Source of the DNA: Quercus robur | Lineage: Eukaryota; Streptophyta; Magnoliopsida; Fagales; Fagaceae | Length of the DNA: 64,000 nucleotides | Direction of reading: 5' to 3' | NCBI RefSeq assembly: GCF_932294415.1 | Contig: NC_065536.1 | Span: 28,601,354-28,665,353 of the forward strand | Shown here: in pieces, positions 1 through 64,000 of the stretch | Layout: the number at the start of each line of letters is the position of its first letter | Numbering within the stretch: position 1 is the stretch's first letter | Position numbers and translations under genes: made by a program | Notes under the pieces: model-generated | Database searches by the model: none | What the model was told of the DNA's origin: nothing | The model's input: the letters and a program-made list of their open reading frames with translations, nothing else

Positions 1-411
1 ACAACATTATCAGCAACTGAAAATTTTTCACTCATATAGTCATTCAAAAGAAATTAAGGGAATGGCATGAATATTAAGCCCCAAAGTCAGGAAATATTAA
101 CATTCATATTTAAAATAATTGGTGGCGCAACAAATGTCAGTTCTGCAACTATAGTCATCAATACACTAAGCACCAATTTGGCTTGTTTCTACTAACTTAC
201 AAAAAAAATCCAATTGCTCAACAGATATCAGCTCTACCTTTGCAGTTATTGATATAGAAAGCATAAGGTTTGCAGATTTTCTACTTGTTTAGTTATTACA
301 CATAAACAACCTTTCTCAAGCATAGAACTAGAAATGAACAGTAAGCAAACACTAGCGTAGTAAGCAATCTAACATATCATTATCTAAAAACTACAAACCC
401 AGACATCATAC

Positions 412-2846
412 CTTCAAGGATGGAACCAGAGAAAAAACTTCATCAACAGACTCTGGACCAACATTGGCAATCTCACATAACTGCAGTCAAAAAACTGAAA
501 ATAAGAGTGCTGCATGACTTTTAAGATTTAAGTGACTCAAGTTGAGATTGAAACCTCGCTATTGGAAACGCCATGTTTTGTGAGAGTCCTTATTCCAGTT
601 AAGAATTCAACAGCATATGGGTGATTTAAATGGATGACGCATCAGAAGAAGTGATGGGTCAACACACACTCAAAGCAAATCTAAAGAATGAGTATAATTA
701 AAAATAAAAAATAAAAAAGTAAATGCTCTGAAAAGTGAAGTTCAAGGATACTCAAGAACTTTTCTAACAGACTGGGGATTTGTATAATGGACACCCCTTT
801 TGGCATACTGCAGTCCCTTGTCAAATGGTCTGGAAACAAACGACAGATTATATCACTAATTAAATGTACTAATTTATATTCAATAGCAAAATCTGAAAAT
901 GTGTTCCTCACACAGGGAGTTTCAATTCTGGATCTTTTGATAATGTGACCATCTGATCCTGGATTCCTTGTAAAATACTTGCAGCCTCACAATCCATCAT
1001 GCTCATGCATTTGACATTTTCTGGTAGCTCTGCATATGCCACCATAAACATGTCACAACATGGTGTTAACCTACCAAAGTACATCCCCAGCTTAAGAAAT
1101 TGATCTAGAACTAAGTTTTCCAAAACCAAGAAAAAATTCACAGTATACAACCATAAAATCTACAGTATTAACAAGTGAAACATTCAAACACATAAAGAGG
1201 CCAAATTTTCATTATCTCAACAAAATAATGAATATATGCCTGTAAACCAAAAACATACATCCAAGTACCCACCTAGCTCAATGTTAAGCTCCAGTGGTTG
1301 TGGTTCTTTAGCTGGGGTCTTTCCACCATTAGCAATTTTGTCTCCTTTTCCCCCTTTGCTTGAATAGCCTTTAAAACATTTAAAAATAAAAAAGAGAAGC
1401 TCTTTCAAGGGAAATCAACACAGGAGGTAATCGATCATTGATTGTGCATGGAAAGGTAAAATCAACATAAACAGGCAACAACCAAACAAAACAATCATCA
1501 AAATTGGACCTTTTGGAAATGGAGTGTCATCCTTCCCTACATATTTTGGTGAAGAAAGAGTTTTAGGTTCAGGGAAACCTATAAAAGCAAGACCACCAAT
1601 TAGAGAAAATTAATGAATACGATTAAGTTTCCTTCAAATGATTATTCAAGATTAAGAAGATAAGCATATTTATGACTAGCATATTCCAGTAACAAACTTA
1701 ATATACACTAAAGGAAAAGAAGAAAACATTAACCTTCAAAATTGATATGAACTTTCCTTCCATACTTGGACTTCATTGAGCTGTCATCCTTCCCTTTAAA
1801 ACTACCTTCCTTTCCCTTTGATTTCAAGGTTGCTACACCCAAGAATTTACACAAAGAAACAAGTGTGTATTCAAAACATTGTATGTTCTAAACAAAGCTT
1901 CAGTGCAGGTTAGAAAGAAAGAAAGAAACAGGAATGTGGATATTGTACAAGTGCTATTGCACATGTCACCACTGATTGGTCTGACTGGTACATGCAGTTA
2001 ACCAGGGTCCCAAATCCAACCAATACCCATTTGAGAAATTACAAATTTAAAAGAACAACTGAGATATAGCAGAGAATAAAAAGTGAAGAAACCAAATCAA
2101 ACAAACCCCAAACAAGACATTAACAAAGAAAATTTTGGAACCTGGGTATATAACATGTACACAGTATACTTAAACTGCTACCTGAATCATTATACAATTA
2201 TTGGCTTTATTAATACAATTACTCTTACTCATCCAAAAAGAAAATTTTTCCAACATGGACCACCAACATTTTCCTCAAGAGATTTTCTAGGCCTTACTTT
2301 TTTCTTTTTTCTAGGCCCTACTTTGACTCTTGGGTAAGATAAAAACAAAATTAAGTATCAAACTTTACACTATCAACTATTAATTGCAATAGCAATGTTG
2401 AGTAACATTTTCACTGTTAACCAAAGATAAAAACGAAGTTTTTATCAAGAGTCTTGTAATTAAATAACATTTCTTGCATATTCCATTAAATAGAGATATG
2501 AGTTCAAATCACCTCACCACATTATTGTAACTATTGAAGTTTAAAAATAAATAATAATAAAAACTCAAAAAGCAACCAAAACTTAAACAGCGTAAAAGAT
2601 ATTGTAGCTAAAAGTAAAAAAGACAACAGTTTTTCAGATACTCTTCTTGTAAAGAAAAATAAATAAATAATTAGTGGGTGTTTCGGGAAATGGGTTAAAA
2701 TAAATGAAGAAATAGCTCACGAAATGTTTAGGAAGAAAACAGAAGGAAAATACAAAAAGAAAAAAGAGATATATTTGAAATCAGGCTTTCCATGTGCGTT
2801 AGTGGAGATAGATAGAGGCAGAAAACACTTTACCTCCTTTCTCCAT
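412..2846 (-). CDS. NRPD4: NRPD4/NRPE4: shared Rpb4-like subunit of RNA polymerases IV and V (partial, 3' end outside window)
   Basis: Small stalk subunit of the plant-specific polymerases Pol IV and Pol V, acting in the nucleus in RNA-directed DNA methylation. Exons (minus strand, joined by GT-AG sites with matching phases): 2834-2846, 1734-1832, 1510-1578, 1273-1368, 912-1029, 752-829, 555-588, 412-480, giving 192 codons. The N-terminal half is Lys/Gly/Ser-rich and low complexity, as in the Pol IV/V-specific paralogue and unlike Pol II NRPB4. The conserved Rpb4 part starts near residue 115 (MDCEAASILQGIQDQM) and runs through KRGVHYTNPQSVRKVLE to GPESVDEVFSLVPSLK. I recall the Arabidopsis protein as about 205 residues, so only the last exon, of roughly 15-25 residues, should be missing; I could not find it between 1 and 411. 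The start was chosen as the ATG giving MEKG followed directly by a consensus donor. The family assignment rests on motif recall, not on a search. Confidence 0.85.
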
Positions 2847-3159
2847 CGCCACCTGTATTGTATTTCTGCGATCACAATTCACAACACTTCGTATTTTAGA
2901 ACAGTGTATTCACAACAACTTTGACTTGGCTTAGATCTAGTGCTCTCACAAAAACCTTTTTCCTCCCATATGGGATTTTTTTTTTAAATAACTATAAATC
3001 TGAAACAATATTATTAGTTGGACAACTTTTCAAACTATTTGCATTTTTAACAATTCGAATTTAATAGACTATTTTATCATTTGAAAATACTCTCAAGCTT
3101 TTTTTTTTTTTTTTTTTTTTTGAGAAACTTTCTCAATGCCTACATAGCTAACATAACAA

Positions 3160-3440
3160 ACAACGTCATGGCATTTTTTAAGTGACGTGATAACGTTTTT
3201 AATATTAAAATTCAAAACTCATTATATATGCATGAGAAAACCCATCACTAGTTTCAAAATTGGAAGACTTTGACTATGACACTGGTCATTAGTCTCTAAA
3301 ATTTCAAGTAAAAGCTATCGACTAACAAAATAATGTCATGGCATTTAGTGACACGACGACATTTTTAATTTGAAGGAATTAAAACCCATTATTTATACAT
3401 GATAAAATTATCACCAGTTTCAAAATTAAAAGACTAACGC
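3160..3440. repeat. Diverged direct duplication, about 170 bp apart
   Basis: Two copies share the order GTCATGGCATTT, an ACG-rich patch, TTTTTAAT, AAACCCATTAT or a close variant, CATGA and CAC(T/C)AGTTTCAAAATT. The first begins near 3166 and the second near 3335. Several mismatches and small gaps suggest an old duplication or two copies of one short repeat family. Confidence 0.5.
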
Positions 3441-3627
3441 ATTATGAAATAGGTTTTCTCCAAATTAAATGATAATTTGAAAACATTCCCAATCACAAAG
3501 AGAGAGAGTTGACACTAAGATCATTGTCTACTTTGGATGCCTCACAAACTCCTTATGCTGATGAGCTGCTTGAGAGCAAATTCTGCCTCCATTTTAAAGT
3601 CTTTAAAGTTAAAACAACTCGTATTGC

Positions 3628-3717
3628 AGATCCACTATATCATAGTTGTGTTACTATGATCATTTTATGAGAAGATCCACTATATCATAGTTGTGTTCCT
3701 ATGATCATTTATGAGAA
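3628..3717. repeat. 45-bp tandem duplication
   Basis: AGATCCACTATATCATAGTT starts at 3628 and again at 3673. The two 45-bp units differ by only about two changes (one base and one short gap), so the duplication is recent. Confidence 0.85.
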
Positions 3718-5441
3718 TCTTTTCATGAAGTGTCTTCCACCTCATTAAAGTTTTGTATCTAACGTATTAATTAATTTATTTATTCAATGTATTAGTATGG
3801 TTCAAAGATGTGTAACATAAGTGAAATTTATTCTCAAAATATTATAATGCATAATAAGTCAACTTAATAAAATAGTCAATTATAAGTAATGGACAATCAC
3901 TTTCATATTAACATAAAACTTTTCTCTTACTCAGTGTTGGTCATTTTATACAAATGTTATGGTACAAACATTGTGCCACATACTCTCGCATTGGAAAGAC
4001 TCCAATGCACTTTATCTGAAAAAGTTTTGCATTATTTTGAGCAACTTCTTCCAAGAACAAATTTGTTGCATTTTGCAAGGTGAATCAACTGAGAACAACA
4101 TGAATATCAATTGACAATTATAAGACAATGAAGTGAGAAACTGATAGACTTAATTGTATCCTTTTCTTGGACTGAATATGGCAAGGGAGGGTGGTGCTAT
4201 TAACAAACAAAAATTGTTCATCGGATTACATTTCAGAATGAACCTTTGTTGTCGCACATGCTTCCGTTTGTCGAAGCATTTTCCTGCATTTGGTGTCTAT
4301 TAATTTTATCACTGTTGTAATTCGTTGGCTCAAACATGTCTTGCACACTTCCTGTTTCGACACATTATATAAGACCTAACAAACTTAACATTACACCTTT
4401 AATCTGACATGGTATTAAAGATATTATAGTTCAAAAGGCCCAAACCTATTGTAAGCAAATTAACCCTAAAGTTCTCATTCCTCTCATATAAAGGATAAAT
4501 CTTACTTTACATTTAATTAGTAAAATCTAATTACATGTAATACTGTCTCATCTCACATAATATTAGATTCCACTATTTTTTTTTTCTTCATAAAAAATTA
4601 GTAGAATCTAATATCATGTAAGAGGAGAGAGTATTGAATAATTACTCCCTCTATTGAATGATTGGAGCTGAATCTTGATGTTGTGCAAGAAATTAATGAG
4701 ACTTCTAGTCTAGTAGCCGTGTTGTGTAAAATCACACGGGAGAGCTAACTTAAGTTTGGACAGCAAAGGAGGCCCCTAGGAAATCTGCTATTCTTGATTG
4801 GTCCCATTAGCTTCCATCATTGAAGATATCTACGGTTGGTTACCTCTTTGTTATTGGCATTTTTTCATATAAAATGGGAGGCTGCATGCCTTCTTCTTCT
4901 TCTTCTTCTCCTTATTCAATTTTGAGTACCGGGGGGAGAGAGAGAGAGTCTCTGTAACACAATTTATTCGTTAGCATTATTCAAAAAATGGATGACACAC
5001 ATGCACACAATATACTAGTGGTTGAAAATCGATAAAAATAATTATAACACATCCATAATTTTTCTGTAGGATTTGTATACATGAATTAGCTAATTTCTTA
5101 TTTTATAAGATTTCTGTAACAGATGAACATAACAAAAACAGACTGTATCTTCTAAAATAATTATCTCCCTCTAGCCCTCGTGGTTTTCAATAAAAAACAA
5201 CAGAACCACATGGGTATATCTTGCTGCTTACTATGGAAAAAGAATAGCTCAGGAAATCCAAGCTCATCTTAATTCAAAACCCTTTTAACCGTCCCAACCT
5301 CCATACAGTTTAACAAAACAAACTACTACGATATACAATTTTACAGATTACACTAGATCTCATCCATGGGTCAGACATCCTCTGAGACCGGTGTACAATT
5401 AGCCTTGACTATGGGCAGGAACCAGGAAGCAGCAACAATCA

Positions 5442-6355
5442 TCACAGTTGTAATTGCCCCGGGCCTCTCTTTGATGATCTTGAAGGAGGCCCACTCGTGT
5501 CTGATGAAGAAGGGTGCCGAGGTTCTTCATTTCTTTGCACCTCCTGCATATTGACACACAACAATATGATTGCAAGAATAGCAATAGCAGCCTTAAATAC
5601 AAAACTCAGTAAAAGTTGAGACAGAAAACTATAAGTAGAAGATGATAAATAAATTTTAAAAAAACCAGTGCCTTATCACAAATACTTGAGGCAGGCAACA
5701 TAAACTTTGCTCCAAAGTCAAGTCACTCTAGCCCCACACAACCCTTGACCCCAGTTAAAAGAAAGAACAAAAGTATCCAGCCCTACTGACAATGTTTTGT
5801 CTTCAGCCTCAAGTCTAACCCCTAATGCTTTGAGCTAAAGCTCACCGGTATCTTTTTCCTTTTCCTTTTGTTGTGAGCATGAGAACATGACAAAAATCCC
5901 ATTTGTTAAATTAACTCACTTCATCACATTTCTAGAAAACACTCATTCAGATCTTTATAAAGCTCAATGACAGTAAGAATAACAAGAAAAAAAAAATCAT
6001 GAAACCTTTGATAATGAAGTGGTAGAACTGTTGCGGTATTGTGCCTGTGCTTGTGCATGCATACGGTGCTGGTACTGCATTTTCTCAAACTGTTGTAGCC
6101 TTAAAGCGAAGTTAATTCCATTATTTGAATTTCCACCATCCTGCATTCGGTCACCATCCTCAGTGATTTGAGATCCACTTGGCATGTGATGTAGATAGGG
6201 GTTCCCTGAAGAAGTTCGCCTGAATTGCTCACCATTGAAGGAATACGACGGTACAGTTTTTAAACGCGTTCGTAGTATCTTGAAGGCGGCACTTTGCTGC
6301 GATCAAGAGTCAAATGCAAGGTAAACATTAATTACTAACTACACAATTAAAGCAC

Positions 6356-6394
<39 letters not shown>

Positions 6395-9300
6395 TGCATT
6401 TTGGAATAATCGCCACCAAGCAGCTAGTGTTAGGAGCAAGATTAATCTGTTTGGGCTGAGACGCATTGAGATTTTAGTATGAACAAGCCCAATAGCTGGG
6501 GTAACAATCAGATGAAAATCACCTTGATGTGAACCTTACTCTTTTACTTGGGTCTCAAGATCCAAATACCAAAAAGATTTCCCAGGAAAAAGAGGAACAT
6601 AAAACCATTTTCAGCTGGAAAATAATCTGTATTCTAGTTCTACTCCTAAACAGTGCAATATACTGATTATAGTTAGATGAACTCTATATGTTTTGGCAAA
6701 TTTTGTTTTCAGGCTCTTTAATTTGCAGCTCCAGCTCGAATTACCAGATCCCTATCCACCTCACTAACTGCAACTTGACCATGCATCCTAATTTGTGGTC
6801 ACTTTTATGTTCCAATTACTCAAAACTGGAAATCCCAATGTATCATGTTTGTGATTGTTCATCATTACAAGGCATTTGGCTAAAAAGTTATTTAAAAAAT
6901 TGTCAAGTATGACAAAGATAAAGAGAATAAAATAAATAAATATTTTTCATGGATTAATTGTGTTTATATACACGCGAGGACACAACTATCTTCTCAAAAA
7001 AACCAAAAAAAAGTGTGTACAAAACTACTTACATTACATGATAGTGTATAAGTCGGTTTTTTTTTTTTTTTGATAAGTATAAGTCGGTTTTTAATGCAGG
7101 CAACATAATTGTCATTAACAAAGGGGAAGGAATGAAAGTAAAACTCTTCCAGAATCATACCTGGGGAAGCAACATCAGAAGGCCATTTAAGGCTTTTAAC
7201 AACCATATATATCTTCCAGGTTCAAGAAGCTGCAAGAACCATAAAAGGGGTCAGGCACCAGAACATATCAATTGTAAATTGGGAAGACAAAAGCAGGAAC
7301 ATAAACTAAAAAAAAACCCCATTTAGTTGCAAGAAAAACTGCACCACCATTAAACACTCTGTACAAGAATAACATTAGATACTGAGGATGCCAAAATTCA
7401 AAATTTGGGACAAAGGCCTTGTTGTTGTTGTTGTACTGAGAGCCAAAAAACTCTTTTTAATGCACCAAATACAGACAGCACAAGAAAAAAGATCATACAT
7501 CACGCCACTGTACAAACACACTAAGAGGCATTAAATTATCTTTGCCGTGTACAAGGGTTTTATTGCAAGATAAATAAATAAAAGATTAAAAAAAAATTAT
7601 TAATTGATTGGACATCCATCACATATAAGCAATGCTTTAACATTTTTTTTTTTTTTTTGGATAAGTAAATAACTTCATCGAAAAAGAAATGAGAAAATAC
7701 AATGAAAACAAAGCACACAGCATTGTGCTGTGGAAACAGCAGAATCACGCCAAGAATTAAAGGTAGAAACACCCGAAGCATTTACCCACTCAAACAGAAT
7801 CTGAAAGAATGAAAGCTTCAAATTGTGAATCAATCTTTCATTCACTTCAAAATTACACACATCCCTCTCTCTCCAAATACCCCACATGAGGTGAGGGATC
7901 ATATTCCAAATATGCTTAAACAGTATATTTTCAAATTCAACTTTTCTTAGAGGTAGAGAAAGTGGTTGCTTATGCTATAGTTTCTCTTTTCTTTTCTTTT
8001 TTCCCCCTTTTTCTAAATTTTCAAACCAGGAACTAACATTAGAAATTTAATGAATAAAACCATTCATTACTTCATTAGACCCTAAAAGGGAAGTACAACA
8101 ATAACACCCTTCTCCAAGAGGGGGAAAAATACTTTTTTTTTTATAGGTAATAAGAATTATATTGATAGCAAAAGTGCAATGTGTTTATGATTGAAAACTC
8201 ACTGCAATAAGAGGGGGGGAAATACAAGAGATACTGAAGTTCAAATGATCAATAAACTCCAAAAGATTGAAAATGGTCCACTGTTTGCACGTGTAACAGA
8301 TATTGAAAGCAAAATTCTTCCACTTCCACAAGGGCTACCACTTTAGTACAGCCCTTACTAGCCAAGTTCTCTTCCAAGAAAACCTCATCAACCATTCCCC
8401 CTAATTCCACACAGCACCAAAGAGAAAACTTCTCACCTCAATCTTGTGATTGTTGGTCTCCCACACATCACATTTTCTCCTATCTCACAACCTTGAACAT
8501 CATACGAGAGACAAAGGGCATCAACTGACTATATTTTTCCATCCTAAACAGGCCAAACAATCCTCAAAATTCAAATGCAACACTCCACCTGACCAACATA
8601 TATAGATAGCCAAAATTAACATTAATGGAAAACAAATCGGGAGAAAATCCCCTTCAAAGCACACTTCTCCACACCATGCATCCTACAAAACGAATATTGG
8701 TCCCCTCGACCTCCTTAAAAGGAAATATGCTCCAACTCAAGCCAGCCTATTCCTAATTGTTTTTCACTCACTCTCAATGTGACATTTTCATAGGAAAAAC
8801 ATATTAATATTTGTTAACGACTTGACCAGAAATAACTATAATAGGCATTATTTTGATGTTGCCAAGAGAAAAGACCCATAAGGTATGAATGTATGTCACT
8901 ACAATTGTCTTTTACTTATGCACCTGCAGTCTAAGATAAGCAAAGATAGGAGTTTCCAACAAGCGAATCAATTTATCCAGCTGGACCAAAAAATTGACAT
9001 TAATATCTTCCCCCACCAGAGACTGAATCACATCACTTGCATGCTGGTATGTCTGCCAAGCAAAGATAAAAGATGATCAATAAATGCAACAAGAACATAG
9101 AGGTGGTGGGACAATCAAGATCACTAAATGCTACATTTTTTTTTTTTTGTTGGGGGGGGGGAGGAAGATTGAAAATGAAACAAGATGCCATGAATAACTC
9201 AAAACGCTCACCTGAGCTAGTAAGCATAGGCTTATAATTGCCATGGGTGAATGGCACCATGAAGCATACAACGAAACAAACAAGTCTTTCCCAGCGGGAT

Positions 9301-12300
9301 TCACCAGTGAAAGTTTTAAAAGATTCCGAAGCTCATACAATTCAGAGGATGTAAGTAAAATCAAATTCAAAGCCTGAAAATAAAATAAAATAAAAGAATC
9401 AAATGGATAAACAATAATTCACCTACATTAAGTGGCTAAAGAATCAACACAGACAAGAGAAAATAAAATTAAAAAAAAAAATAATAATAATAACTAAAAG
9501 AGAGCAAAGAAAAGCATTCTAAAAGATATGTACTGTTAGATGTCCCAGTTATGCCACACCATCTTAACTCAACGTACAATCTTATGATGTTGCTTCATGT
9601 TCAAAAAATTATAACCAAGCAAAGCACTACAGGTTTATACAAGTTCTCAGACAATCAACAGAACCTGAACCATAATAGATGCAAAATCCAGATCCGATTC
9701 TCCTTCTAGTATGGTTGAGAGTTCAAGGTAGACCCTTTCAGCATCTAAAAGTACACATAGCCGGCGGATAATCAGAGCACCACGCCTGAGGAAAAAAATC
9801 AAGAATGAAACAAGAGATTTAATCACAGAAGAAATAATATGATTAAGTTAATATTGATAAAGAATCAGTACAAGACTAGCAACAAGAAAGCAAGAAAAGA
9901 TAAGGAATGAAACTCACTTCTCAAGAAGAGAATTATCTACCCGGAAAGTATGAACTAGGAAAACAACAAGTTGGCGGAAGTGCTGAGGATCTTTTGCTAT
10001 GCCAGCATGAACCTCCAGAACAAGGAGCACAACCTGGGAAGATCATTAATAGCCAAGCAATTAAGAAAAAATTGAAGCCAGTAAATGATTCTTTTTGGCA
10101 CTAACTACAAACACTACCAAAATGCAGTCTCAGATAAGTAGCACACGTTCTAAGGATTAACCTAAGGCTACAAATAGTAGAAGTGCCAGCATTTGATTCA
10201 GTTTCACAAGACCACTTTCAAACCTGATATTTATAAATTGCTCTTTGTAAAAATTTAAAGCATCTATCTCAGATAAATAGACCAACAATATGAGCTCATA
10301 GACCATCCATATTTTGACAATTATAACATACTACCAACTCCCAAAAGAAGTGCAAAGAAATGCAATACATAAATCTTGAACTTTGAAATATTATAACACA
10401 ACACCTGAAACATATGCAAAACATATTACATTCAATATATAGTGTTTGTGAGTGTGTGTGAAAGCCTGCAGAGAGGCTACTTCTCATATGAATAGCTGAA
10501 TTGTTTCAATGGAAACTGTAAATTATCTGGCCACACCCCCAAAAGACAATGGTCAAATTTCAGACTATTGCTCATTTTTTACAAAATTTTAGCTGGGAGA
10601 TTTGCAAACTCTTAACATTCTCAAACCTGACCAGCAAAAGACCAAGAACTCTCAATGACTTAAGTTTTTTAATAGGCCCGAATTTCTCACTTACAAAACA
10701 TACAGTTTAACCCTCCTGTTTTCCTCATCAACAACATCATTTTCTAACTATCCTCTTTGCTGAGTTATCTCACTATGAACTAATAGCTGATCCCCAAAGA
10801 TTCAAGAAAAGAAAAGGTGAGAGACTACATATATGGAGATCACAACAAAGCCACAAATAAAAATAACTCCAACTACATTACTGATGATGGTGAAATTCAA
10901 CAGAAAATGCAACTTCATTATACAATCAGAAATGAAAATGTACAATCAGGATAAAAGAATTACCACATCAGAAGGATCTGACAGCGCTTTCAGAAGGGAG
11001 TCAAATATGTCATTGAGGGAACTTAAGACCTGTTTCAGGAAGAAAATTGAATTTAAACATAATGGACATTAACAAAGAAAGGTCCACCAAACAAAACTAC
11101 AAAAATAAATTCAGAGCAAAACAACCAATCAAAGAGAAATTGCCCAGTAGTTAATTGGTAACACCAAGCTGACTACACTTTTCACCCCTTCCTTTGATTT
11201 AGTACTTCTTCGCTTGTTCTGCTCACTTTTACCCAGCAACATAGACATAGATGGGGATTAATGAGTATTATATAACCATATCAGGTTACATTTCTTTTCT
11301 TTGTAAGTACAACTTAGCCATAGGACACATATTCTGCATCACTTATTCACAAATTCAAGAGCTGGAAATGAGCTAAGCCAAATACGATGAGCTGAAAAAA
11401 AAACCTAAACCTGAGCTCACCTCAACCAGAAGCTTTAGTCCAGCACAAGCCATTAAATATAAGCTCAAGCTCAGCTTAGTGAAAACAAGCTCACAAGCCA
11501 CTTGATGAGCCCAGGCAAGTTGCCCCTAGAAGCTCCTGGCAACAACAATTTTAAGCCAACATCTAATTTGGGTTGGATAAGAAATGCACCTTAAAGCCCA
11601 ACCCTTTCAAAACTTAAAAAGTTAAAAGCTAAATTTCAATATATCAACTCCATGTAATGGGCCTCATTCCCATGAAAGTCCAAGCAAATTGAAAAGGTGG
11701 AGAAAGCAAATTATAGACAGTATATATCACCTCAATGACTCAATTGCACTCTTTCCAATGTGGGATTTACTGTCATTTAGTCCCTCATTTGACAAAGCCT
11801 ATCATTAACTTATTAAAAGCTAGCTCACAAGCTTCTGAGCCAAAGTGTGTTGTGTTCAGGATTGGCTCCTATTCCATAACGAGCCTTTTAGTAAGGCCAG
11901 CTCGCAAGCCAAGCCCAAGCTAATTGAAAGCCACTCATTTGGGGAGAATTCATACTGAATTTTTTACCAAGTCTTTATGATATTTTCTAGTGTAGCCTCC
12001 CCACTCTCCTAATGTAAACATATAGTGAAGAATTAGGGATCTGGATATGATCATTTGGGAGTCCTATGTATAAAACCAACATACTTCCAATGGAAAATGC
12101 GAATAAGCATTTAAAAGTAGACTCTCTTCAATCCTATAATGAGATAATATCAAAGAGGAGAATGTAGATGAGCAGTTAGACATACTAAAAGGCACAGAGA
12201 TAATGGATCTATTTTTGATAATTCGATAGTTGGGGGAGGGAGGATTGAACCCTAGACGTCTTTGTTCGCTACACCAAGAGGTGCCAATTGAGCTACAAGG

Positions 12301-12952
12301 CTCTTGGCCAAAGAGATAATAGATCTAGATCACTTCAAATCCCAAGGGACCTTTTGGGAAGTCAGTTGTCATTAAACTCCCACATTAGAAATAGGTTCGC
12401 TTGGCAAATTCCTTGAACCAAGCACAACCATCATGATGTCAGTCAAAAGGCAGGAAACATGCATCTAACGTGATATAGATATGATTCATAGACAGGCGGT
12501 TACCTCAAAGCGATGTCTATTAAGAAGGCTTGAGATCCAATGCAATGCTTCAATTCGAGTAGCCTCCCATTCGCTATTTAATTGCCTGATCAGTAAAAAT
12601 AGCCAGTAATAACCATTAGAATAATCATTGTAACCAAGATAAACAAGGGACTCTTGTACGCACCTCTCATATAGCTCCTTAGACGGAGACATGCTACATA
12701 TACCCATAAAAGTACAAATTACAAGTTACATTTCCATACCACTTTTTTCCCCAGGTTTCAAAAACTATACCTCCTTGCAATACCGAGGATTGCTCCTACA
12801 TCAAATCCTTCAGCTGGATCAGCCTGGATTGAACGAAGCTCTTCGTTTGTTTCACGAGCAACCTTATACAAATATTAATGTATTTAGATGACCAGGAGAA
12901 TCAAATATTTTATTGCATAAACTAGTTAGAAACACCCCCCCACCCCCCCCCA

Positions 12953-12991
<39 letters not shown>

Positions 12992-15900
12992 AAGCACTAA
13001 GTGGGGAAGCATGAAACAACTTACCACTCTAATTTTCTCCTCTTTATCAGATATGCAAGGCAAAATGGCTCCAAGAATATCAGCATAATAAGGCACAAGC
13101 TGGTCCCCACCAAGTTTCACAAACTCATTTATCTGTACAAAACCCCAAAAAAAAAAAACCTATAACAAAATAAAATAAAATTTACAATGAAGCAGCGAAT
13201 TCTCTGTAAATCAAGAAAATACGCGAAAATACTCACTCCACAATCAGATAGAAAAACCATATCAAAGAGTGATACTGGTTAAAAATAGTAGAAATACTCT
13301 CTGAATTGCAGTTCTACTTACCCATGTGATAGCTGTTAACCGAGTAAATTCATCTGAAGAACCTGCCCTCTGCACCAGTATTTCAGCCATGCGACCATAA
13401 TCTACAGACTTCAAGAGTAGCACTGCTCGAGTCAGAAAATTACAAATGAACAAAATATTTTGTTTTTGTCAAAATAATTGGGACTGATGATAAAGTCATT
13501 CTTTGTTTGAAGCTAGAGTCAAAGTGCAACAATCTTATGATTCCAACAGTATCAGAAGAAAAGAAAAGAGGATAATGCATTGCACAAGATTTCAAATAGC
13601 TTGGTAACAGCACAAGGAATACTAAACAACAAAACTGGGATTTGGGCATTCATTGTTAACAGAAGCCTTACTGGGGAGTTCTTGATCTCTTGTAGAAACT
13701 CCGAAAGAGCTGAATCAGCTTGTTGCCTTATTTCATGGCTAGAATCGCTTAACATATTAAACAAACCTGAGATTTATCAAGGATGTGTAAGTTCAAATGC
13801 ATTTAAAGAAGAGAGCAACTATCAAAGAAGCTTATTAGTTTTGAATAATGACCAATTACCATCAAGAAAATCAGGAAGAAAGCCCAGCATATCAATATCT
13901 GGAACACTGTCCAATACAGTAATCCAGCCTACCAAAAACTGCCGGACATAGGGATTTAGGACATTCATACGCTCCCTCAGCAATGGTATAAATTCTTCGA
14001 TGCTGAAGAAAAAATAACTTTAAAAGCCGCATAAGTTACACTGTTAAAGCAGTTCACAAACTCATCCGATGATATTTGATTCTTAAAAATACAACAGGTC
14101 TAAAACAAGAGCAAGAAGATGGCGCACCTGAATTGATCGCTTTCAGTAACAATGTCCTGTTTCATTATAGTAAAATCTGAGAATTGATATAAAGAAAAGG
14201 AAAGCCTATTTTCAGACAACTAAGGGAACAACCCAACAATCTACTTGGTGTTTTAGTCTGTACATGAGTTGGAAGAATGAGGAGGATCAAGGAATAATTT
14301 TTTACCTTCACAAGCCGATCTAAAAGATGAGCAGCACTTTGTACATTGGCATCTGAGTCTGCCGATAGTTTACATAAGGCATCAAAAATCTTATTAAAGA
14401 ATATGATGAAATCCCCTCTTACAACCTGTGCATCAGACCACCACCAAAAGATAATGTATAAAGCCCACTACCAATCCCAAAGAAACACCATTACATATAA
14501 TCCTGCTAATCCAATCTCACCTTTGCAATATTATATAGAGCTTCACAAGCATAATACCGAACTCTGCTATCTTGGTCAGAAAAAGAGTCAAGCACAGGAG
14601 TCACAATTTGCTGGTAGGTGGATCAGAAGCAAAAACAAAATTATCAATACTATAGCGACAGGAAGGTGGGAAACACAAATGGAAAAATAAAATGTTCAAC
14701 AATGTTTATAATGTGATACAACCAACAGGTATATCCTTTTTGAGTACTCCAGCAACACTACGACTCACTTCCATAATAATGATTAATGGTAAAATGGTCT
14801 TCTTCAGTGTTTAAAATGTATTTTTGTGTCTAATATGCACAGCTGAAAACCTCTAAAGAACAAAGATCATCTCATCCTGAGTACTAAAATACGCAAACAC
14901 ATTATCTAGTTGATATATATGCCACAAGTTGGTCACTACTTAGTACCAAATTAAGTTAGTAAAATGCAATGTAAGCTCTTATCACTGGCACACAACATTC
15001 CATTGAGTATCGATATCTATAGAATTCTAAGCAGTACACACACTATAGAAAGCATGATTTGAAGAACCACTAATAAAAAGAAGCAACTTCCCATTCCATT
15101 ATATGGCACCATATAACATATTGAGTTTTCATTTCTTTAATAAAAATTGAGATAGAAATCCAATTTTAGAAAATCCAGTGTTACTTCAAAACAATCGATC
15201 TCACAAATCCCAATATCACTCCAAGTATATTATACCGTCCAACTACAAAACACTAAAGATTTACTTGTCTTGCCTACACACATTAAACATCCCAAGTATT
15301 ATCAAACATGAATGATGAATCTAAATAAAACACAATGTCATGGTATGCTGTTTTTAAGTAAAAGATATCGTCTTAGAATATGGGAGAAGAGGATTGGCCC
15401 TAAGTGATACAAATTCAAAATTCAACAAGTTAAGCTGAAATGTAAGAGTAAGCTGCAACCAATGGACAGCAGCAAATAATAAAGCAAGCCCACATCCATA
15501 TAAAAGTGACAACCTTTCAGAGGTAAGTCATAACATGAGGGGTTTCTACACCCATTAAAACTTAACAATACTAAAACCAAGCCAATTTTCTTTTCTTTTT
15601 TTCTTTTTTCTTTTTCTTTTTCTTTCTTCTTTTTTTTATTTATTAAATAAATCCATCTCCCTCAAGATTGCTTGGCCTGCCATACACAACTAAGGCTAAA
15701 TCCTATAACCTACGTCAAGCAATAACCATTCTGCAGTCTTATAACAAATATCAGTAACAGTAAGTAGCAACAACACTTCAAATTCAAAACACAAAATATA
15801 AGACAAGGCACCATTCCCACCAAAACACATTGAGTTATAAGTCTATCTTCACTTCAAGTCAAAAGGTTAGTCTCCTAGTCCATCCAGAATCTCTACTTAG

Positions 15901-16650
15901 CAAATCACTAAATTAGATTAGCAACATTTCAATTTACAGCCAGTTCATATTCTTAGTGTAAGCTAATATATTTACACTAAGGTTTGACTCATTTCAATTC
16001 AGCACCTATAGCATATCCGGGTTCAAATCGCCCCACCCCAATTGTTAAAAGCCACCAAACAAAAAACCCTTTGACCAAATATATCAATTGGTAAAAGTAA
16101 AACTTGACCCAGAATCAATATTATAAAGTAATGATGCATAATTGTTGTTACCTCTAGATGTTGAGCCGCCTCACTAGTCAACCCAACTGTGGCAGCAGCT
16201 AATCCTATCAATCCCCCCTACATAATGTAACCAAAATTCGAACCAAACAATCATGTTTACAGTCACAAATTCGAAACAAGTTGACGAAATTCGATAAATT
16301 GAAAATACCTTCCGATGATTCGCTTGCGGAGACTTCGTGAACTCCGTAGTCAACAAATTGATCACCGCCGTTATCCTATCATGATCCCCGGCCACCGCGA
16401 GTTGCTTCACAATTCCTTCAACCTATACATACACAACACATACATGTACATATAATTATATACACAACTCCAACAAGATCCAATAAAACCATCAAAAACC
16501 CTAGAAACCAAAACCGATCAAAACTGTTAAAATTCTAGGGCATAGGAAAGAGAAAGAGACCTCAAGAGCAGCATTCTTGCGCTTCTCGTAGAGCTTATCG
16601 GAGAGATTTCGGAGCACGGAAGCGGGAATCACTGAGAGAGCGTCGGCCAT
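5442..16650 (-). CDS. VAC14: VAC14 homologue, HEAT-repeat scaffold of the PI3P 5-kinase (Fab1/PIKfyve)-Fig4 complex
   Basis: Scaffold on endosomal and vacuolar membranes that holds the Fab1/PIKfyve kinase and Fig4/SAC phosphatase and so controls PI(3,5)P2. Twenty coding exons, all GT-AG: 16561-16650, 16309-16422, 16152-16217, 14521-14610, 14306-14425, 14128-14156, 13860-14002, 13672-13766, 13322-13408, 13025-13132, 12771-12862, 12504-12585, 10964-11029, 9918-10033, 9665-9785, 9212-9373, 8924-9052, 7161-7229, 6006-6296, 5442-5543. They sum to 2172 nt, 723 residues, the family's usual plant length, with every phase matching. Diagnostic blocks are [15 protein letters not shown] (residues 16-30), [19 protein letters not shown] (about 58-76), [35 protein letters not shown] and the Vac14 core [17 protein letters not shown]; the C-terminus ends PGQLQL. 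The Gln-rich segment that I recall near the Arabidopsis C-terminus is absent. Start: first ATG matching homologues, but an in-frame ATG lies 84 nt upstream (see findings). Confidence 0.95.
6360..6392. repeat. (CA)n/(TA)n microsatellite in a VAC14 intron
   Basis: About 13 CA dinucleotides followed by a short TATATA run, lying between exons 18 and 19 of VAC14. Confidence 0.9.
7046..7095 (-). mobile_element. Minimal, extremely 5'-truncated LINE insertion (poly(T) plus GATAAG) with target duplication
   Basis: TATAAGTCGG occurs immediately before a run of about 16 T and again just after GATAAG. The inserted piece is thus only poly(T) plus about six bases. The junction poly(T)-(G)GATAAGTA is the same as at the LINE tail near 7643-7665, which suggests the same retroelement family integrated on the minus strand. 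It lies in a VAC14 intron. Confidence 0.5.
7643..7960 (-). pseudogene. 5'-truncated LINE 3' end inside a VAC14 intron
   Basis: Read on the minus strand, about 7955 down to 7675 encodes [19 protein letters not shown] followed by [13 protein letters not shown]. This resembles the tail of plant L1-type LINE ORF2, downstream of the zinc-binding region (the W-C/G-IWRERN-R-FED pattern). It ends in a poly(T) at 7643-7658 on the plus strand, the LINE poly(A) tail. It lies in the intron between the exons at 8924-9052 and 7161-7229. Only the final stretch is present, as expected from abortive reverse transcription. Confidence 0.6.
8130..8800 (-). other. Large VAC14 intron segment, possible degenerate retro-insert
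   Basis: The segment begins with a poly(T) at 8132-8141. Read on the minus strand it contains scattered coding-like patches (for example [14 protein letters not shown]), broken by stops. I cannot assign it to a family; it may be an old retroposed sequence or ordinary intron. Confidence 0.25.
12212..12311 (-). mobile_element. tRNA-derived SINE in a VAC14 intron, with 16-bp target duplication
   Basis: On the minus strand the 100-bp insert starts with GAGCCTTGTAGCTCAATTGG, which contains a perfect RNA polymerase III box A (TAGCTCAATTG). A box B, GGTTCAATCC, follows about 40 nt later. The insert is flanked by AGAGATAATGGATCTA (12196-12211) and AGAGATAATAGATCTA (12312-12327), a 16-bp target duplication with one mismatch. 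It lies in the intron between the exons at 12504-12585 and 10964-11029. Confidence 0.85.
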
Positions 16651-16929
16651 AGCAAAAAACCCTTCCTTCGAACTCTCTCTCTCTCTCTCTCTATCTCTTT
16701 CTCTTTCTCTCTCTCTCTCTCTCTGAGAATTCAAATTCGTTTTCGGATCTTCTCCTCTTGAAATCGGAACATTGCACTCTACGCTTCCTTCTTTTTCTCT
16801 TCGCTCACTTGATATTTTTCTTTCTTTATTTATTTATTTTTTTTCCCAAAGATCGCGGAATCGAGGAAAATGAAATTCGGGAATTTGAATTATTTTAAGA
16901 AGAAAGAGGAAAATCAGATCTACGAAAAT
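16651..16929 (-). promoter_or_regulatory. Proximal VAC14 leader and promoter
   Basis: The sequence between the VAC14 start codon and the first copy of the 876-bp tandem repeat. It contains the GA microsatellite and pyrimidine-rich stretches. I see no unmistakable TATA box here. The nearest TATA-like CACATATAGAGAG on the minus strand is inside the repeat, near 17066-17078, so the transcription start may lie within the triplicated unit. Confidence 0.4.
16676..16725. repeat. (CT)n/(GA)n microsatellite in the VAC14 leader
   Basis: About 50 bases of CT with a few interruptions (TATC, TTTC). On the VAC14 strand it is a GA run 25-75 nt upstream of the start codon, a common composition of plant 5' leaders. 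Confidence 0.95.
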
Positions 16930-19558
16930 CTGGAATTACTTTTACGTACTAAATTTTTCTGCCTAGCTTTGCTTTCTTTTTTCTTTCTATGTGTTTGGGT
17001 TTTCTTTTTTCTTTGCTTTTCTCTCTTTCTCTCTCTGAAGCCTCTCCTCGCCGTGACAGAGTCTCTCTCTCTATATGTGAAAGGAGTCTGAGTGGTTTGG
17101 AGCTTGGAAACTAACGGTGGTGTATGTTGTTGTAATGACCAAAATGTCCTTGTTTTCTATGTTTTTTGTTTTTTTTTTTTTAATGTATGGTCATGTTGGG
17201 TATTTTATTTTTTATTTATTTCAAACAAACATGAAACATGTATGTCAATACTTTTTTGTGTGTGTAGTTGTGTACTGTATATGTCCATATTTGGTGGGAT
17301 GGAAGACAGTGTGATTTCCAAAAAAATAAAATAAAAAATTAGTTGCAGCAGCCAGCCAGCCACATAGTACATTAGTCAAATGGTATTTTATAAAGTTTGA
17401 GATCAAATTCTTCTATCACTTATAAGCCCAATATGGGAAGGTAATAATTAATTTATAACAATTACTTAAAAAAAAGTAATAATTAATGATAAATAATCGC
17501 AATCTAAATTGAATCTAACCTTTTTTTTTCTTTTTTTCTTTTTTTTGTGAGAATCAATTGAATCTAACTTAGATTCTAGTCATAGTCTAATTTTGTGTCA
17601 TCCATTTTAATTTTCTTAATTTTAGGGTCTAATAACTTATTCATAATATTTAGCGCAAAATTCAGGATGATCATCCCTCTCAATGTCAATTTCTTTAAAA
17701 CTTTTTCCCCTCGCCCAATATGTGTGTTAAAAATAATTAGTATTTAAAAAAAATAGAGTAAAATATATATATCTCAAATTATAATTCAGATACTTTTAAG
17801 TAATACTGGAATTACTTTTACGTACTAAATTTTTCTGCCTAGCTTTGCTTTCTTTTTTCTTTCTATGTGTTTGGGTTTTCTTTTTTCTTTGCTTTTCTCT
17901 CTTTCTCTCTCTGAAGCCTCTCCTCGCCGTGACAGAGTCTCTCTCTCTATATGTGAAAGGAGTCTGAGTGGTTTGGAGCTTGGAAACTAACGGTGGTGTA
18001 TGTTGTTGTAATGACCAAAATGTCCTTGTTTTCTATGTTTTTTGTTTTTTTTTTTTTAATGTATGGTCATGTTGGGTATTTTATTTTTTATTTATTTCAA
18101 ACAAACATGAAACATGTATGTCAATACTTTTTTGTGTGTGTAGTTGTGTACTGTATATGTCCATATTTGGTGGGATGGAAGACAGTGTGATTTCCAAAAA
18201 AATAAAATAAAAAATTAGTTGCAGCAGCCAGCCAGCCACATAGTACATTAGTCAAATGGTATTTTATAAAGTTTGAGATCAAATTCTTCTATCACTTATA
18301 AGCCCAATATGGGAAGGTAATAATTAATTTATAACAATTACTTAAAAAAAAGTAATAATTAATGATAAATAATCGCAATCTAAATTGAATCTAACCTTTT
18401 TTTTTCTTTTTTTCTTTTTTTTGTGAGAATCAATTGAATCTAACTTAGATTCTAGTCATAGTCTAATTTTGTGTCATCCATTTTAATTTTCTTAATTTTA
18501 GGGTCTAATAACTTATTCATAATATTTAGCGCAAAATTCAGGATGATCATCCCTCTCAATGTCAATTTCTTTAAAACTTTTTCCCCTCGCCCAATATGTG
18601 TGTTAAAAATAATTAGTATTTAAAAAAAATAGAGTAAAATATATATATCTCAAATTATAATTCAGATACTTTTAAGTAATACTGGAATTACTTTTACGTA
18701 CTAAATTTTTCTGCCTAGCTTTGCTTTCTTTTTTCTTTCTATGTGTTTGGGTTTTCTTTTTTCTTTGCTTTTCTCTCTTTCTCTCTCTGAAGCCTCTCCT
18801 CGCCGTGACAGAGTCTCTCTCTCTATATGTGAAAGGAGTCTGAGTGGTTTGGAGCTTGGAAACTAACGGTGGTGTATGTTGTTGTAATGACCAAAATGTC
18901 CTTGTTTTCTATGTTTTTTGTTTTTTTTTTTTTTAATGTATGGTCATGTTGGGTATTTTATTTTTTATTTATTTCAAACAAACATGAAACATGTATGTCA
19001 ATACTTTTTTGTGTGTGTAGTTGTGTACTGTATATGTCCATATTTGGTGGGATGGAAGACAGTGTGATTTCCAAAAAAATAAAATAAAAAATTAGTTGCA
19101 GCAGCCAGCCAGCCACATAGTACATTAGTCAAATGGTATTTTATAAAGTTTGAGATCAAATTCTTCTATCACTTATAAGCCCAATATGGGAAGGTAATAA
19201 TTAATTTATAACAATTACTTAAAAAAAAGTAATAATTAATGATAAATAATCGCAATCTAAATTGAATCTAACCTTTTTTTTTCTTTTTTTCTTTTTTTTG
19301 TGAGAATCAATTGAATCTAACTTAGATTCTAGTCATAGTCTAATTTTGTGTCATCCATTTTAATTTTCTTAATTTTAGGGTCCAATAACTTATTCATAAT
19401 ATTTAGCGCAAAATTCAGGATGATCATCCCTCTCAATGTCAATTTCTTTAAAACTTTTTCCCCTCGCCCAATATGTGTGTTAAAAATAATTAGTATTTAA
19501 AAAAAATAGAGTAAAATATATATATCTCAAATTATAATTCAGATACTTTTAAGTAATA
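16930..19558. repeat. Tandem triplication of an 876-bp unit upstream of VAC14
   Basis: Three head-to-tail copies: 16930-17805, 17806-18681 and 18682-19558. The sequence CTGGAATTACTTTTACGTAC starts at 16930, 17806 and 18682. By eye copies 1 and 2 are identical. Copy 3 has one extra T in a T-run near 18920 and one T-to-C change near 19382. Each unit holds a CT-rich leader-like patch, TTCGCCGTGACAGAGTC-like sequence, long T-runs and a GCAGCAGCCAGCCAGCC patch. Identical 65-80-codon open frames recur in each copy (such as 17092-17334) but are rich in Phe/Cys from T-runs and are not credible genes. Either a very recent duplication or an assembly effect. Confidence 0.95.
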
Positions 19559-21830
19559 CTAGTCGATGTCGCATACGATGTGTGGATACTTTATACTTTT
19601 ATTATGAACTAGCCATGGTCCCGCGCAATGTGCATATAATGATTTAAGCTGTTATGTGAAAAACTTATATAGAATATCCAAAATATTTTAAAGAAATAAC
19701 ATGAAGTAATGTTGAAATAACATGAAGAGATTTTTGTTAAATTAATAATGTAATACAAAATTAAGGGGATGGAGAATTTAAACTATAGAGAAAAAGCTAC
19801 ATAAATTAGAAATTAGTTGTTATGTGGTGTAATATCTTCTAAAAAAAAAAAAAAAGTGGTGTAATAAGTTGATTGTTTGTTTAATCATTTATTTTTTTGG
19901 TAAAATTTTTAATCATAGTTTTTGATTCTACATTGGCTTGGAGTTAGCATAAAAAATTTGTAATTTCATGTAAATGTTTAGTTTTTTTTTTTTTTTTTTG
20001 AGAAAAATGTAAATGTTTAGTTGGCTTATGGAAATGTCATCTAAAATTTATGATATCACGTTTATGGTATTGAAGTATGATAGTGGTAAGTTAAACACTC
20101 AATAAAAATAGTGATATCCTATTAATAGAATTTTATTATAATCCAAACATGTAAAGAAGTTGAGGTGTAAAGCTAAATGAAAAATTACTCTTACAAAGCG
20201 CCACATGACAGAATCGCATGGTCTCTCACGTGATATTTTTTCTTTCTCATATATATATTTTTAAAACCATATGAAATTCTTATAAATATAAATATATATA
20301 TATATATATATATAATTACTGCATACTTATAGATAATTAATGTGTATTAACTTCATTGACACATTCAATGAATTAAAAGTTTTTCATAAATGTAAACTTT
20401 GATGAGGTGAAAGCCTAAATGAGAGAAGCCCAATGAATGTGCCACTTGGCAGAACTTCATACTCTCCCACATGAAGTCTTTGCTTTTATATATATAGATG
20501 ATTAATTGATTGATTGATATTGATTGATTAATTTCTAGTTATTCTTTATGACCCAACCGAGAGATGCTATGTCTACAATATTTTTATAAAAAATTACAGG
20601 TGATTAGTTGTTATTGGTTCAAATTTCAAGTTAACGCTAAGATTACTTTTTTGTCCCAACAATAACAACTAGTAACAACTTGCCACTTAGGATTTGTTGT
20701 AAAAATGTTATAAAAATGTTGTAGACATATCATTTCTCTGACCCAATAACATTCATCTTATGTTCAATTATATTACACATATCATTAAGAGGAAGAAATG
20801 AAAAAGAAACAAAATTATTATGAATATACATAATTAAGAATATGAATATTATATAGTCTAAATGAATTCACAATTATTTAATTATTTTGGCTAATTAAAG
20901 TGTACAATTATCTTTTACATTCCTTGAAAGAGAGTGGAAAACTGGACATATAATTTGTTAGCTTCAAGAGTCTTCTACATTAAAAATTAAAACAAAAAAC
21001 AAATTGAAGGAATTATTGTTTCTATCATATAAACTGTTTATTTATTTATTTTTAATAGATTCCACTATATAAAAGAAGATCATGTAGAAATAATCCATTT
21101 TTGTGCAAAAATACGATCAGCGATGGGAAGAGGAAAGAGCAAATTGATGTGGCACTTAATAATAAGAGTCTTATCAAGAAGATTGTGGAAAGAGTCTTTC
21201 AACGTGTGTGTCCTATTTTATGATCCCAGCCCATATTTTGGAGAATGTGGGAGAAAAAATTAATTTGAAAGGGTCACGCTCGGGTCATAATATGTAAGAT
21301 AATAAGTGAGATTGGGCTTTTCATAAAGTTTGGTCTAATTTTAATTTAATTTTGAACTACAGGTCATCTTTTAGATAATAGTTAAATAATTTTTTTTTAT
21401 TTAAAGTTTATGTGTTCTATTGGATAACAGTAAAAAAAAAAAAAACTTAATGAAAATAGGTTAAATATGCTAATTAATTATTAAAATGCCACATGGCAAG
21501 AGCTAATGCACTCACGCATGAGGTCTCTGCTTATATATATATATATATATATATTGAATATTGATGATGATTACACCACTTAATAAATTTTATTTGAATT
21601 AATATTTTAACCATTGAATTACCAGTTTTCTAATTTATTAACAAAATGCCAAATTTCATGTCAATTGAATTTTATTTACTATTTAAAATACAAAAACTTG
21701 AAATTTAAATGGATGACATGGGTATTAATCTATGATCTTCTTAAAATTTGGCAAGCATGGAGTGACATTACTAAATATTACAATTTAATCCAATGGTAAA
21801 TTTATCATTATTCACATCTATACAGTGTAC
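19559..21830. other. AT-rich intergenic region with degenerate repeat ends
   Basis: No gene seen. It contains TA microsatellites (20289-20314, 21533-21555), homopolymer T/A runs, and three diverged copies of a motif of the form GCCACNTGNCAGA..CTCNC.CATGA.GTCT.TGCTT followed by TATATA, at 20202-20262, 20437-20503 and 21486-21557. Near 19606 is CTAGCCATGGTCCCGCGCAA, which looks like the end of a repeat family. These are probably remnants of several related small transposons that I cannot name. Confidence 0.5.
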
Positions 21831-22518
21831 AAGCCGGTGTAAATAAGCATGCTGATTTGGTTACATCTTGGCCCTCCATGTAGATAGCCTCGAGTTACAA
21901 AAGCAGGGACTTTGTGAGGAGAGCCACACCTTTGGCTCATGCCAATAGCATGGATACCATCGAAGAAAGAGAAATTCTGGCATGGACACAAAGCACTACA
22001 AGGAGAGAGAATTCAACCCCTGTTGGTCAGAGGCTATAAAACACCTCTTATTGGTTAGTGCAAGTTTAGATCACTGCCAAAGACACGTGTAATGCCCTTA
22101 GGCCTCACGCTTTCCCTCTCCTCCTCTTTGTTTGTCCTTCATGATGGTACAAAGCTTCCCTTCAGCCCACCACCTTGACAAAAACAGTTTTCCTCTCTCA
22201 TCCAGCTGCAAAATAATACTAGTAATAGTTGTATTAGGGTTTGTAAAAGGGAATAAGAGTAAGACATCTGTCCTTGTACAGCCAGCAATGTTCCTCGTAC
22301 TATAAGAGGAGAATATTGTTGAGCAAAGAGGGAGGACAGAGAGGGAGAAATATGGGTAAGGAAGAAAGGCAAAAAAGTGTAAGGTTTTAGGAAGAGAAAC
22401 ACTGTGTTATCCTTAAACTTTCTCAATATTGCATAGTCTTTAAGGGATAAGGACACTCCATCTTTCATCCCACCGTGGTTTTCATCCCTTCCATAGGGTT
22501 TTCCACATACATACTTTG
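21831..22518. other. Intergenic stretch without a recognisable gene
   Basis: Less AT-rich than its surroundings, with CT-rich patches near 22105-22140. A minus-strand frame of 130 codons (22139-22531) begins inside the hAT element to the right and has no recognisable motif, so I do not call it a gene. A host exon or non-coding RNA here cannot be excluded. Confidence 0.35.
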
Positions 22519-23283
22519 TAGGGGTGTGCATGGGTCGGGTTGGGTCGGGTTGAAGGGATTTTTTGACCTAACCCACCATGGTGGGTCAAAAAAAAATTCA
22601 ATCCAACCCAACCCATCACATAAGTCCAACCCAACCCAACCCGATTCATGTGGGTCGGATTGGGTTGGGTTGAACCCATGGGTTTGACAAATTTTTTTAA
22701 TTATTATTATTAAATTGAATAGAAAAAAATATAAATATATATTAAAAAAACCTAAAGATTAGTATCAATGTAACTCCTTAAAGGCAAACAACATTAATGG
22801 CTAAACAACAATAGTAATTTATTAGGATTTGTGTGAACTAATTAGCTTTTATATAGGATAGGAAGAACGGGTTATTTAAAAAAATTTATTAATTATATAA
22901 TATTATATATATATACATATATATATATATTTATATTAAATTAGTATTAGTAGGAGGAACTGAGGAAATGTTGCTCTACAGTTGGTTTTTTTTTTTTAAT
23001 TATTAAATATATATATATATATATATATAAGTGCCCTACAATTGATTTTAAAAAAATTATTAAATATAAAATATATTTTAAATATATATTAAATATGGGT
23101 GGGTCGGGTTGGGTTTGGTGGGTTTGTAATTTTATGACCCAAACCCAACCCAACCCGCTATAAAAAAAAATTTTGTAACCCAACCCAACCCAACCCACCA
23201 AGCCTTAAAAACCGACCCAACCCGTCGTGTCGAGTTGGGTTGGGTCAGGTTTGGCGGGTCGGTGGGTTTTCTGTACACCCCTA
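22519..23283. mobile_element. Non-autonomous hAT element, 765 bp, perfect 8-bp target duplication
   Basis: Termini TAGGGGTGTGCA and TGTACACCCCTA form an imperfect terminal inverted repeat. Both flanks carry ATACTTTG (22511-22518 and 23284-23291), a perfect 8-bp duplication typical of hAT transposons. Subterminal regions are packed with GGGTTGGGTCGGGT on the left and the complementary CCCAACCCAACC on the right. The interior is AT-rich with TA runs and a small internal duplication around CTACA(G/A)TTG. No transposase. Confidence 0.93.
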
Positions 23284-23759
23284 ATACTTTGTCATTCTTT
23301 ACTTTCCTGTTCTTTTCCCTTTTATTCTTTGGTGTTAAAAGTGACATTTTTTATACTCAACAAGCATGAAACTCAAATGTACCATTAGGATTTAGGTCAC
23401 ACATCATCTGAGTCATCCTAAAGTCTAACTTGCACGTACAACATCCAATAAAAATATATTAAATGGTGTGATATTACTAGAAGTACACCATATATAACTT
23501 TTTATATATATGTATATACACACACACGGCTAACTTCAATTAATTATTTCTTATTATTACATCACTCAAATAATTTCATCATTAGATTACATATTCTTAT
23601 AGTTGTACACAACTTCCGTATAATTTTGAAATTTAAACATTTTATAGATAAAATAGTTATTTATTTTTTATCATTTTCAAATTTTCTAGGCATAATTTTC
23701 TTTTTAGATACAGTAGGATTTGAACATGAACAAATTTTGGCTCCAAACATGTTTAGCAA

Positions 23760-23859
23760 TTTCGAGGTTATTTTGGGTATTTTTTAGGTTTATTGGTATT
23801 TTGGTCATTTTAAAAGTTTCAAGAGTATTTTAGTTATTTTTTAGGTTTTGGAGTTTTTT

Positions 23860-23903
<44 letters not shown>

Positions 23904-24035
23904 CTTTTTAGAGGTTTTGGGGGCATTTTGGAGGTTTTAGGGGCATTTTGTAAATTTGAAGTGTATTTTAGTCATTTTAGAGATTCCAAGGTTATTTTGG
24001 TCTTTTTAGAGGTTTATTGGTATTTTGTTAGTCAT
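23760..24035. repeat. Degenerate minisatellite with poly(T) core
   Basis: Repeated phrases of the type TATTTTGGTCATTTTAGAGGTTT or GGGGCATTTTGGAGGTTT, with a period of about 28-32 bp. A run of more than 40 T lies at about 23858-23903. The copies are diverged and no coding capacity is seen. Confidence 0.6.
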
Positions 24036-24362
24036 TCTCATGAGTAAAATAAATTTAATTATCACGAACAATTTTGTCATATGTATAAATTATTAGTTTA
24101 GCAACAAAAAAAAATGTATAAATTATTATATCTCCCACCATTAAGTAATGTAAGATTACCTCCATTTAATAAGGTAATGAACTAAGCATCGTAATGTTCA
24201 CATTATCTAGGTTATTGATTAGGGTTTACGATTACAATAATGTGACCTTGATGTAATGCATATCACAGCAAACCACACATCCCCTAGACGTCCATATCAA
24301 AGATGCTCCAGCAATTGCAAAAAGGTTCATACAAAAGAATAGACAAGCCTATCATTTTTCCT

Positions 24363-25238
24363 AGTCCAAATCTTTTGTTCCACTTTTTGTGCTCAGTTTA
24401 TACTCCATGAATAAAAATTTGATATGTGTAACCTAATTAATTAAATTATAATTTTATTCCTTTAATATTTCATACTCCAAATAAATAAATCCAACACACT
24501 CCATGACCACCACCTACATTCACTAGCAAGAGGTCGCCATGCCATCAACACTGCAATTCATGGACAACCACCGCCTTCGACGAACCCATCTCTCTTTCAT
24601 TTCATCCTTCTCAAGCCCACCCACCACCATTGTTATCTTTATATCGAAGGATTATTAAGGATTTGTTGTGACTATTCATATCAACTTACAATGATCTCAT
24701 TTATTTTCAAAAGGGTGTTAATGGTTTTGCTTTAGATTGATGGGATTGTTGTTTAACCAAAAGTTTGATTTTGGTATTTGTTATTTGGTTGAAATTGGTG
24801 GTGGGTAGAAGAGAGATGGGTTCGTCAAGGAGGGTGGCTAGCCATGACTGTGTTGAAGGCATCGGCAGCCTCTTGCTAGTGGCACCAGCGCAAGTTAGTG
24901 GTGGGTGGAAAGGGTGGTAGAGTGGTGGGGGTGGGGTTTAAGATGAATGAAGTGGAAGAAAGAAGGATTCATTGGAGGCGGTGGTTGGCCATGAATGGAA
25001 GTGTTGATGGTTTCGACCACCTCTTGCTAGTGGTGTCAACAAAGGTAGGTCATATGTAGTGAACCAATGGTGGTGATGAGGTGTATTGGGTTTTTTTTTT
25101 TTTTTAGGTAACTATAATATTAAAGGAATAAAATTAGAATTTAATTAATTAAGTTACATATATCAAGTTTTTATATTTGTAAAGTATAGAATATAAAGTT
25201 GGGGGGGGGGGGGGAATGAAACAGAAAAATTGGACTCC
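24363..25238. mobile_element. Foldback element, 876 bp, 9-bp target duplication (Mutator-like)
   Basis: Long inverted ends: the left arm 24363-24480 (AGTCCAAAT ... TTTGATATGTGTAACCTAATT ... TTTATTCCTTTAATATT) is matched in reverse complement by 25105-25236. ATTTTTCCT occurs at both flanks (24354-24362 and 25239-25247), a 9-bp target duplication as made by Mutator-like elements. The interior is GC-richer (24500-25075) and itself inverted: CTAGCAAGAGG near 24523 against CCTCTTGCTAGT near 24870 and again near 25019. No transposase is visible. Confidence 0.75.
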
Positions 25239-25247
25239 ATTTTTCCT

Positions 25248-25855
25248 CTACACAAATGCTTATGGGGTTGTCCAAATTATCTGAATGTTACCCCCACACT
25301 CTTAGTTTGTTTTTTTTCCTTTTATAGCTACCATGCATAAACCACAATCAAAAGAAGATAGCAATCCCCAACTACACGCAAAAGCATTTGTTCTTCTCCA
25401 TAAAGCCTCAATCCAATAACTTGACTCCAAGTAGCATAACCCATGATTCATGCCATGGGTTCTTGACAAAAGAAAGAAAGAGAAGGGGGAATATGGTTTA
25501 CAAGGATAAGGAGAATAGCTATGCAGGATATGTGGTCATCACACATTAGAGCCTTGAAAGCTTGAATAAGTATAGGTGGGCTGAAATCTATAGTGTAGGA
25601 GTGTATGATGTCCATTGTCAATGCCTAAAGACTAGTTTGCACATAGCCTCTAGTTGGACGAGGAGGTTAAGGTTCCAATCTCTAGCACTTGGATAGAGAG
25701 AATAAAGACTCCAACCAATCAACATCAGAAGCTTATTTGGTGTAAAAATGCTTGGGTAAGGAAGAACAATGGAGAAAAGTGAGATATGACACTCCAATAT
25801 TCCAAAGATAACAAGCAATAGAGAAGTAGAAATTAATGAAAAAGAAGAGAAAAAA
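25248..25855. other. Spacer without recognisable genes
   Basis: No gene, RNA or repeat boundary that I can support. A minus-strand frame of 66 codons at 25618-25818 has no motif. Confidence 0.4.
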
Positions 25856-27138
25856 TGATAAGGAACATTTTAACTGAGAAATTTTCTAACTCTTTTTTCC
25901 CTTCGAGTTTGGATTGCCCTTCATGTCCATTACCCTTCAGGTTAGAAAGTACTCGTTGGGTCCATTTACCCTTCGAGATGGAAATGCCCCTTGAGTCCAT
26001 TTACCCTTTGGGTTGGAAAGTACTCGTCAGGTCCATTTACCCTTCGGGTTGGAAATGCCCTTCAAGTTCATTTACCCTTCAGGATCCATTTACTCTTCGA
26101 GATGGAAATGCCCCTCAGGTCCATTTACCCCTCGGGTTGGAAAGTACCCGTTGGGTCCATTTACCCTTCGGATTGAAAATGCCCTTCGAGTTCATTTATC
26201 CTTTGGGTTGGAAAGTACCCATTGGGTCCATTTACCGTTCAAGTTGGAAATGCCCTTCGGGTCCATTACCTTTCGGGTTGGAAAGTACCTGTCGGGTCTA
26301 TTTACCCTTCGGGTTGGAAATGCCCTTCGAGTTCATTTACTCTTTGGGTTCCATTTACCCTTCAGGTTGGATAGTACTTGTTGGGTCTGTTTACACTTCA
26401 AGTTGGAAGGTACCCGTCAGGTCCATTTACCCTTCGGGTTGAAAAGTACCCATTAGGTCCATTTACCCTTCAGGTTGGAAAGTACCCATCGGTCCATTTA
26501 CCCTTCAAGTTCCATTTATCCTTTGGGTTGAAAATGCCATCAGGTTCCATTTACCATTTAGGTTTGAAAGGTCCATCGATCTCTTTTTACCCTTCGGGTA
26601 CTAGGTCCCTTTCAGGATGATTATGAAGTGACATCGGCCATGCTCTCCACTCACATTCACCATCGGGTAGGAAAGTACCCATCGAATTACCCAATACTGA
26701 GGATGGATTACACTAAGTCCCACACCATTTTAGTGTTCCCCACTCATGCATCCTTATATGGAAAGAACTTGCACACCACTTCCAAAGAAACTTCTATATA
26801 TTTGTATCCTCCTAGTATGAGAAGTAAAGCCCTAAGATCTCGGAACATTAACTCCATATCTTTCATACAAGGAAAGATCCTATGTTCATGAGATCTTGGT
26901 CAGCCCTACACCACTATATAAGCATCAAGTCTCCTCTTCTCCAAGGTACATAAAAAATTTCCTAACTCTCACACTTTTGAGTTATTGGAGATTCTTCTAT
27001 CACTGACTTAACCTTTGAAAGGTCTTTGGCCAGCACCTCACCGATACTCTTTGTAGGTTCTTCTTCCTTTTGTTCTTCAAGTACCCGATTGGCATGCGTC
27101 TGGACGATCAACTCACTAACAATTTTTGTGCATCATCA
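25856..27138 (+). mobile_element. Probable solo LTR, about 1.28 kb, carrying an internal minisatellite
   Basis: Starts TGATAAGGAAC and ends TTTGTGCATCATCA, giving TG...CA ends. The end closely matches the LTR end of the intact gypsy element at 30475-40243 (CTTGTGCATCATCA on its coding strand). A TATA box (CTATATAAGC) lies near 26912, followed by a pyrimidine-rich segment and phrases typical of gypsy LTR 3' parts (GGTCTTTGGCCAGCACC). Flanks AAAAA and TAAAA could be a decayed 5-bp target duplication, but the site is A-rich. No internal region adjoins it. Boundaries are approximate. Confidence 0.5.
25915..26610. repeat. 35-36-bp minisatellite (GGTCCATTTACCCTTCGGG family)
   Basis: About 18-20 imperfect tandem units built from GTCCATTTACCCTTCGGGTT followed by GGAAA and either TGCCC or GTACCCGT. 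Short units lacking the GGAAA part interrupt the order. All overlapping open frames (25855-26442, 25991-26176, 26013-26456, 26378-26620) arise from this repeat and are not genes. Confidence 0.9.
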
Positions 27139-27689
27139 TAAAAAGACAAGGGAAAGTTTCCTAGGTGCAAGAAATTATTTCTCGTCTCCCGATAGCATTT
27201 TTACAATCAGTAAGGAATCAAAACACACACCACCTCAAGACTATCACTCTCCCCCTATCACCACTCCCATTTCTCTCTTTTAAGTTCAGAGCCAACACTA
27301 ATTTATTTTACTGGGTGAACAAGTTCGAATCTTATGGAATCATCTATTATTATCTATATGGTACTAATTTTTACTAAGGATGGCTATCTGAGGCAAGGCT
27401 TGCTTTTGTTCTCTGTGTGGACTTGGTTTTTAGGAGCTGGATTGTGCTACTTCACTAGCAATTAAGATGAGTCTTGATTAGCGTGGTAGGTTCAACTCCC
27501 CATAACAAACCTAGGGTTATGCTACAAAATTTTCAAAGCCATATTTGCACCTGTTCAAAAGTATTTGAACATATAACATAGTCTATATATATATATGTAA
27601 CCCAATGCATTTTTGACGGGTGAAACCTTACAACAATTGCATCCACAGTCAAAAATATGTCTGTTTCTTTCCGATTAGGTAACTTCCTT

Positions 27690-27830
27690 CTATGATCCCT
27701 CTATGGATTGAAGTTGTGTCAGCAATTGTTTTCTTTCCCCTCTTACAAGCAAAGACCTTCTTATAGGGTTTGGGTCTGAGGCATCATCACTGTCTGAGTC
27801 TGAATCTTCTTCTGATGTGGAATAAGCCAT
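27690..27830 (-). other. Short acidic open frame, unidentified
   Basis: A 46-codon minus-strand frame beginning MAYSTSEEDSDSDSDD and ending with basic and Gln-rich residues (RRSLLVRGERKQLLTQLQ). Composition is gene-like, but there is no recognisable family, no supporting exon and a TA microsatellite just upstream (27866-27894). It may be a fragment of a gene or transposon protein. Confidence 0.2.
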
Positions 27831-27860
27831 GACCCTTATCTTGTTACATGTTTGACCTTG

Positions 27861-27896
<36 letters not shown>

Positions 27897-27924
27897 TAAA
27901 GTTGTTAGAAAATTCAATTAGATT

Positions 27925-28110
27925 TCAAATTGAAATTTAATTAGAGTCTAATTTTGCACCACGTGTCCCATCTAATCTAAATTTTTAAATTTTTGTGCCA
28001 AGTTAATTAATTCAATGTAAAAATTAGAATTTAATTAGAGTTTAATTTTGCGTCATGTGTCTCATCTAATGTAAGTTTTTTAATTTTTGTGTCAAGTGAG
28101 TTAATTTAAT
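27925..28110. repeat. Two-unit direct repeat, about 94 bp
   Basis: TTTAATTAGAGTCTAATTTTG near 27936 and TTTAATTAGAGTTTAATTTTG near 28030 each head a unit. The unit continues with CACGTGTCCCATCTAAT or CATGTGTCTCATCTAAT and TTTTTGTG(C/T)CAAGT. The units are roughly 85-90% alike. Confidence 0.75.
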
Positions 28111-28119
28111 GTAAAAAAC

Positions 28120-30198
28120 AAGGAGTTCAATATATATAAACCATAAAAAAAAAAAAAAAAAATAGTAATGAACCGTATATAGTCATGACATATATAACCA
28201 ATGCTTAGAGAAAATTTAATTATATTCAAAATTGAATTTTGCTTTTGTCAGCTTTCTATACAAATTAAATTGTTTAAATTTTTGCATTTATTTTTTCTCT
28301 CAGCTAATGAGCATAATTTTTTATACTATTTTTATTCAGTTATTTTGTATGCCAGGATCTTGAACATAATAAATTGTAATTGAGTTGAACGATCCCATCA
28401 CTTGTCCCCATTCAATTTAGGAGATATTATTGGACCAATTTATTCTTTTATTTTTGTGTTGTATTTATTATAATTTCACAGACAGTGATTGTGAATAAAT
28501 ATTGTATATATAATATCCAATAATGATTTTCAAAATTATATACATAATAGCAGTGTAATGAGATATTTGACGTAACCAATATCATGAAAATTGCAAGGAA
28601 AAATTATTTTAGCACCTCAAAATGTCCTACTCGAACTAATATCCTATTTTAGTAACCCAAGCTAACATCAATAACACCGCTAAAATTTATCATTTACGTG
28701 CGTAAGCACAAGTTACATACTAGTTTTTATAATTTTTCAATTTTATTTATTTTCTTCCATTTTTTTTTTTTTTTTTGGATATAGTTCTCTTTTCATACAA
28801 GTCAAGGGTGGCAATTTATGTTCACGTGTCAGATTTGTGTTGTTTCAATTCATGAGTATTTGACTATATTACCAACATTAACCCAGCATATTTATTAAAC
28901 CGGTCAAGATTTCCAAACGCTAACATGATTTGTTACTAAAGCATCCATGGGAAGTAGAAGTTCCTGCTAAAGAGGTCCCCTAACTCAATATGGATGTGCA
29001 CGGGGAAAAGGATCAAGACTAAATTAATGAAATTTTAGATTTCCAACTTCGAGACAAGATCTCAAAGAAGGAGAATGAAATAAGAAGGGTCCTTGAAGGG
29101 CTGATCGAGGGCGAGATCCACAAACAAAGATTATCTAGCTCGGATTTTGATTTCCGCAACTTGGACCAGTTTGTGGTGCAAAAAAAATAAAAATTAAAAG
29201 TATTCCAATCTCATGTCTTAAACGAAACAAGCGGACTAGAATTATCAGTATGGTAGAAAGATTCATATATTTCTTTCTACCATAGTTATTATACTATTGT
29301 AGTATATAAAGTTTTACTGTATAATGATAGAGGTTTAATATAGATCAATCCACAATATCTATCTTCATAGATATCAACTACATATAGATATAAATTCCAT
29401 AGATGAGTTAGTTGTCTCGACTTGTTTATCATATTTTATCAAAGTAAAAAAAAAAAAAAAAATACAAATTTTAGTATTAATTCAATTGATAAGAACTATG
29501 AAAAATCAATCAAATAGTTTTTTTTAAATATAAAATTCAAAACTAACAAAGTAACTACATCACAAATAATCATTCAAAACTAAAGCATATCTCAATATCA
29601 CAAATAATCAATTACAATATATCAAACAAAATAAACCACAATAGCTAATGTCAATCCCAACAATTAAGTTTAGGAAAATAAATAAAGGTAACAAAAAAGG
29701 TAAAAGTAAAGGACAACAACGATTATGCAATGATGGTAGAGAGTTCAAAGATGAAAGTAAAGAATAACGGTAACTACGCTTAGAGTGATAAAGAGAAGTG
29801 AAGGATGAGGGCAACAATGGCTTAGCACCACAGTGACAATGGCTAAGAAAATAAAGTGAGATTGAGGTTTGAGAGACAGAGGCATCCACACGGCTTGGGA
29901 GAATGCAACTAAGAAAGAAAATAAGTTTATATACAGTTTTGAAGGATATATTGGTAAAATGACACTTGTAGGTTGAACACAAACATGAAATGTTTATTAA
30001 ATGAGTCAATCATGTCAACTCGAGTATGATATGAACCTATTAAGTCTTAACCCATAACCTACTAACTTTGTCTTGTCTTGTGTCGAATTTTGCCACACCT
30101 ATTACAAGTGGTAAAAGTTGTTTCCAAGTTAAAATGTGCTATGTAACATCCTAGGATGGTTTAAGTATTTATGGCTGGTTGAAATTTATTCTATTCAT
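28120..30198. other. AT-rich intergenic region without recognisable genes
   Basis: I see no supportable gene. A 133-codon minus-strand frame (29608-30009) is rich in Ser/Leu/Tyr and lacks motifs. Poly(T) and poly(A) runs occur near 28760 and 29445. Confidence 0.5.
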
Positions 30199-30307
30199 TT
30201 TTTTTAGATAATTCGATAGTTACAACAGGAGAGAGAGATATTTGAATTATAGATGTTTTGGAAAATACCAAGAATTGCCAACTAATTGAGTTACAAGGTT
30301 CTTGATT
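30199..30307 (-). mobile_element. Degenerate SINE, same family as the copy in VAC14
   Basis: On the minus strand it reads CAAGAACCTTGTAACTCAATT at the start and AACTATCGAATTATCT at the end, matching the SINE at 12212-12311 with many changes. The box B has decayed (ATAATTCAAATAT). No clear target duplication. Confidence 0.55.
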
Positions 30308-30474
30308 TTGATCTTCATTCTAAAAGGAAAAAAAATACCACTAAAAAAAGGTTTAAAAAAAATACTACTTGAGTAGATAATAATCACGTTGCAAATTTTT
30401 CTTGATTTAAGTGGCCCTGGGAATCCATTACATAAAGCAAAGAAAAAAATAGGAAAAAAATACAAGAACATATT

Positions 30475-30954
30475 TGATGATGCACAAGATCGTCAGCAAG
30501 AATGAGCAGATGGAACCCTTTGTAGTGCGAGAGAGTATGCTTAATGATGGTCACCGGTGTGGTGCCTGCCACAACGTCTCCGATGCCAAAGTTAGAAAGA
30601 TAAATAAAAATTAAGAATCAGAATATGCTCTCAAGATGTCAGTATGTGTATATATCGTACCTTTTGTTGACTCTGTGAGAGCTTTATACCTGCGGCCTTG
30701 GGGGCTAGCCGTTGGGGTGGTTAATGCTTTCTCAAGTAACGCCCTTGGTCCAGTAATGAGACTTTTAAGAGGTTCCCAACGGTCTGCTGGGTTGATTTCG
30801 TAACCGCTCAGGTCATTGATTGGCTGCATTGAATGACTCCCTACCTTCGTCAGTGATGATAGCTTTCTTCGTTGTTCCAGAGGACTTCGTCAAGGACGCT
30901 TCCTTCGTCATTAGTGTTATCTTCGTCTCTGATGTAGCATCGTCATTCCCATCA
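30475..30954 (-). repeat. 3' LTR of the gypsy element
   Basis: 480 bp, matching 39764-40243 with about five single-base differences and no gap that I can see. On the element strand it begins TGATGGGAATGACG and ends GTGCATCATCA. Confidence 0.95.
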
Positions 30955-30966
30955 GTTGCCCCCTAG
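30955..30966 (-). other. Polypurine tract
   Basis: On the element strand CTAGGGGGCAAC lies directly before the 3' LTR start. This is the expected position of the plus-strand primer. Confidence 0.7.
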
Positions 30967-31667
30967 GGTTCTGGGGTCGTCGGTGACGTGTCATGACGAT
31001 CACGGAAGATGAAAAGTTTTTCTTGTGACTCTTGGGGTTCTATTCCGCTTTTAATGCTTAGTGGCGGCGCTACACGCAATCATGGCCACGTGGCGTGAGA
31101 TGATCTGGGGAATTAATGGTATGACTCTTGGGTTTCCCGCTGGTTTTCCAATCGCTTTTTGGCCTAAGTTTAAAACTTCTCTTCTTTAATTTTTCTTTTA
31201 CTTTTCAGAGAGCAAAGACAGAAAAATTCCCTAGTGATATTCTGAGACCTCCTTTCTTCTCCAAATCACCTTGCGCTGTGCTTTTGCTGTTTCCGCCATT
31301 GGAGGTACGTTTCTCTTTCCTTTTACTTCCTTCTTTTTTCTTTTACTGCAGCATAATTTCTGATTATATGTTTCCTTTTATTTCTCTTCTGTTGTTGGTC
31401 TCTGTTTTTCTTTTTTGGGGATTTAGTTTGTACCGTATTTCTCTACCCTTTGATTTCTGCATATCCATGGTTGATAGTTTGGAGATTAGGACAGCTTGCC
31501 CATCGGTCTCCTTCCTTTTTGCGCGCCTAGGGGGGTCTTTGGGTACTTATCCGTTTTTAGAAAATTTTGTGTTTGAGGGCAATTGTCTGAGCGTGGTTTT
31601 GGGCGACTTGTTGCCCTTGCTCCGTCAATCGCTAAATTGGTTCGAGGGTTTAGCAAGGAGAGGGTCA

Positions 31668-33640
31668 ATGTCTGAGGTTAGGTCTAGTGACCTTGAAATT
31701 GGGCTGTCATCTAGTGGCGACCCGGCTGAAGGGGATACAGCCGTCTCTGGCCTTCGGGAGGTTAGGGCTTTTTACGCCCTCGGGGAGGTTTGTGGTCTGG
31801 ACGCCAAAACCGTAAATAGGTTCAAGGATAGGTTTCAATTTCCGTCTAGGGTTCGTGTTCGTCTACCTAGGGAAGAAGATAGGGCCTGCCACTTTTTCCC
31901 AGGTGAAGTATGTTTTTACGAGTCAAATTTCACTTGCGGGCTTAGATTCCCCGTCCACCCGTTCCTGATGGAACTTTTAGATCACTTTGGTATCGCCCCT
32001 GGGCAGCTCATGCCTAACTCGTGGAGGATCATGATCAACTGTATGCAAATATGGTTGGCCTCCAACGGGGATATGATCAGGATGGCTGAGCTCACTTACT
32101 TGTACCGTTTGAAAGAATCCAAGGAGTGGGGGTATTATGAGTTAGTCCCTTGGGAGAGAAAGACTAGGATCGTCAAGGGCTTGCCCTCGTCCTTCAGGTA
32201 TTGGAAGTCGCGCTTTTTCTTTGTGTTTGGGGATGACTTCGAGACTCAATCCAGCAGTGATTGGGGTGCTATTCCGAGGTTGCTCCGTCGGTGGGGAACC
32301 CCGACCTTAGGTGCGTCAGTATTTTCTCCCCGTCGTTTAATTTCGCCACCTTTGAGGTTCTGGTTTTGCTAACTTCTTTGTTCCTTTATTTGGCATAGTT
32401 AAGAGACGGCCTGGGCTTACGAGCCGGTATAAGGAACGCATCGAGACTACGTTCGGGTACGCTGAGACGATTAAGAGCTGGGACGAACTGGTTGACCCCC
32501 GATCTCTTGCATTTTACAACCTAGGTCCCGACCCGTCTCCTTACGTCCTTCGTCAACTTGGTATTGAAGGCAAAAAAAGTAAGTATTATCCTCGTCAGTG
32601 TTGATTCTTCTTGTGTACTTAAGCATTTTGATAAGCTTTTTCTTCTTGCAGAGATGATGACAAAATTTAACAAGGACATGTACGCAAAGATGAGATCGAA
32701 GAAGGATGAATCGCTGTCCAATCTGGGGAAGAAGGTCGTGCGCGTGACCGGGAAGGGCCCTGCTCCCACTCCCCTTAGTGTCATTCCTCTCGCAGCTCCT
32801 GAGACGACGAGAACTGCCTCTCCAACTGCGTCAATAAAGGAGATCGCTACTCCTGGCTCCAAAAGGCAGCGCTTGGCTGACAAAGGGAAGGAGAAGGAGA
32901 AGGTTGATATTCGTCCGTCCACAATATGGGATGACGAAAGGTTGGCCATGGACAAGGCTCACGAGGTTGTCACTCTAGCGGACCTAAGGGCTCTTTCAGA
33001 CATGTCTTTGAACGACGTCGCCTCTCGTCATGTTCATAAGCTCGTCCAGGTACGGAGTTCTTCCATATTTTCCCTTTTCACTCTTTTTTTTTTTTTTTAC
33101 TGACGACTCTATAACTTCTCTCAGGTGTTGGGAGAGAGCCTCCATATTACCACCGAGTATCTCACTCAAGAGGCCAAAGTGGCATCTCTGACAACGCGGA
33201 TGGAGGCCCTGGAGAAAGAGAACTCTGATCTGAAAAAGAACCTGATAACCTCCATGGACGAGGCAACCTCGTTGAAGGAGAAGGTTAAAGTGCTGGGAGA
33301 CGACCTTCGGGTTGAACACAAGTTGACTCAAGAGAAGGATGAGCAGCTTCTTTCAGCCAAGGAGAAGCTTGCAACTATCGCTGCCAGGTCGGTGGAGGCT
33401 TTCCAGACCACTGACGAGTACAATACTGTACTCTTCAGTTGGTATTTTAAAGGTTTCGAGCTTCTTAGGAGATATCTCGTCAAGCATCCATCTGGGGTGA
33501 ACATGGAGAGCTTGGATCTGGAGGAGGTAGATAAGGAGATGGCTTTGGACGAAGCGGCTCAATCCTCTGCCCTAGAGGGTGATGCTCCAGAGCCTGCCAC
33601 CGACGCACCTGCTGTTGAGGACGCTGCTGCTGATGCCTGA
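31668..33640 (+). CDS. Antisense gene of the gypsy element: putative gypsy-type transposon domain protein with coiled coil
   Basis: Four exons on the strand opposite gag-pol: 31668-32310, 32399-32578, 32652-33049, 33125-33640. Their introns (32311-32398, 32579-32651, 33050-33124) have GT and AG ends, and together they give one frame of 578 codons. The first exon holds the conserved block (CGLRFPVHPFLMELLDHFGI, then PGQLMPNSWRIM) that I recognise as the putative gypsy-type transposon domain (Pfam Transposase_28). Exon 3 is Lys/Thr/Pro-rich with a basic SKRQRLADKGKEKEK patch. Exon 4 begins with a heptad-like coiled coil (about 33125-33420) and ends in an acidic Ala-rich tail. Such antisense genes are known in the Tat lineage (gene 23 of Grande); their role is unknown. 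The start could also be an ATG at 31469 or 31128. No in-frame stop is seen, unlike gag-pol. Confidence 0.75.
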
Positions 33641-33814
33641 TCTTGGCACTTGGAAAATTTTCTTTTTTGTTGTATTTTTGGTGGATGCCCTTCTTGTTTT
33701 GGGCCCCCTTTTTTTTTTTCTTATTTCAGAACAATCATTTATTTTGGAAACGATGTTAATCACCCAGTGGTTATGGGTTAAAATGAGGCATACTTACCCT
33801 TAGTAGATCACTTA

Positions 33815-33935
33815 TTTTGACGATCCTGAGCCCTGTTTATTCGTCGTCTGTTTGCTAACTGTTTTGACGATCTTGCGCCATGTTTATTCGTCGACCGTTT
33901 GCTAACTATTTTGACGATCTTGAGCGTATTTTGAG
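33815..33935. repeat. 47-bp tandem repeat in the gypsy element
   Basis: TTTTGACGATC starts at 33815, 33862 and 33909. Units continue with a TGTTTATTCGTCG and GTTTGCTAACT phrase. Two full units and one partial. Confidence 0.9.
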
Positions 33936-34039
33936 TGTTGTTTTGATTTGATGTATGGCTTTTCCCTTTTTCTCCTTTCCTCTTTATGTGAATTCGTCAC
34001 GAGGGCTTTTGTCACTTGTATTTGCTGTGGGTTGTGTAC

Positions 34040-34416
34040 GTAGTAATTTATGTCCGTCCAAGCGGAACATAGTCACTTAACTTTTTATCACCATGGGGTC
34101 TTCGTCAGCAACTTACATTGGTCAAGGCGGAATCTTATTACTTAGTTGTTTATACCCATTACATGGGTCGTCTGTAACTTACATCCGTCAAGGCGGAATC
34201 TTGTTACTTAGAGATTCATACCCAATAGGTGGGTCATCAGTAACTTACATCCGTCAAGGCGGAATCTTGTTACTTAGCGATTTATACCCAATAGGTGGGT
34301 CGTCAGTAACTTACATCCGTCAAGGCGGAATCTTGTTACTTTGGCTTTTTATACTCCTGGGGTTATCTTTAGTAACTTACATCCGTCAAGGCGGAATCTT
34401 GTTACTTTAACTTTTT
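34040..34416. repeat. 66-bp tandem repeat in the gypsy element
   Basis: ACTTACAT(C/T)(C/G)GTCAAGGCGG starts at 34111, 34177, 34243, 34309 and 34375, an exact 66-bp period. A decayed sixth copy lies near 34045. The 105-codon frame at 34093-34410 is this repeat read through and not a gene. It lies between the pol end and the 3' end of the antisense gene, where Tat-type elements are known to carry tandem repeats. Confidence 0.95.
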
Positions 34417-34511
34417 ATGGGCCTTATGGTTGACCAGTACTGCCTGCACAAAGACATCAGAAGAATAATTCTTTTATTAATCTTAAGAACGAATGCATTC
34501 GTCAATTACAT

Positions 34512-37500
34512 TTACTCATGGTACTTCTTTAAATGCTCAATGTTCCATGGCCGCGGGAGTTTTTTTCCGTCCAGGGCTTCCAGATGGTAACTTCCTTGTC
34601 TTGAGTAGTGAGTGACGCGGTAAGGCCCCTCCCATGTAGGGCCCAATTTTCCTTGAGTAGGGTCTTTAGTTGCTGCGGTGATCTTACGCAGGACGAGATC
34701 CCCTATGTCCAGTCGCCTGAGTTTGACCCTTTTGTTGTAATACTCGGCCATCTTTTTTTGATACTTTGTCATCCTACTAGATGCGTTGTCTCTTACTTCG
34801 TCCAGGCAATCCAGGTTGAGTCACAATTCGTCGTCATTGAGTCATTCTGTGAAAGTTCCTCGCCTGATGCTAGTTACCCCAACCTCTACTGGGATTACTA
34901 CTTCTGTGCCATAGGTAAGCTTGAAGGGTGTCTCTCCTGTCGGGGTTCTGGCCGTGGTTCTGTAGGCCCACAGGACGTTGGGTAGTTCTTCTGGCCAGGC
35001 ACATTTTGCTTCGTCCAGCTTGGTTTTGATAATTTTCAGCAGCGTCCTGTTCGTCACTTCTGTCTGTCCATTCGCTTGAGGGTGCCCTGGAGATGAGAAC
35101 TGATTTTTGATCCCAAGGCTTAAGCAGAATTCTATGAAGCCTTGACTGTCGAACTGCCTTCCATTGTCTGATATGATCGTCGAGGGAATCCCGAACCTAC
35201 AGATTATGTTCTTCCACACAAAGTTCTGGATCCGAGCCTCCGTGATCGTTGCCATGGCCTCTGCTTCAACCCATTTCGTGAAATAGTCAATAGCAACGAG
35301 AAGGAATTTTACCTGACCTTTACCTTGAGGCAGAGGACCGACGATATCGATTCCCCATTATGCAAATGGCCATGGGGAAGCTATGGTCGTCATTTTCTCT
35401 GCTGGAAGCCGCTGCACATTCCCGTATCGTCGGCATTTGTCGCACCTCCTGACGATCTCAGCAACGTCTACCTGCATGGTTGGCCAAAAATATCCTGCCC
35501 TTACCACTTTGTTTACTAGGGATCTGGAGCCGGCATGATCGCCGCAAATTCCTCCGTGTACCTCCTCCAAGATGTATTTGGCCTCTTCCTCGTCGACACA
35601 CTTCAAGTAGGGCATAGAGAAGCCTCTCTTGTACAAGACGTCATTCAGGATCGTGAATCTGGCTGCCCTCTTCTTGATCTTTCTGGCTTCTTCGGTGTTT
35701 TGAGGTAGGTGCCCGTCCTGGAGGAAGGACATTATGGGCGTTATCCAAGTATCAGTGCTCTGGATGGCGAAGGTTGCAACTTCCTCGATACTAGGGTGTT
35801 TTTGGACTTCCATCGCCAGGTTCGTGCCAGTCCCTTCTTCCTTTGATGACGCTAGCTTTGAGACTTCGTCAGCCCCCATATTCTGACTTCTTGGGATTTG
35901 TATGAACTCCACTGTATCGAATTCCTGAGCTAGCTGTCTTGCCAACTTGAGGTATTTCTGCATTCTTTCTTCTTTTGCCTCGTATTCTCCCCTGATCTGT
36001 CCAATCACTAGCTTTGAATCACTTTGGATCAACAAATTCTTGGCATCAAGTGCTTTCCCAAGCCTCAGTCCCGTCAGTATTCCTTCGTATTCAGCTTCGT
36101 TGTTGGTGGCTGGGAACCTTAGTTGGACCCCATATTTCAGCACTTCTCCGTCTGGGGTGGTTATGATGACCCCCACTCCCCCCTTCTTTTGGGCTGACGA
36201 ACCATCAGTCTGTATTATTAGTTTATCTGCTTCGTCTGTAATCATGTCTTCGTCAGGGGACGTGAATTCGACGATGAAGTCCGCCAGAGCTTGTGCCTTG
36301 ATCGCTGTTCTGGGATGGTACTCGATGTCAAATTGACTAAGTTCAATTGCCCACTGGACCATTCTCCCTACTGCTTCTGGCTGGTTCATTGACTTCTTGA
36401 TTGGTTGGTCCGTCATTACGAGAATAGGATTTGACTGGAAATATTGCCTGAGCTTGCGCGAGGCCACTATCAGTGCAAACGCAATCTTTTCGATCCTTGG
36501 GTATCTGGATTCAGCCCCTTGGAGAGCTTGGCTGATGTAGTAAACCGGGAGTTGCTTCTTGCCCTCTTCTCTAATCAAAGTTGCACTTACTGCCGAGGCT
36601 GACACCGCCAGGTATAGGTATAGGTTTTCTCCTTCTTTGGACGGGCTTAGGAGAGGAGGACTGCTCAGGTATTGCTTCAGCTCTTGGAACGCCGCTTCGC
36701 ACTCGTCGGTCCAAGCAAAAGCCTGCTTTAGTGTCTTAAAAAAGGGCAGACATTTGTCTGTGGCCCTAGAGACGAACCTGTTTAAAGCTGCTATTCTTCC
36801 TGTGAGTTTTTGAACATCCTTGACGGTTTTGGGTGAGGCCATGTCAATGATAGCTCGTACTTTCTTTGGATTCGCTTCTATTCCTCTTTGGGACACCATG
36901 AATCTCAAGAACTTCCCCGAAGCTACCCCAAAGGCACACTTGCTTGGATTCAACTTCATCTGGTGTTTTTTGAGGGTTGCAAAAGTTTCCTCTAAGTCGT
37001 CCAGATGTTTGAGCTCTTCCTTGCTCTTGACGAGCATATCGTCCACGTACACCTCCATGTTCCTGCCAATCTGCTGGCTGAACATTTTGTTTACCATTCT
37101 CTGATACGTAGCTCCAGCATTTTTCAGCCCAAAAGGCATCACCTTGTAACAGTAGAGTCCTTAACTTGTGATGAAGTCTGTCCTCTCCTAGTCTTCTTCA
37201 GCCATCTTTATCTGGTTGTACCCTGAGAAGGCGTCCATGAACGTCAGTAACTTGTGTCCAGCGGTGGAGTCCACGAGTTGGTCTATCCTTGGTAGAGGGA
37301 AGCTGTCATTTGGGCATGCTTTGTTCAGATTGGTGAAGTCTACATACATTCTCCACTTTCCGTTTGCTTTCTTTACCAGGACAACGTTGGCAAGCCATTC
37401 AGGATAATATACTTCTCGGATGAATCCAGCCGTCAAGAGTTTGGTTACTTCCTCTGCAACTTCCTGATCTCGCTCTGGGGCGAAGGTTCTTCGTCGTTGC

Positions 37501-38426
37501 TGAACGGGCTTCTTGCTGGGATCCACATTCAGCCTATGTTGGATAACTTCTGGAGATATGCCTGGCATGTCCTCGTGACTCCATGCAAAGACATCTAGAT
37601 TCTCTTTAAGGAACTTTATGAGTCTTGTTCTCATCTCGGGGCTTAGCGTCGTCCCTATCTTGGTCGTTTTACCTGCATTTCCTTCTACCAATTCCACTGT
37701 TTCCAAGGTCTCCATCCCGTCTTCCTCTTTTTCTTCAATCGTCCACGTGTGGTTTTCCTTTCCTGCCAGTACGGCCTGATAGCATTCCCTTGCCAGGACT
37801 TGATCACCTTTAACTTCACCCACGCCGTTGTTTGTTGGGAACTTCACCTTTAAACAGTAGGTTGACGTTGCCGCCTTCCACTTGTTGAGGGTGGGTCTCC
37901 CAATGATGACATTGTAGGATGAGGGACAATCTACCACCAGGAAGTCTACTTGTTTGGTTAATTGCAATGGGTAGGTCCCTGCCGTCACTGTCAGTGTCAC
38001 TATACCCCTGGGGTAGACCCTGTCTCCACTGAAACTAACGAGTGGAGAGTCAAAAGGGCGAAGCCTTTTTGGATCTAATCTCAGCTGCTGGAAGGCCGGG
38101 AAGTAGATGATATCCGCTGAGCTCCCGTTATCAACAAGGATCCTTTTGGTATTGAACCCTTCTATATTCAGCACTATGACCAGGGGATCGTTGTGGGGCT
38201 GCTTTACTCCCCTGGCGTCTCCTTCAGTGAAGGACATGTCTTGGTATGTTCGTCGGTGCTTGGACGGAGGCATGGTGTGGACGCTGTTCACCTGTCTATG
38301 GTATGCCTTTTTTAGTGATCTGAATGAACCTCCTGAGAATGGTCTTCCTGTGATCGTGTTTATCTCCCCGATCACCTTACGTGGAGGCTGTGACGGATGG
38401 TCGTCATCCCGAGTGAAGGATTCACG
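34512..38426 (-). pseudogene. Gypsy pol (protease, RT, RNase H, aRNH, integrase) with in-frame stops
   Basis: Same frame as gag, with no frameshift through to the terminal TAA (34512-34514). Protease: [11 protein letters not shown] near 38107. [18 protein letters not shown] near 37350, [16 protein letters not shown] just before the first stop, and catalytic YVDDM near 37040. RNase H 1 lies about 36400-36720. A second, archaeal-type RNase H lies about 35880-36230, with TDGSS, NEAEYEG and QSDSK. Integrase: zinc-binding VHGGICGDH...CDKC (about 35420-35560), then DIVG, SDNG and GQTEVTN for the D,D,E triad. Premature stops: TAG 37188-37190, TAA 37161-37163, TAA 35358-35360, TGA 34842-34844 and TGA 34821-34823. 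The first two fall inside RT, between the FMDAF and YVDD motifs. Not able to make full pol unless stops are suppressed. Confidence 0.93.
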
Positions 38427-39686
38427 CTAGGTCCTGTTGTCGTCTCTGAACTTGCTATATTCCCCTTTCTTTACATAGTTCTGCAACTTCCCTTTCCGTA
38501 TTAATTCCTCTATTTGCTCCTTCAGGTCTCTGCACTCTTCTGTGTTGTGGCCGTGGTCTCTATGGAACCGGCAGTACTTGCTCTTGTCACGTAAGTTGGG
38601 GGATGAGTGTAATGGCCTGGGCCATTTGAGGTAGTGCTCGTCCTTGATCTGCGTGAAAATCTTGTCAACAGGCATAACCAAGGGAGTAAATTTTACCGTC
38701 CGAGGATTTTTATCGTCATTCCTCCTATTCCCGTCATTGTTCCGACGTTCTGGTCTGTCTCGCTTTTGCCCCCTACGGTCATCTTCCCTCTTGACCTTGT
38801 CTCCTGGCCTCTCGGTATCTTTTATGGCAACCAGGGCATCTTCCACGTTCATGTACTTTTGTGCCTTCAGGAGCATCTCCGCCATCGTCTTCGGAGGGTT
38901 CTTTGCAAGAGAGGCCACGAGGTCTCTGGATCTCAACCCTGCTTTGAAGGTCGTCAGCTGTACCTTGTCATCAACTTCGTCTACTTCCAGAGTTTCCCTG
39001 GTGAATCGCTTGACATATGACCTCAGAGTCTCCTTCTCTCCCTGTCTTATGGTGAGTAAGTAATCTACTGGCCTCCTTGGGCGCTGTCCCCCTATGAAGT
39101 GGCGTAGGAAGGCACTGCTCAGCTGATCGAAATTGTCTATGGACGAGTTTGGCAACTTAGTAAACCATTCTCTTGCAGCTCCTTTGAGAGTTGTCGGGAA
39201 GGAGCGACACAATATCTCGTCAGGTGGTTGCTGAAGACCCAGAGTCGTCTTAAAGGTATTAAGATGATCCTGGGGGTCCTTGAGTCCGTCGAATGGCTCT
39301 AACTGAGGCAGGCGAAACTTCGACGGCACAGGGCATTCAAGTACCACAGCAGTGAATGGCGAATCCGTAACTCTTATCATTTTGTCTACGCTTCGGTCCG
39401 TCTTCTCTTTGATAGCGCTCCTTAGTTCATCCATCTCTTTCCTCATTTCTCGAAGAAGATCTGAGTTCTGTTCGTCCGGAGTTGCTGGTCTTCGGGGGGT
39501 TTCCCTCCGTTGACTATCCCCTTCTTCCTCCATGTTACCCTTGGACCGGTTCTCTTCCTGTTGAGCTTGTTGAACCTGCTGGAGCCGCAACTTCATTTCC
39601 TGGTTCTGTTTGGTGAGTTCTTCAATGGTGGCTGCGAGGGCCTGGACTTGCTGGGCCAAGGCTGTTGAGTCTGAGTTGGATTCCAT
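38427..39686 (-). CDS. Gypsy gag polyprotein
   Basis: 419 codons from [10 protein letters not shown] to a TAG at 38427-38429. The N-terminal third is Gln/Glu-rich coiled coil followed by a charged linker. The retrotransposon gag (capsid) domain spans about residues 135-290 ([20 protein letters not shown], then [10 protein letters not shown] and LSSAFLRHF). It is followed by a very basic segment (about 290-330) and a knuckle [14 protein letters not shown] of the form C-x2-H-x4-H-x4-C, a variant of the usual CCHC. The frame continues into pol after the TAG, so the stop may be a mutation of a Gln codon in a gag-pol fusion or a natural readthrough point. Confidence 0.93.
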
Positions 39687-39750
39687 TTGAATGCAGAGGG
39701 TTGATGGGAACTACGTTTTCAGATATGAATCTGGAAATAGCGTCCCCACA

Positions 39751-39760
39751 GACGGCGCCA
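39751..39760 (-). other. Primer binding site of the gypsy element
   Basis: On the element strand TGGCGCCGTC lies three bases after the 5' LTR. The first nine bases are complementary to the 3' end of plant tRNA-Asp as I remember it (...ACGGCGCCA). Confidence 0.7.
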
Positions 39761-39763
39761 GAC

Positions 39764-40243
39764 TGATGATGCACAAGATCGTCAGCAAGAATGAGCAGAT
39801 GGAACCCTTTGTAGTGCGAGAGAGTATGCTTAATGATGGTCACCGGTGTGGTGCCTGCCACAACGTCTCCGATGCCAAAGTTAGAAAGATAAATAGAAAT
39901 TAAGAATCAGAATATGCTCTCAAGATGTCAGTATGTGTATATATCGTACCTTTTGTTGACTCTGTGAGAGCTTTATACCTGCGGCCTTGGGGGCTAGCCG
40001 TTGGGGTGGTTAATGCTTTCTCAAGTAACGCCCTTGGTCCAGTAATGAGACTTTTAAGAGGTTCCCAATGGTCTGCTGGGTTGATTTCGTAACCGCTCAG
40101 GTCATTGATTGGCTGCATTGAATGACTCCCTGCCTTCGTCAGTGATGATAGCTTTCTTCGTTGTTCCAAAGGACTTCGTCAAGGATGCTTCCTTCGTCAT
40201 TAGTGTTATCTTCGTCTCTGATGTAGCATCGTCATTCCCATCA
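39764..40243 (-). repeat. 5' LTR of the gypsy element
   Basis: 480 bp. A TATA-like ATATATACAC on the element strand near 39936-39945 would place the transcript start shortly downstream. It ends in CATCATCA next to the primer binding site. Confidence 0.95.
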
Positions 40244-40248
40244 ATATT

Positions 40249-40688
40249 CTAACTTCAAAATTCATATCATGTTCAGATTTCCCATCCAATAAGAGAAAAA
40301 TAACCAATTTTTGTTTTGTTAATCTTATACATATTCATCTTTTATCAACAAGTTTATGTTGAAAATTGGTTATCCGCATATTTGGCAGTTAAAGTTTGAA
40401 TATTTTAAGATATTCTATAATTAATTGTGTATAATGGCTCCAATTTGCACATTGAGCCCATCTTGGTTTTTATGGCTACCTTGAAATGGAAAGTGAAACT
40501 AATGTTATCAAAAAATTCCCGTAATCAACAATGACAAGCATACTGTATAAATCCTTTTGTTTTTGTTCATTGACACCTATAAAGTATAAACTTACTGTTA
40601 AAGCACAATCATTGTACAATCTAGATCACAAACGGCCGCACGTGGTACATGCCTAGAGAGGCTCAAGTCTCCCAAAAACCCAAATCAG

Positions 40689-40721
<33 letters not shown>

Positions 40722-41371
40722 GATTAACTTTTTGTAAATTGATTAAATTTTTTTTACTTCAACTACAAAATTGGTTATAACATAATACTACAACTTTCTT
40801 TTAAAAAATTAACATTACTACATATTTTAAAAATCTAACTATTGAATTGCATGTTTTTTATACTTTTAATACAAATATCAAATTTTGTGACAATAAAATA
40901 TTATTTACTATATGATTTATAAACTTACATTTTATTCATAATTTTAAATTACAAAAACTTGCAATTTAAATAATTTATTGATGATATAGCCATTGATTTT
41001 TAATTTTCTAGAAATTTTGCAAGTATGGAAGATATAAGAAGAAATTGTAAATCTAATGGTTGATTTGTCAAAATTCACCTTCAATAAAAAGATATTGAGT
41101 AAGGTTGTAGCCGTAAACTATAACCAATTTTGTAACTAAATTTTTTTCTTAAAATAATGTTTAATAAATATAAGCATATAGGTTTTCAGTGTATGCGAGA
41201 TTTGAACTATGGATCTTTTATTCTACAACAAGAGAATTTAATTAAAACTTACAATAAGACCTCCATTTGGGTGTTTAATTAAAAGCTTTATTTAGTACCA
41301 CCAATGCTAATGCTTTAAGAGAGCTTTTTAATGGACTATACAAACATGAGTAGAAAAGCAAGGAGAACGAC
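40249..41371. other. AT-rich spacer without recognisable genes
   Basis: Contains a poly(A) of about 30 bases (40688-40718) and short T-runs. Near 41190 is a phrase (GAGATTTGAACTATGGATC) that on the minus strand resembles a SINE box B, but no box A is seen. Confidence 0.4.
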
Positions 41372-42543
41372 GTGCTGAACAAAATCCCACCTCCAAAGTT
41401 AAATGACCAACAAATAATAGGACTGGATACCCCAATTACGCAAAAAGAGATAGTTAAGAACTTTGAAAGCACTAAACCCGATGATATTCCATCTTATTTT
41501 ACCATAATTTTGAAGTGTGTAAAAGGCTCCATCATTAACATAGTGCAAGCATTTTCCACATGTTCTCCATGAATCCTCAAATCACCTCTTTATTTACCCA
41601 TCCTTAAATTCCTATACCCTATCACATTTTAGACCTATCAATTTATGCAATGTTATCTATAAGTTAATTTTTTAAAAAATTAGTTAATGTACTTAAACCC
41701 GATGGATCAACTCATTTTCTAAATGCTTTTATTTAATGTAGGCTTATCACTAATAACTTAATTCTAGCCCATGAAATCTATCAAATTCTAAAAAAGAAAA
41801 AAAACACAGGAAAACGGAGTTTGGAACATTGAAACCTAATATGAATATAGTCTATGATAGGCTAAGCTAGGACTTCATTTCAGCTATAATCAAAGTTGTG
41901 AATTTCAGTCCTAAGTGGTAGGGTGGATAATGGAATGCGTATCCACAATTTCCTTTACTATCTTGGTAAATGGAAGCCACATCACAACTTAATTTCTTCC
42001 AATATCCCAATAGTGATATTTGTTAAAAATTTCTTTGCAAAAAAAAAAAAAAAAAACCCATTAATTTGAATTTTTTTTTAATAACTTTAGCCTTGATTGA
42101 ATTGGTTTCTTTATAATAATACCAATTAACCATGAATTAGCTTCAATTGAATTGGTTGTCTTAATGCCAAAATCATGAAATATTGACCATGTTATTGGTA
42201 GGTTAAATGTCTTTTATGCAAAATACGGTCACATTTCTATGAAGATTTTTCACATGTAAAGTATTTTAAACATAAAATATAATTTTAAAAAAACTCATAA
42301 ATTTTAACGATGTCGTTTATATTGAATACCTCAATTTAGCTTCAAATAGATTCCTTTCAAATCTTACTCAAATTCGTGATCTGCAAAAAGGGTCTAGTCT
42401 AGGGTCGACTCAATACATTTTGGGCTAAACACAAATGTAGAATATATTGTTACTTAATATTTTATAAGCGATATATGAATTAGGAAAAAGAATTCAACAT
42501 CTTTATATAATTTAATACAAAACAATCGTTATCAAAATAAACA

Positions 42544-43787
42544 GGAAAAATTACTCTTTACTACCCTAAAACTATGCCCCAGATTACGCTTTGTACCCTA
42601 AACTATTTGAATGCAAAGTTTGCACCCTAAATTATGACTATTGTTACACTTTACACCCCGACATTAGTTTTACTATTAAGTTAGATGAAATATAAAGCAT
42701 ATGACTTGCATATGTGTAGTGCTTAAGTGGCACAAACTTAAAAGACCAAAGACCAAATTCAACACTTTACACCCTAATTCAACTCTTTTTTTTTTTTAAT
42801 TTTTAATTATATATATATATATATATATATGAATAAAAAGGGGGGGGGGGGGCGGGGGCGACCATGTGTGACTCACCCCCTTGGGCGTGACCATAAGGGC
42901 ACCCCCCGCTAGGGAATGTTGGATTAAATCATAGTTATTGTGATTGGGGTGCCACAAACCTCACCATAACACCCCAAGAGAGCTAGCAGTAAGGCGCAAC
43001 GCATGAGTGCTCCCACCTCCCATCCCTAGTACTTGCTAGGGTTCGAACAAGGGATCATTGCGCATGCACGTAGGATCCTTGCCGCTAGGCCACCCCTCTT
43101 GGGGCAAAAATTCAACTCTCTTATGAGTATTAGCCCCTCTCCCCAAATCAAAATCTCTGCCACCCTAAATCCTCAAATCAAAATCATATTTGGTAGTTTT
43201 GAGTCTGTATACACTATAAGGTTGTTATAGTTGGTCATGGTCCTCAAGGTGGTAGTGTGAATGATACCAGGGAAGAGAATTGATAAGGCCAACAAAAGGG
43301 CGTAGGAAGCAGACTTGCTTTATAATACAAAAAAGGAAAAAAAATTAACACAATGAACCACACTAGTGGCAATCAATAAAAGAAATTAACATAGTTTTTG
43401 TTGGGTTAAGGAATTTGGGTGAGCCACGCTAGTAGTAGTGGCAATCAGATAAAGAAAGGAAAAAGAAGTATATAATCAATTAACATAGTGATGGAGCAAT
43501 AGTGGTGCCAACTGCCAAGGGGTTGATATGTAGAGAGAGAGAGAGAGCTGGAAAAAGAAAATTTTGTTTTTAAATAATTGGAAAGAGGGGTTTTTGGTCT
43601 TATAAGTTTGTGTCATTTAAGCAATACACATGTGTAAGTCACATGTTTCATATTTTTGTCGTCTAATTTAACAGTAAAACTAACGTCAAGGTGGTCATAG
43701 TTTAGGGTGCAAACTATGTATTCGAATAATTTAAGATGCAAAATGTAATTTGGAATATTGTTTAGGATGATAAAGTGTAATTTCTTC
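42544..43787. mobile_element. Long-TIR (Mutator-like) non-autonomous element, about 1.24 kb
   Basis: The left arm 42544-42760 and right arm 43590-43787 are inverted copies of about 200 bp at roughly 75-80% identity. Shared phrases include AAATTAC(T/A)CTTTA, GTTTGCACCCTAAA(T/C)TATGAC, TTAGTTTTACT(A/G)TTAA and ACACAAACTTA. Target duplication is unclear because the flanks are A/T-rich (CAAAATAAA against CAAATAAAT). No transposase. The interior carries a G-run (42840-42851) and a SINE-like segment. Confidence 0.7.
42972..43104 (-). mobile_element. tRNA-like SINE segment inside the long-TIR element
   Basis: On the minus strand there is a perfect pol III box A, TGGCCTAGCGG (43082-43092), and a box B, GTTCGAACC (43040-43048), about 44 nt apart. 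The segment is bounded by CCCCAAGAG (42972-42980) and its inverse CTCTTGGGG (43096-43104). It may be a SINE head or a decayed tRNA-like gene; a functional tRNA is unlikely because I cannot fold a full cloverleaf. Confidence 0.55.
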
Positions 43788-45073
43788 AAATAAATATCAT
43801 ATATTACATGGCCACGGTCTATCTTAGCAATATTGGACTTCAGTTATTAAATAATAGATTTCAATAATAAATTTATCTCAAAAATTTTAAATTTTAATTA
43901 TAATTTTTATAGAGAGATAAAGGAAGAGTAAATTTTTTGAAAGTTTAAAAATTTTACACTATTAAGCCCCCTCAAACATAATGAAACATATTAATAAAAT
44001 GTTAAATATTGGAAAAAATATAATATTTTAAAAATAATTTTTATTTATTAAATATTTGGGCCTTGATTCAAGTTTTTACGATGATTGTAAAATAGATAGA
44101 TAAGACATTCTATTGCCAATGAAAGATGTCTTTTTTCTTTTCTTTTTTTTCCCTTTCTTTCTAAGCGAGATGCCTTACTTTTTTATTATTATTTTGTGTA
44201 ATACTATGAGACAAATAGATATAAAATGTTCTATTTTAGAGGTCTTCTTCCATTTACGGGGCCTAATATATCCACGCCTTCTCATGCTTCAAAGTTCTTA
44301 AGGCTATATGTTGCAAAATGGATGCTATTGTGAGTTCCTTTTGGTGGGAACATGAGCTAGGCACTAGAAAACTGCATTTTATAAACTGTGAGACCTTATG
44401 TAGATCAAGAAGAGAAGGGGGCTTGACTTGAAGAAATTTAGTCTTTTTAACCTTGCCATGCTTGCAAAACAGTATTGGAGAATTACCTAATAGCCTAATT
44501 CACTTTTAGCCACAACCTTCAAAGCTAAATACTTCCCCCCGCAAGATGATTCAGAAGTGCAAACCAAAACCTCACCATTCTTGGACATGGTGGAATATTA
44601 TTAATAATAAATATCCTAGCCTTTTACATGGAAGATGCTTGATAGGGCAGGCTAGTAGAATTTATCTTAATCATCAATATTGGTTCACTCCGAAACAGGA
44701 TAATCCCTGAGTAATAAGTTGAAGGATAAGTTAATGGATATCTTGAGAGATGGTTCAACTAGGGAATTGAAGAGTGGCTTACTTAGAAACCTAACTAAGA
44801 AGGAATATGTGGATAAGATTCTGTCTTCCCATATTCCTAAATCAAAAGTAGTAGCTGTGTGGCCTTATTCCAATACGAGTGATTACCGAGTAAAAAAAGG
44901 GTATCATCTACTTGTCAATCTCAGTGTAGAATTGAGGAAAATGTTAAAAAGTAAATCTGGAGTACCCTTGGAAAGTCTCACTACCCATTAAAATTCTGAC
45001 ATTCATTTGAAAGGTCTTTCAAGAGGGATTACCTCTGGGTTGGATTCTTAAAAGGAAAGGGATTAATACAAAG

Positions 45074-46058
45074 TAGGGGTGTCAAATGGGTGGATTTGGG
45101 GTGAACATAATTGGGTTAGGTATATAAAACTCATTTACCCATTAAAACTCATTTAACTAATTGCTTCTAACCCAAATCCAACCCAACTCAATTATTATGG
45201 ATAAACCCCAACCCACCCAATTACCAAAATGCCACTAAAGTGAAAATGACCAAAGTACTCTAAAATCTTCAAAAATGACCAAAATATTAAACAAATTTCT
45301 TATACTTTCCCACCCTTTCTCACCTACCAAACAGTTGAAATCTACCAAAAATAAGAAAAATACAGAAAAGCCCTAAAAAATCACGAAAGCCATACTAAAT
45401 TTCACCCCCAAACCCATAATCACAACAGCCATACAAGAAAAAGCGGAGCCACCATTGAAACCAACCTTCGCAGCAGCGCCATTACTGACGGAACGTCAAT
45501 GCTTTTTCTTGGCACCATTACCCACTCCCTCTCTTCTCTAACGAAGCTAATGTGTCTTCTCTGATCGACAAAAGGAAACCCGAAGCTCGGATTCTCGGCT
45601 ACTAAGAAACCGTTGTCGTCTTCATCTAGCTCTAGAGGAAGCACTTGCTCGCTACTTGCCACGTCAAAATCTCTACTGGTGACTTTTCGTGATCGGAAGC
45701 TAAAAATGACGTTGTGGATTTTGTGCTCAAAGAGAAGCACAGAGAGTGAGAGAAAGAGAGAGGCTAGGGTTTGAGTAGAAAGAAGAAGATGATGGCTAGG
45801 TTTGAAGAGAAACACTGAAATAGGCAGGTTTTTTATTTTATTTTATTTTATTTTTTATGGGAAAGGCTGGGTTGAATTTGGGTATATTGTTTTTAGGTTA
45901 AATGGGGTTCAATGAGTTTTTATTTAAAACCCAATAATCATTGGGTTTAATTGGGTTGATGCCCATTTAACCCAATTAATAATTGGGTGGGTTTGGGTTT
46001 AATTAGAGTGGGTGGGTTTAGGTGAGCAAATGGATTCGGGCTTACTTTGCCACCCTTA
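45074..46058. mobile_element. Non-autonomous hAT element, 985 bp, perfect 8-bp target duplication
   Basis: Termini TAGGGGTGTCAAA and TTTGCCACCCTTA. Flanks ATACAAAG at 45066-45073 and 46059-46066. Subterminal GGGTTGGGTT-like and AACCCAACCC-like repeats are as in the hAT element at 22519-23283, so the two belong to related families. It is inserted into the LINE coding remnant. It contains a 131-codon minus-strand open frame (next entry). Confidence 0.93.
45420..45815 (-). other. Open frame of 131 codons inside the hAT element, unidentified
   Basis: Begins MFLFKPSHHLLLSTQ, has a hydrophobic segment, then a gene-like middle (RDFDVASSEQVLPLELDEDD, ENPSFGFPFVDQ) and a hydrophobic end. Base composition is less AT-rich than the rest of the element. 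I do not recognise a family. It may be host sequence captured by the transposon or a chance frame; no splice structure is evident. Confidence 0.3.
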
Positions 46059-46519
46059 ATACAAAGGGAAGTGCTCCTTTTGTCAAAAGGAGGAAGAGAC
46101 AAATGCTCACTTATTTTTGCATTGCTTAATGGCTAGGGTTGTTTGGTTATCCATCTCTTAGAACAGATAAGTCGGGCTGTCGGGAACGTAGAGTTACATA
46201 TATCATATATAGCTTAACAAGAATTTATAATTTGTTGAACTTGGAAGTATTGCAATCAAGGTTGTAAAAGTTGGGATCCTATATAGGATTATGGGAGGTC
46301 AATGGTATAGTGGATTGTAAGATCTCGCTTTTTTGGGGAAAAAAACAAAAAACACATTAGTAGTGACCTTATCATTGTTTACTATGATGTGCTAGCTAGG
46401 CTAAATTTAGATTTACCTCACTAGGTTGTACCCTCTAATTAGTTAAGCCCTATGAACTTGTGAAGGTGAGCACATATTATGAAGGATGTGTTGATTAAAT
46501 CCTTTCTCCTTTCACTAAG

Positions 46520-46936
46520 AGTATGTTTGGTATAGTGTAATAGCTCATGTAATAGAATAGTTATTCATGTGTAATAGTAATTTAGTTATTTGGTTATTTG
46601 GTTGCATCTTTATTACATGAATTATTTATTACAAATGAATAATTATTCGTTAAATTGAAGAATGGCAATTCCTCTTTAAAATTGATGTAATCCTTTGTGC
46701 ATATAATAAGTCTTAAAATTAATATATTTTTGTAATCCTTTGTGCATATAATAAGTTATAAAATTAATATATTTTCAAAAATATAAATTTTCTTTATACA
46801 TAATCTTTTACGAGCTTTCTATATGTAACAACCAAATTTATGAATAGTAATAGTTATTCTATCATAATATTTTATATTCTTAGTAATAAAGATTACTATT
46901 CCTAATATAATTTTCGTTTAGTATACTAAATGTGTC
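46520..46936. mobile_element. Possible MITE with short target duplication
   Basis: Left end AGTATGTTTGGTATAG, right end ATACTAAATGTGTC (inverted, imperfect). CTAAG flanks both sides (46515-46519 and 46937-46941). It contains inverted GTAATAG and CTATTAC-type phrases and an internal 45-bp tandem duplication (TGTAATCCTTTGTGCATATA at 46686 and 46731). Confidence 0.45.
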
Positions 46937-46941
46937 CTAAG

Positions 46942-47947
46942 GTTTTTTTTCTTGAAAGATTCTCCTTTACAAGGTCTTAACGAGGCAGTCCAAATTCCTA
47001 AAGCACTCCAAAGTTCAAAGAATGCAATTATCAAACACTTCACAAGAACATTGTACTAAAAATTTTTCCACTAAGATTTTTCTCAGCAAAGTTTAACAAG
47101 AGATATTCTTAGTAAGTGGTCATCAAAAGGGATTGTTATGAATATAAGTGTGTGGCATTTTTCCGCGTGTAGTGCCACTTCTCAAAACCAATCCAGATTG
47201 CCACCCTCTCTTGCCAATCAAGTTTGGTACCCTCTCTTGCCCATCATATAGCTTAGTTTCACTATCAAAAACTCTTCAAACCACTATAAATATGCAAGTT
47301 CAATTGTAATATGGAGATATATAGATATCCAAGAATCTATAATGTGGTGTGGATGACCATTATATTATCTCATTTCTAGATTTTTTTTGAAATCTTATCT
47401 TGCTATTTCTTTTTCTTTTTTTCTTTTGAGTAAAATCTTGCTATTTCTTTACTTCACAACATCACCTTCTTTTTTCCCATTTCCAATTGTTATTAAATTG
47501 TTTAGTGAAAGAAATTGTAATAAGGAAAATTACAATTTCTTTTCCAATTCTATGCTGTTTGGTTTGAGAAAAGTCAATTCACACTTTCTTTTATGGGAAA
47601 CAGTAATTACCGAAAGATTTGTGTCATGATGATATTAAATTCCTTGGCCAGGACTAGGAGTCAAAACTCTCAAATGACAATTATCAATTATGGGACCCAT
47701 TACATCCATATAAAAGGAAGTGCTTAAAGAATAAAAACTACATTCTGTATCACTTGTCTTGATTCAAAAGTTTGGACAGTCGGCTTCAAAAAAAAAAAAG
47801 TTTGGACAGTCACTAAAGTCTATAGATAAGACATAAAGGGTAAGCGTTAGCAAATAGAGCAATGAGCATTAAGAGTATAGGATAAGCCTCCTAATAAAGC
47901 TTTAAAAAAAATATCCGAAAGGTAATAGGTTAAATCTCAAAATTCTC
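46942..47947. other. Spacer without recognisable genes
   Basis: AT-rich. A short duplicated AAAGTTTGGACAGTC (near 47767 and 47799) flanks a poly(A), again resembling a minimal retro-insertion. No gene seen. Confidence 0.4.
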
Positions 47948-48105
47948 TTGGTGCGATAGTCACTTCATAAGTATAAGTACTTATGGGATGTGGGGTGTGG
48001 GGTGTGGGAAGCAATGGTCAGGGTTCAAGTCTCCAGGAGGGAGCTTCATACACATATACACTTAAATTAGGTTAGAGTAGAATTTTTATCTTGTATAAAA
48101 AAAAA
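47948..48105 (+). mobile_element. tRNA-derived SINE with target duplication and poly(A) tail
   Basis: Starts TTGGTGCGATAGTCACTTCA (box A-like), has box B GGTTCAAGTCTCC near 48025, and ends TCTTGTATAAAAAAAAA. Flanks TCTCAAAATTCTC (47935-47947) and TCCCAAAATTTCC (48106-48118) form an imperfect 13-bp target duplication. Confidence 0.8.
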
Positions 48106-48118
48106 TCCCAAAATTTCC

Positions 48119-49170
48119 AACTTTGCTTTTGCCCTTCCATGTCATGCTAAATGCTATATCCCAGACTTTATGCTTCCACCCAACACATAGGAACATCTCA
48201 TCTGATTTTAAACACCTTTTTTTTCAGTCAAAAAAAATCTCATTGATAAGATTGATCAAGAAACAGCGATAGTAAAAAATAAAATAATATATTTGAACTC
48301 AAGGTTTTAAAAAACTATAAATAATGTATATGTCATGATGTATAAGAAACGCTAATTACCTTTACCTATATTTTAAAATGATTAGTCACAATTGAAACTC
48401 TTAACTTAATACATATTTACTATAAAATTCAACACAAACTAGGGAAACATAATTTCAATTAAATAAAATCCCTAATATCACTTCCCATCAAATATAAAAA
48501 TTAACAAAATCCATAATATCACAGTACGTATAAACATGATAAAATACTACCGCATATGGTATTTTAAAATCACAATATCCCATAGCAGTATAAATAAATA
48601 AATAAATAAAACCATGATCCACAGTATCTCTATTGTTATCCAAGTATTCTAACATTACTTATAAAAATAAAAATAAAAATAAAAAGTATTCTAACATTCT
48701 TTCAAATTCAGGATGCTAGATTAAAGTCTAACTTGAGTTTGGAAATCAATCAGTGAAGGTAACCCGAGAATTATGCTTTGGTGAAGATATCAACAAATTA
48801 TTTAAAGGAAGCAGGATGATGTAACAAGACCCATTTTTCATTCATAAAAAATAATAAATAAAAAAAAGGTGCATTGAAGAAGATAATGGTGTAAAAACTA
48901 AAAAATGACAATCATTCGCACGACAGTTTTGTTCACTCATAAAATACATTGTTATAACTTATAAGAGATTTGAATGGTTTTGTGATTAAATCACAATAAA
49001 TTGGGGTGGTAATTAGAATAAGAAATACTCATATCTTGAAGTAACTCGAATCCAAATAATTCTTATAGTGCTTTTTTTTTTTTGGCTGAATTTCTTATGG
49101 TATATTTAAGTGCAAAAAAAAATGGCATTTTTCATAATCATATGACATTTTCTTAAAAGAAAACACTTAT
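48119..49170. other. AT-rich spacer without recognisable genes
   Basis: Short A-rich microsatellites such as (AAAT)n near 48593-48610 and (AAAAAT)n near 48664-48684. No gene or element boundary found. Confidence 0.4.
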
Positions 49171-49649
49171 TGATAAGGAGAAAAATAGGTCACTCGTTCA
49201 CAGTGTGTCGTCCACACTTAAAGCTACTCGTTCAGGTCTTTCTGTCCGTATACTCGTCCAAATAGGACTCTACCATTTGAATCTTTGAAACATTCACCCT
49301 CTAATCACGCAAGTTAGATTAAGCTTGAGCATCACTCCTGAAGATCCTCCCACCAATCCACGAACACTAAATATGCGAATGTTCTTCGAGTATCCAACTC
49401 CATTAACTTCACATGCCTCACCCATAAGGAAGGTGGTAAAAATCATGAAAACGCAACCTACTCCAAACTCCTATATAAACACCAAACCTCCTTCTTGGAG
49501 ATTTTTAATGAGATTTTGACTTCATTATCACAAAGCCTTTGGTTGGCATCACGCCAGTACACTCTAAGAGCATTTTCTTCCTTACTAGACTTTTGGAGCT
49601 CCTTGGTTTGGACAACCAGCTCACTGATTTCTTGCATTATCACTTATCA
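49171..49649 (+). mobile_element. Possible solo LTR, about 479 bp
   Basis: Starts TGATAAGGAG and ends CACTTATCA, giving TG...CA with short inverted ends. Repeated (A/C)TCGT(T/C)CA phrases occur near 49190-49260. A TATA box (CCTATATAAACACC) lies near 49469, followed by GGTTGGCATCACGCCAGTAC, a phrase similar to gypsy LTR R regions and to the segment near 27020. No clean 5-bp target duplication. Confidence 0.4.
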
Positions 49650-51053
49650 TATCTTACATTAAGCCTATTACAATACTCTAATTATTATAAAATTATACTA
49701 TATAAATGAAAATAAGTGAATGGGTTGTGGCATGGATGTGCTGAGCAGATGTAGATTTATTTTGCTCGATCACTAGGATTGACACCTTCTTCAGTAAAGG
49801 AAAATCTGTGCAAAGCATGTGGGACCTTCCATTACCTGAACCACTGGCCACAACTACAAGCCAAATAAACGAACTGGTCTGATCATCAATGCCCAAGTGA
49901 TGAACATGCCTGAAGCCAGTAATGCACAACATCCGAATTAATTGTTGATGGTTATGAGCCATTAAAAATCATTTATCACTATGATTCCATCTTTGGCAAC
50001 AAACTATCAATAAAAGGAAAAGCACTCGAGGGAAAGAGGGAAACAGTACTTGGAAAAACTTATAATTTCATTAAAAATTAAAGAGAGAGAAATTTGGCAC
50101 TGGAGCACTGGGGGCACAACATCACACTACTGGTCAAGGCTACAACCAATCACCTATATCATTAGTTGGTGCCGTGTGTGTATAATATGAATATAATATG
50201 ATTCTAATTCACTCCTGATGCCACTACTGCACAAGGCACCCACAACATTCAAAACAAGAATCCACACGTTGTGATGATTGGGCAACAAGCAACAAGTGAG
50301 AGAATTGACTTATAATAATATTATATACTACAAATAGTGTAACAAAATTAAGACCTTATTAGGCAAAAGGCTCCTTCTACTACAAATGACCCCTCCTCCT
50401 ACCTAAGTCCTAACAACCCGGGACCTAACAATCAAAGAGAAGCTTAATAATTCCCCATTAACGAGACAAGAAGATGAAAAGTTGAGAGCCAAATGGATAA
50501 CATTAATTAAACAAAGTCAAAACTCAAAAAAGAGAGTCCCACATGAAACTGTACGGAGGAGGAATCCAAATCCTCCACATTCTAGATATGGGAAAGCATC
50601 GACATCGACATCGACATCGACGGTGGTTGAATATTTAGTACAAAAGTCATGGGATGTCCATTGCCTCAAGATGCCCCCCAACTACAAGTCTTCCCACGAG
50701 ACCAAGGATTCGTTACGCCAACTGAAGGGTTACCATACAGGATTTCTTTTTCTTTTTTTTAGCACAAAATACTCCATTCAAATACTGTCTATTTTTCTTC
50801 TCAAAAAATATAATGCCTATTTTCATGTTGTAAAATACTCTTTTCAATTGTCGTTACTCCTAACAGGTTTTTGGTACTCTATAAACCTTTTTTTTTTTCT
50901 TTTTTTTCTTTTTTTTTTTTAAATCTTGAAAACAAGATATAGTTTTTAATTCTTTATCTCAAAAAGAGTTTAAAAACAGTTTTTTAAGAAATCCATTCCA
51001 ATCAGGCATCTACTACACAATAACTTTACTCTCTCTCTCTCTCTCTCCAATTG

Positions 51054-51090
<37 letters not shown>
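49650..51090. other. Intergenic region without a supported gene
   Basis: Frames at 49693-49962 (minus, 89 codons) and 50482-50922 (plus, 146 codons) lack motifs; the second ends in poly-Phe from T-runs. A (ATCGAC)n repeat lies at about 50598-50621, and a T-rich run lies at 50888-50920. TA microsatellite 51064-51090. A short unrecognised gene cannot be ruled out. Confidence 0.4.
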
Positions 51091-51095
<5 letters not shown>

Positions 51096-51427
51096 AACTA
51101 CGTTTTTGGTCCCTAACCTTTCAATTGTGTCAATTTGGTCCTTAACCTTTCAATACCATGTCAATTTAGTCCCTACCATTATCTTTTGGATGAAAATTGA
51201 TGATGTGTATAATAGTCAAAATAAAAAATTAGCTTCCGTTGATATGAGAATAAACTAAAATTTTATTTTGGCCATTTATCATGTCAGCAATTTTCATCCA
51301 AGATATAACGACATGGACTAAATTGACACAATATTAAAAGATTAGGGACCAAATTGACACAATTGAAAGATTAGGGACTAAATTAAAATATGGTATAAAG
51401 GATAAGGACCAAATATGTAGTTTACCC
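51091..51427. mobile_element. Foldback MITE, 337 bp
   Basis: Perfect 11-bp ends GGGTAAACTAC and GTAGTTTACCC. The arms extend with TTTGGTCC(C/T)TA and GTCAATTT(G/A)GTCC repeats in inverted order over most of the length. It is inserted in a TA microsatellite, so the TATATA flanks on both sides give no informative target duplication. This GGGTAAACTAC...TTTGGTCC type is a widespread plant MITE. Confidence 0.85.
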
Positions 51428-51709
51428 ATATATATATATATATATATATATAAGGATAAAAGTGTGCCCAAGGCCTTCTTTCTATAACAAACCACTTGGC
51501 AAAGGCAAGACCGAGCATATTATCTCTAGCTGCTTCTTCTTCTTCTTCTTCTTCTTCCCTATTTAAATTATCATTTTCAGAATTGCATAATCAAGTGCCA
51601 AGTACAATATAACATTGTCACACCAAATATGAAAAATTTATCACTTTTTTATTAAAATAAAAGGAATATGTAACAAGAGAACATTGATACAATAAGGTAC
51701 AAAGAACAA

Positions 51710-54700
51710 TCAAAACCGATCAAAAGAAAAAGGACTTATTAGTGATTCTTCTAGTTCTCGAAAACCTCGGTAAACAGCCTCAGTCTGACTCTGCGGAAGG
51801 GCCAACCTCCTGACCTCAGTCATATACCTGCCATTCCAAATCCAGTGAGACCAAAACTAAATGTTGAAATGAAACCATAACTATGATTTCCATCTGTATC
51901 ACATTGCACAATCAAAGTGTACCCAACCTGGTCCACATTCAGAACTCCTAATATCCCTCCCAAGAACAATTAAGAAAAAATATGACTAAATATGACAAAT
52001 TAGAAAACTTAACATAAATCATCCTCTAAAGTTTTCTACTTTAAAGCCCATACATCTACCTTCATTGCCATAAATTTTCATTCTAAATTGTATAACTATT
52101 CTGCTCAGCACAAATAATACAGCTTAGCCAGTCATAATATCAAAAAACTCGTTCACCAACGTGAAAAAATTTGGGGCTGACATGACAGCAAAATTTAGCT
52201 GTAATCATTCTATTAGTTTCATAAATAAACCTACTAAACATATCAAAAAGGGATGCTGCACACCAACACAATTCTGTTGAAAATATACGGCCTTGGCAAA
52301 AGAATTAGAATGATAAGCATATTTCTTGGAATTACTTTAACAAGTATTTAAAGGATATGAGTCTAATGAACATAAGTAACTGGGAACAGAAAAATGGCAT
52401 CCACATGCAAAGTCAATGCTTTTCCAGTCATACTATGACTGGAATTTAATAGCTCACCCACACCAATTAATCATTCTGGATAAATATATTTTATAGTTTA
52501 CCCACAGTAATTAAATAGCTCCATCATATAAGGAATAGAATATCAACACAGTACGAATAAAAGAAATGCCATCAGCAATGGGAAGAATTTTACAATTATC
52601 TAATAGGTAATCAGACAAAAAGTGCAAGCTGAACTTAGTTTGAAAATTTTGAGAACGTAGAGCAACTTTTTCAATTTCAAATTGTGGCATGAAAATTTAA
52701 GGTCAATTGAGGCCTCAACTAGGAATGCAGGCAAGCCAGCTAAATGATTCCCTAGATAATAATAAGAACTCAGTCACAACTTGAAAAGAAAAATCAATAT
52801 ATTCATGAAGAGGAAAAGGAAAAATAACAAGAAGTTTACCTGTTAGCTGCACTTGTGATCTTATCTCTAACTCCTTGGTTAATGATAGCTGTTTGTTCCA
52901 GTGAGAATGTTCCACCTAATATTAAAGAAGCTCCAGTGGCACTTGTACCAATTCTCTGTGCAAATACAGACATTGCCCACTCACGAAGCACCACTAGCAC
53001 TGATCGGAGAAGGCGTAACTTGAGCTTTGGAGATGGCAAAATAGCCCCATTTGATAACAGTTGGTCGTAAGTGTTCAACACAGGTTCTGTTGCACCCTTG
53101 CAAGCAGCAAGAAGAGCTCTTGGAACATCTTCGTCTCCAACAGATTCAACCCCTGATTCTGATCTCTCCTGCCAAAGGATATAAAGTTGATCAAGAGAAG
53201 TTAGGATGAGACATAAAGGCAAAAGTTAAATATTTCCACAGCATGCTACCAAAATAAAGAACATATATATATATATATACTATTGTTTGCAGTAAGCATT
53301 AATTAGATGAAGCTGCCAAAAGATATGTAAAAAAATATACCAGTGCAGCCTTCTCAAGGTGAAGACAGAGAGTGTCCAAAGATAAAACAGCTCCATCTCC
53401 AGGATAAATGTGTGAACCAACTCTTTTTAGTACAGAACACGCTTCAGCAATTCCACCCGTTGAAAGAGCTTGATCAATTAGTCTAGCCCAGGTTTCTCTT
53501 ACAATGCTACTATCAGCATCACCTGAGTAGTTTGCAAAGTATAGCATTTCCAGACATATCTGAAAGCAGAAAAGGAAAGCAAGAAAAAAATTGTAATGAA
53601 ACAGAGAATTGTAAAACATAATCAAGATATAGTAACAATTAATTTTGTTATTATACAACAGTGTGCATTTACAATACAATGCCCAGGTTTTTAAATGTAG
53701 GGAGCCTTTCTAAAGAAGAGCCCTTTGGACTCGCCTCTAAACAGTTAAACCTATGGGCAACTGACCCCAACAATCAAAACCAATTGCCAGGTTATCCATG
53801 GGTCAGATCATGGGTTGTCCCGTCCCCGACCTGTCTCCTCTTCAGGGCAGGAAAACCCACGTGGGATAGTAGCAGGGCAGGTTGGTGATCTTTTACTAAT
53901 CCTAATGAGATGGCTCTGATATTGATATGATAAAGATGAAACATAAAGGAAAAGAGCGATCATGAGAGTACTAGGAGAGAAATAGATGCAAGTACTTTGA
54001 AGATAGTAGTAAATTATATATTATAACTATGAACCATATGGAAAAAATTGCATTATATGTATAAATAAGTATGAAACGCCTAGCAGAATATCAGAAGAGA
54101 GTGCAACTGAGACTGTAAATATAAAAAGGTGAGGGAATTTAAATATGTTATTAGTTAAAAAAATAAATAAAACACACACACACAAACAAAAAGAAGGTTG
54201 GCTCATTATTATCTACTTATACAGTACAATACAGCACAGATATGTTTTTAATAGTTATTTTGCAAGACTTAGAACCTGAGAAAACAATATTCCATTATGC
54301 TAATTATTGAGGAATATAAAGAATTTATAGGTTTGGCATAGATAATGTCAATTGATAATTCAATAGCTGATTTAAGCCAAAAAAGAGAGTACCTCCCAGA
54401 GCTCAAACGGAACAGCATATTCATTATACAGTTGAGTTATGCTCTTTAATTCTAAAGATAGCTCTTTAGCCTTTTCACGCACAGCATTAGCAATACTGGC
54501 ATCAGCAGTCAAATCGTTTTCAGGGGGATCATTTTGCATAGACTCAGATGCACCTGGCGAAGCTTCTAACCTAGAAGCTATAGCCTCCAATTCCTCTTTG
54601 ATCTTTATCTGAAACCGAAGAACAGCAAGCTTCCCTTCAAGCAGATCTAGCATTCCACTGTCAAGAGAAGCTTGAGTAGAACCTACCAGACCGTTACTAT

Positions 54701-57700
54701 TACTTGCATTCTTTGCCTGTAGAACTGCATTGCTAAGGTACCGACACCTGAGGTTGACAAAATGTAAGAACTTGTCAGATAGCCACTCATGAACTTTTTT
54801 GTTTATCTGCATATATTGGGCTGAGTACAAGTGGACAAAAGCCAACTAAGCTTTAAATAATGTCTGTTGAAGCGGCCCAACCCCAATTAATATAATAAGC
54901 AACCGGCAATTATCAACATTGCAGAGTATAATTGATCTATTAAAAAAACTATTATACTATCCAAGTGTTGTTGCTACACAAGGATTCATTATATGGTATG
55001 ACAAGTGGGGGACCAAGGGATGAGTTTTGTAGAAAGGATTTACTGTGAGAGTTGGGACAGTTTTGTTTAACTTAGCTATTCTGTCCTAGGAAATGGAAGT
55101 TTTGAAAGGATATTTGGCATTGACCAAAGCTTTTATAATTTGTGTTTCTAGATTATTGAACAAACCAAGGAAGCTACAACAGCTAGTTACATGGGATTGT
55201 GATGCACAACATGTTTGAAAAATAGGAAATAAAAAGAAGACCAGAAAGAACAGATCCATTTTAGCTAGACCTATCGGCACCTGAATATGCTTTCTTTAGA
55301 ATGGTTAAATAGATGCATTCTGTCTCTGGTAAACTAAAGCCAAAGGTCCGTTAAATTATGGGTTGATCCCAAAATGATTTAACCCAAATAATTTGCAAAA
55401 TTAAACGAAGCAACATTTTTCTATCAAACACAAGGTCAAAAGCTTGGTAATAGAAAAGAATGAAGTGAAGTTGCCAACCTCTGTTCTAGAGTAAGAACAT
55501 CCCCTGAATCGGTTGAGCGCCTCTCAGCCAATCTTCCCAATATATGAGCTGCAAGCACATGCTGCCGCTTCAAGACATAATATCGTGCCAAAAGATCAAA
55601 ATACTTGGCTCGGTTAGATGGGATAGGTGCTCCTGATTGACCCATAAAAGAAGTCGCTGACGTCACAGCAGAAACAGCTCGAACCTACCAGACAGATGAT
55701 AGAAACATGAAAATAGCTCCCCAAAAGATGCTGTTGTACATACTGAAAACTTCAGAGAAAAACTAACCTGATTGCAAAATGCATATGCAATCAAAATTAT
55801 AAAACATATATAAGATAATCAGCAACAACCAGTACTTTTAGATCAGATCCAAAACAAACAAAACATGCACGCAAAAAAATAAAAAATAAAAAATTAAGAC
55901 CTCTTGTATAGGTTCACGACCAGCGCTTTGCAGAAAAGGGACCAAATCAGGACCTCCATACTCCAACAACTCATTTTCAAGGCCCAAATCAATCATAGCT
56001 CGATACAAGTACTCGTGAAAGATTCTGTCAGGTGATTGAACACCAAGTTGAACAATCTGGCAAATATATTTCTTCCGAGAGGACTGATCAAGGAATGATG
56101 TAGCAGTAGCAGGCCTAACAGGAGATCCAAATTCCCTTTGTGAAGTATCACCTTTCAGAGAACGCAAAGCACTGATAATTATCTCATAGCACTGTTCACG
56201 CTGAGCAAGAGCATGTTCTCGAGTAGCTGCATCAATTTGCTCATTGTAAGCATCACCTGCAGGGTCAAGAGCCTGTGCCTTCTGCAAAGGTAAGCGGACT
56301 ACAGCTTCATAAAATCTGCAAAGCCCCCTCTAAATATTAGGTTGTTTACATAATCTAATTAGAACTTAAGCAATCAAAGAACTCTGGCTTAGCTCTCAGC
56401 TTGAATAATCAACTGACCTTAAATCCTCAAACCGTTTGCAGACAGTTCGTAGATCAGCAGACTCTGGAACTTTACTTAAGTAATTGAAGGCCTCTCTGGC
56501 AAGATTCTCTTTTTCCTCAGCATCTGGAGTTATAGCTGCTCTCTCAAGACATTCCACAGCTAAGAAAAACTTATAATCAGGCTCCTTGTAATAGCTTGGA
56601 CAACCTTCCCTTAATTTTGCACTAATATCATCTACTGTCCCCCTGCCATCAGGACCAGTATAATACTGGAGCAATGAATGGTGACAAATTAAGAAGGATG
56701 ATTCAAATTTGAAGATAGAAATGTCATATAAAAACCAAAATTAGACACTAAACATATCTAAAAAGATGATGTCAATTAACATTAGAACTTGTTTAAGTGG
56801 ACCTTCCTCACAGGTTTGATATGAACTTGCGTTACCTCCATTAGAGCAGATATAAGCCTCGTGGCAAGGCGGTCACCCTCCTCAGAGCAAACAAATTGAT
56901 GGAATGTCAATTGAACTAATGCCTGACGTAGATTTGCATCAAATCCCTGAACTAAGCGTGTCACATGATGCTGAGAGAGAAGTTGGAGTAAGAACAGGGC
57001 TTCACCAGATCTAAGAAGCAACTGCCTAATACATTCCATTGCCCTCACCTGTAGCAAAACAAACCAAAGAGTCAGAAAATGAGATGACAAGTTTAGACAT
57101 CCATGCCTGCATTAGCAATTTTAACCTACCTCCATGGCAGCCAATTCTGCAGGATTATACGGTAATCTTTGTCTTTTATTAGTAGTCCCACCTCCACTAG
57201 AATCAACATTTCGTGAATAAGAACCAAACAAGTTTCTCACCATACTCCGGTCATCAGCACCTAATTCGGAACCAGTTCCATAAAGAATAGAGCCAGTCAA
57301 GTCTCCTAAACCAGCTACACAGCCATAAAGCCCCCTCCTCTGGTTCCTTCTAGACCTTAGAAACTTCTCTAAAGAGCGAATCTTGCTCTCTACGACTTGC
57401 ATAGCCCCGACAGAAAGTCTGCATACGACTACCCCATTTTCAGAAAAAGCATCAGTCGAACCTAAACCACCTTTTACAACCATGACAGGAAGTTCCCAGA
57501 GAGGAAAAAGCAGCCTTGATGAGCACAAGCAGAGCCCTTCATGTGCACCTGAAAACACAGGCTCAGCCTCCTGAACAACCTGACCCATGCTAAACCCCCC
57601 AGCAGCCGTTCTAGTGTTTGACAATGCACTACTACCTTCAAGTTGTGGCATTCCAACAACTCTTGGATCCTCAAAAGCTTCAGCTGCCTTCTCAGAAACA

Positions 57701-59571
57701 ACATTGCTGATAAGGTTTTCAGAATGGACTATCCTTGCAGCAAGCATTAAACACATTGCAGCTGCCTCGCCAGCTCCAAAACGATTGAAGAAATCTTCTA
57801 GAATTGACCTTGGTGAGTTGGACTCTAACAACCTCCTTAAAATGTCCACAGGCCTATTGAAAACTAATTCCATCATGCCCATGGTACTGAAAATGATAAT
57901 TCTCCTCCTTGGCAATATATGTTGAGTTGAAAGGTCACCTCTGGCCCAAAGTTTTCCAGATGCTTTTTCACAAGACTCCTCTGAGTTCCCAAAACCTCCA
58001 AATTCAAGTTCTGAATATATAGACTGCACAGTAGCGGCAGTATCTGGCAAGGGTAAGACATCTGCCACAAAAAGCATGCGGCCTTCAACTGGTAGAGAAG
58101 ATACAGATTCCCGTAATGCACGAGAACTCCTTGTACTTGTCCCTAGACTACCTGATAGAGATGATTGTGTGCTTGAATCTCTGCTCACAATGAGAAGAGA
58201 AGACGTGGTAGCTGGTGACGAATCAGAAAGGAGAAAAGTTCCAGCAGAATAATATGATGTCTCAACCTTCAGTGAGAGATCCTCGTTCTGAGACCTACCT
58301 GCAAGAGATCCAAAAGCAAGTCCACTGCTGACCCCCAAAGGTGGAGAAGGCCTGGTTGTCACAACTTTCAAACAGCTAGGTTTATGATGGTTTGAATTAA
58401 ATCCACCCAAGTTTCCACTAGATGAAGAAGTGGAAAGGTACATCCTTCTTCCATCAGACAAAACAGCAACAAGGTGTAGCCACTTTGATTCCAGCACAGA
58501 TAGAGGTGAAATGCAGACAATTGATGGTTTTGTCACCCGATTTGCAGCCCTCGGTCCAGTTGATTGTCTACCTCCATAATGTGCATCCCTCTGATTGATC
58601 AGATTCTTTTCTTCTGTAACTTTCTTGAGTGGACCATCACCATTTGGCCCCACAACAAAAACCTGAAGTTTCATCTCTTCAGTACGTGCATATAAAATTT
58701 CTCTTTCATTATCAAAAACCATTTCGACAATGGGGTCAACAGCTCCAAACTTAAATACATTTGGCACAACCCATCTGAAAACCAAGGTGTGTTTATGTTA
58801 ATATAGAGCATTTGCAAAGAAAATTTCAAATTTCAACACTGGATCGAGTCAATAAATTGTATGTTTCTAGACACTTAGAATCATCAGGAACAATGACAAG
58901 GGACCATGACCATCTACAATTATAAAGCATTAAATACAGAACATACCTTGAAATGACACTTCCTAAACCAGCAGTAAGGCAGACTTTACGGCAACGCTTT
59001 TGCCAGCCTGAACCAGTTGTGTAATGCAACTCATAAATGTGGCCATCACGCCCAGCCAGGAAAATACGACCCTTATCAGTACATGTAATACAAGTCATGG
59101 TGACTCCATCAGATGGTATTGTGTACTCTGGCAAAGGCTGTAATGAAACCTCTGCGAATGGATCTGTACCATCACCCCCTCTAGAGCAACATACTCCTAC
59201 AAGAATTAACTAATAACAAGTAGAGACTGTTAAGAAAAAGAAAGTAGTCAACCTAGAAAAGAAGTATTAGGACAATTTTTTCTCTTTTTATGATTGGTAA
59301 GTTACACACACATCCCATGGGCAATGAACCCGAAACCACACCATCAATCTCATTCTTCCAAGGAGAAGTGCAAGTTGAGCTAAAGCTCATTGGAAGAATA
59401 TATTACATTGAGGTTGTAAAGGAACAAGGTAGGCTTGCAATAGGTCAATTCAAATCTTGGAAAAGAAAATAATCCTCAAAAGATGAAAGGAAGCATGGTA
59501 AATATTTTGTGAGATAAAATAATAGTTAGGCATCAAGAAATTTTAACTTCTAGACATTAACATAAATAAAA

Positions 59572-59631
<60 letters not shown>

Positions 59632-61857
59632 GGAGTAGTTCTTCTAAGAATAGAGTTCGAAGTTAAAAAAAAAATTCATATGGATCTTTCTTTAATCAAT
59701 CTCTTTTTTTCTTTGGTCAGTTGTTCAGCAAACATACACTCAAAAAAGAAAGAAATCTTTGCAGGAAAAGAAAATAGGAAATGGTATGATATGAAATCAA
59801 CTCCCAGGAGCTATTATTGTGACTGGCACAACAAAAGCATCTCAATATCATAGAAAGCTAGTCAATTACAAGCAAGCACATAACTACAAGCGTAACTCAA
59901 GAAGGCTTTCCACGTTTGGAATTTAAATTATTGGGAGGATGGATACAAAAAGAGATGAGAAACTGTAACTACCTCAACAGGTGTTGCTAAAATTAAAAGA
60001 TATTGGATAGCTTCAACAAAAACACCAGGTTTAGATTTGGCAAGACCGACAGCACATATAGCTTGTTCCTCCCCACAGTATTCAGGACATTGACCATCCC
60101 TAAACAAGAGAGAACGTTAGAAAATAGTAGAAAACAGTTGAATTATATTTCAAAAATTGATTACAACAGAACTCTGATTTAAAATGTTTAATGATTCTCA
60201 ATAATAGTATACAATGTATCATTCTCTCATAACCATCACAGGCATGTTTGATGTATCCTTAGCAGTTTAACAGGCTCAAGGCTAAATCAATTATAAAAAA
60301 ATAAAAATAAAAAAAGGAAAGGGAGTGAGGAGGGAACTGAAAGGATCAACAAGTTTTACGAGAGTATAAGAAGGCGACTGAAGAACTTAAAAAAAGACAA
60401 TAAAAATGGAGGGCCAAGTATATAGACAAATGAAACTAACAAGATGGTACCAATCTTTTCCAGGGTATGACCCACTTAAATAATATTTTTTTGATAGGTA
60501 GGTGTCCCATTTAAAAAATACATACACACATAATAGTAGATATGTTCACAAAAATATTTCATTAATGTCCAATTTCAAATATGTAAAAAAGGCTTGGACA
60601 ACTCAAATCCAAGCAAAAAGAATAATATCAGAACCTTTGTCCAAGCCAAACTCAAGAGGTCAAACCTAGGCTCAGACAGGACAAAATCAATGTTCTAAAT
60701 TAACATGTCACTGATAATTGAAAATCTTAATTCCCAACAGTGAATATCAATTCGACATCAAAATTCCAGTTTCTTTTCATCTATGTAACAAGTGCCACCT
60801 ATTATACATTAAAATTTGGACAGATCACCTTCAGGTGATGTTCCCAAGACTGGATGGCCATGTCTTCATCTCACCTCCCTTCAAAGACCATTGACCAGAG
60901 CTCATCCTATGCTCAACATATACGATTTGTGATACAGCAAGATGTTACTCTCATGGAATGAAGAACTGTCATAATTAAGTTCTCACATTTGTAATGAACT
61001 TAGCAATTATAGGTTTTGACAGGTTACCAGCCTGATTAACGTCTTTTTTAGTAGTCTAGGCAGCCAGCCACTGTAAATGTCATACAAGAGTTCTTAGAGT
61101 ACCAAAGTCAGTACTAATAATTCAAACATAGCAATATAGCATTAAAACATATTCTTTCACAAACATATACATACATTGAAAAATACATCTAGATTTTTTA
61201 AGATGTTAAATTGTCATGTTTAAGTCCCACATTGCTTGAAAATGAGAAACTTGAGAAATCCATTATCTATCCATAAATGCCTAGGCATCACCCTATTCAC
61301 ACATGCTACCGTTCACGAGCTGGGGCTGTGAGCTCACAAGTTGTGCAATATGATATTCCAGTTTGGCTCATTTGACCAATCAAGCATATGGATAAGGCTT
61401 AGGCTTGGCTCGTTTGGCTCAACAACAAGCCAGGCCTTTGACTAAGGCACTTGCAAGTAGCTCATTAGTTTTACAGCACTATTTAGAATAGTAAATACCA
61501 TCAGAGAAGATGTCATCTACCATGTTATGTGCTCTTAAAATAACTTTCATATCCAGCCTGCCAATTAGTTTGGTAGGTTTGGTATTCCACAAATTACTCG
61601 TTGCAGATAATCATCATATCCATGGAATGGGAGCTCAAAAAATATATTAAATTATGAATTTTTCATCAAAAAACAAGAAACACTCACCACTTGTCAAACC
61701 GCCAAAGAAACAAAGAATTATCTACTGAGGCCCATGCCCTTCGTATCTCGGGAAATATTCCACATAAAGCAGTTCCTTCCCCACCAGCTGCATTATATCT
61801 TTCAATAAGTACGGGAGGCAATTCCCAAGTATCCACCACCTCAACCAAAGGAGGCCA
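51710..61857 (-). CDS. NUP155: NUP155, nuclear pore inner-ring nucleoporin (5' first exon outside window)
   Basis: Scaffold nucleoporin of the inner ring, linking NUP93-type partners and the pore membrane. Twelve coding exons: 61688-61857, 59973-60099, 58947-59209, 57130-58774, 56836-57048, 56418-56665, 55901-56315, 55479-55684, 54393-54747, 53341-53559, 52840-53168, 51710-51827. All are GT-AG and phase-consistent, giving 1435 residues. The N-terminal beta-propeller shows WPPLVEVVDTWELPPVL, RRAWASVDNSLFLWRFD, TCTDKGRIFLAGRDGHIYEL and WQKRCRKVCLTAGLGSVIS; the alpha-solenoid follows from about residue 650 (VRAMECIRQLLLRSGEALF to YMTEVRRLALP) and ends PFSFDRF. The Arabidopsis protein is about 1460 residues, as I recall, so only about 50 N-terminal residues, probably one exon, lie beyond 64000. 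Exon 57130-58774 (1645 nt) is unusually long among short neighbours. The match is extensive and I am confident of it. Confidence 0.96.
59286..59394 (-). mobile_element. SINE-like insert in a NUP155 intron
   Basis: On the minus strand box A-like TAGCTCAACTTG (59371-59382) is followed about 45 nt later by a box B-like GGTTCATTGCC (59320-59330, one mismatch). The segment then runs to a TACCAATCATAAAAA end. No target duplication was found. Confidence 0.5.
59566..59626. repeat. (TA)n microsatellite in a NUP155 intron
   Basis: About 55 bases of nearly uninterrupted TA, with two AAA breaks. Confidence 0.95.
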
Positions 61858-63773
61858 CTGCAATGAATTTATCCAACATTAGAATGAAATGGAGATGAGA
61901 GTAAGAAATTAATTTCCAACAATCCGAGATACCTACGGAGGTGTACTTTACCCTCTAAATGTCAAATTGTGAATATAAAGAGCAAGCAAACAAGCATGAG
62001 GAATAAATGAATACAATTGCATGCTGACAATAATGCCAACACTCAAAAATTATTCTACTCCAATCAATGAGATCACAAACCATATCCTCATATTTTGAGG
62101 TTAAAATTATTGGCATATAAATGGGCAGCTAAAGTTTTTCTTGGCACATCTTGCCAAAAAGAGGAAAGTCATTTAATACTCCTCAACCTTACACAGTAAT
62201 TGATTGGAATACATTAAGATTTCAAACAAATACTGAGACCTTCAAAAAAAAAAAAAGTATGTATGTGTGAGTTTGTCTGCATATTAAAAAGGGGGAAAAC
62301 ATTTAACTTCTTGCCAGAAAATGTGTTAATATGACCTTAGACGAGGTCAGTGCTGAGAAGCATTATTCTTATCCATCCTGCCCCACACAGACTAGTCTCA
62401 ACACAACACCCTTTCCCATAAGTTACCTATTGTATTACTTCCACATACCCAGAGTATCAAATAATATTAGGCAAAATAATGATGACAATTTAATTTCTGA
62501 TGGCAGGAACAACATTGCAAGAATAATTATTTTTGAGAACCCTACAAGAGTAGAAAATGTTCAAACATCCAAGCAGGTTTTGGAATCATATCAAGCATGA
62601 ACATCGTAACATTAATATTTCACTTAGTATTTCTACTATAGTTTTTTTTTAAAAAAAAACAAGTCAAAAGACACTGTCTATGTCAACTAAGTAAAATTAC
62701 TTAAAATCACAGCTTACCTACATATAAATTGGCTATACATTCAAATTCTGGGCAGAGGAGGAATGTGCTCCAATACAGCTGCCCCAACTGCCAACATGCC
62801 TTTTCTGTAATGGCACATCATGCCTCCAATCGAGCATATTAGCCTTATTAGCATCATAGTTTTTTAATTTTTTAAGAAAGAATATAATATATCCTTTAAG
62901 AGAAAAAAATATAAAATAAAGGATAAAATATAAAATCTAAGTTTCAATTTTAAAACTAAAATTTTAAAAAATAATAATAATAATAATAATTTTTTAATGA
63001 AAAGAAAAACATCAACTAAAAATTATTTAAAATTATTTGTATTCTTTTGTATAAAAGCAGTGGCCCCCATTGCCAATACATATGACCTCAATCCACATAC
63101 ACATAATGATGGATCTATAGAGAGAGAAAGAGAGTGAGTGACAATCTAGTAAAACACTGTCAACTGTCATATGGTACTTCTACCCAATCAAAATTGGCTA
63201 TGTTTTTTTTATGAAACCACCAGTTTTTCCAATCCCACTTATGCTCCACATCAACCCCATCCTCCACTAGCCCAAGCAGTTTTTCAACTTTCTATAATAT
63301 AAGTATAGCCATATTCTTGTATAATTGCACTGTGCAATTTCACACTTAGAACTTGGGCTAAAATAATAAAGATACCTAGAGACATAGAGAGAAATATAAG
63401 AAAGATTCTCTACGTCTTTGCCATAAAGGCGGCTGCAGAGAGGCAGAGTTAACGGAGAGTCAAGTGGAGTCCCTTCTCAAGCATCGGCAGAGATTTCTTG
63501 CATCAGTTAAGTCGGAGGCTCCATTCTCAGTGGCAACAAGCCAACGACCTCCCTGATGGTGGTTGTGTTTGGGCCACTTCCAGCATGCTTCATGGATTAT
63601 GTTGAAAGCTTTGGGAAATGAGGAGATATGTAGAACATATTACAGATACAATTTCATTTTGATTCACACAAAGATAGTTTTCTAGTTTTTAAAAATATAG
63701 TATATTTTAATGGTTAACAACAATTTTGGACAAAAGGATTAATAGTGGCAACAAATGTGTACTTCAAAAACTA
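61858..63773 (-). other. NUP155 first intron (at least 2.1 kb) or upstream region
   Basis: No sequence encoding the expected NUP155 N-terminus is visible, so this is most likely intron 1. It contains a poly(A) at 62246-62257, an ATA microsatellite (62969-62990) and a GA run (63118-63136). The segment 63415-63600 is clearly GC-richer than its surroundings, with no recognisable product. A frame at 62331-62600 has no motif. The region 61310-61450 has GAGCTC and TTTGGCTC phrases common in plant repeats. Confidence 0.5.
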
Positions 63774-64000
63774 AAGGTGTGTTTGGATATCGCTTATTTT
63801 GCTGAAACTGAAAACTTATTACTGAAAGTACTGTAGATAAAGATAAAAGTTAGTTGAAATAGTACAATGGGGCCTATGAATAGTATCAAAAAGTACAGTA
63901 GGGCCATAAACAGTACCAAAAAATGCATGAATAGTACCGTGAGACCCACCATTTTTTCAGGAAAACACAAAAAATTTTCATCCCCAACACAATCCAAACG
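63774..64000. mobile_element. MITE, truncated by the window edge
   Basis: Starts AAGGTGTGTTTGGATATCG and the last bases of the window read CAACACAATCCAAACG, the start of the inverted end. In between are repeated GAATAGTA(C/T)C, AGTACAGTAGGGCC and GTGAGACCCACC phrases. This type (GTGTTTGGATA...GAATAGTACC...GGGACCCA) is abundant in some woody dicots. The last few bases of the right end and the target duplication are outside. Confidence 0.7.

Follow-up and report, generated by a model that had tools for sequence, protein, structure and literature searches.

Structure of the element and its antisense gene

The analyzed stretch of Quercus robur DNA (64,000 nucleotides, referred to below as the window) contains a complete Ty3/gypsy element at 30475–40243, with a 5-bp target duplication (atatt) and two LTRs that differ at 5 of 480 bp, every difference being a transition (Table 1). 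The gag-pol reading frame (39686 to 34512) is unbroken apart from six in-frame premature stops, whose first bases are located at 38429, 37190, 37163, 35360, 34844 and 34823. When separate pieces of gag-pol were compared with Pfam, gag, RT, RNase H and integrase were matched, all on one strand. A second gene lies on the opposite strand, and reading of the frames bore out the earlier sequence-only reading in that this antisense gene is open while gag-pol has six premature stops. That reading had described the gene as on the strand opposite gag-pol; the coordinates place it in the 3.6 kb (3557 bp) separating pol from the 3' LTR, and there is no overlap with gag-pol.

Table 1. Features of the element in the window; LTRs are named in the sense of gag-pol.
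Feature	Position	Strand	Basis and details
3' LTR	30475..30954	-	480 bp; target duplication atatt at 30470-30474; LTR comparison and flank sequence
Iterated TCGTCA, U3 end of LTR	30847..30945	+	starts at 30847, 30887, 30905 and 30940; one more at 30490
Candidate promoter	30984..31200	+	TGACGTGTCATGACGA (30984-30999), G-box GCCACGTGGC (31085-31094), TTTAAAA (about 31169); 12-copy alignment
Predicted leader intron	about 31305..31426	+	donor pattern; acceptor placed by eye in the 12-copy alignment
Coding exon 1, Transposase_28 domain	31467..32310	+	frame, ATG conservation, PF04195 match
Coding exon 2	32399..32578	+	open frame, splice sites
Coding exon 3; its basic patch SKRQR..KEKEK may be a nuclear localisation signal	32652..33049	+	open frame, splice sites
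Coding exon 4, coiled coil	33125..33640	+	open frame; structure prediction of a homologue
66-bp tandem array; the 41-bp core in each unit is an inverted repeat that could fold into a stem-loop	34042..34418	+	Tandem Repeats Finder
gag-pol	34512..39686	-	one frame, six premature stops
5' LTR	39764..40243	-	480 bp; target duplication atatt at 40244-40248; LTR comparison and flank sequence

Of the published Retand clusters, 97% carry a TRP28 gene in antisense orientation in the interval from pol to the 3' LTR (PMC11963269), and the Transposase_28 match of the oak gene lies in this same location. The published ranges for the POL–3'LTR distance (2.9–6.6 kb), the LTR (315–1194 bp) and the internal region (7.4–12.9 kb; PMC11963269) include the values obtained here (3557, 480 and 8809 bp, respectively), and the 5-bp target duplication is combined with gag, RT, RNase H and integrase on a single strand. 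Judged by these sequence features, the element is a Retand-type retrotransposon and the gene is its Transposase_28 (TRP28) antisense gene, a family already described (PMC11963269).

Elsewhere in the window, outside the element, a minisatellite with units of about 35/71 bp was found at 25859–26569. A pair of 300-bp repeats (18038–18337 and 18915–19214, 877 bp apart, 99% identity) is perhaps another young insertion or duplication, and an inverted repeat of 93 bp (24411–24503 and 25082–25174) is 80% complementary with its halves 578 bp apart.

The four exons of the antisense gene as first described (31668–32310, 32399–32578, 32652–33049 and 33125–33640) are joined by GT..AG introns into 578 codons with zero stops. 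This part of the sequence-only reading stood, and its start position did not: the same frame opens earlier, at ATG 31467, which adds 67 codons and gives 645 in total. This ATG is present in 45 of 48 related loci, the upstream extension has 7 stops summed over the 48, and the Transposase_28 match in the Castanea homologue P0001 begins 68 residues further in. All six splice sites were canonical in 32 of the 43 loci (out of 48) in which all six could be aligned. Several homologues, P0001–P0004, P0006 and P0007 (Castanea and Quercus) among them, are continuous over the same three exon joins in public gene models; from these models and the sequence we infer that the gene is spliced. A leader intron upstream of the coding start is likely, its donor pattern AGGTAYRTT occurring in 37 of 49 sequences. 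Upstream of it, the TGACGTGTCATGACGA box, the G-box GCCACGTGGC and TTTAAAA are conserved among the 12 aligned copies, and the antisense gene may be driven by its own promoter; for Grande gene 23, a review (PMC7264820) reports both an own promoter and a nuclear protein.

The assignment of exon 1 to the putative gypsy-type transposon domain was confirmed by a match to PF04195 (Transposase_28, E 1.8e-10). Exon 4 had been read as coiled coil; for a homologue with 66% identity, structure prediction gives, with high confidence, a long coiled coil across the C-terminal half. The suggested kinship to the Grande gene 23 type also held, the gene being an antisense accessory gene with Transposase_28 plus a coiled coil. 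Structure prediction, one of the checks proposed in that reading, was run on a homologue and gave a pLDDT of 60.5 for the whole protein and 71.5, with a good core, for the exon-1 domain. The structure comparison yielded no PDB match for the fold of the Transposase_28 domain, so that DNA or RNA binding lacks structural support. A basic patch, SKR(P/Q)R..KEKEK, is common across copies. Identity as a bZIP transcription factor, which calls for a basic region together with a zipper, was rejected: the bZIP profile match was below the cut-off and covered model positions 25–64 only, i.e., the zipper half.

The first search, which scored only the best 7995 candidates, found at least 76 homologous proteins. 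Their hosts are Castanea, Quercus and Lithocarpus and, farther off, Actinidia, Cornus, Humulus, Rhamnella and Musa; the Actinidia and Cornus homologues show 25–28% identity across 79–85% of the length. A search of viral contigs gave no relative. Kinship to the plant mobile domain, hinted at by the database names of P0016 and P0026, had no Pfam support and was rejected. The public oak proteins P0024, P0036 and P0042 show similarity to the TRP28 gene and also bear host enzyme or receptor domains or names; they are probably annotation chimaeras.

Stop codons and selection in related copies

The window copy was compared with 48 loci of the same genome (785.7 Mb in 42 contigs), which represent 47 distinct copies (L006 is the same as L028) and were taken from 150 matches listed out of 4149 Transposase_28 candidates. 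Eight loci were the best matches, and 40 were picked by hand, partly on open-frame length, which biases exon 1 towards the intact state.

Two explanations had been offered for an open antisense gene beside a broken gag-pol: selection, or chance owing to the shorter length. If both genes decay equally per stop-prone site, the antisense gene of the window copy is expected to have 1.4–1.8 stops; zero were observed (P 0.17–0.29), which fits the second explanation. The survey of stops covered 19 copies including the window copy, the siblings L023 and L056 missing much of gag-pol, and counted 11 antisense stops in 10,925 codons and 70 gag-pol stops in 30,379 codons. After correction for opportunity, the 11 stops of the whole antisense gene compare with 16.1–19.7 expected (P 0.10 and 0.013), a deficit that is significant on one of two counts and rests on exon 1, the search bait through which the copies were found and which holds 1 of the 11 stops. 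Exons 2–4 have 10 stops against 7.5–12.8 expected (P 0.87 and 0.24). Equal stop loads in sibling copies had been named beforehand as grounds against selection, and for the window copy the exon 2–4 counts tell against it in just this way. Frameshifts in pairwise alignments were no rarer in the antisense gene either (9 vs 11 in the three-times-longer gag-pol). Selection on the window copy, as read from the stop asymmetry, was therefore rejected (P about 0.2; no deficit in exons 2–4). Very probably, the frame is open here since the insertion is young and the gene is short, and the window copy is unremarkable; the 5/480 LTR differences agree with this, as do the stops, most of which (9 of 11 antisense, 47 of 70 gag-pol) can be reached from the majority codon by one C>T or G>A change.

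The six gag-pol stops, against 1.0–1.5 expected from LTR divergence, raised the possibility that they were older than the insertion. This was dropped, as none of the six occurs in any of the 16–17 siblings aligned at each site; in addition, gag-pol stops per copy range from 0 to 11, two of the 18 siblings have an aligned gag-pol free of stops and frameshifts, and recurrence at C>T-prone codons is near chance by a hand estimate. The same stop occurs in two or three of the 19 copies at antisense codons 242, 367 and 481 and at twelve gag-pol codons, about as expected by chance at a few C>T-susceptible codons according to a rough estimate.

Chance survival in one copy leaves two observations unaccounted for, namely the Actinidia and Cornus homologues described above and the low dN/dS among copies. 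Antisense dN/dS ranged from 0.09 to 0.33 with a median of 0.119 in the 32 comparisons that covered more than 400 codons at a dS below 1. The comparison with gag-pol across siblings, proposed in the sequence-only reading, gave low medians for both genes in the 18 copies with gag-pol, 0.122 for antisense and 0.089 for gag-pol, the antisense value being the higher in 17 of the 18; all dN/dS values use the window copy as reference and hence are not independent. They are probably underestimated because dS exceeds intron divergence about twofold (about 0.55 vs 0.29 in the 84% group), and with introns as the yardstick dN/dS is about 0.25, well below 1. The codon comparisons thus indicate that the antisense gene is constrained across copies and that its amino acids are under selection. 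The claim that the asymmetry reflects selection fails for the window copy, where stop counts fit chance, and stands for the lineage, where dN/dS is low. Copies thus insert intact or nearly so and decay alike; selection works on the multiplying lineage, and stop counts in single copies mislead on selection for transposon genes.

The tandem array and the TCGTCA motif

Units of the array start at 34102, 34168, 34234, 34300 and 34366. The core consists of outer and inner arms, with five conserved bases in between (TTACA on one side, ATCTT on the other), and of a short loop. At least 37 of its 41 positions were matched in 36 of the 41 sequences examined downstream of the gene. In L052, the exact core and six units are placed further upstream, outside the stretch searched first, because its gene is shortened; in L020, the core match lies 119 bp past the end of the fetched piece. 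The best match in L026 reaches only 35/41, and the L010 and L015 pieces contain no core (20 and 21/41). A second repeat (47 bp × 2.4) was found at 33813–33925 with TGACGA and TTCGTCG face to face.

In L013, L014, L016, L019, L022 and L024, copies with nearly saturated synonymous sites (dS 1.5–2.5), the best core unit matches at 38–41 of 41 positions. Of the 1333 41-bp windows that cover the stretch from the LTR to pol, those of the array and of coding DNA among them, only 2–8 reach this identity. The corresponding numbers are 1 in L018, 16 in L009, 34 in L026 and 1330 in L010. The choice of the best of several units inflates the identity. Unit means were 35.0–40.3 of 41 in 14 chosen sequences when units under 33 were left out. 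Spacers of the six distant copies have a mean identity of 0.24–0.32 (best pairs 0.29–0.45), compared with 0.20–0.34 for shuffled ones, part of the drop stemming from unequal lengths; those of the nearer copies L009, L011, L018 and L055 are intermediate (0.42–0.53). Since spacers are near chance and the repeat period varies (58–99 bp, with higher values in L026 and L058), whole arrays have not been exchanged. One part of each array unit outlasts nearly all adjacent coding DNA. A genome-wide search with a 40-bp core pattern and up to 3 mismatches gave 1234 matches, and its reversed control gave 0.

Five single strands of three core variants fold to one general shape (z −2.7 to −3.8). In 11 units picked by eye, 89.9% of the arm cells pair, compared with 26–67% when the arms are slid, and 17 cells are changed on both sides against 6.8 after shuffling. 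The outer arms were not used in choosing a set of 44 distinct units from 38 loci, in which 68.6% of outer pairs are Watson–Crick compared with 54.6% when partners are shuffled (200 times, maximum 61.7%). A looser set of 132 distinct units, many of them false, gave 50.9% vs 34.2% paired with no indication of strand. The 44-unit set contains 24 G–T and 18 A–C pairs (P 0.44); as these are about equally common, they point to no particular RNA strand and do not favour RNA above DNA. At least two such hairpins are present in 38 of 42 sequences, shuffles averaging 0–0.67. They are missing in L010, L015, L020 and L052, in L020 and L052 owing to placing (beyond the end of the piece and a shortened gene, respectively).

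The conserved internal loop, the co-varying stems and the position between pol and the 3' LTR would also suit an element of the genomic RNA that, in the manner of a constitutive transport element, serves its packaging or its export from the nucleus and is bound by Gag or a host factor independently of the antisense protein. This explanation seems to us somewhat unlikely: G–U pairs are not in excess on either strand, and an Rfam search gave no match. The motif TCGTCA, nearly confined to one strand, agrees with it, but recurs in the LTR too. In the window, this motif is found on the antisense-gene strand 5 times in the LTR region and 3 times in the array region, against 0.13 expected in each, and is absent between the LTR and the gene.

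The motif is spaced by 18–40 bp in the LTR of the window copy, by 16–22 bp and multiples in the LTRs of eight chosen copies and by 17 bp in the arrays of twelve. Pairwise comparison of seven LTR ends showed 87% identity in motif columns (400/461) and 68% in spacers (1429/2112). Among the k-mers shared by LTR and array, TCGTCA is one of the top five 6-mers in 29 of 41 copies and CGTCA one of the top five 5-mers in 37 of 41. Searched through the genome, a 24-bp double motif was matched 827 times and its reversed control 113 times; among the 100 matches listed, 42 have a same-strand partner at 8.5–10.5 kb, as two LTRs would, and none at 18.5–20.5 kb. When the LTR region was taken at a set distance from the gene, the motif was missing from the antisense-gene strand in L001, L003, L004, L007, L008 and L016 and occurred singly in L005, L014, L015, L019 and L024. 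This speaks against a simple account of the motif, and these eleven loci do not track protein divergence neatly. An LTR block of about 50 bp (30546–30595) is 85–94% identical in L015, L016 and L024, copies that gave no LTR match of greater length.

TGACG is known as the as-1 half-site. The repeats, which lie mostly at the U3 end, could accordingly be read as half-sites (TCGTCA/TGACGA) of host TGA-type bZIP factors that make the LTR inducible, with the antisense protein working elsewhere. We consider this quite unlikely. L004, whose protein belongs to a distant clade (exon 1 identity 56%), has a 45-bp array of inverted TCGTCT and GGACGA pairs, which differ from TGACG; the TCGTC core is kept there, with flank and orientation altered. 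In addition, the motif exceeds the expectation from synonymous shuffles in both coding regions (TCGTCA 4 vs 0.59 in the antisense gene; TGACGA, on its own strand, 9 vs 3.95 in gag-pol).

Proposed function and known systems

On the whole, we lean slightly towards a Retand antisense gene that is open by chance in this copy and selected in the lineage, whose product is predicted to be a nuclear coiled-coil regulator reading the repeated cis-elements of its element. A narrower proposal is tentative and in our view rather unlikely: a two-part self-control in which the TRP28 protein reads both the array units and the LTR TCGTCA, lifting silencing or exporting the element RNA. On the first, broader reading, the gene would be transcribed from its own promoter just within the 3' LTR and the transcript spliced; the introns would outlast each round of transposition because their antisense location spares them from splicing of the genomic RNA. 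The TRP28 protein would enter the nucleus, as its basic patch and the reportedly nuclear Grande protein suggest, pair as a dimer through its coiled coil and bind the repeats of the array and/or the LTR, in the form of DNA or of hairpins in RNA. Binding would keep the element expressed or ferry its RNA out, and inserted copies would then decay neutrally. The gene would persist since only those copies multiply whose system works, either in cis or through relatives that supply it. The review PMC7264820 puts forward a different role for such genes, in which the antisense transcript matters, and not the protein, by forming double-stranded RNA with genomic RNA; here selection falls on amino acids and the gene does not overlap gag-pol, which makes this highly improbable.

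The survey of Retand TRP28 genes (PMC11963269) describes them as adjoining tandem arrays, predicts a DNA-binding role and suggests a regulatory one. The oak element agrees with it in that a Transposase_28 gene in antisense orientation separates pol from the 3' LTR, in the repeats by pol and in sizes within its ranges, and the antisense gene itself is a further member of the described family. It differs in that the ORFs of the survey were taken from ORF Finder without introns, whereas the oak gene is a conserved multi-exon one, and in that the arrays were termed highly variable, with their function unknown (PMC11963269, Vicient 2025), whereas the oak array has a conserved, co-varying core. In the text of PMC11963269, the words 'intron', 'splicing', 'stem-loop', 'hairpin' and 'conserved motif' occur 0 times, and 'spliced' only in a cited title. 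No conserved core or stem-loop in such arrays and no spliced TRP28 model were found in the literature searched (Steinbauerova 2011, Gomez-Orte 2013 and Kejnovsky 2006 lay outside it). As far as this literature goes, the novelty lies in the multi-exon structure conserved in oak, in a test that dissolves the stop asymmetry, in the co-varying conserved array core and in the motif common to LTR and array. With a conserved cis-element next to the gene of a likely nuclear protein, the role of TRP28 becomes testable by binding assays.

Grande gene 23 of maize is similar as an antisense gene in the 3' internal region, and differs in that such proteins are, according to the review, without clear database similarity (PMC7264820), whereas the oak gene encodes Transposase_28. 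The closest working model for TRP28 action is probably VANC, followed by a Rev-like RNA role. VANC proteins of VANDAL transposons bind one-orientation motif arrays in noncoding tandem repeats and remove silencing, according to PMC5735166 and PMC10398659. The likeness lies in an element-encoded protein, a short one-orientation motif in noncoding tandem repeats and a fast turnover of the repeats; one-orientation motif arrays of this kind were found in the oak element, the distant L004 having both orientations. VANDALs are DNA transposons, unlike the oak element. Further differences are that the oak core is a highly conserved inverted repeat and that motif binding and loss of methylation are hypothetical for the oak protein; a comparison by name found no VANC-named family in the Pfam and homologue lists of the antisense protein. 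With retroviral Rev/RRE and constitutive transport elements, the oak element would share the logic of an accessory protein that acts in the nucleus together with RNA repeats that are structured and contain internal loops; they have no homology to the oak system, and the RNA role known there is hypothetical here. We know of no earlier LTR retrotransposon with VANC- or Rev-like self-recognition, and if the proposal is true, the oak element would be the first, and TRP28, a domain without an assigned function from a large family of plant elements, would gain one.
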